A stretch of 64,000 bases of DNA from Hawksworthiomyces lignivorus. Lineage: Eukaryota; Ascomycota; Sordariomycetes; Ophiostomatales; Ophiostomataceae. The stretch covers positions 62,001-126,000 of the forward strand of contig NTMA01000101.1 in NCBI GenBank assembly GCA_002917075.1, in the 5' to 3' direction. Shown in pieces: positions 1 through 64,000 of the stretch (positions are counted from its first letter, which is position 1; each line of letters begins with the position of its first letter). The position numbers and the translations under genes were made by a program. The notes beneath the pieces are model-generated. The model was not told the DNA's origin and did no database searches. It was given only the letters and a program-made list of their open reading frames with translations.

Positions 1-64
1 CGGCGTCCTCCTCGTCGACGTCCTGCAGTACGAGGGGCTCCTTACAGCTCGCGCACGCAGACAT
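1..64 (-). CDS. N-terminal fragment of an unidentified Cys-rich protein
   Basis: The minus strand opens an ATG at position 64 and reads MSACASCKEPLVL followed by an acidic stretch until the window edge, 21 codons in all. It has a C-x-x-C pair right after the start, like the first zinc-ligand pair of RING-like or small zinc-binding fungal proteins. No stop falls inside the visible part. The assignment to a zinc protein rests only on the CxxC pair, so the family cannot be named. Confidence 0.4.
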   Translation of the reverse strand, partial: MSACASCKEPLVLQDVDEEDA

Positions 65-1725
65 AGTGACTGAGAGTTGCGCGAAGAGGGCAAAGAGGAT
101 TACTAGCTAGACATTGGAGGCGCCAATCAGAGAACTGATGCTTTGCCATATCCGTCGCACAAAAACAGACGCGCGACATTGTATCAAAAGCGAATATCAA
201 AACAAGCGACACCAGATACATGAGCTGTGGGTCGTCCCAGGCATCTTATTCCATTGAGCATGAGAGAAACAAAAACATGTCATTCCCAATTCGAAGGTAC
301 AAGAGCTAAGTGAAAACCTGGTCGGGTCCGAAGTTTCCTCTCCGCCACCCGAGTGAGTCCGATGCTTCATTGAGCAATTGTGGAAGCCAGACGCAAAGAA
401 TGATGGCGGGATTGTCAAGAAAAGAAAATGAGACAAGAAGATGGAGAGATAGAGAGAGAACAAGAAACAATACGAAAGAATCTTGGAGCCTTCAAGACAG
501 CAGACAGCAACTTACCGTTCGAAGAAGCCTGATTGATCAACAGGAGAGAAATCTCTTTGTGGATTCCCTGATCAAGGCAGATGCCAAAGAAGTGACCCTA
601 ATTCAATAGACTATGCAACGAGTCCTATCTTTTCATGAATCCTGCAGCCTAGGACTGAGCTTCTTTGGTGTTGAGCAGCTTGAGGCTAGAAAAGGAGTGC
701 AGAGATGAAATGAAAATCGGGGAAGAGAGAAATTTTTGCTATTTAAAAAAAAAAATTGCTGGTTATCTTATCGCGGAGTACGGAGAATTGAGTGTGCGAC
801 TGACTACGACGGGCTGGTGGAACGGGCAGATATGGGGGCATTACGCTTCTCTGAGACCCATGCGTTTTAGAATTGGCAGCTGCCTTGCCAGCGGCTACCT
901 CAAGTAAAGTAGGGGGACACGCAAGTCGCTGTGGCTGGGGGGGGGGGGCCTCTTGTGAGCTAGAGGCCGAGGAGGCCTATTGAGGCTCCAGTCAGCGCAA
1001 GTCCTAGCTAAGAGCCACATTGGTTCGCAAGCTCTTTCCTGTTGTCTGCCTCTTTTGTTCTTTCTGTTTCTGTTCTTCATGACCCGCTTTTCTCCATATT
1101 ATGCTGTATTCAGAACAAGGATAGGCTCAGGCGGCAGCGAATCTTCTCGGCGGCCAGCGGGTGCTCCTTCTCCCCGTAGTTGCTGCTCCCTTGCTCTTTC
1201 CACCCCTCCCCTCCCCTCCTTCTATGTACTTAGTTCCAAGGGGGTTGCTATTACATCAGGGCTCCTCAAGCTGTGGCGGTTGCTCCTGCCCACCCCGCCG
1301 CATTCCTTCCTCGCTATAATGCTCAGATTACTCCTTCCGTCAGTCAATCGTACGTATGGCCCCGCCAAACTTCCTCATTTTGCCATATGCCCCCTTCTCG
1401 TTAATAAACCCTGATCTCACCCCAAACAAGCTTTTGTTCATGCGCCGTGGTCGTATATATCCTCCGCTGACGCCATTTTTGGATTCTGCGGCATTCAAAC
1501 TCGTGAGAAACAAATTTGACATCAAAGAACGATTGTAAACCAAGCGAACGAGGACTTTGGACACCTTTGCGGCACCTTTACAAGGTATCCTGCTGTGCTG
1601 CCCCTCAATACTGAGCTCTTTCACTGTCGTCGTCATCGACATCGCACCCTCTGTGTGCGCTTCCTTCGAAACCGCAACATCTTTCAGCAAAATAGCCGCC
1701 AGCGGCTTTCTCTCTCTCTCTCAAT
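65..1725. other. Intergenic, no gene seen
   Basis: This is the shared upstream region of the leftmost minus-strand gene and of fimbrin. Open frames here are short, unspliced and of no recognisable family. A CT-rich tract with a (TC)n run lies at about 1710-1722, just before the fimbrin ATG, as is common in fungal 5' leaders. Confidence 0.6.
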
Positions 1726-3909
1726 ATGAACGTGCTCAAGCTTCAGAGGTGCGTTGCTCCCAGTCTTATCCTTTTCTGCTCTGTTCCTATGTTTCTGCCG
1801 GCTTCTGTGCCACAGACGATCCACTTCATAGTGCGCAGCTAACCGATGCTTCCGAACTGCTTTTTCTGTGCAACAGGAAATTTCCTCAGTTCCAGCAAAA
1901 TGAAATCTTTGACCTCAGCAATGCGTTCCGCAAGCTGGACGTCGACGACAAGGGCTACATCGACGAAGCCACCGCGATCAAGGCGACGCAGACAAGCGAG
2001 CGGCAACCGTACGACGTTGTGCGCCAGGCGCTGAAGGAAGTCGACCTAGACTCATCGCGGCGAGTCGAGCTCGAGGACTATGTAGGACTTATCGCCAACC
2101 TGCGCGGCGGATCGGCGCCGGGCCCGAAGCGGATCTCGATCGGCGCATCGCCGTTGCCGGGGCCGGCATCGCCAAAAGCGGGTATCGTCTCGCAGCGGAC
2201 GGGTGGCGGCGGCCACGCTTCCAAGGGCAGCGTCAGCGGCAAGATCCACGTGCAGGGCTCCAATGCCAATATCACGCACACGATCAACGAGGACGAGCGC
2301 ACCGAGTTCACGCGCCACATCAACGCCGTGCTGGCGGGCGACCCGGATATCGGCAGCCGCCTGCCGTTCGCGACCGACACCTTTGAGATGTTCGACGAGT
2401 GCAAGGACGGTCTCGTGCTGGCCAAGCTGATCAACGACAGCGTGCCCGACACCATCGACGAGCGTGTGCTGAACGTGCCCGGCCGCAAGACCAAAAACCT
2501 GAACGCCTTCCAGATGACGGAGAACAACAACATCGTCATCGAGTCGGCCAAGGGCATCGGCTGCTCCGTCGTCAACATCGGCAGCGGTGACATCATCGAA
2601 GTGCGCGAGCATCTGATCCTGGGCCTGATCTGGCAGGTCATCCGCCGCGGTCTGCTGGGCAAGATCGACATCAAGCTGCATCCGGAGCTGTACCGGCTGC
2701 TGGAGGAGGACGAGACGCTGGAGCAGTTCCTGCGCCTGCCGCCTGAGCAGATCCTGCTGCGCTGGTTCAACTACCACCTCAAGGCCGCCAACTGGCCGCG
2801 CCGCGTGAACAACTTCTCGACCGATGTCAAGGACGGCGAGAACTACACGGTGCTGCTGGCGCAGATCGGCCACGAATACGGCTGCACACGCGGCCCGCTG
2901 CAGACGCGCGACCTGCTGCAGCGCGCCGAGGAGGTGCTGCAGAACGCGGACCGGCTGGGCTGCCGCAAGTTCCTGACGCCGACGTCGCTGGTGGCAGGCA
3001 ACCCCAAGCTCAACCTGGCCTTTGTGGCCAACTTGTTCAACACGCACCCGGCACTCGACCCCATCACGGAGGAGGAGAAGGCCGAGGTGGAGGACTTTGA
3101 CGCCGAGGGCGAGCGCGAGGCCCGCGTCTTCACGCTGTGGCTCAACAGCCTGGACGTGCAGCCGGCCGTGGTGTCCTTCTTCGACGACCTGCGCGACGGC
3201 TCCATCCTGCTGCAGGCGTACGACAAGGTGGTCAAGGGCTCGGTCAACTGGCGCCACGTCAACAAGCGGCCGGCGCACGGCGGCGAGATCATGCGCTTCA
3301 AGGCGGTCGAGAACACCAACTACGCCATCGAGCTGGGCAAGCAGCTCGGCTTCTCGCTGGTCGGCATCCAGGGCGCCGACATCACCGACGGCCAGAAGAC
3401 GCTGACCCTGGGCCTGGTGTGGCAGCTGATGCGCCGCGACATCACGGTCACGCTGTCGTCGCTGGCGCAGCGGCTGGGCAAGCGCGAGATCACCGACGCC
3501 GAGATGGTGCGGTGGGCCAACGACATGGTGCGCAAGGGCGGCCGCAACTCGTCCATCCGCTCCTTCAAGGACCCGGCCATTGGCACCGGCGTGTTCCTCC
3601 TGGACGTGCTGAACGGCATCAAGAGCAACTACGTGGACTACGACCTGGTCACCCCCGGCCGCACCGAGGAGGAGGCCTACCTGAACGCGAAGCTGAGCAT
3701 CAGCATTGCCCGGAAGCTGGGCGCTACCATCTGGCTGGTGCCCGAGGATATCTGCCAGGTGCGCTCGCGCCTGGTGACGACGTTCCTTGGTAAGGACAAC
3801 CCCTCGAACCCCCCCTTCCTCTCCTCTCAATGATCAAGGAATTGCAAGGTTTGCTAACAATACTAAATCGATAGGCTCGCTCATGGCGACACACGAGAAG
3901 ATGTCGTAG
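1726..3909 (+). CDS. SAC6: Fimbrin, actin filament-bundling protein (Sac6 type)
   Basis: Exons are 1726-1748, 1877-3789 and 3875-3909, giving 656 residues. Fimbrin crosslinks F-actin in endocytic patches and cables. The N-terminus (MNVLKLQRKFPQF) leads into a calcium-binding-like EF-hand pair (about residues 10-85), then a Gly/Ser/Pro-rich linker, then two tandem actin-binding domains of two calponin-homology repeats each (about 130-650), recognisable by repeated LGLIWQ/LGLVWQLMRR helices. The start is set by the short first exon: the upstream in-frame extension of the long exon reads through the intron and matches nothing. The last exon supplies only the tail GSLMATHEKMS. Length and domain order are normal for fungal fimbrins. 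Confidence 0.96.
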
Positions 3910-6134
3910 TTTGGTATGCCTGACTTTGCAGCAAAATCAACTTGGAAATGTAGCGAGGGAATGGGAAGATCATGGGAGTCGAAAGAGAAGATTCACTGAC
4001 TGGGCTACGCAGAGCAGGATGGCAAACTCGTAAAAAAAAAACAGGGCGGGCAAAGGGGTGTTTTTTTGATTTGTGAAAGCTATTCATCTTTTTTTTCTCT
4101 TCTTCATGGTTTCAGTTATTATTATTCTTGTTCTCTTTCGCTTGTTGTTGTGTGTAAATTTGCTTTTCTTTGGTCCTCTATTTTCAATTCTCATACTGAG
4201 TATGAACCTTTCTTTGGCTTGTCGTTTGTACTTTTTTCTCTTATTTCCTTTGTTGCTTCTTCAATATTTTTAACCCACCAGAAGTTATTTCTGATAGTAT
4301 CTAAACCTTGAGAGCACCGAAAGTCCGTGGATGCGTCTGCTGTTGCTGAGGTATAACATCCTGCACGGCTGTACAATGGTACCCCATAAGTGCTGAGGTG
4401 AGAGCCCCCCCCCTGGTGCACGGAACACTTTCGTGATGTCATCGTGCCATAGACTCCAGACCACTTTTTTGTCCAACACCTGACAAAAGAGAAAAGAGAC
4501 AAATTGGACGCAACTCATGCTGTGCAGCCCATCCCGGATACGCTCGTGTTTTTTTTTGCCCATGTATTACCGATTGCTCGCGTGCCTCGGGTTCCAAGTA
4601 TCCGTTTTGCCTCGCTCCTCGTTTGTTGTTTTCCCCGTTGCCTCCCTGCCTCCCTTGTCACCAACGCCAATCGTGGAGCGTGGATCATGTTATATTCTTC
4701 TTTAGGGACCCGCTAAACTTTAACACCCGCGGATACCGAAGCAGTGGCATGGAATGGACTGATACAAACTCTTATCCTGGCCCAAGGGAACGTACCGAGC
4801 GTACCTCTCTGCATGCCAGCCTTTCAGCCTTCATACGAGTATATTTAGTTTATCTCTACTTGGCTGCTGCTCCGTATCCCTGCCTGCTCGAGACACTGTC
4901 TTTATTCGCGGCCATCCATCCCATGTTTTTTTTTTTTTGCCCAATACTGTCATCTGATGCGAGATAATCCTCCGCCACGTTCCGCGGGAGCCTCGGGGGG
5001 GACAGATATGCCAATGGAGCAGCGGGATAGACAACCAACGCACAACCTTAAGTTCAAAACTGGACAGCATGCAACATGAATATCTCGGATATTGAAAAAG
5101 GGAAGCAGCAAGATCCGATCAAATTTTCTACCCGTACATCGTAGCTCAGCCAAGTCACCTCGTCCAATTGGATGATTCATCAGACTGAGACATTGGCAGC
5201 AAAAAAAAAGCTGAAGTGCTACACAGTAATAGATACTTGCTGCTTATGGAGCCTGGCAGCTAGGAACAGAAGATGATTGACATGTGGGTTGTGTGTTGGC
5301 TCTATGAAGCGCTTGTCGATCCAGCGGGTTTCGCACGCTGCTCTTTTGCTCCTTCTGCCTATTCGCGTTAAAACGGTCTTCACTTCTCCGTCTGGTTGGT
5401 CGGTCGCTCTTCGTCTGATTCCGTCTTGTTCCTTCCAGTTCTCGAGCATAAGCAGTTGTGATTTTTAAGGAAGGCTCGGCGCTGTGTTCTGCCCGTATTA
5501 TGCAAAATTGGGTAAGGCCTTGTAGCGTTTTCATCGGGTACGGGGCGTGCTTGCCTCACTGGTGTTCTCGCCTTCCCTTTTCCCCCCACCTCGGCCGAAG
5601 AATCCGGGGGCGTAATAGAGTACGAGAGTGCGAGCAATACTTCTGTTTTGGGCTGCTGTGTGCACACCACCTTTTCGTGTCTCGTTCCTTCTTTCTTTCT
5701 TTGAGCTCCATCTTTGAGCTCGCCGTCCTCTACAGAGCTCTCTCGCCACCTTACCCCTTAGTTCGGCCGCCATTCGCTTTGTCTCCCCCAAACTTTCCCG
5801 AATGGTTCCATCGACAAAGCAGATGAAGCATATATAAAACACAAAATCCAATCGAGTCGTTTTGTAGAGATCCAAAAAAAAAAACCTAGTTTTCTTCTTT
5901 GAATAAAAGTATTAGAATTACGACGTGCTTCCAATTTAGCACTCTTCAGTGAATGCACAGCTTGGGGAAATCGATTCCCATAATATCTATTGGTGAGCCC
6001 CGCAGTAGACCCGTTCCGCAGCTTACACGGCTATTTGGGGCCCGTTTCTTATTCTTTGGTGCATCATTGCATCACTCTGCTCTCTGCTGCTATTCAGTCA
6101 TTCTTATAAGAGCACAGAAAAGCTGAGAGCAGGT
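3910..6134. other. Intergenic, no gene seen
   Basis: 2.2 kb between fimbrin and the sterol acyltransferase. It is T-rich near 4080-4280 and CT-rich from 5680-5800 and 6050-6115. Open frames are short with no family resemblance. The right end is probably promoter and leader of the acyltransferase gene. Confidence 0.6.
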
Positions 6135-8667
6135 ATGGCACAAGTTCAGAGCGGCACGACCGCTCTTGGGGCCGACCAGTCTCAGCCACGACCCAATTCT
6201 CTACGAGACGCCCTGCGTGCTGCTCCGGCAAGGAATGGCAGTTCTGGCGGCGAAAACTCTGACAGTTCGTTTGCGGGGGTTTCTTCTGAGAGCGAGGAAG
6301 ACTACGACGAGCTCACCGCCGCGCCCGCCGAGGCCATGGTGCTGCGCCAGAGGCGGCGACCCCAGCAGCCGTCGTCCTCTGGGCAGACCCAGCTGCGCAA
6401 CGAGGTGCGCGCCGATGATGAAGGGACCGACGCCCAGGACACGGGGATGACGACGGCCCGCAAGCAGCAAGAGGGGAGCCGGGTGGCAGCGAGCACCGCC
6501 CCCGAAAAGCTGGTGCTGCACTCGGAGCTACTGGGCCTGCCCACATCCCGGCAGGAGCGGACCGGCCGCAAGCTGTCGGCCACGGTGATCTTTGAAGAGA
6601 AAACCAGCCGCGCTGACACGGCCTCTCCTGACATGGCGGCTGGGGCGTCGCTGTCGTCCGCGGCTACGGCCGTGTCCTCGTCCATGTCCGTCGACGACGG
6701 CGAGCTCGGCGGCGGCATCTCCACGCTGAAGGAATACCTTCTTCTTGGCGCTAAGAAAGACGACGGTGACCTAACGCAACACCGCAGCTTTGTCATCTCC
6801 ATTGACGATCCGAAGCTGGCGGAGATCCTACGCGCCGACCTCGAGCAGCTGCGCGAGGACATCGAGGAGCGGCGGCAGGTCCTGACCGAAAAGGCGGAGC
6901 AGCAGGCCTCTGCCGAGGCGGCCGCCTCTGCCGATGCTCGCGATCGTCCACACGGCGCTGCGACCGCGACTGCCCCCACCAAGAAGCGGAAGAAGCCCCG
7001 CGGCCGGTTCCGCGACTTTGTCTTCACGCGCGGCTTCTCTGCGTTTGACCGCCAGAACGCCGACGCCGCCAACAGCCCGTTCCACGGCTTCTTCACCCTG
7101 TTCTGGATCTCCGTCTTCCTCTTCATGCTCCGCATGGGCGCCAACAACTGGCGCAACACCGGCAGCCCGCTCGGCACCAACGTGATCATGGCCAACATGT
7201 TCCACCGCGACGTCATCGTGCTGCTGCTGTCCGACGGCATGCTGTGCGCCCTGACGGGCGTCAGCTGGCTGCTGCAGCGCGCCGTCCTGGCCCGCGGCGG
7301 CGCGCTCCTCGACTGGGACGGCGCCGGCTGGATCATCCAGAACGTGTGGCAGGCCACGTACATTGCCGGCCTCATCGGCTGGACGCAGCTGCGCGACTGG
7401 CCCTGGTCGCACACCGTCTTTTTTGTGCTGCACGGCCTGGTCATGCTGATGAAGCAGCACTCGTACGCCTTCTACAACGGCTACCTGTCCACCCTCTACA
7501 AGCGCCGCGCCGTGCTGCAGGGGCGCCTCGCCCAGCTGGAGCTGGCCGCCCTCGCCGTCAGCCCCGAGGTGCCCTGCGACGGGGCAGACGACAACGACAA
7601 CGACGACTCGGGCGCCGAGGCGGCGGCCGAGCAGGTGGCAGCCGCAGCCGCCGACGCGGACCACGCGCTGAAGACGGCCGCGCCCAGCGCCGCCTTCACC
7701 AGCCCCGAGACCCTCGACAAGGTGGTGGCCGCCCTGCAGTCGGGCCAGCCGCTGGACGGCGGCCAGATCCGCGTCTTTGCGCGCATCCTGCAGTGGGAGA
7801 TCGACGGCCTGACCGAGGAGCTGCGCGGCAAGTCCACGCGGCCCGACAAGGCCTACCCGCACAACCTGACGCTGGCCAACCACTACGAGTACATCGTGCT
7901 GCCCACCGTCGTCTACGAGCTCGAGTACCCGCGCTCCGAGAGCATCAACTGGCGCTACGCCGCCGAGAAGCTCGTCGCCGTCTTCGGCATCATCTTCGTC
8001 ATGATCATGATCTCGCAGGCCTATATCTACCCCGTCGTCATGCAGACCGTCGCCATGAAGGAGGCCGGCATCCCGCTGATCCAGCGCTTCTGCGCCTTCC
8101 CCTGGATGCTGAGCGACCTCATCTTCCCCTTCATGATGGAGTATCTGGTATGTTTTTTTTTTTTTTCTTTCTGTAATGTCATCTTGCAGGCAAGTAAAGA
8201 ATGGGAATATTTGCTAACACTCATCCTCACAGCTGACCTGGTATCTCATCTGGGAGACGATCCTCAATTTCCTGGCGGAGATAACCTACTTCGCTGACCG
8301 CAACTTCTACTCGGCCTGGTGGAACTCGGTCACCTGGGACGAATTCGCTCGCGACTGGAACCGCCCCGTCCACCTCTTCCTGCTGCGCCACGTCTACCAC
8401 AGCTCCATCTCTGCTATGAAGGTCAACCGCCACACGGCCACTCTCATCACTTTCTTCCTGTCCGCCTGCGTCCACGAGCTTGTTATGTGGTGCATCTTCC
8501 AGAAGCTGCGTGGCTACCTGCTCTTCCTGCAGATGTGTCAGCTACCCCTGGTGCGCCTGAGCCGCACAAAATGGCTGCGGAATCGCCAGGCCCTCGGCAA
8601 CGTCATGTTCTGGATGGGCATCTTCATGGGGCCGAGCGTGCTCTGCAGCCTCTATCTGATTTTGTAA
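6135..8667 (+). CDS. ARE2: Sterol O-acyltransferase (ACAT/ARE family, MBOAT)
   Basis: Exons are 6135-8147 and 8233-8667, giving 815 residues; the 85-base intron has a clear branch point (GCTAACAC). The enzyme esterifies sterols with fatty acyl-CoA in the ER membrane for lipid-droplet storage. The first 300 residues are disordered and end in a basic patch (KKRKKPRGR). Membrane segments begin near residue 325. A low-complexity acidic loop follows at about 480-520. The C-terminal half carries the family hallmarks: RNFYSAWWNSVTWDEF, FLLRHVYHSS and the active-site histidine region SACVHELVMW (His about 752), ending GPSVLCSLYLIL as in yeast Are1/Are2. Where ACATs have FYxDWWN, this protein has Ala at the Asp position (about 699). 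Whether it is the Are1 or Are2 counterpart cannot be told. Confidence 0.95.
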
Positions 8668-9355
8668 AGACGAGATTGTTTGCATTTTTGCTATTTCAGA
8701 GGCGTTTTCAAGAATGGAGTCCCGAGCTACAAAAGCCCAACTTGTATATATATGCATGCCATGCGGCGAGAATGGGTAGACATACTGGAACATTGAGTTA
8801 TTGTTATGTGAGAGACTCAACAAGAGCTAAATATTTAGGACACATTTGGCATGTTATCGTAAATCGACGTAGAGGATATTTCTCGAAAACATAAGAATTG
8901 ATACCAAGATGGCAGGTCAGAAAAATAACAAAGTGAACATAACAAAAATATTCGTAAAGGGAGAGGAGCGGCTCTCAATACCAATGTGTGCGTATAGTTA
9001 GAACACCGTGCTAGCGAGCTAAGTTAAACACCTGTTGAGTAGCTGCGTCTGCTGCAGCCTTGTTCATATAGGCTTAAATTTTTGTACCAACAGCGCAAGC
9101 TCTTAACGCGGCAGCGCACGTGCCTGAAAAAGTAGCGCCTTCAGAGCTCTAACACCTATTAAATGTCAATGCGCCAAGCTGCTGTGTTACATGATGTAAT
9201 AGGCGTATGATTATTTTGTGCCTGCTCTACGGATTAATTTTCACTGCATGAAAATTTACACCCACCAAATTGACTTTTTGATGTCGAGTCTGCAGCCTTC
9301 ATATTTTATAACTTCCTCCCTTCTCTGCCTTCCTTAACACGCTCCTCTGTGTCAC
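8668..9355. other. Intergenic, no gene seen
   Basis: Moderately AT-rich spacer holding the sterol acyltransferase 3' UTR and the MRM2 upstream region. No coding signal or RNA gene was recognised. Confidence 0.6.
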
Positions 9356-11015
9356 ATGCTATCGTCTCTCAGACACGGCTTTGGCCGGTCGGCGGTCGTC
9401 CGGCCTCCTCCCGGCATCGAGCTACCAGGGCCAGTCGCCGGCTTCACTTTTTCTACTCACATTATAAACAGACGACCACCATTAGCATTTAAACATTCAT
9501 TATTGACAGCGCCATTGCGGAGGACATCCTTGCCATCATGGCAATGTATTATCTTCTCCCATTGCTTTACGACCACCTCTCCCTTGCCGGCCGCCTCCAG
9601 CTCGAAGTCGCGCTGGAAGGCCCGCCAGGGCAAGGACCAGTTTGCCCGCGAGGCCAAGGTCCGCGGACTGAAGAGCCGGGCTGCCTTCAAGTTGCTTGAA
9701 GTTTGTCTCGCCGTTTTTTATTTATTTCTAGAATCAATGCCCAACAGGCGGGTCTATTCTTCAAGATCTAACCCTATCTCTAGATGGATGCAAAATATCG
9801 ATTATTTAAAGCTGGGCAGACAGTCGTAGACCTGGTAGGTCCATCGGTGGTGATAAAATACGTGCATGGCTTACGTGAAAGGGCGTCACTTTGCTAATGC
9901 TGCTGTAGGGCTACGCGCCAGGAAGCTGGTCGCAGGTAACGTAGCGTGCCCCCCCCGTTAGATGATTCTGTGGTGGGCACTGCGCGGAGCATCTCTCCCC
10001 TCGTCTCCCTCCTCTGACAGCATAGGTCGCCCTCGAGCGCACCAAGCCGACGGGCCAAGTGCTAGGCATCGACCTGATTCCCGCGCAGCCACCCCGCGGC
10101 GTGTCGACGATCCAGGGCAACTTCCTAGCGCCGTCGGTGCGGGAGCTGGTCAAGGAGTTCCTGGCCCAGGCGGCGGCCACGACCGCGGCCCGGCGGAAGC
10201 CGGCCCAGGCAAAAGCGGCCACGACGAAGGAAGCGACCGAAGCGAGCAGCGGCAGCGAAGAAGCGGACCCGGACGCGACGTCCACCGCAGCCATCCTGGA
10301 CCGTCCAAGCTACCTGGAGATGGAGCGGCAGCAGGCGGCGCACCCGCTTCCGTCCGCTGGCACCACGCCGTCTGAAGGCGAGGAGACGTCGCCGTCCCCA
10401 GTGGCCGCCCTCGAGGGCGGCCGTATGGTAGATGTATGTTGGCAATCCCGCAGAAGCAGTCTTCTGCTCCACCTTCGCGCTTCCTCCCTTGCCGCCCTCC
10501 CGCTGACCGCCCACCCCTCAGGTTGTCCTCAGCGACATGTCCGCGCCCTGGCCCCAGACCTACGGCTTTTGGCTGAACACGCTGAGTAACCCGTACAACA
10601 GGATGATGAACACGAGCGGCATGGCCTTCCGCGACCACGCAGGGAGCATGGTGAGCCCTCCTCAGCCTTATTTGTCAGACTCTTTTTTCTGACTCTACTG
10701 CCAGGACCTCTGCAACGCCGCGCTCGAATTCGCCAGCGATACCCTCCGCCCCGGCGGGCACTTTGTGTGCAAGTTCTACCAGGGCGGCGAAGACAAGGCG
10801 CTGGAGCAGCGGCTACGCAAGCTGTTTACGAAAGTATTCCGGGAGAAGCCGGAGTCGTCGCGAAGCGTAAGATCCCCGCACCAAACTGCAGACACGACAA
10901 GGGGGCAGAGAAGAATGCTGACGTATTACAGGAATCGAAAGAAGCATACTTTGTGGCGCTCCGGCGGAGGAAAGATGTGACGTGGCAGGACCTAGAAGCT
11001 GCCGAAGGCTCATGA
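9356..11015 (+). CDS. MRM2: Mitochondrial 21S/16S rRNA 2'-O-ribose methyltransferase (FtsJ/RlmE type)
   Basis: Seven exons: 9356-9700, 9784-9834, 9909-9935, 10026-10433, 10522-10650, 10705-10866 and 10932-11015, 401 residues. It methylates a ribose in the peptidyl-transferase centre of mitochondrial large rRNA, using SAM. The N-terminal 80 residues look like a mitochondrial presequence (Arg/Ser-rich, no acidic cluster). The K-D-K-E catalytic set is visible: Lys in SRAAFKLLE (about 112), Asp in VVLSDMSAPWPQT (282), Lys in GGHFVCKFYQGG (343) and Glu in SKEAYFVALRRR (378). The SAM loop is DLGYAPGSWSQVA, split by two introns. A low-complexity Ala/Glu/Ser insert of about 75 residues separates the third strand from the catalytic Asp. 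Every splice junction keeps frame. Confidence 0.93.
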
Positions 11016-11513
11016 TGCCACGAGGTCTAGGATTGTATAAAAACGAAACTCACCAATTTTACTGTAACACTATGATGGCATGGCGCTGGTTAAGAGCCTG
11101 GCGTGTACACATGAAGGGTTCATCTCATTTTTCAGTTCTGTACAAAGATACAATACAGGACCACGGGCGTTCTGGGTCATAATAGAACAGGGGAGAGGCA
11201 CATTTGCGGATTGTCATTTCAAATTTTTTGCCATTTCGTTAAAATGTTTCGTGGTATAGAACCGAGATATCCCACCGCCCCCGAGCCATGCCCCACGACG
11301 ACATAAGATCTGAGGATACAAAAGACACCATTTTTGACACCGATGAATTTTTGATTCCGTTTTTTTTTCTTTGTCCGTGTTCTGGTGGGCAGGCAATGCT
11401 TGCGCCAATATAGAAAAGAGCAGAGCAGGGACCATACAGCACAGAACACAGAAAAGAGCATACAACACCACACTGCCATTTCCCAGCCAAGGCCCAAAAC
11501 TGCAACTCGCCAT
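11016..11513. other. Convergent 3' spacer
   Basis: This is the tail-to-tail region between MRM2 and the eL18 gene. It holds the two 3' UTRs and no further coding sequence. Confidence 0.6.
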
Positions 11514-12829
11514 TTAGACCTTGAAACCCCGAGACCGTCTGCGACCACGAGCACGCTCGAACTTGCGGCCCTTGGAGGCGACATAGGGCTTCTGTAAAGG
11601 GGGGAAAGAAACACATGGTTAGCAACACAAAAAGAGCAAACACAAGAAAAAGATCAAGAGATCTGTCGAAGGCGAAGACGACGCACCTTGTGCTTGTGGG
11701 GGCCGAAGCCGAAGTGCTTGAAGGCCTCGCGGGCGTTCTTGGGGCCGCGCAGCAGCAGGGTGTTGGCGCCGGTGGGCTTCTCGAGGGCGAGCTGGTCCAG
11801 GGTCAGGGCGCGGCCGCCGGCAGCGGTGATGCGGGCGCGGGCGGTGGCGGTGAAGCGGAGGGCAGCAACGTCGACCTTGGGCACGGTGAGCAGGCGGTTG
11901 TCATCGGTGATGGTGCCGACAACGACGATGGTCTTCTTGGCGGCACCCTCGCCCTTGATGTTGGCGGCGATGCGGGACAGGGAGACGGGGGGGCGGTTGA
12001 TGCGCGAGGTGAAGAGGCGGCGCAGGATAACCTTGTTGAAGTTGGAGTCGGTACGGCCTTTATCGTTCAGTTAGCACAACGAAACACGGACAAAAAAATT
12101 GAAGAGAAGCATTCCAATGCTGGGAAGGAGAAACTCACGGGCAAGGAAGCGGTACAGCTTCACGAGCAGTCTGAGATAGACGTTGTCGCTCTTGGGAGCC
12201 TTGCGGTGCGTAGACCGGACATGGTGGCTGTTGAGATCGATACCTACACGAAAAAACAAGAAACAAGAAATTTCCTCCCAGTCAGCCCCATGGTCCAGTG
12301 GTATGCTCAAAAATCATATAGACAATAGGCAAGCAAGGGCGGCGGGTGGATGAAGAGAGAGGAGGGATAGGAACGACTCTCGTCGATCAATCCGTGCCGA
12401 ATTTATTTAGTGTTTCTTTCGCAATCAACTCCGTTTCATGGGAGAAGAATAGCTAGCAGAAACTCAACAATAAAGACGGCTCTTCTCAGACATGCAGCCC
12501 GCTTTCCTGCGCCAATGGTTTCGCAGACTAGAAGGGAAAGCCAGAAGAGCAACGCAGACACAGCAGAGACAACAGCAGGATCGAGACAACGGCAACTCCA
12601 GCTGTTGTCGTTTCACGGACAAATTTGGTATCGACGTCGTCTCTATCCATTTTGTTGTTCTCGCATCTCGTCTCTCGACTCTTTGTCGACTGGGCGCTCT
12701 TTTCTGGCTTTCCCTCCCGTCCACTCGCACACTCGAAAATGATTAAAGAAATTCCTTTGCCCTCTTGCTTTTCCCTGTCACAGGAAAGCAAGAGGCCGAA
12801 AGAGAATTTGTCCTCTCTCACGTACCCAT
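11514..12829 (-). CDS. RPL18: 60S ribosomal protein eL18
   Basis: Exons in reading order are 12829-12826, 12243-12139, 12057-11687 and 11591-11514, 185 residues. It is a cytosolic large-subunit protein. The start [20 protein letters not shown], the block [22 protein letters not shown] and the basic end [17 protein letters not shown] match eL18 along its whole length, and the size is normal. The first exon is only ATGG, four bases; it is fixed by a good donor (GTACGT), by the acceptor before GTATCGATC and by the required Met-Gly-Ile start. The first intron is 582 bases, a common arrangement in fungal ribosomal protein genes. Any other start would lose the conserved N-terminus. Confidence 0.95.
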
Positions 12830-14008
12830 CTTGAAAGCTGACTCTTCGGAGAAGAAAAGAAATTAGAACCCCCAGGAACCCGAGCGGTTGTAAAGTCGAT
12901 TGACAAAATTATTTTGTCGTGATGGTTGGAGAAGAAGAAGAGAAGGGGAAGGGAACGAAGCGGAGGGGACCAAGCAGACAGACGAAGAAAAGGACTACTA
13001 ACAGAAAAAAAATTACAAAAAAAAAAAAGGAAAACTGGGGGCTCTGCCACGAAATTTTGAGAGTGGATCCTCTCTTCTCTGTGCTCAGCACGCAGAAGGG
13101 CAAAAATGCAATTGGTGGGTGGGCGGTGAAAAGCGGCAATTAGGGTAATTTTCTTGGACTTTTAAGAGGAGAGTTGATGCCTTGAAAATTGGGCAGACCG
13201 AATTATGTAATACGAGAAAGCTTCAAACGCCTTAGCACATGTCTGTGCGGATAGGAGCTCCCTCTAGCGGCAAGCAACAGCTTATTGCAGGTAATACAGT
13301 AGCAGTTCCTACCGACATCAGCACAGTTTTCTGTGAGACGGGCTTGTCAGAGACGCTGAAGCACAAGACAAGACTTCAGAATGCATCATGCATCACCTAA
13401 TTTTCACTCTCATTTGCTAATAAGCAACATAAAACAACAAAGTAAATCAAATAGTATGCTCCTGATATGATAACCTAAGATGCCTCAGCCCACGTCTATC
13501 CAGAAACGTGAAAAAAAAAAGGTAAGCCGAGCCGCCGCCTCCCGTTCCCGATATATGCTAGATAGAGTTATATATATGTATATGTATAAGGTACTGTCTC
13601 CTGCCGCTGCGGAGGCCATGCTGAAAAGGAAAAAAGGAAAAAAAAAAAAGGGCACGTCTTCCCCTTGTCTGTCTTTTTTTTTTTTGGTCGTTTCGTTTAT
13701 ATGCTGGCTGTTCCGATGGGCTCTCTGCTCTGCGATGAGAGTATGATCCAGAGGCCGGATCGGCCTGTCTGCTGTGCCATCTGTTCTGCTTGTCGCTGCT
13801 CTTTCTGTGCTGTCCTCTTTATTGCCACAGACGAAGGCACCACGCAGCAGCAGGAATAACAGCCACAAAGATGAACTCCCTCTTCCCTCAACAAAGGAAA
13901 AAAAGCACCTCTAGGTTCTAAGAATGCTTGAAATTATGCTGTTTGCCAATTGCTCAGTCATCGTTTATACATCTCTATCCTGTGCTCAAAACGCCGCTCA
14001 TAAACTCG
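12830..14008. other. eL18 promoter and carrier 3' flank
   Basis: The left end is the promoter side of the eL18 gene and is strongly CT-rich on its sense strand (12915-13030). Poly-A/T runs and a short TATA-rich patch near 13555-13590 follow. No coding sequence was recognised. Confidence 0.55.
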
Positions 14009-15298
14009 CTATAAAACGGTCTCGTCCTCGGTCTCGGGGCGTATGCTGATGAGGAAATCGCGCGACATCTCGAAGCTGAGCCAGCTGGAGGCCATGCTGG
14101 GCGCCACCTTGAGCAGGTTGGGCACGATGCCCTTGTAGAGGCCCCTGACGCCCTCCTGGACGACGATGCTGCGGACAGCGTCGGTCATGGACTTGTACTG
14201 GTAGCCCATGCCCGACATGGTGTTGATCTGAAAGCGGCGGCGCAAGACGTCGCTGCTGTCCGTTAGCCAAAACAAAGAGAACAGAAAAAAAGAGACAGAA
14301 GGACGGAAGAGCCATACAATGGGTAGGTGCACGTCTGCGCGACTGCGCCGGAGATGGCGCCGGCGGCCAGCTTCCGCAGCGCGGTCGGGTTCTGCTCGCC
14401 GTCCTTTGTAAAGTATTTCCGCACCGCTTCGTAAGTCATAAAGTTGAGGCCGACCTAAAACAATTTGTCAGTCATCTCCTTTTTTTTTTCGTTTCTTCTT
14501 CGACCTGGGTCTCTCTGGCTTTTCCAAAAACATACGTAGGGCGCGACGCCGGCGATGGTGGGGATGATGCCGCGGTAGAGGGCGAAGAAGCCGCCCTCGT
14601 TGCGGTACATGAGCACGAGCGTCTCCCACATGCCGGGCATCTTGGTTGGGCGGGCGCCGAGGTCGGCAAAGGAGGCGGTCTGGATGGAGAGGCGGGTGCG
14701 GACAATGTCGAGCGGGTAGGTGAAGACGACCGAGGTGATGCCGGCGACGCCGCCGCAGAGCAGGCGCGCCAGCGAGGTCAGCTCGGCGCCCGGGTAGTAG
14801 GGCTCGAAAAAGTGCTTGCGGTAAAAGTTGTAGCTGCCAAACTGCACCGCCGAGTAGGGCACGATGCGGATGCAGTTGGTGCCGTTGCCGCGCATGAACC
14901 CGCGCCACCCCTCCTCCCGCCACATCTTGCCCAGCGCCCGGCCCACCGACAGCTTGTACTCGGTCCGCCCCGCGCTCTGCACCTGGAACAGGATCTTGAG
15001 CCGCTCCAGCGGCGACACCACCGTGCGCGACACCGCCCCCGCCATGCCGCCGCCGCAAAACGCCGCCACTGTCGGCTCCGAGAAGAAGAAGCGCACCTGC
15101 GTCAGCGCATCTGTCGAGACGGGCTTCGGCGTGAGGATGTTGCTCTCGCCCTGGCGGAAGAGGCAAGCAAAAGTCAGCAAAGTTGGAAAACGCAAGGGAA
15201 AAAAGAAAAAGAAAATGGAATATGTCGAGTCGGGCCTTTGCGCCCGGGCGAAAGGGAGGGTTGCAGCATAGCTGCCGGGTGAAACATACCATCGCCAT
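14009..15298 (-). CDS. Mitochondrial carrier, YPR011C-like (APS/PAPS transporter type)
   Basis: Exons in reading order are 15298-15290, 15150-14536, 14454-14318 and 14252-14009, 334 residues. The first exon encodes only Met-Ala-Met. The protein has three carrier repeats with signatures SPLERLK (about 50-56), YPLDIVRTR and YPFDVLRRR, each followed by a G-x-x-x-F/L-Y-R/K-G segment, so it is a six-helix inner-membrane exchanger. The GNGTNCIRIVPYSAVQF block and the SRTVVSPLERLKILFQVQ opening resemble yeast Ypr011c, which is reported to carry adenosine phosphosulfates. The substrate is taken from that relative, not read from the sequence. Leu5-type CoA carriers are the nearest alternative. Confidence 0.9.
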
Positions 15299-17132
15299 TG
15301 TGTCGGTACTGGAGAGAGTGAGTACGGGGCTATAAAGGAAAGACTACTCCCCCCAACCAAACAGAAAAGAAAAAAAGAAGAAAAAAAAAAAAGAAAAGGA
15401 AAAGGGACAAGGCTCGCGAAGCTGCAACTTCACGCAGTGACCGCCCCTCCTAAACGTAGTTTTGTGGTGACGCCGGTGGTTGTCGCGTGGAAAGGAGCTT
15501 CGAAATTAAAGGTCGTCACAAGGGGGCCAGAAAAAATCTTGAGAGGAAAAGCTTAACCCGAAGGGGCGATTTTGCGGAGAGCAGGGTCGGAATGGACTAT
15601 TTTCGGTCGGGAACAAGGAGGTCTCGCATGCACGTCGCGTGGGCCAAATAAGAGGCAATACAAAAAGAAAAATGGAAGCCAATTCTTGCTCTGCTAGAGC
15701 AGAGACGACGATCGCACAGAGGCTGTCGACGTGTCGAGTTGTGGTAGAAGCGCAAAAAACCGGGCGCATTGAAACGAGGCTAGCTGCCTAGAAGAGGGCT
15801 GATCAGTTTCGCGCAGAAAGGCGACGGGGTGGTATTTCGCCAAAGAGCCGTGTAAAACAGAAGAGGCTGAGACACAAAGCTTCTACAAAGCAGAAGGGGA
15901 GCAAAGGAGAAAAGAATGGAAATCTTAGAAAAAACATGTGCAGCAAGATGAGAAGTGACCAAAGATAGTGAAAATCGAAGTCTGTGGCGCTTAAGATGCA
16001 GAGACGCAGGAACCGTGAGGGACAAAAAAAAGCTATTTGCGATGCGATTCTTCTAGAATTCGATTAGATACGGCGTTGACGTATTGGCGCGAGCAGCATA
16101 GTGGGAGGGACGACGAGAGGACGGTACGTTAAAAAGACGGGATCGACGAGGTTTTCCCGTTCAGTCGGTATATATTAGGAATATTAAAAAACCCCCCCAA
16201 AGAGCACGTCGGACGGGCTTGCGGTAACAAAGATGTTAATTCGAACAGCGGAATCTAGATCTTGCCATTCGGGTTGCCGTCCGGGAGGGATCTCTTTGTC
16301 TCTTTTGTCTTTCTGCGAGGAGCCGGCGAGAGGCCTAGCTTTTGGCTACAGAAAGCTAAACTGCTTAACGGGGATCGGACACAGTCGCGGCAAAATGGTC
16401 TTCCTGGCTGGGCAGTGCGCCTTTTTCTTGCAGGTCGAGCGGTTGCGTCGTCTTTCTTTGCATTCACAGTCTTTTTTTTTTCTGGGCTGATGACTTCAAG
16501 TCCGTGCTGCGAGTTCAATGCGATTCAGGATTGAGGGGAGATTTGTCCAAAAGAAACCAACTGCCCGAAACGAGCTGCACAACGACTCGGATGAGGCCCC
16601 AGAAGCAATGGAACAAAGGACTGATGAAAGATTTCTCTCGTCCTCACCAGGACAACAAAGAGAGTAAAAAGAAAAAGGAAAAAAAAAAAAAAAGAGGAAA
16701 AAAAGAAAACCAAAAGAGTCACGACCAAAAGGCGGGACAGATAGGCTCTAGTCAAATCCTGAGGCAGCTTCAGGAGGGAACGATAGCCACCGTCATTTCA
16801 AAGTAATTAAGTGCAGTTCGAGACGAAAAAGGGGACCAGTCAATCATGCTCGCCGCAGCGAGAGTGGATACCGGCTGTTTGTCTATACAGGTCACCAGCG
16901 AGGCTGATCGGTCATCTTCCTTACCCGCGAGACACGTAAATGACGCCGACAGCTGTCTCTCCTACATTTTCTTGGGGAACCCTGGCGAACCAATTGGCCG
17001 GAAGAACCCCCTCTCAAACTGTACTTTGTCCCTTTTTTGCCAGCGCGGTCAGACAATGGCAGCGCGTGAGAGGTATACGAGCAAAAGCCAGCAGGCCAGG
17101 CCATGGGCAAGTGATCAGCTTACGAGTAATAC

Positions 17133-17170
17133 AAGGCGGCAAAGGCAGCAAAGGCAGCAAAGGCAGCAAG
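17133..17170. repeat. 9-base tandem repeat, about four copies
   Basis: The unit AAGGCAGCA repeats in register four times, the first copy with one change (AAGGCGGCA). It lies in non-coding DNA. Confidence 0.85.
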
Positions 17171-18257
17171 CCTAAAACTAAAAACAGCTGAGACAGTGGA
17201 ATACATGGAATCAGGACAGTGTAGAAACAGCAGAATCCGCAACAGAAGCAGAATCCTTTGAAACAGAAGGCAGAGGTGGGCAATCGCCAAGATGGGCAGG
17301 CACATATGCATGCAAATCTACCGCAGGGCGAAATGGGAAACTCCTGCCGACAAACGACCCCCCGAATAGACATGAATGATCATGCATTTTGACCGCTTTC
17401 ACGGCCAGCACCATGGCATGATAGATACTGTATGTTCTGCACAAAAAAGCCCTCTCGACTTCGGATAACCCAGCCAATCCAAGCAGACCAAATTGTCTGC
17501 ACCCTACCGAGCATTCACGTCGTACACTACAACACGGCCTGTCTGATCGCGTTAATCTCCGTAGCGAGAAACACAAGCGGCCCTGTTTCGACATCTGTCT
17601 TCAATACTCTGTAGAGCAATCCACTTTATGATATTTGATCTCTGGTTTCGGACACAAATGGGAAGTGTACTTCCTTGCTGTGGTTCTCAACGTTTCTCCT
17701 TCCGGAAATCATGGCGATAGCTGCATCATGTGCCACAAAACGGACGAACTCATCAGGTCCCGCTCTTGGTCTCTGTCTGCTTCTTTCATATCTGTCTTTG
17801 CTTGTCCCTTGATTTGCTCGGATGTGCCCATGCGCGCGGTCCAGTAGCCGAATCTCGCCGACTTCCTCCGTTGGGACGATGAGAGGCAGATCGCCTTTGA
17901 GCTAGCTCTGCAAGCTAAATAAGCAGGCGGGGTCCTCAGGGGGGGAGGGGATGGATAAACAGGTTCTTCTTATCTGGGGAAGAGCTGATGCTAGCGCTGC
18001 GAATGCCCGTTGGAGCGAGCGGTTTACAGCTTTTGTCTCACACTAAATTTGCTTCCTTTGATGGTCACGAGGCTGAGCACGCGAGACCCTCGAAGGTGGC
18101 AGAAGCGTGTACAGTATTAGACGCATTGGCGAAGACTAAGAGCAATCATAAAACAAAAGTAAAACCTTGGTCACTATCGCGAATTTTGGAACCAAGCTGA
18201 AGAGCAGCTCGTCCTTGATCGCCGTACTACTAGCATCAGGTTTCCACAAGCTCAACG

Positions 18258-18293
18258 TTGACCAACTTGACCAACTTGACCAACTTGAAGAAC
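18258..18293. repeat. 9-base tandem repeat, four copies
   Basis: The unit TTGACCAAC repeats three times exactly, followed by one diverged copy (TTGAAGAAC). Non-coding context. Confidence 0.85.
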
Positions 18294-18872
18294 CATATTC
18301 GCAAAATCGCTCAACATACAGCATTTCATTAAGAGCCAAGTCTTTTTATTGGCCACTAGGAACTTATTCACATTGTTCTAGTATCGTAGACATGGGCAGT
18401 CTGAATGTTATTGAAAAGGTTGTATGGTTTGGATACGAAAGAGCCGCTCTGGTGGTCTCACGTTTGCAGCATTCTCCAAAATCGTAAGCAAAGGCATCTG
18501 TGACCACAATAATAGTAACGTCGCGATTTGTTCTATACACAACCTGTTGTTAGTGGCCAAAAAGCTTCCGCCCTGAACAGGTATTAATTTGCGTTTGGCT
18601 TGTTTCTAGCATTCCTTGGTAAAGAATCCAAGCAGAACTGAATATGTCTATGAGTTACTAGCGTTGCGTTAAGTTAAACAATCGTTACATTTTATATTTA
18701 GATTCATTATATTTTCTTATCGAAAGCACTGCCTTATTATTTATTATTGATTTCCTTTTCTTTCTATTTTATTTTATTTTGTATCCTCTTACTTGCTGTC
18801 TCTTTGCTATTCCATCTCGTTTCCATAACGCCTCAACACAGTCCATAACTGACCTTCTATCTCGGCAGATCC

Positions 18873-19802
18873 TCACGACCTGGCTTCGGCTTTGACAAGC
18901 TCGCCCCAGATTCTGGGCAGCATGCTCCAGGCTTCTTCGTCCCCCTCTATCGAATCAAAGTTCTCCCAATTGCCTGCCTGCTTTAGGATGTGCAGCATAT
19001 TTCGGTCCATTCTACATCCTCCCATCGCGAAACGCCAAGCCGGACCCCATATCTTCTGAACGGCGCTGGTGAGAATATCGTGGCTGCGGTGGTGCTCCCA
19101 CACGATCAGCTTGCCGCCTGGTTTCAGCAGCTTGTAGAGGCCTCTGGCAACAGCCTCTGGATCTGCCACCGAGCATAAAACTTGTATGCATACGACCGTA
19201 TTTAGGCTCCCGTCGACAATACCGTGCTTTTCTAAGACGTCCGCGTCTTCTACGCCGCAGCAGATGAGGGTATGCTTACTCTGCAGCCCGACCTCTGCGA
19301 CCTTTTTCTCGAGATCTGGAGAAAAGAAGGCGTTGGGCTCGACGCTATAGATGTGTTCCACTCTGGTCTGGTCAAATCGCGCCAGCTGGTTGCCCAGCGC
19401 GGGACCAAGCTCTAAGACAGTGCCGCTGGCATGCGAGATGAGGCCGGGGATGCTGGTGCACCCTTCAAACCGGTCAAAGTGCTCGTCTAGATACAGTAAG
19501 CGCTCTTGTGCTGAGATACGCCTTGAGCTTAAGAGAGTTTGTTTCTCAGCGGGTCTGCGTACTGAGAGTCTGATACCAGAGCACAAAGGCCTGGTCGCGC
19601 CAGGTAGATAGGCTAGATAAAGCCATGGCGCCTTGAGTGCGGAACCTGTCGACAATGACGGCGTAGAGAGCTTCTCGAGTTAGCAAGTGACCTGCTGCTT
19701 GGTCTTTTACGACAAGCATACGGCCTTACCCCAGAGCATATAGCCAATCGGCTGGATGGGCTCTGTGTAGCTGCTCCATCGTTTTCCAGCGTTGGCAATC
19801 AT
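18873..19802 (-). CDS. SAM-dependent methyltransferase (class I, METTL7-like)
   Basis: Proposed exons in reading order are 19802-19730, 19670-19563 and 19510-18873, 272 residues. The core has the class I SAM fold: motif I VLELGPALGNQL, an acidic ribose-binding position in YSVEPNAFF, the SVADPEAVARGLYKLLKPGGKLIVWEHH segment shared with fungal METTL7/Erg6-distant methyltransferases, and a Trp-rich C-terminus. An N-terminal hydrophobic stretch (YMLWALYAVIV) could anchor it to a membrane. The third exon is certain. The first two are inferred from in-phase donors and acceptors, including a CTAAC branch point in intron 1; intron 2 is only 52 bases. Substrate unknown. Confidence 0.72.
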
Positions 19803-20972
19803 TGCTGAGAAGCGAGAGGAGACAAAGCGCTGCTTTTTGTAGATTGGGTTACACTGGGGAGAGTTATGCTAGCAGCCAGCCACATGTAGAGAATAACTGC
19901 AAAGAAAGGATGCTCTTGGTTTTATAGTGATGTAACAGACTTGCCCAATCGATAAGAGCTCCTGTGCCGCTTTCATGTAGGCGACAAGATACAAGCCCTG
20001 GACACCTGACACCTTGCTATTAGCTTCTAGAACAAGTGTATTGCGCCGCAACTTCATATGTTTCCCGTACGTGTCTCATACATATGCACTTGGCAGGTTC
20101 AATTACAGATCACAGAAATAGAGTAATTTATTGATTTTACTTTCTAACGACTTTCTGCGAGCCCCTTTTGCTACCTAAAATACGAGAGCAAAGTGGCAGA
20201 GGGTGGAAATAACAACAGAATATAGCAAGAGAACACGGGACAAAAGGGAAAAAAGAAGAAAAGGCAAAAATATAGGAAACGAACGTTACTTTTCTCCTGC
20301 GATGGAACTTTTTGATCTCGGACACGTTCGGCCGTAAATAAGTAAGTAAAAAAAATCTTCTCCTTAAAAGCAGTCGGCGTTGTCCGTCCGTACGGGGAAT
20401 CGCCGTTCCGGTTGGTGCTACCATGGCCCCTGTCTCTCTATATAGAGCGGACAAGGAAACGCTTCCGCTAATTGACAACAGAGGCTGATACGTGGGTGAT
20501 GTTCGGCAGGGTCTCCTTGTAGGTGGAGGGCAACGAGAGAAGGCAGACAGGAACTCGCGATACGACGACACACCGATCGACCGATCGATCACTAAAAAGA
20601 AACAACATATAAAAAAGAACAACACAATAGAGCGAAGGGGAGCTTTAAAATGCAATACAACGCCAGAAACAAGACAGCCTAGAATGACCTTTCTCTTTCG
20701 GCAACTTTTTTCTTTCTCTTCGAATTGATAACATGAGAGGTGCTAGAGATAACAATCACACATGGGAGTTGATAAAAAGATGGAAACCTTGTCCAGGAGG
20801 GAACAAGAAGGCCACATCATTACCTCAGCCAACAAAAGGCAAACATGCCTCAGACCGCCGATTTCCCGAATGACCGACAGGCTTTTCTGCTGGGGATAAG
20901 ACCGCCGTGCGTGATATTAAACCGGTAGGCACCCATTGTCTAATACGAGTCCACGAACATAGGTTCGGAGGA
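19803..20972. other. Intergenic, no gene seen
   Basis: This covers the 5' side of the methyltransferase gene and the 3' UTR of the SR protein gene. A long open frame on the minus strand (20137-20655) is hydrophobic and compositionally odd, overlaps the expected 3' UTR and was not accepted. A short GATC-rich palindromic run lies at 20574-20590. Confidence 0.55.
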
Positions 20973-22452
20973 CTACTCCGCAACATCCAGGTCGTCGTGG
21001 GCCGGTGGCGGCGGGCTGTCGTTGCGGTCGCGCTCCTTGCGGTCGTCGCCGTTCGTGCCGTTCTCGCGGCGCGAGTCGCGGTCGTCACGGTCGTCCTTCA
21101 GGTCGCGATCGCGGTCACTGATGCAGGAAATTAGCAACTAGGCTCTCTTGCAGCCCCAGACCCGAGGCTGAAGACGTTTTGTACGAGGGCAAAAACATAC
21201 CGGTGCTCCGGGCTGCGGGAGCGGTCGCCGCGGTCACGGCGGGAGTCGCGGTCGTAGTCGCGGTCGCGGTCGCGGCGATCCTCCTTGCGAGGAGAGTATT
21301 CCCGGCGACGGGGAGATGGGGAGCGGCCACCGCGGCGGGGAGAGCGGCGGCGGTCGCGGTCGCGGCCAGAGTCGAAGCGCCACGAAGCTGATGGCGGAGT
21401 GCGCGCCCACTAGGAACAACTGTCAGGAGGAGCTATTCTACCACGTCTCGCGAACTTTATGCGTAGGATGACATACCTCAATCTTCAAGATATCGTCGCG
21501 GCCGATACGCTTGTTGTGCATGTCATGGTAGGCATCGTCGGCATCGCGACGGTCCTCGTACTCGACGAATGCGAAGCTGGGAGAGCAAGATGTTAGACAC
21601 ACAAATCTGACGAGCTGGACTTGCGCCTCGACGAAGGAACAGGAGCACTTACAGGCGGCTCGAAGCAGACCGGGGGGCCGGGATGTCGCAGCGGACAAGG
21701 CGGCCGTAGCTGAGCAGCAAAAACAAGTCAGTATTTCTGTTGTGCAAAGCTTCGCTGAACGAATGGCAATGCGCCACGATGTCGAGAGTCGACCTCCTTC
21801 CGCCATTTCCATTGGATAATGCCTCTGAGCGGGTGGAAAAACTAAGCCGTCTCTCCCCTGTTTGCCTCACCGATCATGCTTACAGCACCAGGAGAGAGAG
21901 AGAGATTGTAGAGAGTAAAGAAGAAAACCTGCCTCCTCACAAAAAAAGACAGGCCAAACCCAAGCTTCCGCCATGGCTCTCATTTGTGAGACGAAAACGT
22001 CTCGTCCGACAACCGCTCGATCGAAGAGGGCGACGAAAAAATTTGGAGCGCATGGCCACCCGATTCGTTCATTGGCAGCGGCGAGGGAGGCACGGCTGAA
22101 CGAATGGAGAGTCTACGAAGCAGCTGATGGGACGGGCAAAGACAGGAAAAAGGGCGAGGGAGCAGAGGAGGACATATACAGGACGATATCGATCCGCTCG
22201 TAGAGAAGGGGAGGAGGAGGAGGAGGAGGAGGACTGAGAGGAGGACAAGGACGAAACCACCGTAGAACGAAAGGCAAAACGAACGGAGGGGGGACGACCG
22301 AAGTAGGAGGCAGAAAAAGAGAAGGGCGTATTCGAAGACGAAGTGATTCGTCTTTTTCATGCAACGTACCGTTCGAATTCGTAGGCTAGATCGCGTGCGC
22401 GCGTGCCGTGGCTGAAGCCGGTCACGTAGAGGGTGGTGCCGCCGCGAGACAT
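20973..22452 (-). CDS. SR-type pre-mRNA splicing factor with one RRM
   Basis: Exons in reading order are 22452-22370, 21709-21653, 21576-21477, 21409-21201 and 21117-20973, 197 residues. A single RNA-recognition motif fills residues 6-80: RNP2 is TLYVTGF and RNP1 is reduced to FAFVEY. The tail is Arg-rich, mixing RS/SP dipeptides (RRRSPRRGGRSPSPRR) with a longer run of Asp-Arg repeats, and ends in an acidic DDLDVAE. The architecture matches nuclear SR or SR-like splicing regulators such as fission yeast Srp1/Srp2, but which one is unclear. The first intron is long (660 bases) and contains a (GAG)n run near 22211-22232; SR genes often autoregulate through such introns. Confidence 0.88.
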
Positions 22453-24184
22453 GATGAATGGGAATGCAAAAGGCAACGAGAGAAAGAAGAAAAGAGGACA
22501 GAGAAGAAAGAGAAGAGAGAAAATAGAAAGAGAGAGAGCAAGAAGAGATGAGATCGACAAATGTCTAGACCTCGTACGACAATGCTAGAAGCTGAGAGAC
22601 AAACGGAAAGATGGGAAGAGGGTGGAAATTAAGATATCAAAAAAGGTAAGACAAAGAGGAGACGATGTTGACACAGATTTCGCGCAAGGTAGCGAAAAGT
22701 GACGATTAGAAGATAAAGGTGGTAGTGGTAGTGGTAGTGAGAAAGACGAGTGGTGAAAGTGTGAAGATTGGAGTTGGGTGGTAATGATTGGGGAGAAGGT
22801 TGGGAGGCGAGACACTAGAAAATTGTGGTGAGCCCCAGAGAACGGAATCGAAAAAATAAATGATGCGACGGCAGGGGGGGAATGCGGTGGTAGTGGTGAG
22901 CTGGCCCGCGTGTTGGAGGCGAGCCGTGCGTCAAGGGAAAAAAAAAAAAAAAAAAAAGAGCTGAGAAAAAGAAAGAAAAAGAAAGAAGAAAAGACGTTAT
23001 TGACGGGCTGGTGCGAGTCTATACAGTGGGCTTACAGTGGGATTTACGGTAGAATTTACAGTGGACAATACTGTAGCATCACGTGCCTCTACCCAGTTGC
23101 TGGTAACAATGCGCGCCCTGGCCCCGCTGCGTTGCGCTGTAGGTGTGCTGTTCTGCGTTCTTTGCACGGCACGGCATAATTATCCCAAGCACATGTGGCT
23201 CCCAAGACCGTCTGCGAGAGTTCATTCTCCAGCTATGCTCGCAGATTAACTCCCAAAAAGGAAAACAATCCAAGAAAATCATCCATGAGATTGTCGGTGT
23301 GACGGTATGAACAACAACCAGTCTCGAGATCATCAAAGCTGCCAAAGTAATACTTCGTAGCTAAAAATGGGATGCCAATGAGTAATACAAGCCTTTACCC
23401 AAAGAGGAAAACAATTGAAACAAACGAGCGGTAGAGCGCTATTAGATGCGAATGCGACGGGGACAATCCAAACCCGAAACTTGTGATTCAAGATGATCCC
23501 ATGTATTTGGATACATAAAAAAATTGTGGGCTCTCAGTAAGAGGCCGAGGCATGGCAACAGGTTGTTTGTAAAGGGAGATACATAGGGAGATAGGCTGTA
23601 GGGTGGTAGAGTAACAAGTACGAGTACATACATGCAGGTAGCGTTAGTTTGCCCGACGGACGGGAAGAGATTTGTCGGGGGCAGCGATTGGGGCGAAATT
23701 AGCGCAGTTTTGCGACTGTATTCCATTTTGGGAAAACCCAAGTCATGCACAGCTATCTAGTAGTGTTTGCCGCATGTTATATTGTTGGACTTTGTAAGGC
23801 TAGGCACTTTACACCTCTGCCAAGCATCGCGATTCTACACACCCCCGGTCCTTCAAGTTGGACCGGTGGGCACGGAGGACGCGGGTGGAATAAGCATCCG
23901 GACGCTAGCTGCAAGATGCAGAGATTCTAAGCCGGCATGCTAGACAGGGATGGTCTCTGAGATGTCTCAAAAGGATATAAGGCGAAGTGGTTTCCTCTCT
24001 GTGTCTCGATCGTCTTGTTCTTCTGTACCATACTTACTTTTGAGAGAGCCATCAAAGAAAGGCAATCAAAATACCATCTTCAATCAGCTTCATTCGATTA
24101 AACTTGGCTCACTCAACCTAGTGAACTGCAGAGGAGTGTCTGCTTCTTATCAACACATTCTACTAGCACCAACCATTACCCAAA
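22453..24184. other. Divergent promoter region, no gene seen
   Basis: This region separates the SR gene (minus) from the SDR gene (plus). It contains a GA-rich leader at 22455-22560, a GTAGTG-type short repeat near 22722-22740 and a 20-base poly-A tract at 22938-22957. No coding sequence recognised. Confidence 0.55.
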
Positions 24185-25252
24185 ATGGCCAGCACAGCCT
24201 TGTTCCGCCCCTCCGCCCTGTCTCGGCTGTTCCCCGGCAAGCCGGCCTTCACTGAGAAGAACCTCCCCGACCTGGCCGGCAAGGTCTACATTGTGACCGG
24301 CGCCAACTCGGGCGTCGGCCGCGAGCTGACTCGCCTGCTCTACGGCGCCAACGCCACCGTCTACATGGCCTGCCGGTCCGAGTCCAAGTGCCAGGCGGCC
24401 ATGCAGGAGATCAGGGCCGCCGTGGACAAGGACGCCAGCGGGGCGCCGGCCGCGGGCCGCCGCCTCGAGTACCTGCACCTGGACCTGGGCGACCTGAGCA
24501 CGATCAAGGCCACGGCGGCGGCGTTTTTGGCGCGCGAGCGGCAGCTGCACGTGCTGTTCAACAACGCGGGCGTGATGCTGCCGCCGCCGGGCCGCGACGC
24601 CACCGCGCAGGGCTACGAGCTGCAGCTGGGCACCAACTGCGTCGCGCCGTTCCTGCTGACCCAGCTGCTGACGCCCGCGCTGGCCGCCACCGCCGCCGAC
24701 CCGGCCACCCCTCCCGGCACCGTGCGCGTCGTCTGGGTCTCGTCCATGGCCGCCGAGATCTACAGCCAGCGCTACGGCGTCGACATGGCCAACCTCCGCG
24801 GCAAGGGCTACGTCCGCCCCGTCGACGACCCCATGGCCCGCTACGGCAACAGCAAGGCCGGCAACTACCTCCACAGCGTCGCCTACGCCCGCCGCCACCG
24901 CGACGGCGCCGGCGCCATCATCAGCGTCGCCGCCAACCCGGGCAACCTCGACTCCGACCTCTACCGCTCCACCGACGAGCAGAGCTTCGGCCTCTTCGAC
25001 AAGATCGGCATAAGCATGTTCCGCCGCTTCCTGCTCTACCCCGTCGTCTACGGCGCCTACACCGAGCTGTTTGCCGGCCTGTCGCCCTCCGTCACCCTCG
25101 ACAAGTCCGGCGCCTGGATTGGCCCCTGGGGCCGCTTCTTCACCATCCGCAAAGACGTGGCCGAGAACGCCAAGCTCGCGTCCGAGGGCGGCCGTGGCGG
25201 CGCCGAGGCCTTCTGGGACTGGACCATGGAGCAAGTCAAGCCGTACATGTGA
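24185..25252 (+). CDS. Short-chain dehydrogenase/reductase, retinol-dehydrogenase-like
   Basis: A single-exon gene of 355 residues. Classical SDR features are in order: cofactor loop TGANSGVG (38-45), NNAG (126-129), the catalytic Ser in WVSSMAAE (about 186) and the YxxxK pair in ARYGNSKAGN (Tyr220, Lys224), followed by NPGNLDSDLYR. The Arg of MACRSESK after strand two suggests NADP(H). A 30-residue N-terminal extension precedes the Rossmann fold, as in RDH/WWOX-like fungal SDRs. High GC and lack of introns contrast with its neighbours but the codon use resembles other GC-rich genes here. The substrate cannot be predicted. Confidence 0.93.
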   Translation: MASTALFRPSALSRLFPGKPAFTEKNLPDLAGKVYIVTGANSGVGRELTRLLYGANATVYMACRSESKCQAAMQEIRAAVDKDASGAPAAGRRLEYLHLDLGDLSTIKATAAAFLARERQLHVLFNNAGVMLPPPGRDATAQGYELQLGTNCVAPFLLTQLLTPALAATAADPATPPGTVRVVWVSSMAAEIYSQRYGVDMANLRGKGYVRPVDDPMARYGNSKAGNYLHSVAYARRHRDGAGAIISVAANPGNLDSDLYRSTDEQSFGLFDKIGISMFRRFLLYPVVYGAYTELFAGLSPSVTLDKSGAWIGPWGRFFTIRKDVAENAKLASEGGRGGAEAFWDWTMEQVKPYM

Positions 25253-25725
25253 AGTACCAGCATCTCTATGGCTTTTCCTTTTTGCGAATCTGCGGGTGCA
25301 TGCGCACTGTAATGACGTATATTGATATTTTTGGATACCTCTGAGTTTTTTGACTAGATAGAAATATTTTCTTAGACTTAATAGACTAGCAGTATGTATT
25401 ATATTACGATCTTAATAAATTAATCGCAAATACCAGCAAAGCATCAAAAAAGTGCCAAAATATAGATTGATCAAAGGTTCGTTGATTCAGTTGCTAAAAA
25501 CAAAAACCCAATGCTCCCAGGGCTATCCATCCCAATAGTAATCGTACACTCCATTCACGGCTTTTTCTCCCATGCCGTTACCCCTTCCTATGCGTATTCC
25601 AAAAAAAGAAGACATAAAACCGAAAGTAGCCCAAACTCCATCCCAAATGCGAAAAATAACACAAGGTAGCCAGCAACAGAAACATACAATACATAAAACT
25701 GTCCGCTCTCCCCTTTTCTCCACGC
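25253..25725. other. Convergent 3' spacer
   Basis: AT-rich tail-to-tail region between the SDR gene and the coiled-coil protein gene, holding the two 3' UTRs. Confidence 0.6.
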
Positions 25726-27895
25726 TCATGCTAAGAAGCTTGCGTTTACTCCGCGCCGATCGCGCTTGAGCGGTGAGAATCCACCACCGACTGTACCAAA
25801 CGCATTTCGCACACCACCCAGCATGGTCCGCTTTCCACCCGCTGCGCCGAGAGGCTTCACCGAGCGCTTGACAGCCACGCCGTTACCACTAGCTGTTGGT
25901 GCCGCAGCGGCCGCAGGCTTCGCTGGACGTGCTAGGGCTCCGTTCTCCTTGTCACCGTCGTCGTCATCCTCGTCAAAGATCGTCTTGCTGCTGGCACCAA
26001 GGATCTTCCGCTTCTTCTTCTTCGGCTCGGCTGCTGTTGGACGAGTTGCAGCTGGTGCTCTGGCGGCGGCAGCAGCGTCGCTCTTCTCCTTTAATGCGAC
26101 AGTGGCGGTAGCTGGTGGTAGGTTCTCTTGCTCGTTTGATGGCTCATCGGCTGGTGCCTTTGCTGCGGTGGCCTTCTTTAATAAAGGCTCACTTGCGATT
26201 GTTGCAGTGCTCGTAGCCGGTGGGGCCTTCATGTTCTTCTTGGAGAGAGAAGCTTCTCCGAGAATCTTGTCTTTGGGTGGCCGGCCACGGCGCTTCGGTG
26301 CCTCGGCCTCAGTCTCGGCGGGCTTCTCCGGGGCGGCGAAGGACGATGTAGAGCTGCTAATGTCGACGGATGACAACATCTCTGAGGCAGATACGCGTGT
26401 CCCGGTGATTGAATCTTCGATCAGCTCACTTTCCTCTTGTGCGGCCATGCTCGGCGCTGTCGTGTCGTCTGTTGCTGGCTTTTCCGTGTTTGATGTCGTG
26501 GACTTGTCTGCTGCGGCTGCGGCTGCTGCTGGCGCTCCATCTTGGGAGTCGTCCATGGGGTTGGTCGTCTTGTTGAGGAACGGCGTGATGGAGAAAGTAG
26601 ACTTTTGCACTACCGTGGCGGGATCAAAGCCTCGCTTCTTAAGCGGCCGCTTCGTCCGCTCGTCCTTGGCAATGCCAGGTGTCTGAAGCACTGGCTCTGG
26701 ACCGCCTGGCTCTTCTGCTCGCCGCTTCCGCTGGCCCTGCCCTTGCAGCTTTGTCACGGTGGTCTTTGCCTTCTTAGGGCCCTCTGCCGTCTTGGCCGTG
26801 ACTGCTGCGCGCGCGGCCTTGCCCTGCTCCATCGCTTCCGCTAGCTCTGTTCGTGTAGATCGCAGCTCTTCTCGGGTCTCTCGTAGCTTGGCTTTCAGAT
26901 CGCCGACGCGCTGTTCGAAGACATCCAGCTCGCCGCGCACTTCGGAGAGCTCAGTCTCCAAGGCTTTCCGCGCCCGTTGGCTCTCGCGCTTCTCTTCTTC
27001 GAGCGCTTTCTCCAGCGCCTGCACCTTCTTCTGTGCCTTGTCGGCTGCCTCAGCTGTGTCTACCTGTGTATTCTTCTCATCCTGTTCCTGCTGTATCTTT
27101 TCGCGGGCACGCCGCTCGCTTGCTAGCTTCTTCTCTAGATCCTGCACCTGCTGCCGCAGGTCGTCTTCTACTTCATTGTCTTGGCTAGTCTGCCGCTGCG
27201 CAGCGCGCTGTGCAGCACGCTTCTCATTTGCTAACTCGACTTCTAGAGCGTTCAGCTGCCGCTCAAGCGCTAGCTTCTCGGCAAGAACATCCTTTTGATG
27301 GGTCAATTGAGATCGGAGATGCTCAATTTCGGGTTTCAAAACAGCAATCTCGCGGGACATGGCCAGCTTCTCAGCTAGCATCTTTGTAGAATCTTGGGTA
27401 ACGCTGTTCAGAGACAATAATTCCGTCTAGAAAATGAGTGTCAGCGGGCTGCGTGCTCTTCGCCATTGCACCTTATTCTTAGTACTTGGGGGATTTCACA
27501 TACCCGCAGAGCAGAATGTTCGCGAGCTTGCGCCCGCAGCTGGTTGTCCTGCTCTCGAGATTTCTTCTCTACGCTGTCCAGCTTAAACTGGGCACCGTCG
27601 TACTGGGAGGATAATTCGTTGACGCGGCCGTCGAGCTGTGCCACCTGGTCTTTGAGCTGGGCGTTCTCTTCTTTCAAAAGCACAACTTGTACTTTCTGCC
27701 TCCGAGTCTCCTCATCCTTCACAGTGAGGGCTTCCTTGTGCCTGGCTTCTAGGTATTTGATATCGAGTTCGTGACTCTTTGTGGATTTCTAGAACAGGCA
27801 AAACTGTCAGCATTGGCTAAACACAAACCATCTTGGAAGCAAAAAGGCAAGGCAAGTCAGATGTCACCGCACCTTGTCAATGTCCATGGTCGTCA
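25726..27895 (-). CDS. Coiled-coil protein with AT-hook, function unknown
   Basis: Exons in reading order are 27895-27872, 27788-27504 and 27426-25726, 669 residues. Residues 5 to about 330 are almost uninterrupted charged coiled coil (Glu/Lys/Gln/Leu heptads). The second half is low-complexity Ala/Ser/Lys sequence. It contains an AT-hook (APKRRGRPPKDK), nuclear-localisation-like basic clusters (KKKKRKILG, KRPLKKRG), a patch STFSITPFLNKTTNP and a distinctive end, GGFSPLKRDRRGVNASFLA, that looks like a short binding motif. This suggests a nuclear, DNA- or chromosome-associated structural protein, perhaps a kinetochore, spindle or chromatin scaffold; that is inference. Two nearby ATGs exist; the first was chosen. 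The gene is divergent from OST3. Confidence 0.85.
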
Positions 27896-28699
27896 TGGTT
27901 TCTGTTGGAGGGCGCGGTCAGCCGCGACAGCAACTCCGCAAGAGGGAGAGAAGGATGAAAAGCAAGGCAAGACAAAGATAGCAAACGGAAGATGGTAAGA
28001 TATTTTGAACGTTCCCTAATAAAGGTCGAAAGATGAATTCAAATAATGATCACAAATAATGATCAAGGAAAAGTCCCCTGCGATAAGAGGAGAAGGTTTC
28101 ACTGCCGCCTGTGACAATGCTTCAAGCCCGCAAGAATCAAGCCAGTGAATGGGGAAGAGAGAGCGGAGCGAGGAGACGGCAGCAGCCAGCTGGTTGTCAG
28201 TGGGTCAATGTTTTGGTTGTTTTGGTTGTTTACTTTCCTCCCGAAAAAGGTTAGTTCAAATACTTAGTCAGCTAATCCCACATGACGAAACGCCCTATCG
28301 GGATCGGCGCTAAGATGGTCCGTAACAACAGATTGCATTCGCCAGTGGGGGTCTTTGGGCCAATCAGACGTTGCAGACAGCTTACGGCGTACGTGGTTCC
28401 TTGAACTGGTCCAAGAACAGCTTCACTACTTCGAGAGACATACAGTGGCCGTTCGTTCCCATGTTCCTCAGTTCCAACGTCAACGTCAAAAAAAAAAAGG
28501 GACGAAGAATAAGAAACGAAAGATCTAGCATACCTCTCTTCTCGGCTGCTGACAGCAGCAAGCTATAGCCAATTCCTCTCCGAGAATTGAATTTCATTTT
28601 CTTGTCGTTCTCTTAATTAGACTTATCTACATCCTTTCTCTATTTTTGCTTTCTTTTTTGCCCTTCTTTCCCCGTTCTCCCCATCATCCTTTTGCGACA
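27896..28699. other. Divergent promoter region
   Basis: Shared upstream DNA of the coiled-coil gene (minus) and the OST3/6 gene (plus). It has a TTTTGGTTG direct repeat near 28209-28230 and a CT-rich leader before the OST ATG. No gene seen. Confidence 0.55.
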
Positions 28700-29949
28700 A
28701 TGCGCTGGCTTTCGCTTCTCGCTACGTCCCTCCTCTGCGTCGGCAGCAGCCTCGCGGCTACGAAGAAGGCTGATCGGTTCCAAGAGTTCCAAGCCAAGCA
28801 GCTCTCCTCGACACCCATCAAGCTCGACGATGCCTCGTACCGCAAGCTCGTCAACGGCCAGCGCGACTACAGCTCGGCAGTCCTTCTCACTGCCATGGAT
28901 GCCCGGTACGGCTGCCAGCTGTGCCGTGAGTTCCAGCCCGAGTTTGACCTGCTGGCCCGCAGTTGGACCAAGGGCGACAAGGTTGGAGAGTCGCGGGTGA
29001 TCTATGCTACCCTGGACTTCAGCGACGGCCGAGATACGTTTCTCTCTGTATGTACTTCTATTGGCGGGGGAGGCATCCTGCATCTCTCCCATGAACCGGG
29101 CAATCGATCTTTGTTACTGACTTCGTCTTCTCCTTCGCTCTTTTAGCTTGGTCTGCAAACTGCCCCCGTACTGCTGTTCTTCCCTCCTACAAGCGGCCCC
29201 CATGCCGTTGCTTCTGCCGAGCCCCTCCGTTATGACTTTACCAATGGGTAAGCAATTCTTTTGGACGCAACTCATATTTCGATGACGCTTTTAGAGGCAC
29301 CGATGCTGATACTCTCTTTTCTTTCTGCTACAGCCCCGGTCCTGCCGAAGTCGTCCATGATTGGATTTCCCGCCAGCTCCCCGACCGCCCCCACCCTGCT
29401 ATCAAGCGCCCGATCAACTGGTTTGCCTGGATCACGAGCATCACCATCCTCCTGGGCTCGGGCACGGCGCTGTATGTGGCTGCGCCCTACGTCCTCCCCG
29501 TTATCCAGAACCGCAACATCTGGGCCGCCATCAGCCTGATTTCGATCCTCCTCTTTATCAGCGGCCACATGTTCAACCACATCCGCAAGGTCCCCTACGT
29601 TGCAGGCGACGGCCGCGGTGGTATCAGCTATTTCGCGGGCGGCTTCCAGAACCAGTTCGGCATGGAGACGCAGCTTATCGCTGCCATGTGTAAGTGATGA
29701 TAGGGACAGCGGCTTGTTTGAGTCTGTTTGTAGCTATTTTCTGACATTCTTTCCCTCATTTTAGACGGCGTCCTCTCGTTCGCTGCTATTTCTCTGGCCG
29801 TCAAGGTGCCCCGGATAGCCGATGCGAAGATGCAGCAGGCGGCCGCCCTGATCTGGGGCGCCGTCCTCTTCCTCATGTACAGCTTCTTGCTGAGCGTCTT
29901 CCGTGTGAAGAATGGCGGCTACCCCTTCACGCTGCCTCCGTTCATGTGA
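28700..29949 (+). CDS. OST3: Oligosaccharyltransferase subunit OST3/OST6
   Basis: Exons are 28700-29047, 29147-29247, 29334-29689 and 29765-29949, 329 residues. It is the thioredoxin-like subunit of the ER oligosaccharyltransferase, which holds acceptor proteins by mixed disulfides to help N-glycosylation. A signal peptide occupies residues 1-19. The lumenal thioredoxin domain has the redox pair YGCQLC (Cys72, Cys75). Four C-terminal membrane helices follow, with the family's SGHMFNHIRKVPY and GGISYFAGGFQNQFGMETQ loops between the second and third. The start at 28700 directly precedes the signal peptide; an upstream in-frame extension has no ATG of better fit. Whether it corresponds to Ost3 or Ost6 is unresolved, since filamentous fungi usually keep one. 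Confidence 0.95.
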
Positions 29950-32538
29950 GAGCACCAAGTGTATACAAGCTCGGATGTTAGGCACGACGCTGCACATACG
30001 CTCCACACCATTTAACAAATTACCTGGTGCATTGTGTGGCAAAACTCAAGGACCTAGAAGGACCGCCTGCGAGAAGAGAGGCAAAAACCTTCCAAAAAGA
30101 ATTTGTACAAAATTCAATTTAAAACTGGGATACACAAAATTTAGGAGGGCGTTGGGCTGATCTGTTAGCCAAACAATGAATGTACGAACAACGGAAAAAG
30201 AGGTCTTCCGGAGAGATCGTCTGTGTTTGTTTTCTAGTTACTCCCAGTTCCTATGGGCAATCTGCTCTTTGCTATTTTTCCAACTACTCATCGCTTTCTT
30301 TTGTTTTTGAAATGGCGACCATACATTATCTACATATAAACAAGAGTTCATTTTAATCTGAGCAAGTATTGTGCACGTTTGGGCTTTTATTTATTGACAC
30401 AATGTAGGAATTGCACATCGCGAGATGTGGGCGGTTTTTGCGGAAGCTTGCTACAGCTCCTGCTCGGAGTTGGCCTTCCGAGAGATATGAAAAATGCCCC
30501 ATATGACCAGTTAGAAATCAACAAGCCCCAAGCGAAGGACCAAGCCAAAAAGGTAGGGATGGCAAACCGGATACCCTGGCAACGCTTTTTTGGTAGGTTC
30601 AATGGAGAGAGCTTCATCGACTCTCTAAGCTTGGATGGCGTCTGCTCCGTTGATATAAATTTAATCCTCTCACAATTTCTTTATCGTGTCTCACGTCACA
30701 GCTTGTTAATATTTTAAGGGACAGTGTCTGAGCAGAATCAGATATTGAGTCCCACACTGGATAAGAAGCATGCCGAATCACAGCCATCACCAGGAGGCGA
30801 ATCGTTTTCAGTATGCTACTACGTTATATGAGGCTGAGAATGGTCATCTCCCTCTGTATGCATGGGTCGGCTAGATCGGATACAGGGAGCGGGTAGGCTT
30901 GCACATTTCTCTTTGTACATGACTTCACGGGCATCGGGGAAGGCCAAGACAATTCAACGCGGACTCTTCAATTTTGCTATTCTTATCTGGAAGAGCGAAG
31001 AGCACCAAGAAAAGATGTTCGTGCCAGCCAAGAATACCAGAAATGAGAAGAAGCATCTGCAGCTAAAAAAGGCACGTCGTCCAAGACGGGCTCATCCGTA
31101 CCATACATCATCCGCAAGAGACAGTTATTCCTCGGCGCCGAGTTATGACAAGAAAAAGCCAAGAAAGCTTCTCATTTTGACGCATGAGACTTGTTCAGAG
31201 AAAGAGAAAAAAGCAAAAGAGAGGAAATAGAATTGGCATTAATGATTTTTTTTTTAAAAGCATGTAACTGATATATGCTTGCTTTTGAGGAAACGAAAGT
31301 ACATACGGCTCAGCTGATTTAGCATTAGGTTTCTCGCAGTGTTCATCTGAAGTCATATTCGTAACTTTTGTCTCTGTATTTTGTCTATACATCACTTAAG
31401 GTCGTTTTGATGCTGAATATTCTTGTTTGGATAAGGACTTCCAGAAGCATTCTGCTACCATGGATTGTATATCAGAAGAGCCACTGTTATGCGGCATCTG
31501 CTGAATGCATCCCTTTTTTTCCGGTAGTACCACACAAAGGTAAGCCGGCACGGGTTTCTCTCATTTTCTCATTCCATAGTTATGTTTAGCCGGCCCGCTT
31601 GAGCCTATCCAGAATGACCTGCTCTCCTCTTTATTCGGGTCGAGAAATCGGCAAGTTGGAAAAATACAGGGCTTAACAAATGGGGGAAGCTGAGAAGATG
31701 AGGGAAAAGGCCTCAATTCTACCGTGGACCTGGAAAAAGTTTCTCTCGTATAGGCTAAAACGTAAACACACAATAAGGAACGAAGCGACACCAAACGCTG
31801 TAGATGGCGTTTTTTACCTGCCTTGACATCAAGCTATTGCTAAGCTTTTCTCTCCAGCAGCCCCAACAGCCCACGATCAAACCACAGTTGCATTCAAGCG
31901 GGCTGGACTCTATTCTTCAACTCCCCCTGCCCAATTCGTCTGCTCCGTGCTACGACCAGAGCTGTTTAGTCTCGCTGATATTTTTTAAACATGCTTATAG
32001 AATAAGGTGTTGCTTATTTACAAACCTCTTCCCAAAACGGAGGGATAAAAGCAGCGGTTGAGCTCCGTGTATTTCTCTCACTGAAATCAAATAGGACCGA
32101 AGGCGGCTACGATATTACTAGGTATCTAGAATTTGAAGCATACGCAAGCAAATCTATTTCTAAGCTAGAAGAAGATTATACGAAAGTAAAATGATAGACT
32201 ACTTTTTACGGTTCTAAGTGATCTTGAATACCTATTTACCGAAGTTCTCCCATGTATCCTCAGTTCTTCCACAATGTTTACGAGTATTCGAAAAGTCGTC
32301 GTCCTTTCTGCGCTGCACCTAGTGACTTACTGTTGATTTTATTTACCAATTTGCTCTGCTTCTATTTCTTATATACGAATCCCATATCATACTTTCTCTG
32401 TGCTGAGCTACATGAGCTGCTCTGAGCTTCCAACCAATGCTTCCTTTTTTTCCGCACCAGAAAAATTGTCCCCGCATTTTTTGGCTTTACAAATAATATC
32501 AGTGAAGGGACTCAAACGACTTCAACCTCATATGAACG

Positions 32539-32599
32539 CATATGAAGTATATGAAGTATATGAAGTATATGAAGTATATGAAGTGTATGAAGTATGAGG
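32539..32599. repeat. 9-base tandem repeat, about six copies
   Basis: The unit TATATGAAG repeats six times (first copy CATATGAAG, one copy TGTATGAAG), ending in a partial copy. Non-coding, AT-rich context. Confidence 0.9.
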
Positions 32600-33535
32600 T
32601 ACTCAATTAGACGAGATATTTGACAGGCACCTCGTCTTGCAGCCTCTTGCTCTTATGAATGTCCATTTTCCCCTTTTCTTGGCACTGGTTTATATATGGA
32701 TCTCGTTTTATGTTTTCCTGCAAGGGCTTCAGGCTGGGGAGAAACGCGGGAGTTGTATGCGGATGTTTGCATGCTGGAAGAATGAAAGTCATATATTTCT
32801 GCTCTTCTGGGGGAACCATCTTATTTACTTTCTCCACACCTCAAGTGAGAACGTGGATGCGTGAGAGATGCATCCAGCCCACCAGAGCCGGTCCGTCGGC
32901 CATCGTCTCGTTCTGATATTGCGGTTCCTATAGTAGCACATGGATCTCTCTCTCTGTCTCTTCCGGACCGTTTCCTTTCCTTTTGAAGGAGGCTTCCCAA
33001 TCACGGCACCTCCTCGTCGCCCCGCATTTTCTTTGATTAAACCTGCTATATCACTATTATCGCCCATCTCTTTTCATCTCCTTGCTCGGTTTATTTCTCC
33101 TATTGCCGTGCGACCTTGCCGACCGTGCTTCATCTCTAGCAAGGGCGACGATGAGCAGCGAGTGGTGCTCGGAACCTCGCGTCCGAGCAGTCTACCTAGA
33201 CGGTGGCGGGCCCTATTTCCTGATTGCAGAAGTACTGCGTACTTCTGGATGCAGAAAGGAAGCCTTGGAAGAGTGGGATGCTCAGGTACAAGTGGAAAGA
33301 TGAGGAGAGACGTGCGCAGAACGAGAATGGAAGGAGAAGCAGTGAGCCATAGAGAGAGAGAACAGATGCCGGGAAAACGGAAAAGATGGGATCTAGAATC
33401 CAGAATGGTCTTTCTAGACGGGAGACGCTCACAAGCATCATCTCCCAGCTCCTCTTGCTCTCCTTCCCCCCGGGTGAGATCTCATCCCCGTTTTTGCACC
33501 CCCATGGGGGTCTCGGAGTCCTCCCACTTCGTTGG

Positions 33536-33542
33536 TATAAAG
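33536..33542 (+). promoter_or_regulatory. TATA box of the GH6 gene
   Basis: TATAAAG lies about 150 bases before the GH6 ATG and is followed by a CT-rich leader ending in ACAACC-ATG. The position fits a strongly regulated fungal cellulase promoter. A CCGGGG sequence on the minus strand at about 33468-33473 fits the loose SYGGRG consensus for the carbon repressor CreA/CRE1, but such matches are common by chance. Confidence 0.6.
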
Positions 33543-33691
33543 GTACCGGGTCCCTTGCCCCCTTTGCTCCGCAGAGCTTCTTCTTCTCTTTTCTCTTCCC
33601 TCTCTTCATCCTGTCTCACCCCTCGATCAGCTACGCCCCCCTCATCGTTGCGATCTCTGTCCAGTCCCGCTCCAGAACAAAAAAGACAACC

Positions 33692-35090
33692 ATGAAGTTC
33701 CAGTACTCTGCCCTGCTGGCACTTGCTGCCACGGCCTATGCCGCCCCCCCGACGGCCTCCATCAAGGAGGTGCCCCGCCAGGCCTCCGCCGGCTGCTCGT
33801 CAGCCGTGACCCTGGACGCCAGCTCCAACCCGTTCACCAAGTACACGCTGCACCCCAACATCTACTACCGCAAGGAAGTTGATGCTGCCGTCAAGGCCAT
33901 CACCGACTCCAGCCTGGCTGCCTCCGCCGCCAAGGTTGCTGATGTTGGTACTTTCCTGTGGATGTAAGTGTTCCTCCCTCCTATATATTTGATGTCTTCT
34001 TCTATAGCGGGAGAGGCAGCTCAACTGCAGGACAAAAAAAAGAGTAAAAAGAGCACACATTCTGACATGCCCACTCCAGTGACACCATTGAGAACATTGG
34101 CAAGATCGAGCCCGCCGTCGCTGATGTGCCCTGCGCCAACATCCTGGGTCTGGTCATCTACGATCTGCCCGGACGTGATTGCAACGCCAAGGCCTCCAAC
34201 GGTGAACTGAAGGTCGGCGAGATCGACAAGTACAAGAGCGACTACATTGACCGTACGTATTTGAGCCAGAGCGCACGCGCAGCTGCGCTGCCGTCCCTGA
34301 AGCAGAGAAAAGTGCGGATGAGCTAACAGGTGGTGGAACAACAGCCATTGTCAAGCTGCTGAAGGCGCACCCCAACACTGCCTTCGCCCTGGTCATCGAA
34401 CCCGACTCCCTGCCCAACCTGGTGACGAACGGCGACAAGGACGCCTGCAAGAACAGCGCCGACGGCTACCGCGAGGGCGTTGCCTACGCGCTCAAGAACC
34501 TGAACCTGCCCAACGTGGTCATGTACATTGATGCTGGCCACGGCGGTTGGCTCGGCTGGGACGCCAACCTGAAGCCCGGCGCGCAGGAGCTCGCCAAGGT
34601 GTACAAGAACGCCGGCAGCCCCAAGCAGGTGCGCGGCTGGTCGACCAACACGGCCGGCTGGAACTCCTGGGACCAGAGCCCTGGCGAGTTCTCCACCGCC
34701 TCGGACGCCAAGTACAACAAGTGCCAGAACGAGAAGACATACGTCGACACCTTTGCGCCGCTGCTGAAGCAGAATGGCATGCCCAACCATGCCATCGTCG
34801 ATACCGGCCGCAATGCCGTCACCGGCCTGCGCAAGGAGTGGGGCGACTGGTGCAACGTCAAGGGCGCCGGCTTCGGCGTGCGGCCCACGTCCAGCACGGG
34901 CGACGACCTGGCCGACGCTTTCGTCTGGATCAAGCCCGGCGGTGAGTCCGACGGCACCAGCGACAGCAGCGCCAACCGCTACGACAGCTTCTGCGGCAAG
35001 GACGACGCCTACCAGCCGTCGCCCGAGGCCGGTACCTGGAACCAGGCCTACTTCGAGGACCTCGTCAAGAACGCCAAGCCCTCGTTCTAA
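33692..35090 (+). CDS. Secreted GH6 cellobiohydrolase/endoglucanase without CBM
   Basis: Exons are 33692-33963, 34080-34252 and 34345-35090, 396 residues. GH6 enzymes cleave cellulose with inversion of configuration, cellobiohydrolases acting from the non-reducing end. A signal peptide of about 18 residues is followed almost directly by the catalytic domain. Family signatures are VIYDLPGRDC (116-125, containing a catalytic-acid-region Asp) and ALVIEPDSLPN (163-172). The substrate-cleft blocks YIDAGHGGWLGWD, VRGWSTNTAGWN, DTGRNAVTG and WCNVKGAGFGVRPT follow. There is no N- or C-terminal CBM1 or Ser/Thr linker, as in the Cel6C-like subgroup. Loop-level exo versus endo mode cannot be judged here. 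Confidence 0.95.
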
Positions 35091-36304
35091 GCGAGTCGCT
35101 CGCCGAGCAGGCTGGCGTGACGAGGGGGGCGGGGGAAGCGGGGAACAAAAGTGTCGTTCATCTTCACACATCGCGCACAGGTTCTTGGTAGTTCTGTCTC
35201 ATGTTTTTTTTTTCTCTCACTTCCTTCTTTCACCGCAACACAAGCAAGAAAAGGAGCTTTGGGCGCTGCGGACAAAGCTTCACAAGACAAGCAGAGGGAG
35301 GGCATTGTAAATATTGGCTACGCCCACAACCCCTTGGAAAAGCAGGGGAGGTCTCGCACAAGCAAGTCGCTCCTCTCCACTGTTAACCCGGTGGCAAGCA
35401 AAAAGAATAATAATGACAAGATTTTTGATGCAAATAAGCAAAGCAGATGAACGAAAGAAAAATTGCTTCCCGCTCTAACAGTGACTCAATTGGACTATGC
35501 TTGAATGGTCTGTATTCCTCCGGATACAATCCCTGTTCTCTGTAAGCTTAGAACGTGCAATGCCAGCACCTGGGCCTCTGGCCTAATGTTTCGCAGCAGT
35601 AGAGCAAGTGAAAAGGACGCTTCGTTCTTGATATGTGCACAGCCCTCAGATACTAGGGGGTCACATACGATACCGTTGCACACCGCAGAATTAACTCCTT
35701 TTTCTCTGCTCTTCCTTTGTTCTTATGTTATGAGAAAAGAATCATAAACGTACCATATTCATGCTACCCGACTACGGAATGTAACCATCTTGGGCTGATT
35801 GACCCCCATCTGCCGCCGCTTGTTTCTTTTTGTCTGCTTGGCCGCTTTTTTTCTTATTTTTGCTGTTTAATTTTGCATTTTATTTAATTTGTGCCTGGAG
35901 CTATCTCTCCAGAAGCTAACTCATCCAATAAGAGGGGTCGTATTCAGACTCTCATCCGCGTCATTTTTTTCTCTCTCTCTCTCTCTGCTTCTGGACCCAT
36001 TGGACAAACAGCGAGAAAAAGAGCGATTTTTGCTTTTCTTGTTTTTCATATCTGGTTTTTCTCAGAATGGGGGTTCACTAGAGAGGGAAAGCGCCCACAT
36101 TGTGAGCGTGCAAATGTGAGGCGCAACTTTGCGAGATAATGATTATTGTCCCCCCTACCCCTCCTGGTATGATGTAGTCACGTATGGCCAAGAGATATTT
36201 TTTTATTATCTTATTGTAAAATATGCCTCGTAAACCAAAAAAAAAAGTATCAGCACACCCCACCCCCGCAGGACGTAGCAGTCGTAGAAATAATGGCAAT
36301 AATT
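35091..36304. other. Convergent 3' spacer
   Basis: Tail-to-tail region between the GH6 and aldolase genes, with poly-T runs and a (CT)n tract near 35971-35987. No gene seen. Confidence 0.6.
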
Positions 36305-36403
36305 TTACAGCTGGCCGGCAGCGCCGAAGTCGTCGAGGGCCTCGGCGACGCGAGCCTTCATGGTCTTCTCGCCCTCGCGGACCCAGACGCGGGGGTCGTA
36401 CTT

Positions 36404-36436
<33 letters not shown>

Positions 36437-37541
36437 GCCGACCTGGGTCTTGAGGTAGTCGATGTTCTTGGTGATGTAGTCGCGGTGGCCGACCAGGTAG
36501 GCCCACTGCATGTCGGTGTCGAGGTTGACCTTGACGACGCCGTGGGAGATGGCCTCGGCGAACTCCTGCTTGGAGGAGCCGGAGCCGCCGTGGAAGACGA
36601 AGAAGACGGGCTTGGTCGAGGTGCTCTTGAGCTGCTCGGTGACGTAGGCCTGGTGCTTGCCCAGTAGCTCGGGGTGCAGGCGCACGTTGCCCGGGTGGTA
36701 GACGCCGTGCACGTTGCCAAAGGCGGCGGCGATGCTGAAGTAGGGCGCGATGGCGCTCAGCGTCTTCTGGATGGCCCAGATGTCCTCGGGCTGCGTGTAC
36801 AGCGCGGCGTTGTCGACGTTCTCGTTGTTGACGCCGTCCTCCTCGCCGCCCGTCAGGCCGACCTCCATCTCCAGCCACTGCTTCCACGGTGCGACGCGCT
36901 TGAAGTACTTGGCCACGATGTCAATGTTCTCCTGCAGCGGCTCCTCCGACAGGTCCAGCATGTGGCTGCTGAACAGCGGGTGGCCGTTCTCCTTGAAGAA
37001 GGCCTCGTCGGCGTCGAGCATGCCGTCGAACCACGGCAGAAGCTTCTTTGCGCTGAACACAAGAGACAAAGAAGAAAAGAAAAGAAAAAACAGTGTCAAT
37101 GGGACAAATACTATACATAAATGCGAGAAAAAGAGCCGGAGAAGAGAAAGAGGAAGAGAAGAGCGGAAGAACGTGAGAAGAGACAGAGGACCGCGCTTAC
37201 CAGTGGTCAGTGTGCAGAACGACCGGGACCTCGTAGAGCGGGGCGACAGCGCGGATGTAGTGGGCAGCGGCAATGGCGCCGCCGACGGAAGCCTCCTGCT
37301 TGTCCTTGCTGTTGGCAATACCCTTGCCGGCGAAGTAGGCAGCGCCGCCTTGGGACATCTGCAGGATGATGGGCGACTTCTTGTCGCGGGCAGCCTCGAG
37401 GGCGGCGACGACGGTGGACGACGACGTTACGTTGATGGCGGGGATGGCGAAGCCCTTGGCCTGGGTGTACTGGAACAGCCGGAGCACATCATCGCCATAG
37501 ATGACGCCGGGCTTGAGCTTCAGTTCGTCGAGGATACCCAT
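36305..37541 (-). CDS. FBA1: Fructose-bisphosphate aldolase, class II
   Basis: Exons in reading order are 37541-37201 and 37052-36305, 362 residues. It interconverts fructose 1,6-bisphosphate with dihydroxyacetone phosphate and glyceraldehyde 3-phosphate in glycolysis and gluconeogenesis. The zinc-binding histidines are visible in VVLHTDHCAKKLLPW (His110 and His113; the Cys codon is split by the intron) and in GVYHPGNVRLHP. FFVFHGGSGSS supplies the third ligand and a phosphate site, and VKVNLDTDMQWAY is also conserved. Length and both termini match fungal Fba1. The GC-rich, strongly biased codons fit a highly expressed gene. A single intron interrupts the metal-binding loop. Confidence 0.97.
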
Positions 37542-39154
37542 GGTGACGGTGGTCTGAGGGATGGAAGGATTGGTTTGCGTTGTTGGATATGCGATGGAGG
37601 GGTAGCAAGAGAGGGGCAATAAGGAGAATTGAGAACTCTTGAGATGGCAATGGGGGAGGATACACAGTCTGGGAGGGGGGGGGATGTATTTGAAGCTTGA
37701 CGAGAGACGAGCAGAGCGAAGAGAAAGAGAAAGGAACCGAGAAGCAACAAATTGTGGGCTCGGAAGGGAGAGGAGGAAGACGACGAAGCTTTATAAAAGC
37801 AGTGGAACTACGACCAAGAAAGGACAAAAGGAGGGGCAGGCCGGGGGCGAAGAGAAGGAGAAAAGACGAAAGGAAGACAACATCCACATCTACATCCACT
37901 GTGTACTTTGTGCTTCTTCCACTGGAAAACCGTGGAATGGACCGGACTAAGAGCCCCCAGATAGTGCTTGCAAAAAGCAAGTACTTTCCTAACTCGTACA
38001 TTGTTGTAATACATTGTTTTCTTCTGCCAGCACTGCGCCAATCGCCGGGCCGCAAGTTAGATGGGCATGCACACAGCGACCGTTGCGGGACGAAAAAAAC
38101 AAGGAACGTAGCCCAGGACGAAGGGAGCGCGCGACGGAGCTCGTTAGCAGGGGCGATGTGCTCTGCTGCCAGGGCGAGCTGCGGTTTTTCTTCTTTGCCG
38201 TCGACTTTTCCGTCAACGCACGGTAATTGGATTCTGGAATGTGCGGGGGTTTCCAGGTGGTAGCCGAAACCACAGCACGACACCACCCTAACGCCTAGTA
38301 AACTGCTGCAAACACAGACATGAAGACAGCACCTGGGACAGAGGCAGCGTGCACGGACCAGGCGAGAATTGCGAGAATTAAGCGTTATGTAGCCGAAGTG
38401 ATAGCCCGCGCTCCGTAGAACATTCGTATGACGGTATGCGTTAATAATAGTGCCATTTTCGAGGACCGAATGAGGTGCGGGAATTTGCCCATAATTGAAC
38501 CTGCGAGCATTTGTAGTGGGCAATCCACCGATGCGCCAAAAAAAAAGGCAATCTCTTGGAGGCATGGCTGTCAGGTGACATGACATGATGTTAGTCACGT
38601 GTAAAAAGCAAAGTCGGACTGACCTTGGCTGACTGGCGTGTCTCGCATTGCGTGTACGAGTCATACCGCAATTATTGCACGCCTATTTTGCCGTGTAAGT
38701 GGGAGCAGCAGTGGGCGGTGGTGTGTGGAATGCTCCCATTACCGACTTGGGAAAGCAAATGATATCATCATTCAGCCAGGTGCAGCAACAACCAACAAAA
38801 AAACAAAAAAAAAAAAAAATCATTCAGGGGGGTACAATGAACAATATTTCTCTAAAACTAGAATACTCGTGTAGATCATATTTCAGTTTTGCGGTGCGGA
38901 GGGATTTTTTTTCCCTCATTTAGGGATTTGTTGGTGTCGTATTTGTGTTCTGTTTTTTTTATTTTTCATTTACTTGTGTCCTCTTCGCACTGCTGCTACT
39001 TCAGACACCCAAGAATGTATTCTAAAATATTCCACTCAGTTGGAGAAGTAATTGCGTCTTTCGATTGTTTATTTCTCTTTCTTTACAATTTTCGTACTTT
39101 GTGCAATACCACCGTTTGCTTAGACGGCATTCTCAATATTCCACTCACAACTAC
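37542..39154. other. Aldolase promoter and gene-free stretch
   Basis: Upstream region of FBA1 (about 37542-38200) followed by AT-rich DNA with poly-A/T runs (38800-38819, 38905-38912). No coding sequence recognised. Base composition falls in AT direction from here to about 42 kb. Confidence 0.55.
37789..37795 (-). promoter_or_regulatory. TATA box of FBA1
   Basis: On the minus strand TATAAAG occurs about 250 bases upstream of the aldolase ATG, with a CT-rich leader between the two, the usual layout of strongly expressed glycolytic genes in fungi. Confidence 0.5.
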
Positions 39155-39800
39155 TTAACGGTAGAGATTTTTAGCGCCACAGCTGAGCATCAGATACCAC
39201 GAGGCGGTAAGCAACTCTGGCCGTCTATCGCATGGTGAGAGAATATGTGAAATTGCGAAAGAATAGATGACCCCGGCAAGCATGGACAACCTTGACTTCA
39301 GAGGCTGCCGCCGCTTCAAGCGGTCGGAGCACCCTTTGGCGGTCCTGAGGCGACTGAGACAGTCTCTAAAGGACTCTGGCCGCGACACGCCATACATCCG
39401 CGACTTCTTTTCGACCACCACGAAAATCAGGTAGTCTAGAAAACCATAGATCGCTTTGCTGTCTATTCATATATAGTGAAATTGTGGCAAGTGTCACGTA
39501 GATTGGTTGGACTGGCTAGACCGTAAGCATGCAGCTGGAAGTTTCCATTTTTGACATCGACCCGAAGGAACCAGTAACTAGGCATCATCTGTGAGATCTC
39601 CTAGGCCCCGCGCCGGGCAGCACCCTCAGTCGCTGGTCCTGCCCGCATGTGCAATCTAGCGACGACCAGTGCCCCGTTTGTATATGAACCAAACGGGATT
39701 CTTACTTCAAGGCTTTCGCGAAAACAAGGCTCTGGTAGAATGTTTTTACATACTGGCCCCTTATACAATATTTTTGTCCATAATTTCATCCTTGTTCATT
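39155..39800 (-). pseudogene. Possible gene relic or unrecognised spliced gene
   Basis: The minus strand here reads as coding-like protein in an otherwise AT-rich desert, in blocks. A first block (about 39789-39604) contains RIPFGSYTNGALVVARL. After one in-frame stop at 39601-39603 the same frame continues with MMPSYWFLRVDVKNGNFQL to a stop at 39463. A shifted frame then reads YGFLDYLIFVVVEKKSRMYG through SRLSMLAGVIYSF to a stop at 39155. Codon choice in the last block is GC-biased at third positions. Two candidate introns (one about 80 bases, one of only 35) would restore frame, so it may be intact, but the short one is implausible. No family was recognised. Confidence 0.3.
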
Positions 39801-40854
39801 ATTAGCTTTCCACTGCTCCCCTGTCCTTGCCAAGATAGAGCGCATGCAAACACAAAATGAGCCGCTCATATTTTGGTGTCTCCCACCAATCAACTTACAC
39901 CATCACTGAATACCACACTAGATCACCAATTCTGCGGACAACACTTGGTGTTGCAAATATGATACCGAGGTGTGGTCACGATTTGATGGCAACCTTTCTT
40001 ACGCATGCGCGACATGTTTTGACTGTTATGGCCTATCAGCGAGTTTCGAGTTTTGGTTACCACGGCTATAAGTTCATTATACGGAGATACAGGTGCAGGG
40101 TTCTCCCGTTGAATCCACGCAAGCGTTCTCGATGATTCAGGTCCGGGAAATAGCGGAATTTCCTGAAAAACAAATCTCAGTAGCATAGAGCCACAGACGC
40201 AGCTGGATAAACGGCACTCAATGTGCCCTTGCTCAAGATGGAGTCCTCTAGTAAATCCACTTAGTATGGGGAAGCTTGCCTATGGAGGGTGGCTGTCTCA
40301 TTTCGGCATAGCCGTTGTCGCATGGGAATGTCCTGAAATGACGTTCGAATTATGATAGGGAACTCGGCGGTCAACTTCCCCTAGCTATATGGCCAGCTAA
40401 ATACTAATAGTACCTGGTATCTCTCGCTCTGGGTTCGTATTAGGCACCTCGTATCCCCGTTTATTCTGTACGCACTACTTAAGGTATGGTTGTGCTCAAG
40501 TATATTCCCAATTTATCCCATTGGAGCCAATGAGCGGCCTCAGGCGACATGTTGGACGCCCCAACCAGGAGTCCCTCCAGAGCTTTGGGAATTAGTGTTT
40601 TCAATAATACAACGTTGACCAGGTGCGCTAAAGCCCAACACGACATGAATCGCCAAATATTGAGCGCTACACGTATCGCGTAAGAAAAAAAAATTTGAAG
40701 ATCGCTAGGGAGCAAGAGATCCCATAAAATCTTGGGCCTTCCTGGCCGCACAATGCCGATCCTTGAATATTTTACATGTTGCTGCATTCATCGCTGTTAT
40801 AGACATTAGGAAGGCTGATATTTCGATTGCACTTCCCTAGGTGATGCTGTCGAT
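39801..40854. other. Gene-free stretch upstream of the Ser-rich gene
   Basis: AT-rich spacer. A 102-codon open frame on the minus strand (40479-40787) has a hydrophobic middle but no recognisable family, no start context and no splice partners, so it is not called. The right end is the promoter of the Ser-rich protein gene. Confidence 0.5.
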
Positions 40855-42118
40855 ATGTTGATATTAACCAACATCTTTTCTCTGCTCCTTGTGGGCGCTT
40901 GCTTTGATTCGGCTCTTGCCAGTAGATGCCGACCCCCTGCGTCGCGGACGTCTTCCAGCATCATCTCGGGCTCTGTATCTTCCCCGCCATCTGCGTCTTC
41001 AAGTTCTGTGTCGCCCTCATCCAGCGCTGTTTCGGTATCATCTTCTAGTAACACCTCGAGCTCTGTGCCGTCCTTGTCATCTACACTCTCAGGCCCGATC
41101 TCATCGTCCAGCATTACCTCGTCCTCATCTTCTAGTATCTCTTCAAGCTTTGTATCAGCGGTCTCCTCTAGTGTCACCCGGAGCTCCGTCTCCGCCTCAT
41201 CTTCCAGTATCACTTCAAGCTCTGCTTCGGCCTCGTCCTCTGTGCCCTCCCTTTCGCCGTGCGCTGGGACTACTCTGACGGGAAACATTCTTGTTAACGA
41301 GACAGGAAGTGGTGCGCCGTTGGGCTACATTAGCAGCTTCTACAACGAGCTGGGCCAATTCGAAATTGCTACCTTAGCAGATGCACTGGAGGTACAGCTG
41401 TCGTGGACGAGCGACGACTGCACCCAAACTGGTCTCGCAATAACTATCCTAAATGGCACATCTGGGCAAGCTTACCCCTACCTGGGGCTTGTAGGCGGCA
41501 GCTGGGGCTATAACTTCAAGGCAGGACTTATTGGGTAAGCCCCCATCGGGTCCAGCATGAGATTGTACAGAACTGTTATTTCATAGTCGCTAATCGACGG
41601 GGACCCTTTATAAGCTATGCGGTCATGACTTCAACCAGCTATTGTGAGCTTAGTGTCTCGTTTCGCATTGATGCTGGGAAGAACATAGTGGCTAATAGAT
41701 CCTCAAAGTGCCGTCAAACTCGCCTCCGTCATTATCAGTTTGTAATCCAGATGTAGTGAACGTGGAGCCTTGCGAATCATCCGTTGTAAGTCTATGGAGG
41801 CCGCACCGTCGGAGCAGTTGAGCAATGGAACTGACCTGGCTTCCTTGCAGTGGACCTTTGACGTTCTCTCAGGAACTCTTTCTGTCGTGTGGACCAACGA
41901 GGACTCAAGTACGTTGCTCCATTAGAGAGATGATCGTATCAGATTGCTTTTCACCTTACTAACCCTGAGTGACTTCTTTTGCAGCTCAAGATGAAGCAAC
42001 AACCTTTTATGATCAGCAAAACGATTATATGGCGGTCACTAATAATTTGACTCTTTTTAATCGGGGTTTTAAAGGTGAAGGAGCTGTCCAGGTCACCCTG
42101 GTCTTTGATGCGATCTGA
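40855..42118 (+). CDS. Secreted Ser-rich protein, function unknown
   Basis: Exons are 40855-41534, 41615-41643, 41709-41785, 41851-41908 and 41985-42118, 325 residues. A signal peptide (MLILTNIFSLLLVGACFDSALA) is followed by about 110 residues of almost pure Ser with Val, Ala and Pro, likely heavily O-mannosylated. A globular part follows, beginning PCAGTTLTGNILVNETGSG, with repeated YISSF, LSWTSDD, WTFDVLSGTLSVVWTNED and AVQVTLVFDAI segments that look like a beta-sandwich. Similar Ser-rich-plus-beta-domain secreted proteins are widespread in fungi, without a known role. The second exon is only 29 bases and rests on phase fit and branch points; the other junctions are clear. It may be a cell-wall or surface protein. 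Confidence 0.75.
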
Positions 42119-43104
42119 TTACACCAAACGGAATTGGCGATGGGCAAAGGCCACTTAGGGAGAGCTTGCGTGATCGGTGCGCCAGAGAATGAGGCTGGCT
42201 GGTTGAGGAGATATCTCAATGCTGCTATACTGGTGACGCTGGTATTTTAATCCCAGTGAACCGAATTGTCGCCAGTCCTAGCCCAGGATGCGACTTCAGG
42301 ACCGAATCAGCGATATGGGACCTAACAAATAACAACGAAAAATATGTCTGATGCACTTCCTTGACAAAAGGGCTAGAATACATAACATGACAGATAAATA
42401 GTCTTATAGAATGGAGAGCATAATCCAGGCGAGCCAGGGCATTTTTCGTCTTGCCTCTTTACGTCGTATATCTTATACCACTCTAATAATAGCATTAGAG
42501 GGCTAGAATTCGAGTTCCTCAAAGAGTTGTTATTAATGCAATAAAAGACAAACGGTAGCACCGACTGTTGTTCTGATCGAGTAGCTGGACGGACCGTAGC
42601 GTTGATTGTCGAAATTGTAGGGTTTATAGAGGGATCGTCAGTTATGTATGGTTAGCTCCATGGTGTTACTGCATATTATACCTTCTGTACGTTTCATAAG
42701 GTGCTTTCCTTTTTCTTCTCTCAAGCACCAATTCACACGTCGATAGTTTTCGTGTATTGTGATTTTTATCTCTGACACGCGGACATCTGTGTGCAACACA
42801 GCCCCTCCGGATCTGCTGTCCTTTATTACGTAGATAAGCACACTCTGACCAGTAGCACGCGCCTTGCGTCTTGGGTCTGGAGCTGCGCCTCCCCGCATCG
42901 CTGCCGCAATGCAGCCTTAATTACCTGATTCGGCCAACTGCCTGGGCGCATAAATTTTCCTTCTTTGAGCCGATCTCTTTCGTAGCTGCCTGCTCTTGTG
43001 CTCTTTTGTTTCTCTCTTCAGTATTTTATCCTTCTCTCTCTCTTCTCCTTCTTCATTCCCCCATCTCAGTTTCGACACTTACATACAGAGACTAGCCGCC
43101 AGTC
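42119..43104. other. GGCT-1 upstream region
   Basis: 3' UTR of the Ser-rich gene and promoter of GGCT-1. The last 100 bases form a strong CT-rich leader tract (43010-43075). No other coding signal. Confidence 0.6.
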
Positions 43105-43914
43105 ATGCTCTATTTCGCTTTCGGCAGCAACTTGTGGTTGCACCAGATGGCCCAGCGCTGTCCTAATAACCGCTACATCGGCCGTGCTATCCTCCCCGAC
43201 TACTGCTGGCAGATCAACCAGCGAGGATTCGCCAACGTCTTCCGCCGCAGCGGCAACTGCGTCCACGGCCTCGTCTACTGGGTCGACGCCGACGACGAGG
43301 ACCGCCTCGACCGCAGCGAGGGTGTCCGCACCGGCGCTTATAGCAAGGCATACCTCGATGTCCTCCTCTACCCGGCCGCTTCAGACCTGCAAAAATACTC
43401 CGGCCGCGTCCTGCAGATACTAGCTGCCTCCCGGGACGGCATCCCTCCGCCTGAGCAACGGCCCTACGTCGAGAAGAAGGTGCTCGTCTATCTGAGCACA
43501 GACTACATCAAGCCGGGCTCCCCGCGCGAAGAGTATATCCACCGCATAAACGAGGGAATCCGCAATGCAGTCGCTCTTGGCGTACCGCCAGCCTTCTTCA
43601 CCAATGCAGTCCGTCCGCTGGTGCCGGCCGAGCGTGGCGATCACGGCCGCCGCTCTTCGCCGCAGCAACGCTCATCAAGACCACCGGTCAAGGAAGGACG
43701 GAGGCGGCGACTTAGAGCGCGCAGCTTGCCAGGTGATACCATCGAAGCTCGGCGGGACCAACGTCGCGGAATCTCAGATTGGGGAGATTCTCTTATAAGC
43801 CGGCTTGGCGCCAGAGCGGCCTGGCCATCTCTTAGTGGCAATCGACTCGGCAGGGGTTCGCTGCCATCGCCGCGGATCATAGATGGGGATATAATATCAC
43901 GCCCTCGCATCTGA
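43105..43914 (+). CDS. Gamma-glutamyl cyclotransferase-fold protein (GGCT-1)
   Basis: A single-exon gene of 269 residues. GGCT-fold enzymes release 5-oxoproline from gamma-glutamyl amines, or remove gamma-glutamyl protecting groups (as BtrG does in butirosin synthesis). The glycine-rich substrate loop YFAFGSNL is at residues 3-10 and the catalytic-type Glu is in LDRSEGV (Glu72). After the core comes a segment KVLVYLSTDYIKPGSPREEY, then RINEGIRNAVALGVP, which is also present in GGCT-2. The last 90 residues are Arg/Ser-rich and disordered. The start codon sits directly before the conserved first strand (MLYFAFGSN), which fixes it. It lies 701 bases upstream of amidoligase AMD-1 on the same strand. 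Confidence 0.9.
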   Translation: MLYFAFGSNLWLHQMAQRCPNNRYIGRAILPDYCWQINQRGFANVFRRSGNCVHGLVYWVDADDEDRLDRSEGVRTGAYSKAYLDVLLYPAASDLQKYSGRVLQILAASRDGIPPPEQRPYVEKKVLVYLSTDYIKPGSPREEYIHRINEGIRNAVALGVPPAFFTNAVRPLVPAERGDHGRRSSPQQRSSRPPVKEGRRRRLRARSLPGDTIEARRDQRRGISDWGDSLISRLGARAAWPSLSGNRLGRGSLPSPRIIDGDIISRPRI

Positions 43915-44615
43915 TTACCTGTGGACTGCATGGCTGCATACATGGCTGTTGAAGATGAAGTCATTTTGCGCAATGCGCTGTGTTACCCTACGAGTGCAAA
44001 TCGGAGGCTGATCACGGGGCGCATCTCACTGTAATTTTACTGGTTGATATAAATATATTGTGACAATTGCAAACGGTCACTCTAAAGCTATTAGTTTTTT
44101 TTCCCTTTTTGGCAGAGGACCCATCAACGTGGGCGGTTTCTAAAAAACAGGGCGTCCGTTTACAGAGGGTTGGGCTCACAAGGCTGAGGTCCCACACCAC
44201 ACAAAAGCACACGGTATCGGTAACTGTGTAAGCCCTACCCTTCTTATCCCAACAAAGCACCAAATATTGAAACTCACTGCAAGAAGCCAGCCTGATCGTG
44301 GCTTACTGCAGCTATGGGCATTTGCTGGCCAAGTCCACCGTCTGGTCTTAGGCCTACCATGTCTTCGTCACGATCCATGTGACAGCTAGCTAGGAGACGT
44401 GGCGCTGCACGTGCTCATGGATGTCGCAGAATATGTGTTCAACGACATGTTCTAAAGGCTAGGCATTTTACGGACACAATGTAAAGTAGGTGAAAGAAAC
44501 CACAGATAAAGCGTTTGCCTTGCGAGTCAACATACTTTTCTAGAATAGAAGCGGCACATGACTTTGTGCAATCCTAGCCATCTCGTACATACTGTCTTCG
44601 GCCATTCTATTCATC
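43915..44615. other. GGCT-1 to AMD-1 spacer
   Basis: AT-rich spacer with the GGCT-1 3' UTR and the AMD-1 promoter. No gene or RNA recognised. Confidence 0.6.
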
Positions 44616-45748
44616 ATGGGATCTAACATCTCTGTTTCCTATGACTTTGGTATCGAGATTGAGCTTATTGGGTGTCCACGAACGCACAGGCCAGGACGAA
44701 GAGAGCATTACGCAGACCTCGCCAGAGCCTTGAATAGTAGTTTGCACGAAACAAAGGCCATAGCAGACAGACTCGACCAGCGGTATCGCAAACATCCCGA
44801 GCACTACGACAAATGGTTTATCACCAAGGACGGATCATTGGGAGACCCCACACTAGGAGGTAAGTGCAGTCCAAAGAGGGACCCGGGATCCGTAGAGAAG
44901 AGGAATTCATATTTTTAGTCCTCATAAGACTAAAAAGCCCTATGTCTCCAGTGCCTTTAGAAGTTGTTTCCCCCATCTTCCCCATAGAAGGCACTTGGAT
45001 GCATGAAATCCAGGCGTTCTGGACGGGATGGGACAGGATCTTTTACGAACCAGAAATAAGCACATTGTGCGGTACCCATATTCATGTGTCGCCCGCAGAC
45101 ACGCATGAATACAGCCTCAGTCAGCTACGGAAAATTGCTCTCGGTGTCATTCTGTACGAGCCGCTAGTGTTGCAAGTGCTTCCGCGCCACCGGAGAAGAA
45201 ACGCTTACTGCAGGCCTAATACGAAATATTCTAAAGATCCTCGCATCCTTGCAATCAAGTCCCATGCCAAGGGTGGTGGATTATGGATTTTGAACGGCCC
45301 AAGTAACCCCGTTGATCACTTTAGCTTTGTTAGGAGGCTAATACAGGCGGCGCATGACAATAATGACTTGCGTAACCTGTTGCAGAGCGGAAATGACCAC
45401 GACAGGCGTGTCCTCTGGAACTTTAACAATACATGCGACGATAGCTCCGGCTCAATTGAGTTTCGAGGACCTCCTGGGGTGAGAAACGCAAAGGATGCCG
45501 CCATTTGGATCCTGTTCACAGTCGGATTCATTGATATGTGTCTTACTATGGTATGTTGTTCTCAATTGCCCCCCTCTGAAAAGCGTTTTTTGCGTGTGCT
45601 GATTGCGTTGTTCTCAATACAGGATGATTTGAGCCTGTTTAATGGAAGCCAGAGCATGGAAGCCTTTTGGGCTAATCTACATCGATGTACTGAGCAGATC
45701 TCCAGTGGCATCAATTTTCCTCTCGACTGGTCGAGAATGCCTTCGTGA
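44616..45748 (+). CDS. Amidoligase-family protein (PF12224 type), AMD-1
   Basis: Exons are 44616-44859, 44952-45550 and 45623-45748, 322 residues. Amidoligases of this family share the glutamine-synthetase-like COOH-NH2 ligase fold and are predicted to join a carboxylate to an amine using ATP. Family motifs are in order: FGIEIELI (11-18; Glu14, Glu16), KWFITKDGSL (66-75), PLEVVSPI (83-90), CGTHIHVSP (121-129), NAYCRPN (165-171) and GSIEFRGPPG (248-257), followed by a hydrophobic helix. These give the glutamates, histidines and arginine expected for the metal/ATP and phosphate sites. Introns sit at the same motif-relative positions and phases (1 and 0) as in AMD-2. Codon GC is lower than in the housekeeping genes. 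Substrate unknown. Confidence 0.88.
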
Positions 45749-46163
45749 GAGGTTACCTATAGACCAAAGGGATTGTATTTAGACAAAAAAAAAAATCCTA
45801 GGTATGTCTACGACGGGTTGAGGATTTTGTGTAGAATATGTTTTTAGTACATTTATACTCTGTTAGTTGGGTTGCTTTAGGATGCGGATGACTCGAGCCG
45901 CTGTTCGAAGGTTTTATGTGGGATCAAGTTAGACATTCAATTAGTTTCCAGTTAGTTGTTTAAATTCGTCATACAGCTACCGGGACATGCTCGGTAACAA
46001 TAGAAAATCAACCCTTGAGCACATATACTTGTGTAATGTACAAGATGGTAGGCTGCGTTTCATTCGCCCTCTGGTGTTGGTCGTCTAAATGTTTGGAATG
46101 ATGCATACTAGTGTTATCCTGCTATTACCCTTTGCTATCATGTATACACCTTCACGTTTGCCA
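45749..46163. other. Convergent spacer between AMD-1 and AMD-2
   Basis: AT-rich tail-to-tail spacer of 415 bases holding two 3' UTRs. No repeat or inverted-repeat boundary was noticed. Confidence 0.6.
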
Positions 46164-47327
46164 CTAGTTAGACGACTCGTTAAGCTGCGTGTAAGTGGCA
46201 GGAAGGAGGTGTTGAAGCGAAAGACTTGTGGCTGCGCCCTTGACGGCTGAATAGAATTCTTCGTTGGTGTAAGACGGCAGCGCGTCTGGTGTACGTATAT
46301 GCCTCTTTGTACAGTGAATCTTTGTTAGTAACTCCATGTTGGCTTTTTAAAGAAATAAAATTTCTTATCTATTGCTCCGTTTTGATTTGCCTTTTCAACC
46401 TACAACTTCCCTCTTACCTTGGTGAGGAGCCAGTGCAACAGCGCGATGGCAAACGCGATCCAGCGCTTGGTTCGGACCTTGCCGCGCAGGAACCGTCCAC
46501 CACGGAACTCGATCGTGCCAGACTGGCCTGGTAGGGTATTCTCGAAGTTCCACAGCACGTAGCGGTTGCGCTGCATGAGGGCGCAGAGTGCGTTGCAGTC
46601 ACGGGCGGCCAAGATGACCGCGGCGAGACGGGAGGCACCACTTTCGCAAGCGCTGCGCAGCGGCTGTGAGCTGGCTGAGTTGGGGAGGCAGTAGTTATTG
46701 CTCATGCGGTCGCTCATGAGCATGTTGTGAATACAGCTCTCGAAGTAGACAATGCCAAATGCGACCGTCTTTAGCTCACTGAGCGTGAAACGGTGGCGCA
46801 CGCCCTTGGATAGATGGATGTGACTGCCGCACTTGCCAGAGCGCTGTGGCATGTGGAAGACGGCGGCCATGGCAGTCCAGAATACGTCGATTTCATTCTC
46901 CCAAGTGCTGTGGAGGCTGAGGATGGGCGAGACCGCCTCAATCGGCACTAAAGTGCGCTCTGTGTGGCAGAGGTAAGCATTGTGAGAGATACAGGAGGGA
47001 AACAAAAGAGTAAATGGGGTGAAGATGCGAAGGAAGATGGATAGCTTCTTGCATCAACAAGTTTTATTTTTTAGTTGGCCGTGTTTCCTTACTCTCTTCA
47101 TCTGCCAGGCTCAGAGAGCCATCCCTGGTAATCCACCATTTGTTATAGTGCTCGGGGTGCTTGCTATACCGACCATCAAGACCGTCTGCCGCAGCCTTGA
47201 GGCTTCTCTTCCTTAGAGACGCGGCAATCTTCTGGTAGTAGAGAGCATTGAGGGTATGTAGGGGTTCACGAATCTTGTGTGGCTCTGCAATCATTTCAAT
47301 CTCGACGCCGAAATGGTAGTTCGTCAT
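46164..47327 (-). CDS. Amidoligase-family protein (PF12224 type), AMD-2
   Basis: Exons in reading order are 47327-47093, 46959-46418 and 46304-46164, 305 residues. It is a paralogue of AMD-1: FGVEIEMI (6-13), the shared block YSKHPEHYNKWWITRDGSL (54-72), PIEAVSPI (84-91), CGSHIHLS (122-129), NNYCLPN (166-172) and GTIEFRGG (226-233) keep the presumed catalytic residues. Compared with AMD-1 it lacks part of the variable region before WNFxNT. The third exon, found by splicing across a GTTACTAAC branch point, restores a C-terminal helix region (DALPSYTNEEFYSAVKGAAT) equivalent to AMD-1's last exon; without it the protein would end abruptly in the intron. It is divergent from GGCT-2, sharing a 944-base upstream region. 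Confidence 0.87.
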
Positions 47328-48271
47328 GATGGGCGAAGATAAAAGACTGTTTGAGATACAAGAAAATGCTGCTACGTCGGTAATGATGAAGACATAAAAA
47401 AGAGCATTGTCTGGAGAGTACAGTAATAATCAAAGCAGCGAGAAGAAACGGGCAACATGGCGGCTTCTATCTCAGGCGACTTATACGTGTATTTCTATAC
47501 AGCCTTGTCTACAGCTCCCTATAAGAAAAGCCCTAAAATGGATGCATGCGCCTCTGTAGAGGCGGTCACCAACACCGCACTACATGGGAGAGCCTTTTTG
47601 GCATGCCACGACCTTTCTTCTTGTCGAATCTAATGCATGGTAGTGGTGATTAGAACGAAGAATGCGTTGAGTCATCTATATCTACCTTCTGTTTCCCTTT
47701 TTCGCCCTAAATCATCCGTGGTCGACGACGTGGATGGTCTTAGAGTCAGCCTCGAGTGAGAGGAGGCGGAGTGGAAGGGGCAAGGTTAGGGGGTCACGAT
47801 AGGCAAACTTGTTCTCCGGTGCTGTTGGGATGCTGCCCAATCTCGCATATTAAGCCTTGTTGTATTATAATATGTAGTTTTGCACAGGTTCTTTATTTTG
47901 CCTCAAAAAACGCCTCTGTCCAATTGGCAGTATATATAGCGCATGCCTGTCAGCCGTGGCGCTCGCAACTGAAGCTGATTTGTGGACAAGACAGAAGCTG
48001 CCTAAAAGACCAATTTTGTTGTCAGCAGCTGTTTTGCGGCCATCCGACACAGTGCGGCTGGGCAGCACACAAGATAGTTCGCCCACACCACTTGCTCTCT
48101 CTTCCCAACACGTCCGTTCGTGTCAATACTCGACCGAGGGGAGCTATACTTCAACTCTCAGAGTCATCCGCTTGGCCGTCTCGGATAATAAACATTTCAT
48201 AGAATCGAAAGACGAAGAGCACGGAATCCAGTTCTTCAGTTCATTATTAGGAGCAATTGTTCTATCCTACC
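47328..48271. other. Divergent promoter of AMD-2 and GGCT-2
   Basis: A shared upstream region for the two head-to-head genes, suitable for co-regulation. No open frame of note; a short AT-rich TATATATAG lies at 47931-47939. No recognisable transcription-factor site was singled out. Confidence 0.55.
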
Positions 48272-49768
48272 ATGCTCAACTCTTTACCAAATTGGATCAT
48301 GTCGCGTAATCCTTTCGCAGTGGCGAAACCGGTGTACGCCCCCCAGCAGTTCTATCAAGATGACCCCATCCAGCTTTACTTTGCCTACGGCAGCAACCTT
48401 CACGTTGAGCAGATGGGGCGGCGCTGCCCCGGGAGCGAGTTTGTCGGCCTGGCGACTCTACACGGCTACCGCTGGCAGATCAACGAGCGCGGGGTGGCTA
48501 ATGTGGTACCGGTGGACGATCGCGACAACAGCAATGAGAGCAGTATGGTAGAGGGTCTGCTGTATCGCGTGACGCCCCAGGATGAGGCGGCCCTGGACCG
48601 CTTCGAGGGCGTATCGCGCCAGCTCTATCAGAAGCAGCTGCTGGCCGTGCAGGTCACAGAACACCCGCTTTATTCCAACCGCCCAACAATAGCCGTGAGC
48701 CATGACTTGGCGCAGAGGCTGGGAGGCAGCAGCACCGAGCTACTACCAAGTATTTCTAAAGAGAGCACACAATCCGACGAAATGATCTTGGATCCGCCGG
48801 CGACATACTCAGAGACAGTGCTGGTGTACGTGAGCGAATTTTACGTGCAGGACGGCCCCATCCGCGACGAGTATGTTGGCAGGATGCGAGGTGCGGTAAA
48901 ATACGCGGCTGCCCTGGGCGTGTCGCAGGGGTATGTGGATCGGGAGATTGCGCCGCACCTGAGGTCGCCGGCCAAGCAGAGCAAGCATAAAAGCAGCAGA
49001 AGTGGAAGCAGCAAGGTTGGCAGCCGCAGACGGCGGAACGGCAAGTTAGTGGCCAAGGCCAAAAACACCGATGCAACGCGGCTGCCAGGGCCTGAGAGCA
49101 ATAGCGAAGAGGTTGCTAAAGTCCTGGAGTCTCGTCTTACTGCTGTGGGCGACCATACTGTGACTCACACCGATGAAGACATTAAAGACAAAGATGCAGA
49201 AGAAGAAGAAGCAACTGAGCAAGTATCAGACGCAGAAGTAGAGCCGGAGCAGGCCGAAGAAGCAGATGAACTGAGAGCTGAGAATCGGCGGCCCCACGAG
49301 GAGACGGGCGCTCGCTTCGACCCCAGCGTCCTAGCACTTCTGGCACAGCGCATGGAGGAAGAGGCAAATGATATCGATTCTGACACGAAGCAGGACAAGG
49401 ACGGTGCTGAGAATATTAGCACTCATTCGACCTCCGGGGCCAGCGGAAGTCCTGTTTACATCGTCGTGCTGCAGGAGCCTATTTTCGGGTATAGCATTGG
49501 GGCAGCTACGCTTAGTCTTGCGCTTGCGAACGAGCTCGCCATGAAACACTTCCGAGATGCTTGCGCGCGCATCGGCGGCAGTGAAAGCGGCATTCCCCAA
49601 GACGCCGTGATTGGGCCCCCCGTCATGACCGAAGAGGAGCTCAGTGAAGAGCCCGGACAGTGCAGCTGTACTATGAATGGCAATCGTTGCTTTCTCTTCC
49701 GCGTGATGCTGCCAAATAACACCGACATGGTAAAGGTCTGGGTCACGATGCAAGAGTTGCTAGCATGA
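48272..49768 (+). CDS. GGCT-fold protein with long C-terminal extension (GGCT-2)
   Basis: A single-exon gene of 498 residues from the first ATG (48272); a second ATG at 48299 is equally possible. The GGCT core has YFAYGSNL (36-43) and the catalytic-type Glu in LDRFEGV (Glu112), and shares with GGCT-1 the RWQIN/WQINxRG, ANV and VLVYVSEFYVQDGPIRDEY-to-AALGV segments. A loop of about 40 residues is inserted before the last. After residue 240 come a Lys/Arg/Ser-rich stretch, a long acidic Glu/Asp run and a terminal module (SPVYIVVLQEPIFGYSIGAA, an ALANELAMKHF helix, then VKVWVTMQELL) that looks like a small alpha/beta domain. Role as for GGCT-1. Amide hydrolysis activity is inferred, not shown. 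Confidence 0.88.
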   Translation: MLNSLPNWIMSRNPFAVAKPVYAPQQFYQDDPIQLYFAYGSNLHVEQMGRRCPGSEFVGLATLHGYRWQINERGVANVVPVDDRDNSNESSMVEGLLYRVTPQDEAALDRFEGVSRQLYQKQLLAVQVTEHPLYSNRPTIAVSHDLAQRLGGSSTELLPSISKESTQSDEMILDPPATYSETVLVYVSEFYVQDGPIRDEYVGRMRGAVKYAAALGVSQGYVDREIAPHLRSPAKQSKHKSSRSGSSKVGSRRRRNGKLVAKAKNTDATRLPGPESNSEEVAKVLESRLTAVGDHTVTHTDEDIKDKDAEEEEATEQVSDAEVEPEQAEEADELRAENRRPHEETGARFDPSVLALLAQRMEEEANDIDSDTKQDKDGAENISTHSTSGASGSPVYIVVLQEPIFGYSIGAATLSLALANELAMKHFRDACARIGGSESGIPQDAVIGPPVMTEEELSEEPGQCSCTMNGNRCFLFRVMLPNNTDMVKVWVTMQELLA

Positions 49769-50052
49769 GACCGAGAAGTAGTAGCAGCCATACAATAAGA
49801 GCAAACACGATGTAATTTCTATTTTGGCAAAAACATAAGGAAAAGAGAATGTAAGCTACCCCGAAAACAATATAAATTCTCGTCTCAAGAACATCAGGGC
49901 TGCACAGCGCTTCTTGCTGCGGTCTCCAATCATGTGAAAGGGCATCGTCCATCTTTACAGTTCTATATAAAAACTAAGCAGAGATCAATCAAGGACCCAT
50001 GGATATACGATCAAGTTATTATTAGCTATTTATAATCCATTACATCTATTTA

Positions 50053-51565
50053 TCAAGCATTCGACGCTCTTTCAGTCGCCATATATCTTTTCACACTCGA
50101 GTTATATAAAAGCTCTCCCGATATTATGCCTCTTGCGGTACCAATGGTGATGAAGATCCAAAGAAAAATAGTAGATACACCAAGAATCTGCCAAGTGTTA
50201 GGAGCTGCCATTGCTATCATGTTATGTTTTAGGTAATGCGTCTTACCATGCCAATGACTTTGAGAAATTCGGCAGAGAGCTCGTCTGCTATGGCAATAGT
50301 CGCGAGGGACAGCATGCCTAATGGAAAGGTAAATCCCCACCAGCCCATATTAAATGGGAAGTGCTTCTGATAAAGGATTGACCCGACTGCATATGCAAGC
50401 CAGGCCAAGCCATATGCCCAGAAGACTATGGACAGAATGGCGCCTATGACATAAACGACTTCGCCGGCGACGTTGTACCGCAGGAAGCCAGTTTCTGGAA
50501 ACACATTCGCCGCGACGATGCTCAACCGCATGATTCTTTTTATTTAGCTGAAAATTGACTGTTATGAGAGCCAAGGCCAGGGGCAAACTCACGCGAAGCT
50601 AGCAATTCCTATAGGAGACAGCGGCAAGAACACGCTCACGATGACTTCCCGCGATGGGAGACTGTAGAGCGTGAGCCGCTGGTAATATATGACCAAGACG
50701 AGCGACGTCAGACACATGCCTATTCCCCAAAGGCCATAGCAGGCAACGATGGTCCATAGCGCGTGTCGAGGGTTTGGAAGAATGGTGGCAACCAGGCTCC
50801 CGCTGGCTGCAGCCGCCAGGGTGGACGAGAGCGGCATCAGCTGCAGAGCATTGATTGCGTTCAATTCGTTTCGCGTGCCGCTCGTCATGCTTTCCAGATG
50901 TCAGTTTGAGGCAAAGTTCGCAGCCCTCCCTAGCTAAAGGCTTACATGGTGTGAGGTACGAGGAAGGTCACAGCCAGAGCAAGCGATACTTCGATAAACC
51001 ACAGCACCCAAGCGAAGGTGCTGGTCCAGGAGCCCCAAACTGGAGCGCAAACGAAAACAAACATGTTAATCAAAGTACCGAACCCGATTGGGATGGCTCC
51101 GAGAAAGAGGGAGTGATGTGGGTCTCTTCGCATCATGTTCCATATCTCAGGCCATACGCTATAACGAATAATCGACATGACGACTGCGAAGGCGAAGAGA
51201 AATACGTTCAGAGCGAAGACTATTATGGAAAGCCAATAGAGCCATATTCCATTATAAGGTAAACGATTCAGGAGCGAAGCAGTGACGCCCGTACCCATGG
51301 TCACAGCAAACCATCTGCGTTGGGCCAATATTAGATCAGAAGTCATGACAATGGACAGATGTGTGCTTGGGCCATCTTACGATGGTGAGAAGTGCCGGAT
51401 CGTCTCTTTCCACACGAGTCGAGTCTTTTGTGATGTTGTTACCTGCTGCTCTGCTTGCGCGACGTTGTTTGACTCTTCCCAGTATTCAGTTAATGAGGGG
51501 TCGGTCGTATGGACGATAGTGAGCTGTGCTTCTTGCACATTGTCACCGTCTCCCGAGATGCTCAT
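50053..51565 (-). CDS. SLAC1/TehA/Ssu1-type transporter (malate/sulfite/anion efflux)
   Basis: Exons in reading order are 51565-51381, 51314-50946, 50889-50593, 50535-50247 and 50187-50053, 424 residues. After a hydrophilic N-terminus comes WFAVTMGTGVTASLL, the first-helix signature of the C4-dicarboxylate/malic acid transport family (PF03595). About ten membrane helices follow, including MRRDPHHSLFLGAIPIGFGT, ILPNPRHALW and FNMGWWGFTFPLGML. Family members export malate, sulfite or other anions through a gated pore. Yeast Ssu1 and fission yeast Mae1 are the nearest functional models, but the substrate cannot be told apart here. The gene is convergent with GGCT-2, 284 bases away, so it may belong to the same accessory unit. 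Confidence 0.88.
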
Positions 51566-52440
51566 CGAGGCGAGTTTGGCAAGGGTAGCGATTAGAGGTG
51601 AGAGGCGATACGAAAGTGTGCTGTCTGTCCGCAGGGATGCGAACTTCTGACGAAGTGGATGTGCAGATGACGCGAGGTTCGTTCCGTGATGCTTGGCGGA
51701 GTTTATGACGGCGCAGTGGCGACCTCGAACCCGTTAGCCGATCGCCGATGAGCCGATGGTGCTAGAAGAAGAGCGTGGGGCTATTGACTGATTGGGCTAA
51801 CGGCTCATTGTTAATCCTGTGAAGAAGCATAACTTTTGCACTTCGCACGATAATGTCAAGATTAAAATCTTTCATAAAACGCACCCATCACTCCGACGGA
51901 TGGCAATTTCAAAAATAAAACATGCACAGCAATCTCACGCTACCTAGGATTGTGGTGATTACGAGTTCTGAGCTTGACCGTGCTAAACCCGTTCTTGCCA
52001 GGTGATCTTTTTTGGCTGCGGCAAGTTTTCAAGACATTTACAGCCCAAAGACAAAGAGAGCGTCGTCCATGACATACGAATGCGATTGCAAGCCTTTTAT
52101 CTTAGAAAAGAAAAAAAGCGGCATGAGAGGGAAGGCTATTCTGCTCGCATCTTAGCGACCAGGTTCGGCTGGCTCCCCAAAGCAAAGAAAAAAAAAATTG
52201 GACAATCGCAATATCGCGCTAATATAGTAGCACCATGAGCTAGGAGTCCTGATAGGAAGATATGCAGAAGTGGGACGCATGCTTCAGTAGCAGAGGGGCA
52301 GAAGATAGGAGAGAGGCATTATAAAGACACAGCAATGGAAACCCAGAGAAATATACATGGAAGAACATCCTGCTAAGAGCTCACATAGATCTTGCCATTA
52401 AAAAGAGCCATAGCAAGTTTGCCCAATTCCGTCCGACATC
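51566..52440. other. Divergent promoter region
   Basis: Upstream DNA shared by the transporter (minus) and the SDR gene (plus). Contains a short palindromic GCCGATCGCCGATGAGCCGATGG run near 51734-51756. No gene seen. Confidence 0.55.
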
Positions 52441-53485
52441 ATGTCTCCATCCGATCGCCTCGCGGGCAAGACCATTGTCATCACCGGTGCCTCCTCCGGT
52501 ATCGGTCGCAGCACCGCCTTTGAATTTGCGCGGGTTGCCGCCCCCCAGAGCATCCGCTTGATTCTGACGGCGCGCCGACTTGATGTGCTGAAAGAGGTGG
52601 CAGACGAGCTCGTCAAGACGTTTGGCGAGGCTGTCAAGGTGCTGCCTGTGCAGCTCAATGTCAGCAAGCCCGAGGAGGTACGAGGGTTCGTTTCGTCGCT
52701 GCCCGAGGAGTGGCGAAACATCGACGTCTTGGTGAACAATGCGTGAGTGGCTTCAAGCTCCCTGCTTCCCCGCCTCCCCTTGCTCTATTTGCTCTGCTGA
52801 CTTTTTTTTTTTTTGCCGGGTAGGGGTCTGGCCGTCGGAGTCGCCCAGGCGCCCAACATTCTCGAAGACGACATGAACATCATGTTTGACACCAACGTGA
52901 CGGGTCTCATCAATATGACGCAGGCGGTCATGCCCGTCTTCCTAAAGCGGCCCGATGGCGGTCACGGCGACATTATCAACATTGGTAGCATCGCTGGCCG
53001 AAACCCATATGCTGGCGGTGGCATTTACTGTGCGACGAAAGCTGCAATTCGGAGCTTCTCGGACAGTCTGCGCCAGGAGACGGCGTCAACTAGGATCCGG
53101 GTGATCGAGATTGATCCCGGCCAGGTCGAAACGGTAGGTCGGCCGTCGGGTCTCTGTGCGTCTGACGCTTCTATTGCTAACTCCGCAAGAACTTTTCTGT
53201 CACCCGATTCTACGGAGACAAGAGCAAGGCAGATGCCGTATATGCGTATGTATACTGCAGATCCCCATTGGAAATCCTTTTTGAAAAAAAAAAAAAGCAA
53301 AAAAAAGCCAGATGTTGATTGACAATGACAAACTATGCAGCGATACCGAGCCACTCACGGGTGATGATATTGCCGAAGTGATTGTTTTTGCGGCGACTCG
53401 CCGGGAGAACGTGGTCATCGCGGACGCCTTGGTCTTCCCCAGCCACCAGGCCACAGGAGGTGTGATACATCGGAGAGCCGCATAA
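52441..53485 (+). CDS. NADP-dependent 3-hydroxy acid/serine dehydrogenase, YMR226C-like SDR
   Basis: Exons are 52441-52742, 52824-53133, 53190-53245 and 53341-53485, 270 residues. The protein is collinear with yeast Ymr226c/Tma29 and bacterial YdfG, which oxidise L-allo-threonine, serine and other 3-hydroxy acids with NADP. Features: TGASSGIG (15-22), LTARR for NADP preference, NNAG at the first splice site, the catalytic triad Ser156 (NIGSIAGR), Tyr169 and Lys173 (YCATK), the motif PGQVET before intron 2, then FSVTRFYGDKSKADAVYADTEPLTGDDIAE and VIADALVFPSHQA. A DNA stretch of about 20 T precedes exon 2. It is a small-molecule reductase and could act on an intermediate of the adjacent cluster, but similar genes are common elsewhere. 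Confidence 0.92.
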
Positions 53486-54832
53486 AATGATGGAAATTGG
53501 GACACGCATTTGCTAGATATATAATCTACCCCAGCGACCATAGAAAGGACTTGAAGCTTTTCTATGCGGCTTGTGATACTAGGTCACGTCTAGTATATAG
53601 TAATGGGGCACCAGATAAAGAAATATAAAGGCAACGCTGCGAAGTTGCAGCTTCATAAATAGTTCGTCACCACCATCGCTGCTCAAAGTAATTGTGTTGC
53701 TATATATATGTACACTTTTATTTTTTTTAGCACTTCAGGTCTCTGACATTGTCTCATGCACAATTTCTCCGTACAAACTATTCTTTTGACCAGCTGCACA
53801 GCTGTTATCTGTGCAGCCCTGGAGTCGCGTATTTGATGGTCTTGCAGGACTGTATGTCAGTCCGGATTTCACCCATACAATAGAACCTAGCAGAGACAGC
53901 CCTAATCAGGGGCTATACTGCTGCATCTAACGCAGGACGGCGCGGTTGGACCTGAGCAGCGGTTCCTGCAGCGGGCTTCTCCGCTGCAGCTGATTGGCGG
54001 TCCACAGCTAGAGTCTAAGCGGCATAGCCTTCGGCGGTCTCCGATGGACTGGATAGAACGGGGACTATTCTATTTTTATGGCTTGCAAAAACGCTACGAA
54101 AGCCACCGTGGTCGAGCTCTAATGTCCTGCTGCTACCGCGCGACATGTCTGACGGTTTGACAATTGCCTTGCGCCGCCTTGTCCTCCAACGCCAGGTACC
54201 ATCGTCCCCTATCGGCACAAATAGCTACGGAGCGCCGTATGAGATTTGGTAATGCGGGCTTCAATTCAGCGAAGTCAAGCTCGTATGCATGGCTACAGTC
54301 CTCAAAGTATCTGCTCCAGGAGAGTGCTGCATAAAGAGTGACGCATACAAGACTTCCCGCGGCTCCTAAGAGAACTTGTAGATGGGGTACGCATGCACGA
54401 CATAATATTTCAAACAGGTATGCTCGCGATCGGGAAGAAAGGAAAATATCGGTTGTTAGAGTAAATGAAACTGTGTATTTTCACATGCTCGGTGTCGTTA
54501 TCCCTGTACACACGTCAACAGTGTTGTAGGCCATAGCAAGGGAGGTATTTTCTGTGCCTAGTTGTCCACTATTATTTGTCTAATCTACCTAAGTTGAGGA
54601 GAGCACAGGAGGGCGGAGAATGAAGAAATTTTGATGACTAATTAGCGACCAGGAAAACAATTTATTTTGGTTCCTGAGCGCGGGGTCCAGCCCACACACG
54701 CGATGCTTAGAGTGCTTAGAGGCAAAGTCGCGTCGCGTCACAAAATCCCTTAACGTCGCTGCGTGGTGTAGATGCTGCTTTTCTCCCTTCAACATCCAAA
54801 CCCTCCTCTCGTTTGCGCCCAACACAGCTACC
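53486..54832. other. Spacer with a GC-richer patch
   Basis: Mostly AT-rich. A GC-richer patch on the minus strand (about 53925-54218) reads as two coding-like segments in one frame separated by a stop (KPSDMSRGSSRTLELDHGGF, then an Ala-rich stretch), but no family or start is recognisable and it was not called. The last 60 bases are the thymidylate synthase leader. Confidence 0.45.
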
Positions 54833-55842
54833 ATGACGGTCAAAGAAGTGCACGAAGAATACCAGTATCTAGATCTCGTTCGCGAGATTTTAGAACAAGG
54901 CGAAAGACGGCCTGATCGGTAAGTTTGCCGCTTACAGCCATTGGCGCGCACAAACTTCTAACCACAAAAAACTTCAGAACAGGCACCGGCACGCTGTCCA
55001 TCTTCGCACCCCGGCCGTTTAAATTTCAGCTCAATAAAAATGGCCATCTAGTCCTTCCTCTTCTTACGACGAAGCGCGTTTTCTACCGAGGCGTGCTGGC
55101 CGAACTGCTCTGGTTTATTCAGGGCAGCACGTCATCCCGCGCGCTGAGTGATATCGGTGTCAAGATCTGGGACGGCAACGGGTCACGCGAGTTTCTCGAC
55201 AGCGTGGGATTGTCACACCGGGAGGAGGGCGACCTGGGGCCCGTCTACGGCTTCCAGTGGCGTCACTTCGGCGCCGAATATGTAGATGCGTCGACTGATT
55301 ATACCGGCCAAGGCGTTGACCAGCTCGCCGAGGTCATTCACAAGCTTCGCACGGATCCTTGCAACCGCCGAATCATCCTTTCGGCATGGAACCCCAAAGA
55401 TTTGCCTAGTATGGCGCTGCCCCCTTGCCACATGTTCGCTCAGTTTTATGTTTCGTACCCGCGGCAAGGCCAGGCACAAGAAGACGTCGCCAAAGACGCC
55501 CCGAAGGTCAAAGGCCATCTCCATTGCCAGCTGTACCAGCGCTCCTGCGACATGGGTCTCGGGATACCGTTTAACATTGCGAGCTATGCACTGCTTACGC
55601 ATATGATTGCTCATGTTTGCGACTTGGTCCCCGGAACCTTCACACACGTTATGGGAGATGCCCACGTCTATATTGATCATATTGACGCGCTGCGGACGCA
55701 GCTGGAGCGGGAGCCCCGGGAATTCCCTGAACTAGAAATTTTGCGAGAGAGCGGAGGCAGCATTGACGGCTGGAAGATGGAGGACTTTGTGGTTAACGGA
55801 TACAACCCTCACAAGTCGATCCCGATGAAGATGTCTACCTAA
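54833..55842 (+). CDS. Thymidylate synthase
   Basis: Exons are 54833-54918 and 54978-55842, 316 residues. It methylates dUMP to dTMP using methylene-tetrahydrofolate. Seen in order: [17 protein letters not shown] (the dUMP phosphate Arg is split by the intron), [72 protein letters not shown] with the catalytic Cys at about residue 179, [35 protein letters not shown] and the C-terminus ending in PMKMST. The tail lacks the usual final Ala-Val, with Ser-Thr instead. There is a 29-residue inserted loop ([16 protein letters not shown] region), as in other fungal enzymes. Counterpart of yeast CDC21. Confidence 0.96.
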
Positions 55843-56178
55843 CTACCGCACAAGTCTCAGCAATTCTGCCTCTCCCCGGCAGTTTCTTACACGTATTGGG
55901 GCAGGCAGTTCTTTTTTCCCTCTGATTTCACTCATTGCAATATCGCGTGACGCGGCTCCCTGGCGACAGATGCGAAGGTGCCAGCCTGCGTTGCAATCGA
56001 ACTGTTGGTTAAACCAGCCAACTTATGCTGCAAGAAAAGGAATGGTCTAGTGTGTTTTTAACGAATATGGAGGATTATTAAAATTTTTTAACGTCATTGT
56101 AATATTACGCCGTACTGCATGCTTAGATACGTGTCTCTAAAGATAGCTCAACCAATATAAACGAAAGCAAAAATCATG
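55843..56178. other. Convergent 3' spacer
   Basis: Tail-to-tail region between thymidylate synthase and the permease, AT-rich at its centre, no gene. Confidence 0.6.
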
Positions 56179-58035
56179 TCACTGCGCCGTACTCTCACCG
56201 AGAGGCCGCTTCACAAAAACGTTCCTCTCCCAGCCGTCAATGTCGTCAATCTGCACCTCTCGGACCAGCTCGTAGCGGCCAATCGCGGGCAGAATCTTCG
56301 CCCAGATGACCCAATACACGCCACCAGCGAGAATGAGGCCGAAGCCCACGACGCAGTGAATCCAGTACGGTAGGTTCTCGTAGACGCTCTGTCCCTCCGA
56401 AGGCGGCACGAACGGCGCAACGACGAGGTAGACGTTGCTCAAGAAGAAGAACAGGACAACGGGCCACGTGGCCGAGATCGGCGGGCTCCAATTCCATGCT
56501 TTGCGGTTTGCATACAGGTACAAGAGGCCGGCGGCGACGAAGGCGTTGACGATCGCCAAGGGATAGGAGATCAGACTTATTCGATGAAAATATTGCGTTA
56601 GCCTCTACTTCTTAGGCAAAAAAAAAATGAAAAAAAAAACCCGGTCTAAGATTGGGCAGAGGGGAGAGGGGAGAGCGAAACAAGAGCAACCCTCTAATCT
56701 GGCGACTTACTTGAGGATAAAGTTGTAGGCGTCGCCCGGCGGCGGCGCGAGCATGATGATGACGGACACGGCCCAGTGCTCAAAGAGGCCGGCCAGCGGG
56801 GCGTTGAACGGGCGGTTGCTGGCCCAGAAGCGCGAGAAGGGCAGGATGCCCTCGCGGCCGAGCTCCTGGACGAGGCGGCCCTGGGAGAAGATGACGCTGA
56901 GGACGTTTCCAAAGGCAGAGAGGGCGACGAAGACGGAGAGGGCGCGCTCGGCGGTGCCGCCAAAGACGTTGCGGAAGAAGTTGGCGGCGACGAGCTGGCC
57001 GGACGCGATGATCTGCTCCTTGGGCACGGCGGCGAAGTAGGCGACGTTGACGAGCATGTAGAGCACGGAGATGACGCCGATGGCGAGGGGCGCGGCGATG
57101 CGCAGCGTGCGCACGGGGTCCTTGGTCTCGCTGAGCGCGTAGTTGGCGTTGCTGTAGCCGATGTAGCTCCAGATGACGTTGTAGAGCGCCGTGACCACGC
57201 CGTACGCGCTGCCCGTGGTGCCCTCAAAGGCGTTGCGGAAGTTGTGCGGCTTCTGGTCCTCGGGCAGCTTGACGTGGCCGGCCAGCGCGACCCAGCCGGC
57301 CACGACGATGATGAGCACGATGATGAGCTTGATCGTGCCCAGCAGGTTCTGCAGGCGGAGCCCCCACTTGAGGGCCACGCCGTGGATCAGAAAGGCGCTC
57401 GTGATGCACGCCAGGCCCACGCCGCGCTGGTTCCAGCGCGTCACCTCCACCTGGGCCGCGTTGAGAATGTACTCGCCAAAGATGACCGAGTTGCCGCTGG
57501 CCCAGCCGAGCAGCACCACGTAGCCCGTGTAGAGGCCCGTGGTCAGAAACTTGGGCCGGCGGTACACGAACTCGAGGTAGTTCTTCTCGCCGCCGTTCTT
57601 GGGAATGGCGGTGCCGAACTCGAGGTAGACGGCCGTGCCGGCGGCGGCGATGAGCATGCCCGCGAGCCAGATGAAGAGAGACAAGCCGACGCTGCCGGAG
57701 AGCGCCAGGATGGTACCCGGCGTAGCGAAGATGCCCGTGCCGATGACGCGGTTCACGATCAGCATGATGGCCGAGGGAACGCCGATCTGACGCTTCGCTT
57801 CACGTGCGTGCTCGATGCGGCCTGGTAGAGGTCAGCGGAAGGCAAACAAAAGAAGATGGGCGCGTTCTCATAGTATTGCTGCTATGTGTCCATCCTTACC
57901 AACTTCACCGGACTGCACTTCGGCGTCGACAACATCATTGACACTGTCTTTCTTGTAGTCTGGAGGGAGCTGCTGCCCCGCAGGCCCCGGGCTCGTTCTG
58001 GACGAGGAGGAAAAGGAAGACAGCAGCCTAGACAT
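56179..58035 (-). CDS. APC-family amino acid permease, MUP1-like (methionine)
   Basis: Exons in reading order are 58035-57900, 57821-56711 and 56575-56179, 547 residues. A Ser-rich cytosolic N-terminus (about 45 residues) precedes 12 predicted membrane helices of the L-type/MUP1 branch of the APC superfamily. Diagnostic stretches: IMLIVNRVIGTGIFATPGTIL (helix 1 with the unwound GTGIF), YLEFGTAIPKNGGEKNYLEFVYRRP, VIWSYIGYSNANYALSETKDP and a FSQGRLVQELGREGILPFSRF loop. The plasma-membrane location and methionine preference follow from similarity to yeast Mup1; cysteine or other neutral amino acids are possible. The first ATG giving a hydrophilic N-terminus was chosen. A (GA)n tract lies just upstream (58113-58128). 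Confidence 0.93.
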
Positions 58036-59990
58036 GTCTTCGTCTTGAGAATCGAAGATTCTAAATTGAGAGTGGGTGGTTAATGGCACATAAAAGACAC
58101 GGAAAAGAAAAAAGAGAGAGAGAGAGAGCAGCGAAGGTGGCATTCCTCAAGTGACAATGAAAGGGGATATTATATACATGTAATGTACAAATTTTTAAAA
58201 TATACGACCTACCTCTCCTGTTGAGAATCCATCGTTGCTCCTATGCCAGGGATTTGTCTATTACGCATACAGAGTACCCAAGTATACCATGTTTGCCACA
58301 TGAAGAAAAGAAAAGAATAACAAATTGAGGTTTCGAGAAGCAAAAAAGACTGGAAAAAAAGCTTATTGCAGGCAGTAGCTCCGGCAGCTAAAAAAATGGG
58401 GGCGATCACAATTCCGATCATCGATTGCGCCATCGCCTATAAGCCGAGAGCCAGGTGAGAAAAACTTTCACTATGCTCCGCAATTGTCTGCTTTCTCAAT
58501 TCCACTGACACACAGAATCCTTTCTCCTGCCCAGTTGAGTAGAGCTGCCATGCCGCAAGGTTTAGCATATATGGCAGCATACACATCCAGAAGCTGTTTG
58601 CCTCACAAAACACGACACTTCGCCCACTATTCCGGCCGTGTTCAACGGACAAGGCTTCCTCGTCCGGCGATTCCGCGGCCCCAACGCGACAACGTTGTCA
58701 GTTGTGCGCGGTAATATTGCTCCTTTCACTCGTCTCGCCATTATTTTTTAAATTATTTTATAGGCCAAGAAATGCTGCCTGCCAGTCTTCCTAACTTCGT
58801 GATTGTAGCATCCAGCTCACGTCTACCACCCGACTGGATACGTGTATCCCACAATGAAATGTGTGCCGATGCGAAGCGCTATGCGCTCTTTTATTACCCC
58901 CTTTTCTTCGTTTCTGCTTTCTCCAGCGCTCTTTTAGTAAAAAGAAAGGAAATCCCACGATGGCGTTATATGAATATTCTTCCTGCTTCCTTTTCCAGGC
59001 AAGGTGGCGAAGGGGGCGACTCTTCAAAGTCCATGCGTTTTCAATTAGTTGGCAAGTTGGCTTACATCTGGATTTTGGCATTCAGCTCCTGTATATTTTC
59101 AAACTTCTCTTTCTCTATCCTTTTCTCTTCTCGCTTTTCTTATTCTTTATGTATCTCCTGTATCACTTGGCTTGAAGGACCAAATGCACAGAGATCAACT
59201 CTCGTTCACTTTGTGGTCCTCCTAGCACTTCCGCTGACCAAACCAACCCCCCCAAAAAACCTACCAAGTCGGTACCAAAACGACGTAGTCTTATTGTTGC
59301 CATCACCCTCTCGAGAACCATAAGATGGGTGCTCGATTTTGTAACTGTCAACTTAGAAGGAGAGCCTCCATCTGCAATGGACCAGCCCGAGCCAAAAAGA
59401 GGCTAATTAATTAGCAACTTGGGCTAGACCATCGCATCTTATCGATGCAACGTCGTGAAATACACGTAACATGAACTGCTTCTGAACAATGGCCGAGCTC
59501 TTCCAGCGTCGTATCTTGGCCCCAACATCAGTTTCGTCTAGATGAAATAGAATTATAACCAGTAAAAGTGTGTCTCCAAGAACAAATATGGACGCTTAAG
59601 TATCGGAAAGATGCAGCAAGTTCCATGCGTAGCAGATTTCCCTTGTAGATCTCTGAACCGATTTCTTGGACGCAGGCCCGCTATTGCTTTCACTTTGCAG
59701 TAGGACAGACGCACCCCTGCTTTGGTAACACTGGTGATTTGCCACAGCGGCAGACGCTTTGCTTATGGTGCCATGTGTAGGATAGATGAGAAGGGAACAC
59801 AAACATGATACAGATACAGATTATTTGCTATTAAGCATAAATATGAATTCCTTAGGAGACGTTTGGTCTACATATCAAACAAAGATGGTGCATAGGGAGC
59901 CATGAGAACCAGATTTTTTTAAGGAGCAAAATCAGATCGACAAGATAGCGCCGCACCTAGAAACACCCAATAATCTCAATCCGCTCTTAA
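58036..59990. other. Gene-free stretch
   Basis: Permease promoter on the left, bZIP-gene 3' region on the right. A 183-codon plus-strand open frame (58772-59323) is hydrophobic, lacks a family and has ordinary intergenic composition, so it was not accepted. Confidence 0.5.
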
Positions 59991-61005
59991 CTAAGAAGTA
60001 TCAAAAATAAGCTTCTTTTCACCTCGCTGTTCACGCCAATAATTTGTGCTCTGAATAATTTCAGGGCAGCCACGAAGGAGCCAACCCCATTTCTGCAAGA
60101 AATATGTGCTCGCTTCCCAGCCCCGGCTGTCCCAGGACTCACCCCATACAATGAGGGCGGGTTTGTTTCCGAGGCTGCTGTCGAGACCATCCACTTCCAG
60201 TATGTCTAGGCATAGTTCATCCTCGTCGAAAGTACTCACTGTCAGGGCACGCAACATATTGTCCCGGAACTGTGGAAAAGGGAACAGGTCGATCCAAGGG
60301 TGATGAGGGGTGCTCCTTTGCAGAGCGGTCGCCCGGAGACTTTCTGGGACAGGTGCTGGCAGCGCGTATCTATGAGCTGGTCCCGGGTCTTGTTGGCTAT
60401 ATGGAGACAAGAATCCATCCCGACAGAGCCCTTCTAAAGAGAATCCCATAACGACGGCGTTGTTCGCTATCGCATTCAGCACGTTCAACCGGATCAAGAT
60501 ATGGAGGTTGGTAGGTCGTAAGGCGCCAAGTGTGTAGTCCTCATATGCCTGCCTAATTAGTCTGCGAGCTCTTGCTGCTTGATGTGGACACGAGAGGAGC
60601 AGGGGGCCGCCATCTGATGCTGTTCCTCCGGGATTCTCGCAAGTGCCAGTGGCTTCGCCACATGAAGTTGTAGCGACGGCAAGCCTGGCATCTTGGCTAC
60701 CGAACGTTTCAGAATTATGTGGTGCGGACTGTTGCGACGGTGCAAAAGACTGGTCTCGGCTGGTGTCTTTTCTTCTCCCTAAACAAACAAAACACGCACT
60801 CGACGTTAACTAATTATATCTTCTTCGGCATGGACATATCTGTTGACAAAAAATCTAGCGAATAGAACTGACGATGAGCACGCTGATTAATCCTATTCTG
60901 CAGTCTTTTTCTCTCTGCCGTGCTTGTCACGCCGGTCCAATCATCTATCCAACTCCACGCATCCGGGAACTTTGAGATTTGGTTCTGCACAACAATCCTA
61001 GACAT
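59991..61005 (-). CDS. bZIP-type transcription factor with DUF3425 domain
   Basis: Exons in reading order are 61005-60873 and 60778-59991, 306 residues. The first exon plus the splice gives a basic region, DDWTGVTSTAERKRLQNRINQRAHRRRKD (about residues 21-49), with the N-x-x-x-Q-R-A-x-R core of fungal bZIPs. The rest matches the DUF3425 layout: an RLIRQAYEDYTLGALRPTNLHILIRLNVLNAIANNA block (from about 120), SLEGLCRDGFLSPY, STPHHPWIDLFPFPQFRDNML and a Trp-rich end WGESWDSRGWEAS. No clear leucine heptads follow the basic region. Such proteins are nuclear DNA-binding regulators, often local to metabolic clusters; the target is unknown. An in-frame GTG lies upstream, but the ATG at 61005 is preferred. 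Confidence 0.85.
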
Positions 61006-61599
61006 GTGGGATTGAGGCACGTTCACGATTGTCTTTCAATTGAACCGAGATATAATGAAGTGGACTTAGGGCGTGGAGGGACTTATATGCAACTGGCTTA
61101 TGGTCTTATCTAGCGTGCAGTCACGGAAGACTGCCAAGATTTTGGCACTAATGCAGCTGGCTTACATGGCCAATGAGAACACGTATGATTGCCGTTCGAT
61201 GCTGTATTGCATCTACACTTTACATGAGAGCGATTGTAAACCAAGTAAATGCTCCAGTAGTCATCTTATTTCTACACCACTAAGCTTCCTGAATACGTTT
61301 CTCTATCTAATGCTTATAAGAACGTTGTGCCTTTATATCTACTTTAAAAACGCAGCAGAGATGGGCGTGGTAGAGAAGGTCTAACAGAGGTTAGCTCCGG
61401 AGTTACTCACATAAATTTAATCAAGGAAACTATATTCCACCGGGATTAACGCCTTTTTCCGAAAGAGAAGAAACCATATCGCGTCAAGAAATAACTTATA
61501 TATCAAAGATACCCACGTTCTAAATATCCAGACAGGCCTCGTTATCGAAACACAAATAGCACATATAATTTAATCAGCACAGTCCATCCACGATAGATC
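61006..61599. other. Divergent promoter region
   Basis: Upstream DNA shared by the bZIP gene (minus) and the aldo-keto reductase gene (plus), which fits co-regulation of the pair. AT-rich; no gene. Confidence 0.55.
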
Positions 61600-62895
61600 A
61601 TGGCTCAGACGTTCCAGTTTAGAGATATCAAGGTGCCGAGCCCTGGCTTTGGGGCCATGGGTCTTAGCTTTGGCATGGGGACTGACCTTAGCCTAGAGGA
61701 GGCTGAGCCGGTGTTACTGAAGGCCATCGAATTGGGATGCACTTTTTGGGACACTGCAGTAAGTTAACTACAAGTAGTAGCCGAATTTGAAATTTGCAAA
61801 AAGTTGACGCGTCCAAAGGTCGTCTATGGTGCTGGTGTGAATGAAAAGCTTTTGGGGGAATTTATCAAGAAGCACAACGTTCGTGATAAACTTTTTAGTA
61901 TGTTACAGTCCAATGCCCGTCACCTGCCTCAAGTGAGAATGCTGTTTACTCTAACGCGATGCACAGTTGCCTCGAAGTGCGGTTTTGACTGCTTGAGCGG
62001 AGGGCCAATGAAAGTCACAAACTCTGCGGCTCATATAAAGGAGTATATCGAAGGCACCATTGAGAGGCTTGGGTTCACCCCTGACCTCTATTATCTCCAT
62101 CGAATTGATCCCAGTATGTCTCCTTTCTTAAGCTTCCTCTGTAGTATCAGTTTGTTTGCTAATCAAGCTGTGGAGACACCCCTCTGGAGGAATCAATCCC
62201 GGCTCTAGATGAGCTCCGGAAACAGGGGAAGACGAAATACATTGGTCTCTCAGAATGCTCTGCTACGACGCTGCGCAAAGCCTATTCAAGTACGATGATC
62301 TACATCGTATCAATTGGTTAATTGCGATTCTGACACATTCACAGTTGCGCCAATTGATGCCATCCAGGCAGAGTACTCCGCGTTTGAGACCTTGCATGAG
62401 CAGGACGGACTCATCGATACTGCAAAAGAGCTCGGAGTTGCCTATGTCGCATATAGCCCCCTTGGTCACGGGTGGCTTGTTGACGACTTCCAGTACAAAT
62501 CTCCCGAGGACTTTAAGCCTAACGACTTCAGACGCTCAGGTAAGTCTTTTTTTGTCCCTTACCTTAGACTGGTGCCGTCGGCTCATCGCCAATATGCAGT
62601 GCCGAAATTTCAAGGCGAGAATTTCTACAAGAACAAAGCCATCGTTGATCAGATAAAGGAGATTGCTGTGCGGAAGGGTTGTACGACTGCACAAATTGCT
62701 CTGGCATGGGTTGCGGCTCAGGGAATGATTGCCATTCCAGGCACAACCAAGGCGAAGCGGCTAGAGGAGAACTGGGTGTCACGGAATATTGAACTGACAG
62801 CCGAGGAGAAGCAGGAGATAAGGAAGCTTGTCGATGATGCTAAACCGGCTGGTAATAGATACGCGCCTGCGCAGCAGGCACTAGTTGGACACTGA
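61600..62895 (+). CDS. Aldo-keto reductase
   Basis: Six exons: 61600-61758, 61819-61897, 61967-62113, 62176-62289, 62345-62539 and 62600-62895, 329 residues. An NADP(H)-dependent reductase of the AKR (beta/alpha)8 barrel fold. The catalytic tetrad is intact: Asp51 in FWDTA, Tyr56 in VVYGAG, Lys83 in ASKCG and His124 in YYLHRID. Downstream motifs are [16 protein letters not shown], the Q-x-E-Y-S strand (IQAEYSAFE), [11 protein letters not shown], and a cofactor segment [15 protein letters not shown]. The sequence most resembles the broad fungal AKR13/YakC-type enzymes acting on small aldehydes. The junction between exons 1 and 2 gives VV where AKRs usually have an acidic residue. Exon 4's acceptor was chosen for frame. 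Confidence 0.88.
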
Positions 62896-63218
62896 TAGAA
62901 TGACTGAGCGTTCTTTGTAAATAGTGTTCTAGATATCCATGGAAATTGCTCATTGTTATATAAAAAAAAGCTTGTTAAATTCGCAAACTTCGCCGCAGGC
63001 TTTCGTAATTGCATCAACTTTGAGACAGTCTCACAGTTTACACGCTTCGCTGTAGATCTTGGACAGAATGTGTTACAACAAGACTCTGTAACTAGACAGT
63101 ATACGTTTACATGGCGTGGTACTGTATTGGTTGTTGAACAATCGTGAACATTTGGTATTTAGCGCTATCAGAGTATCCTTTATATGATAAGTTAATTGAA
63201 CTAAATAGTATCAAAGCG
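62896..63218. other. Short spacer
   Basis: 3' UTR of the aldo-keto reductase gene and upstream flank of the tRNA; AT-rich, no gene. Confidence 0.6.
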
Positions 63219-63300
63219 GGGTATATAGCTCAGGGGTAGAGCGCTCGCTTCGCATAGTCGAATATGCGAGAGGCCTCCGGTTCGATTCCGGATATATCCA
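63219..63300 (+). tRNA. tRNA-Ala(CGC) with a 10-base intron
   Basis: A complete cloverleaf is seen. The acceptor stem GGGTATA/TATATCC pairs fully and includes the G3-U70 wobble that identifies alanine tRNAs; the discriminator is A (63300). The D-arm is GCTC/GAGC, the anticodon stem CTCGC/GCGAG and the T-arm TCCGG-TTCGATT-CCGGA. The anticodon CGC is at 63251-63253. A 10-base intron (about 63255-63264) sits one base 3' of the anticodon, the standard nuclear position, so the gene needs tRNA splicing. The CCA is not encoded. Box B is canonical (GGTTCGATTCC). Confidence 0.93.
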
Positions 63301-63312
63301 ATACCCAAATGG

Positions 63313-63320
63313 TTTTTTTT
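63313..63320 (+). terminator. Pol III terminator of tRNA-Ala
   Basis: A run of eight T on the sense strand starts 13 bases after the tRNA, followed by further T tracts (63324-63348), sufficient for RNA polymerase III termination. Confidence 0.8.
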
Positions 63321-64000
63321 CCGTTTTTTAATTTTTTTCTTTTCTATTTTTTGCTCTGTTTTTATATTTAATTTTTTAACGTTACTATCGTGCTCTTTAA
63401 AAGTAAAAGCTTTTTGAAATAGGGAGTAGAATTACTTCGTTTCCTCATCTTTTTATTTGGTTGTATTATTATCTGGTAATGTATACCAGGGACTGTACTC
63501 CATAGATCGCCGGGTAATTCGCTAAAACTACATGTACTCTTACGTGATGCCGTATTTTGTTCATGTCTAGCATGACGCTCATAGGAAATCAATCACCTCA
63601 TTGCGTATGAAGTGCTTTGTCCCATGAGAATTATTTCTAAAGACACCAGCGCCTTAATATTGGTTTGATCATTCGCTGGGTTTGGTCCGAATGAAGGGCT
63701 TCTCACTCGAAGGTAACTGAACGTTAAAATACTACGTAAGAACATATTGTGCTAACTTTCATTAGAACCCCACACCAACCAGCCCCCGCGAGCGCTGGAA
63801 TTGAGGCACCAATCCAGTTGTCGAATTTTTCGGGGATAAAGAACAGCAAACAGCTTGCCAGCAGCAAATTTTCTTCATGTGTTTTCCCGAGAAACTAGAT
63901 TTGTGTACGACTTCACTTTGTGTCTAAAGAGGCCTTAACCTGGCGAGCTCTTGCAAACAGGCCCTTTCATTTCTTTGATCGCTATTCACTCGCTGTTTGT
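63321..64000. other. Gene-free right edge
   Basis: AT-rich, T-run-rich DNA without a supported gene. A gene reading into the next window could begin near the edge, but nothing coding is seen within this window. Confidence 0.5.

What the first reader, a model, noticed from the sequence alone, without database searches (positions are those of the whole stretch)
43105..49768. Amidoligase/GGCT quartet: two amide-bond formers bracketed by two cyclotransferases
Seen: four adjacent genes, GGCT-1(+), AMD-1(+), AMD-2(-), GGCT-2(+), with intact signature residues in all four. Known: PF12224-type amidoligases have a glutamine-synthetase-like fold predicted to form amides. GGCT-fold enzymes split gamma-glutamyl amides, and in butirosin synthesis a ligase (BtrJ) adds and a GGCT (BtrG) removes a gamma-glutamyl protecting group. 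An association of amidoligases with GGCT-like genes has been noted in comparative genomics. Inference: the locus makes and trims a gamma-glutamyl (or similar) amide on a metabolite, amine or peptide. The doubled pair hints at two sequential amide steps, or at two parallel substrates. I cannot tell whether a doubled fungal quartet has been described.
Basis: partly seen in the sequence, partly recalled or inferred. Interest (0 to 1): 0.87.

Follow-up and report, generated by a model that had tools for sequence, protein, structure and literature searches.

The report
Fungal amide-making and amide-splitting gene cluster
Four neighbouring fungal genes encode two enzymes that look built to form amide bonds and two that look built to cut off gamma-glutamyl groups, and relatives of members of the set share contigs in other moulds, which points to an unstudied make-and-trim chemistry.

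Summary
Window 43105-49768 of a 43.7 Mb fungal genome carries GGCT-1(+), AMD-1(+), AMD-2(-), GGCT-2(+); all pass Pfam's cut-offs (GGCT-1 narrowly) and keep the catalytic motifs. I modelled both AMD genes with three exons. An AlphaFold model of an AMD-2 orthologue (pLDDT 92) has the glutamine-synthetase fold, with YbdK, glutamine synthetase and glutamate-cysteine ligase tied as best matches; GGCT-2 best matches human gamma-glutamyl cyclotransferase. It is not a local accident: trees split both families into old paralogue clades, and 10 of 28 named fungal contigs with an AMD hit also hold a GGCT hit, two of them at consecutive locus tags. A GGCT-2-type protein is on all 10, GGCT-1 on 2, both AMDs on 3. 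So the constant part is GGCT-2 plus one or two ligases, not two fixed pairs; the full quartet was seen only here. GGCT-2 also carries an unnamed C-terminal domain (9 of the 10). Amidoligase-GGCT neighbours are known in bacteria and phages; my searches of the held papers showed no description of this fungal form. Substrate and chemistry remain inference. New variant of a known kind.

The parts
43105..43914 (+). GGCT-1, 269 aa, one exon; gamma-glutamyl cyclotransferase family, catalytic-type Glu72 in LDRSEGV
   Evidence: Pfam PF06094 24.0 bits; profile A4 matches human GGCT 2pn7 E 5.5e-12; GGCT-1 clade in tree
44616..45748 (+). AMD-1, 322 aa, exons 44616-44859, 44952-45550, 45623-45748; PF12224 amidoligase
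   Evidence: long branch (1.41) in the AMD tree but 23 of 24 invariant columns kept
46164..47327 (-). AMD-2, 305 aa, exons 47327-47093, 46959(or 46947)-46418, 46304-46164; PF12224 amidoligase
   Evidence: AMD-2 clade with Fusarium, Colletotrichum and Xylaria relatives (support 100/99); 24 of 24 invariant columns kept
47328..48271 (.). 944-base divergent region between the starts of AMD-2 and GGCT-2 (candidate shared promoter)
   Evidence: from the gene models; no 8-10-base word is shared by all three upstream regions of the locus, so co-regulation is not shown
48272..49768 (+). GGCT-2, 498 aa, one exon; GGCT domain about residues 31-236 with catalytic-type Glu112
49427..49765 (+). uncharacterised C-terminal domain of GGCT-2 (residues 386-498), shared by 9 of 10 GGCT-2 relatives found on AMD contigs

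Best explanation
An enzyme cassette of filamentous ascomycetes for putting on and taking off a gamma-glutamyl (or closely similar) amide. AMD-1 and AMD-2 are glutamine-synthetase-fold ligases that would use ATP to activate a carboxylate as an acyl-phosphate and join it to an amine, as YbdK, glutamate-cysteine ligase and glutamine synthetase do (recalled chemistry). GGCT-2, and GGCT-1 where present, would later release that group as 5-oxoproline through their catalytic glutamate. The two ligases are old paralogues, most simply two acceptor amines or two successive steps, served by one constant cyclotransferase (GGCT-2) whose extra domain may fix the substrate or the partner. Shown: families, motifs, folds, recurrent co-location, paralogue clades. 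Inferred: the reaction, its order, the gamma-glutamyl identity, the role of the extra domain.
Against: No substrate or activity is known. Sequence profiles gave no solved relative for AMD at E<=10, and comparison of the AMD profile with single YbdK and GlnA sequences was not significant, so the ligase reading rests on fold, motifs and the PF12224 name. GGCT-1 relatives occur in Grosmannia clavigera and Ophiostoma piceae, species from which the AMD search returned no hit, so GGCT-1 seems able to do without an AMD. Of the 28 AMD contigs 18 showed no GGCT hit, and of the 91 GGCT-2 hits 82 were not on a contig with an AMD hit (90% clusters and word-based search may hide some). AMD-1 evolves fast (branch 1.41) and has lower GC3 (0.53) than the other five genes measured (0.65-0.83). 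No shared upstream words were found.
Confidence: 0.42

Rival explanations
1. The ligases attach an amino acid or peptide to a protein side chain (an isopeptide tag) and the cyclotransferases clear the gamma-glutamyl remnant: a protein tagging and untagging system.
For: The GS-fold matches include Dop and PafA of the Pup tagging system, though at weak E-values (2.8e-3 and 5.0e-3). GGCT-2 carries a disordered linker and an extra conserved domain that could recruit a partner. Human GGACT, of the same fold, acts on gamma-glutamyl-epsilon-lysine (recalled).
Confidence: 0.15
2. A secondary-metabolite tailoring or protecting-group module: a gamma-glutamyl group is added to an amine intermediate and later removed, the logic of butirosin.
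For: Ligases plus cyclotransferase(s) fit add-and-remove chemistry; patchy presence across fungi is typical of specialised metabolism (recalled).
Against: Of 30 further open frames scanned (29 flanking, one inside the locus) none is a PKS, NRPS or terpene synthase; the one KR-domain match (24.0 bits, cut-off 22.6) is on a short-chain dehydrogenase that scores higher as adh_short. Neighbours include thymidylate synthase, fructose-bisphosphate aldolase, an OST3/OST6 piece and a CH-domain protein. Not all frames of the window were scanned.
Confidence: 0.15
3. The GGCTs are ordinary gamma-glutamyl dipeptide or glutathione-turnover enzymes and the AMDs do unrelated chemistry; proximity reflects tandem duplication and slow decay of linkage.
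For: GGCT-1 occurs without an AMD hit in Grosmannia and Ophiostoma; 82 of the 91 GGCT-2 hits are not on a contig with an AMD hit.
Against: AMD-GGCT contig sharing recurs in Xylariaceae, Fusarium, Colletotrichum, Rhypophila and Aspergillus, and phages and firmicutes show the same pairing. Tandem duplication does not bring two different families together.
Confidence: 0.2

Closest known systems
Amidoligase_2 (PF12224) near GGCT/AIG2 (PF06094) in bacteria and phages (Iyer et al. 2009, as cited by PMC11253131, PMC11318856 and PMC10945688; the 2009 paper itself was not held)
   Same: Same two families close together: 4 of 4 phage records opened (of 35 with a weak amidoligase hit) have a GGCT gene, directly or one small gene after the amidoligase in three and five genes away in the Vibrio phage; phage UFV-P2 too. 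In 79 of 80 firmicute loci (the best 80 of 257, all near kin of one prophage gene) a GGCT frame lies in the stretch held, up to 4 kb either side.
   Different: In the phage records opened I saw one motif-bearing PF12224 gene and one GGCT; UFV-P2 adds COOH-NH2 ligase, ATP-grasp and GATase genes. Firmicute loci were not screened for a true second amidoligase. The fungal set has two motif-bearing amidoligases from old paralogue clades, up to two GGCTs, a GGCT-2 C-terminal domain, introns and mixed strands.
YbdK / GCS2 carboxylate-amine ligases, plant glutamate-cysteine ligase, glutamine synthetase
   Same: Best structural matches, tied; same G-x-E-x-E, H-x-H and E-x-R motifs in YbdK and GlnA.
   Different: 10-16% identity over the structural alignments; not reached by sequence profiles.
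Human gamma-glutamyl cyclotransferase (GGCT, 2pn7/2rbh/3cry)
   Different: Fungal proteins carry extra tails; GGCT-2 has an additional domain.
Butirosin BtrJ/BtrG (recalled)
   Same: Add-then-remove gamma-glutamyl logic.
   Different: BtrJ is an ATP-grasp ligase working with a carrier-protein-bound chain (recalled); AMD is GS-fold and no carrier protein was seen among the frames scanned.

Membership tests
PF12224 Amidoligase_2 | Pfam score over the curated cut-off | tested here: met
   AMD-1 66.8 bits; AMD-2, frame holding exon 2, 35.7 bits; cut-off 22
PF12224 Amidoligase_2 | GS-type active-site motifs E-x-E, H-x-H, E-x-R | tested here: met
   23 of 24 and 24 of 24 invariant columns
PF12224 Amidoligase_2 | glutamine-synthetase-like fold | tested here: met
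   model of the relative P0021, not of the window proteins themselves
PF12224 Amidoligase_2 | ATP-dependent amide formation | not testable with these tools
   needs an enzyme assay
Gamma-glutamyl cyclotransferase (PF06094 / GGCT fold) | Pfam score over the curated cut-off | tested here: met
   GGCT-1 24.0 (narrow), GGCT-2 34.3, cut-off 22.8
Gamma-glutamyl cyclotransferase (PF06094 / GGCT fold) | YGSNL loop and catalytic glutamate | tested here: met
   GGCT-1 has YFAFGSNL, GGCT-2 YFAYGSNL
Gamma-glutamyl cyclotransferase (PF06094 / GGCT fold) | GGCT fold | tested here: met
   GGCT-2 only; GGCT-1 was not modelled
Gamma-glutamyl cyclotransferase (PF06094 / GGCT fold) | release of 5-oxoproline | not testable with these tools
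   needs an enzyme assay
Bacterial/phage amidoligase-GGCT neighbourhood | PF12224 gene close to a PF06094 gene | tested here: met
   window; contig sharing in 10 named fungi, consecutive tags in 2 of them
Bacterial/phage amidoligase-GGCT neighbourhood | accompanying ATP-grasp, COOH-NH2 ligase or GATase genes as in phage UFV-P2 | tested here: inconclusive
   none among the 30 further frames scanned, but not every frame was scanned
Butirosin BtrJ/BtrG system | ATP-grasp ligase acting on a carrier-protein thioester | tested here: not met
   AMD has the GS fold; that BtrJ is ATP-grasp is recalled

The most novel reading that the evidence does not exclude
A fungal gamma-glutamyl tag-and-untag system in which two GS-fold ligases with different acceptors feed one dedicated cyclotransferase, whose unnamed C-terminal domain delivers it to the tagged molecule (possibly a protein), with GGCT-1 as a lineage-specific second eraser.
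Probability: 0.2. Interest if true: 0.78.

Novelty: new variant of a known kind. Interest (0 to 1): 0.55.

Why it matters
PF12224 is still named a 'putative' amidoligase family and no solved sequence relative of the fungal members was found, yet the domain is enriched in some fungi (Sclerotinia and Botrytis, passage in PMC3158057). A recurrent fungal gene set that ties these ligases to GGCT-type enzymes turns an orphan ligase family into a testable make-and-trim pair: the cyclotransferase should release 5-oxoproline from whatever the ligase makes, if the gamma-glutamyl reading is right.

Tried and rejected
Two fixed ligase-eraser pairs (AMD-1 with GGCT-1, AMD-2 with GGCT-2): rejected as a rule, because AMD-1-type proteins share contigs with GGCT-2 where no GGCT-1 hit was seen (Ustulina, Xylaria, Nemania, A. 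cavernicola), and GGCT-1 shares a contig with AMD-2 but no AMD-1 hit in F. beomiforme.

Doubled amidoligase in a firmicute prophage as a parallel: record PP197246.1 labels two genes amidoligase beside a GGCT, and PMC11253131 says the same. The first (L026:2896-3621) has none of the three motifs, no Pfam match at E 0.01, matches the phage family phrog_2443 and resembles its neighbour only over 75 residues near the end, so I do not count it as a second ligase. The '80 of 80' printed for that gene is unreliable (the query can also hit the real amidoligase) and is not used.

Literature: 9 searches; two searches listed no paper, one search listed 20 of 505 and 15 of 9,522; one search was on butirosin. 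No listed title or abstract opening describes a fungal amidoligase-GGCT gene set. Passages only were read in PMC3158057, PMC8982410, PMC10945688, PMC3890496, PMC11253131 and PMC11318856. Iyer et al. 2009 is not held, so whether it mentions fungi could not be checked.
Full report
What is there. The window is G000:C4:62001-126000 of an unnamed 43.7 Mb fungal assembly. GGCT-1 (43105-43914, +) and GGCT-2 (48272-49768, +) are single open frames; AMD-1 (44616-45748, +) has three exons with GT-AG introns. The AMD-2 model (-) was completed by testing splice sites against three relatives: exons 47327-47093, 46959 or 46947-46418, and 46304-46164. Pfam places all four over its cut-offs, GGCT-1 narrowly. 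Catalytic motifs are intact in all four.

Chance and genome background. The genome has two further PF12224 places (C48, C159) and four further PF06094 places (C145, C27, C139 and, under the cut-off, C57). No PF06094 place lies on C48 or C159, so the other amidoligases have no GGCT beside them at this sensitivity. About 0.011 AMD-GGCT pairs within 10 kb are expected by chance. A whole-genome search with GGCT-2 found, besides itself, only GGCT-1 (37%) and a 709-aa frame on C139 (30%). AMD-1 and AMD-2 are 37% identical over 291 positions, the GGCTs 35% over 229: old paralogues, not a recent duplication.

Relatives and linkage. Protein searches gave 37 AMD hits, 69 GGCT-1 hits and 91 GGCT-2 hits. 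No genomic context is given, but the exact length of the longest contig serves as a fingerprint. Of 28 distinct contigs of named fungi with an AMD hit, 10 also carry a GGCT hit: Ustulina deusta, Nemania sp. NC0429, Xylaria cf. heliscus, X. telfairii, X. bambusicola, Aspergillus cavernicola, Fusarium beomiforme, F. gaditjirri, Colletotrichum trifolii and Rhypophila decipiens; 18 do not. The expectation is 1.2 with 2 GGCT genes per 45 Mb (P 1e-8) and 4.5 with a harsh 6 per 30 Mb (P 0.003); both genome sizes and gene numbers are my assumptions. AMD hits without a named fungus were left out of this count. In F. gaditjirri and C. trifolii the AMD and GGCT locus tags are consecutive. In Fusarium sp. 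DS 682 a GGCT-1 type (IL306_004485) and a GGCT-2 type (IL306_004483) have one tag between them; that gene was not seen. This is co-location by proxy, not read synteny.

Trees. The AMD tree (36 rows: 34 of 37 hits plus the two window proteins; P0006, P0030 and P0037 were left out) has an AMD-2 clade of 15 rows (100/99) and an AMD-1 group of 14 rows (93/85, just under the program's star), each counting the window protein. Nemania, X. heliscus, X. telfairii and X. scruposa have one of each on a contig of one length. Window AMD-1 has a long branch (1.41), so its exact place is unsure; the place of Rhypophila's AMD in its group is weak (83/48). The GGCT tree (58 rows, chosen from the two hit lists, with four fused proteins cut in halves) has a GGCT-1 clade of 23 rows (96/90) and a GGCT-2 clade of 32 rows (99/97). 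In the 728-aa F. fujikuroi protein P0108 the first half falls in the GGCT-1 clade and the second in the GGCT-2 clade; since another cluster named after that species holds a 477-aa GGCT-2 alone (P0133), I read it as a gene call running through two same-strand neighbours, the layout of this window. Four of four Aspergillus proteins of about 480 aa that I aligned (P0109, P0110, P0112, P0113) hold two GGCT domains head to tail; of the three split for the tree, the second half is GGCT-2-like and the first is unresolved.

Which parts are constant. On the 10 shared contigs a GGCT-2-clade protein is present on 10, an AMD-2-clade protein on 7, an AMD-1-group protein on 6, both AMDs on 3, GGCT-1 on 2 (counted with clades; Rhypophila's GGCT-2 came from the GGCT-1 search). 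The full quartet was seen only in this window. GGCT-2 is thus the hub, and the doubled-pair picture is not the rule. Nine of the ten linked GGCT-2 proteins have the C-terminal domain of residues 386-498 (A. cavernicola lacks it), against 38 of 92 proteins examined (the 91 hits plus P0087); the nine were among the rows used to build that profile, so the count describes the alignment and is not an independent test.

Comparison with what is known. The same pairing exists in phages and firmicutes: 4 of 4 phage records opened around amidoligase hits, out of 35 records with a weak hit, phage UFV-P2, and 79 of 80 firmicute loci near one prophage gene. Of four fungal AMD relatives given (P0021, P0002, P0008, P0032) all match the phage families phrog_2443 and phrog_7469, and GGCT-1 matches phrog_2520. 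PMC11253131 reports, citing Iyer et al. 2009, a predicted role in cell-wall modification for such phage genes (passage). What is particular to the fungal form is two motif-bearing ligases of old separate clades, the GGCT-2 hub with its extra domain, and its recurrence in several ascomycete groups. The searches of held papers showed no description of it; Iyer et al. 2009 could not be read.

Surroundings. Of 30 further open frames scanned (29 flanking, one inside the locus) none is a PKS, NRPS or terpene synthase; a weak KR match falls on a short-chain dehydrogenase. Just past GGCT-2 lie a SLAC1/TDT-type anion transporter, a short-chain dehydrogenase and thymidylate synthase. So the locus is not an evident part of a classical metabolite cluster, though a small stand-alone one is possible.

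Verdict. Observation confirmed; interpretation partly supported; a new variant of a known kind, worth an enzyme assay.

Noticed in passing
50229-51376 (-): A SLAC1/TDT-type anion transporter gene in pieces lies right beside GGCT-2; fungal members include sulfite exporters (recalled). Whether it travels with the cluster elsewhere could not be tested.
   Followed up: no
L026:2896-3621 (record PP197246.1): A prophage gene labelled amidoligase has none of the amidoligase motifs and resembles the true amidoligase next to it only over 75 residues near the end; the label seems to be an annotation error carried by a phage family profile.
   Followed up: partly
P0009, P0018, P0020, P0031: Fungal amidoligases are named 'swim zinc finger domain protein' in public records although the listed Pfam domain is PF12224 only: probably a propagated misnaming.
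   Followed up: no
P0109, P0110, P0112, P0113: Aspergillus proteins of about 480 aa carry two GGCT domains head to tail in one chain, which suggests that two cyclotransferase units act together.
   Followed up: partly
P0042, P0043: Ophiostoma piceae has two GGCT-1-clade proteins on a contig of one length but no AMD hit, so the family also duplicates without amidoligases being seen.
   Followed up: no
63219-63300: tRNA-Cys gene.
   Followed up: no
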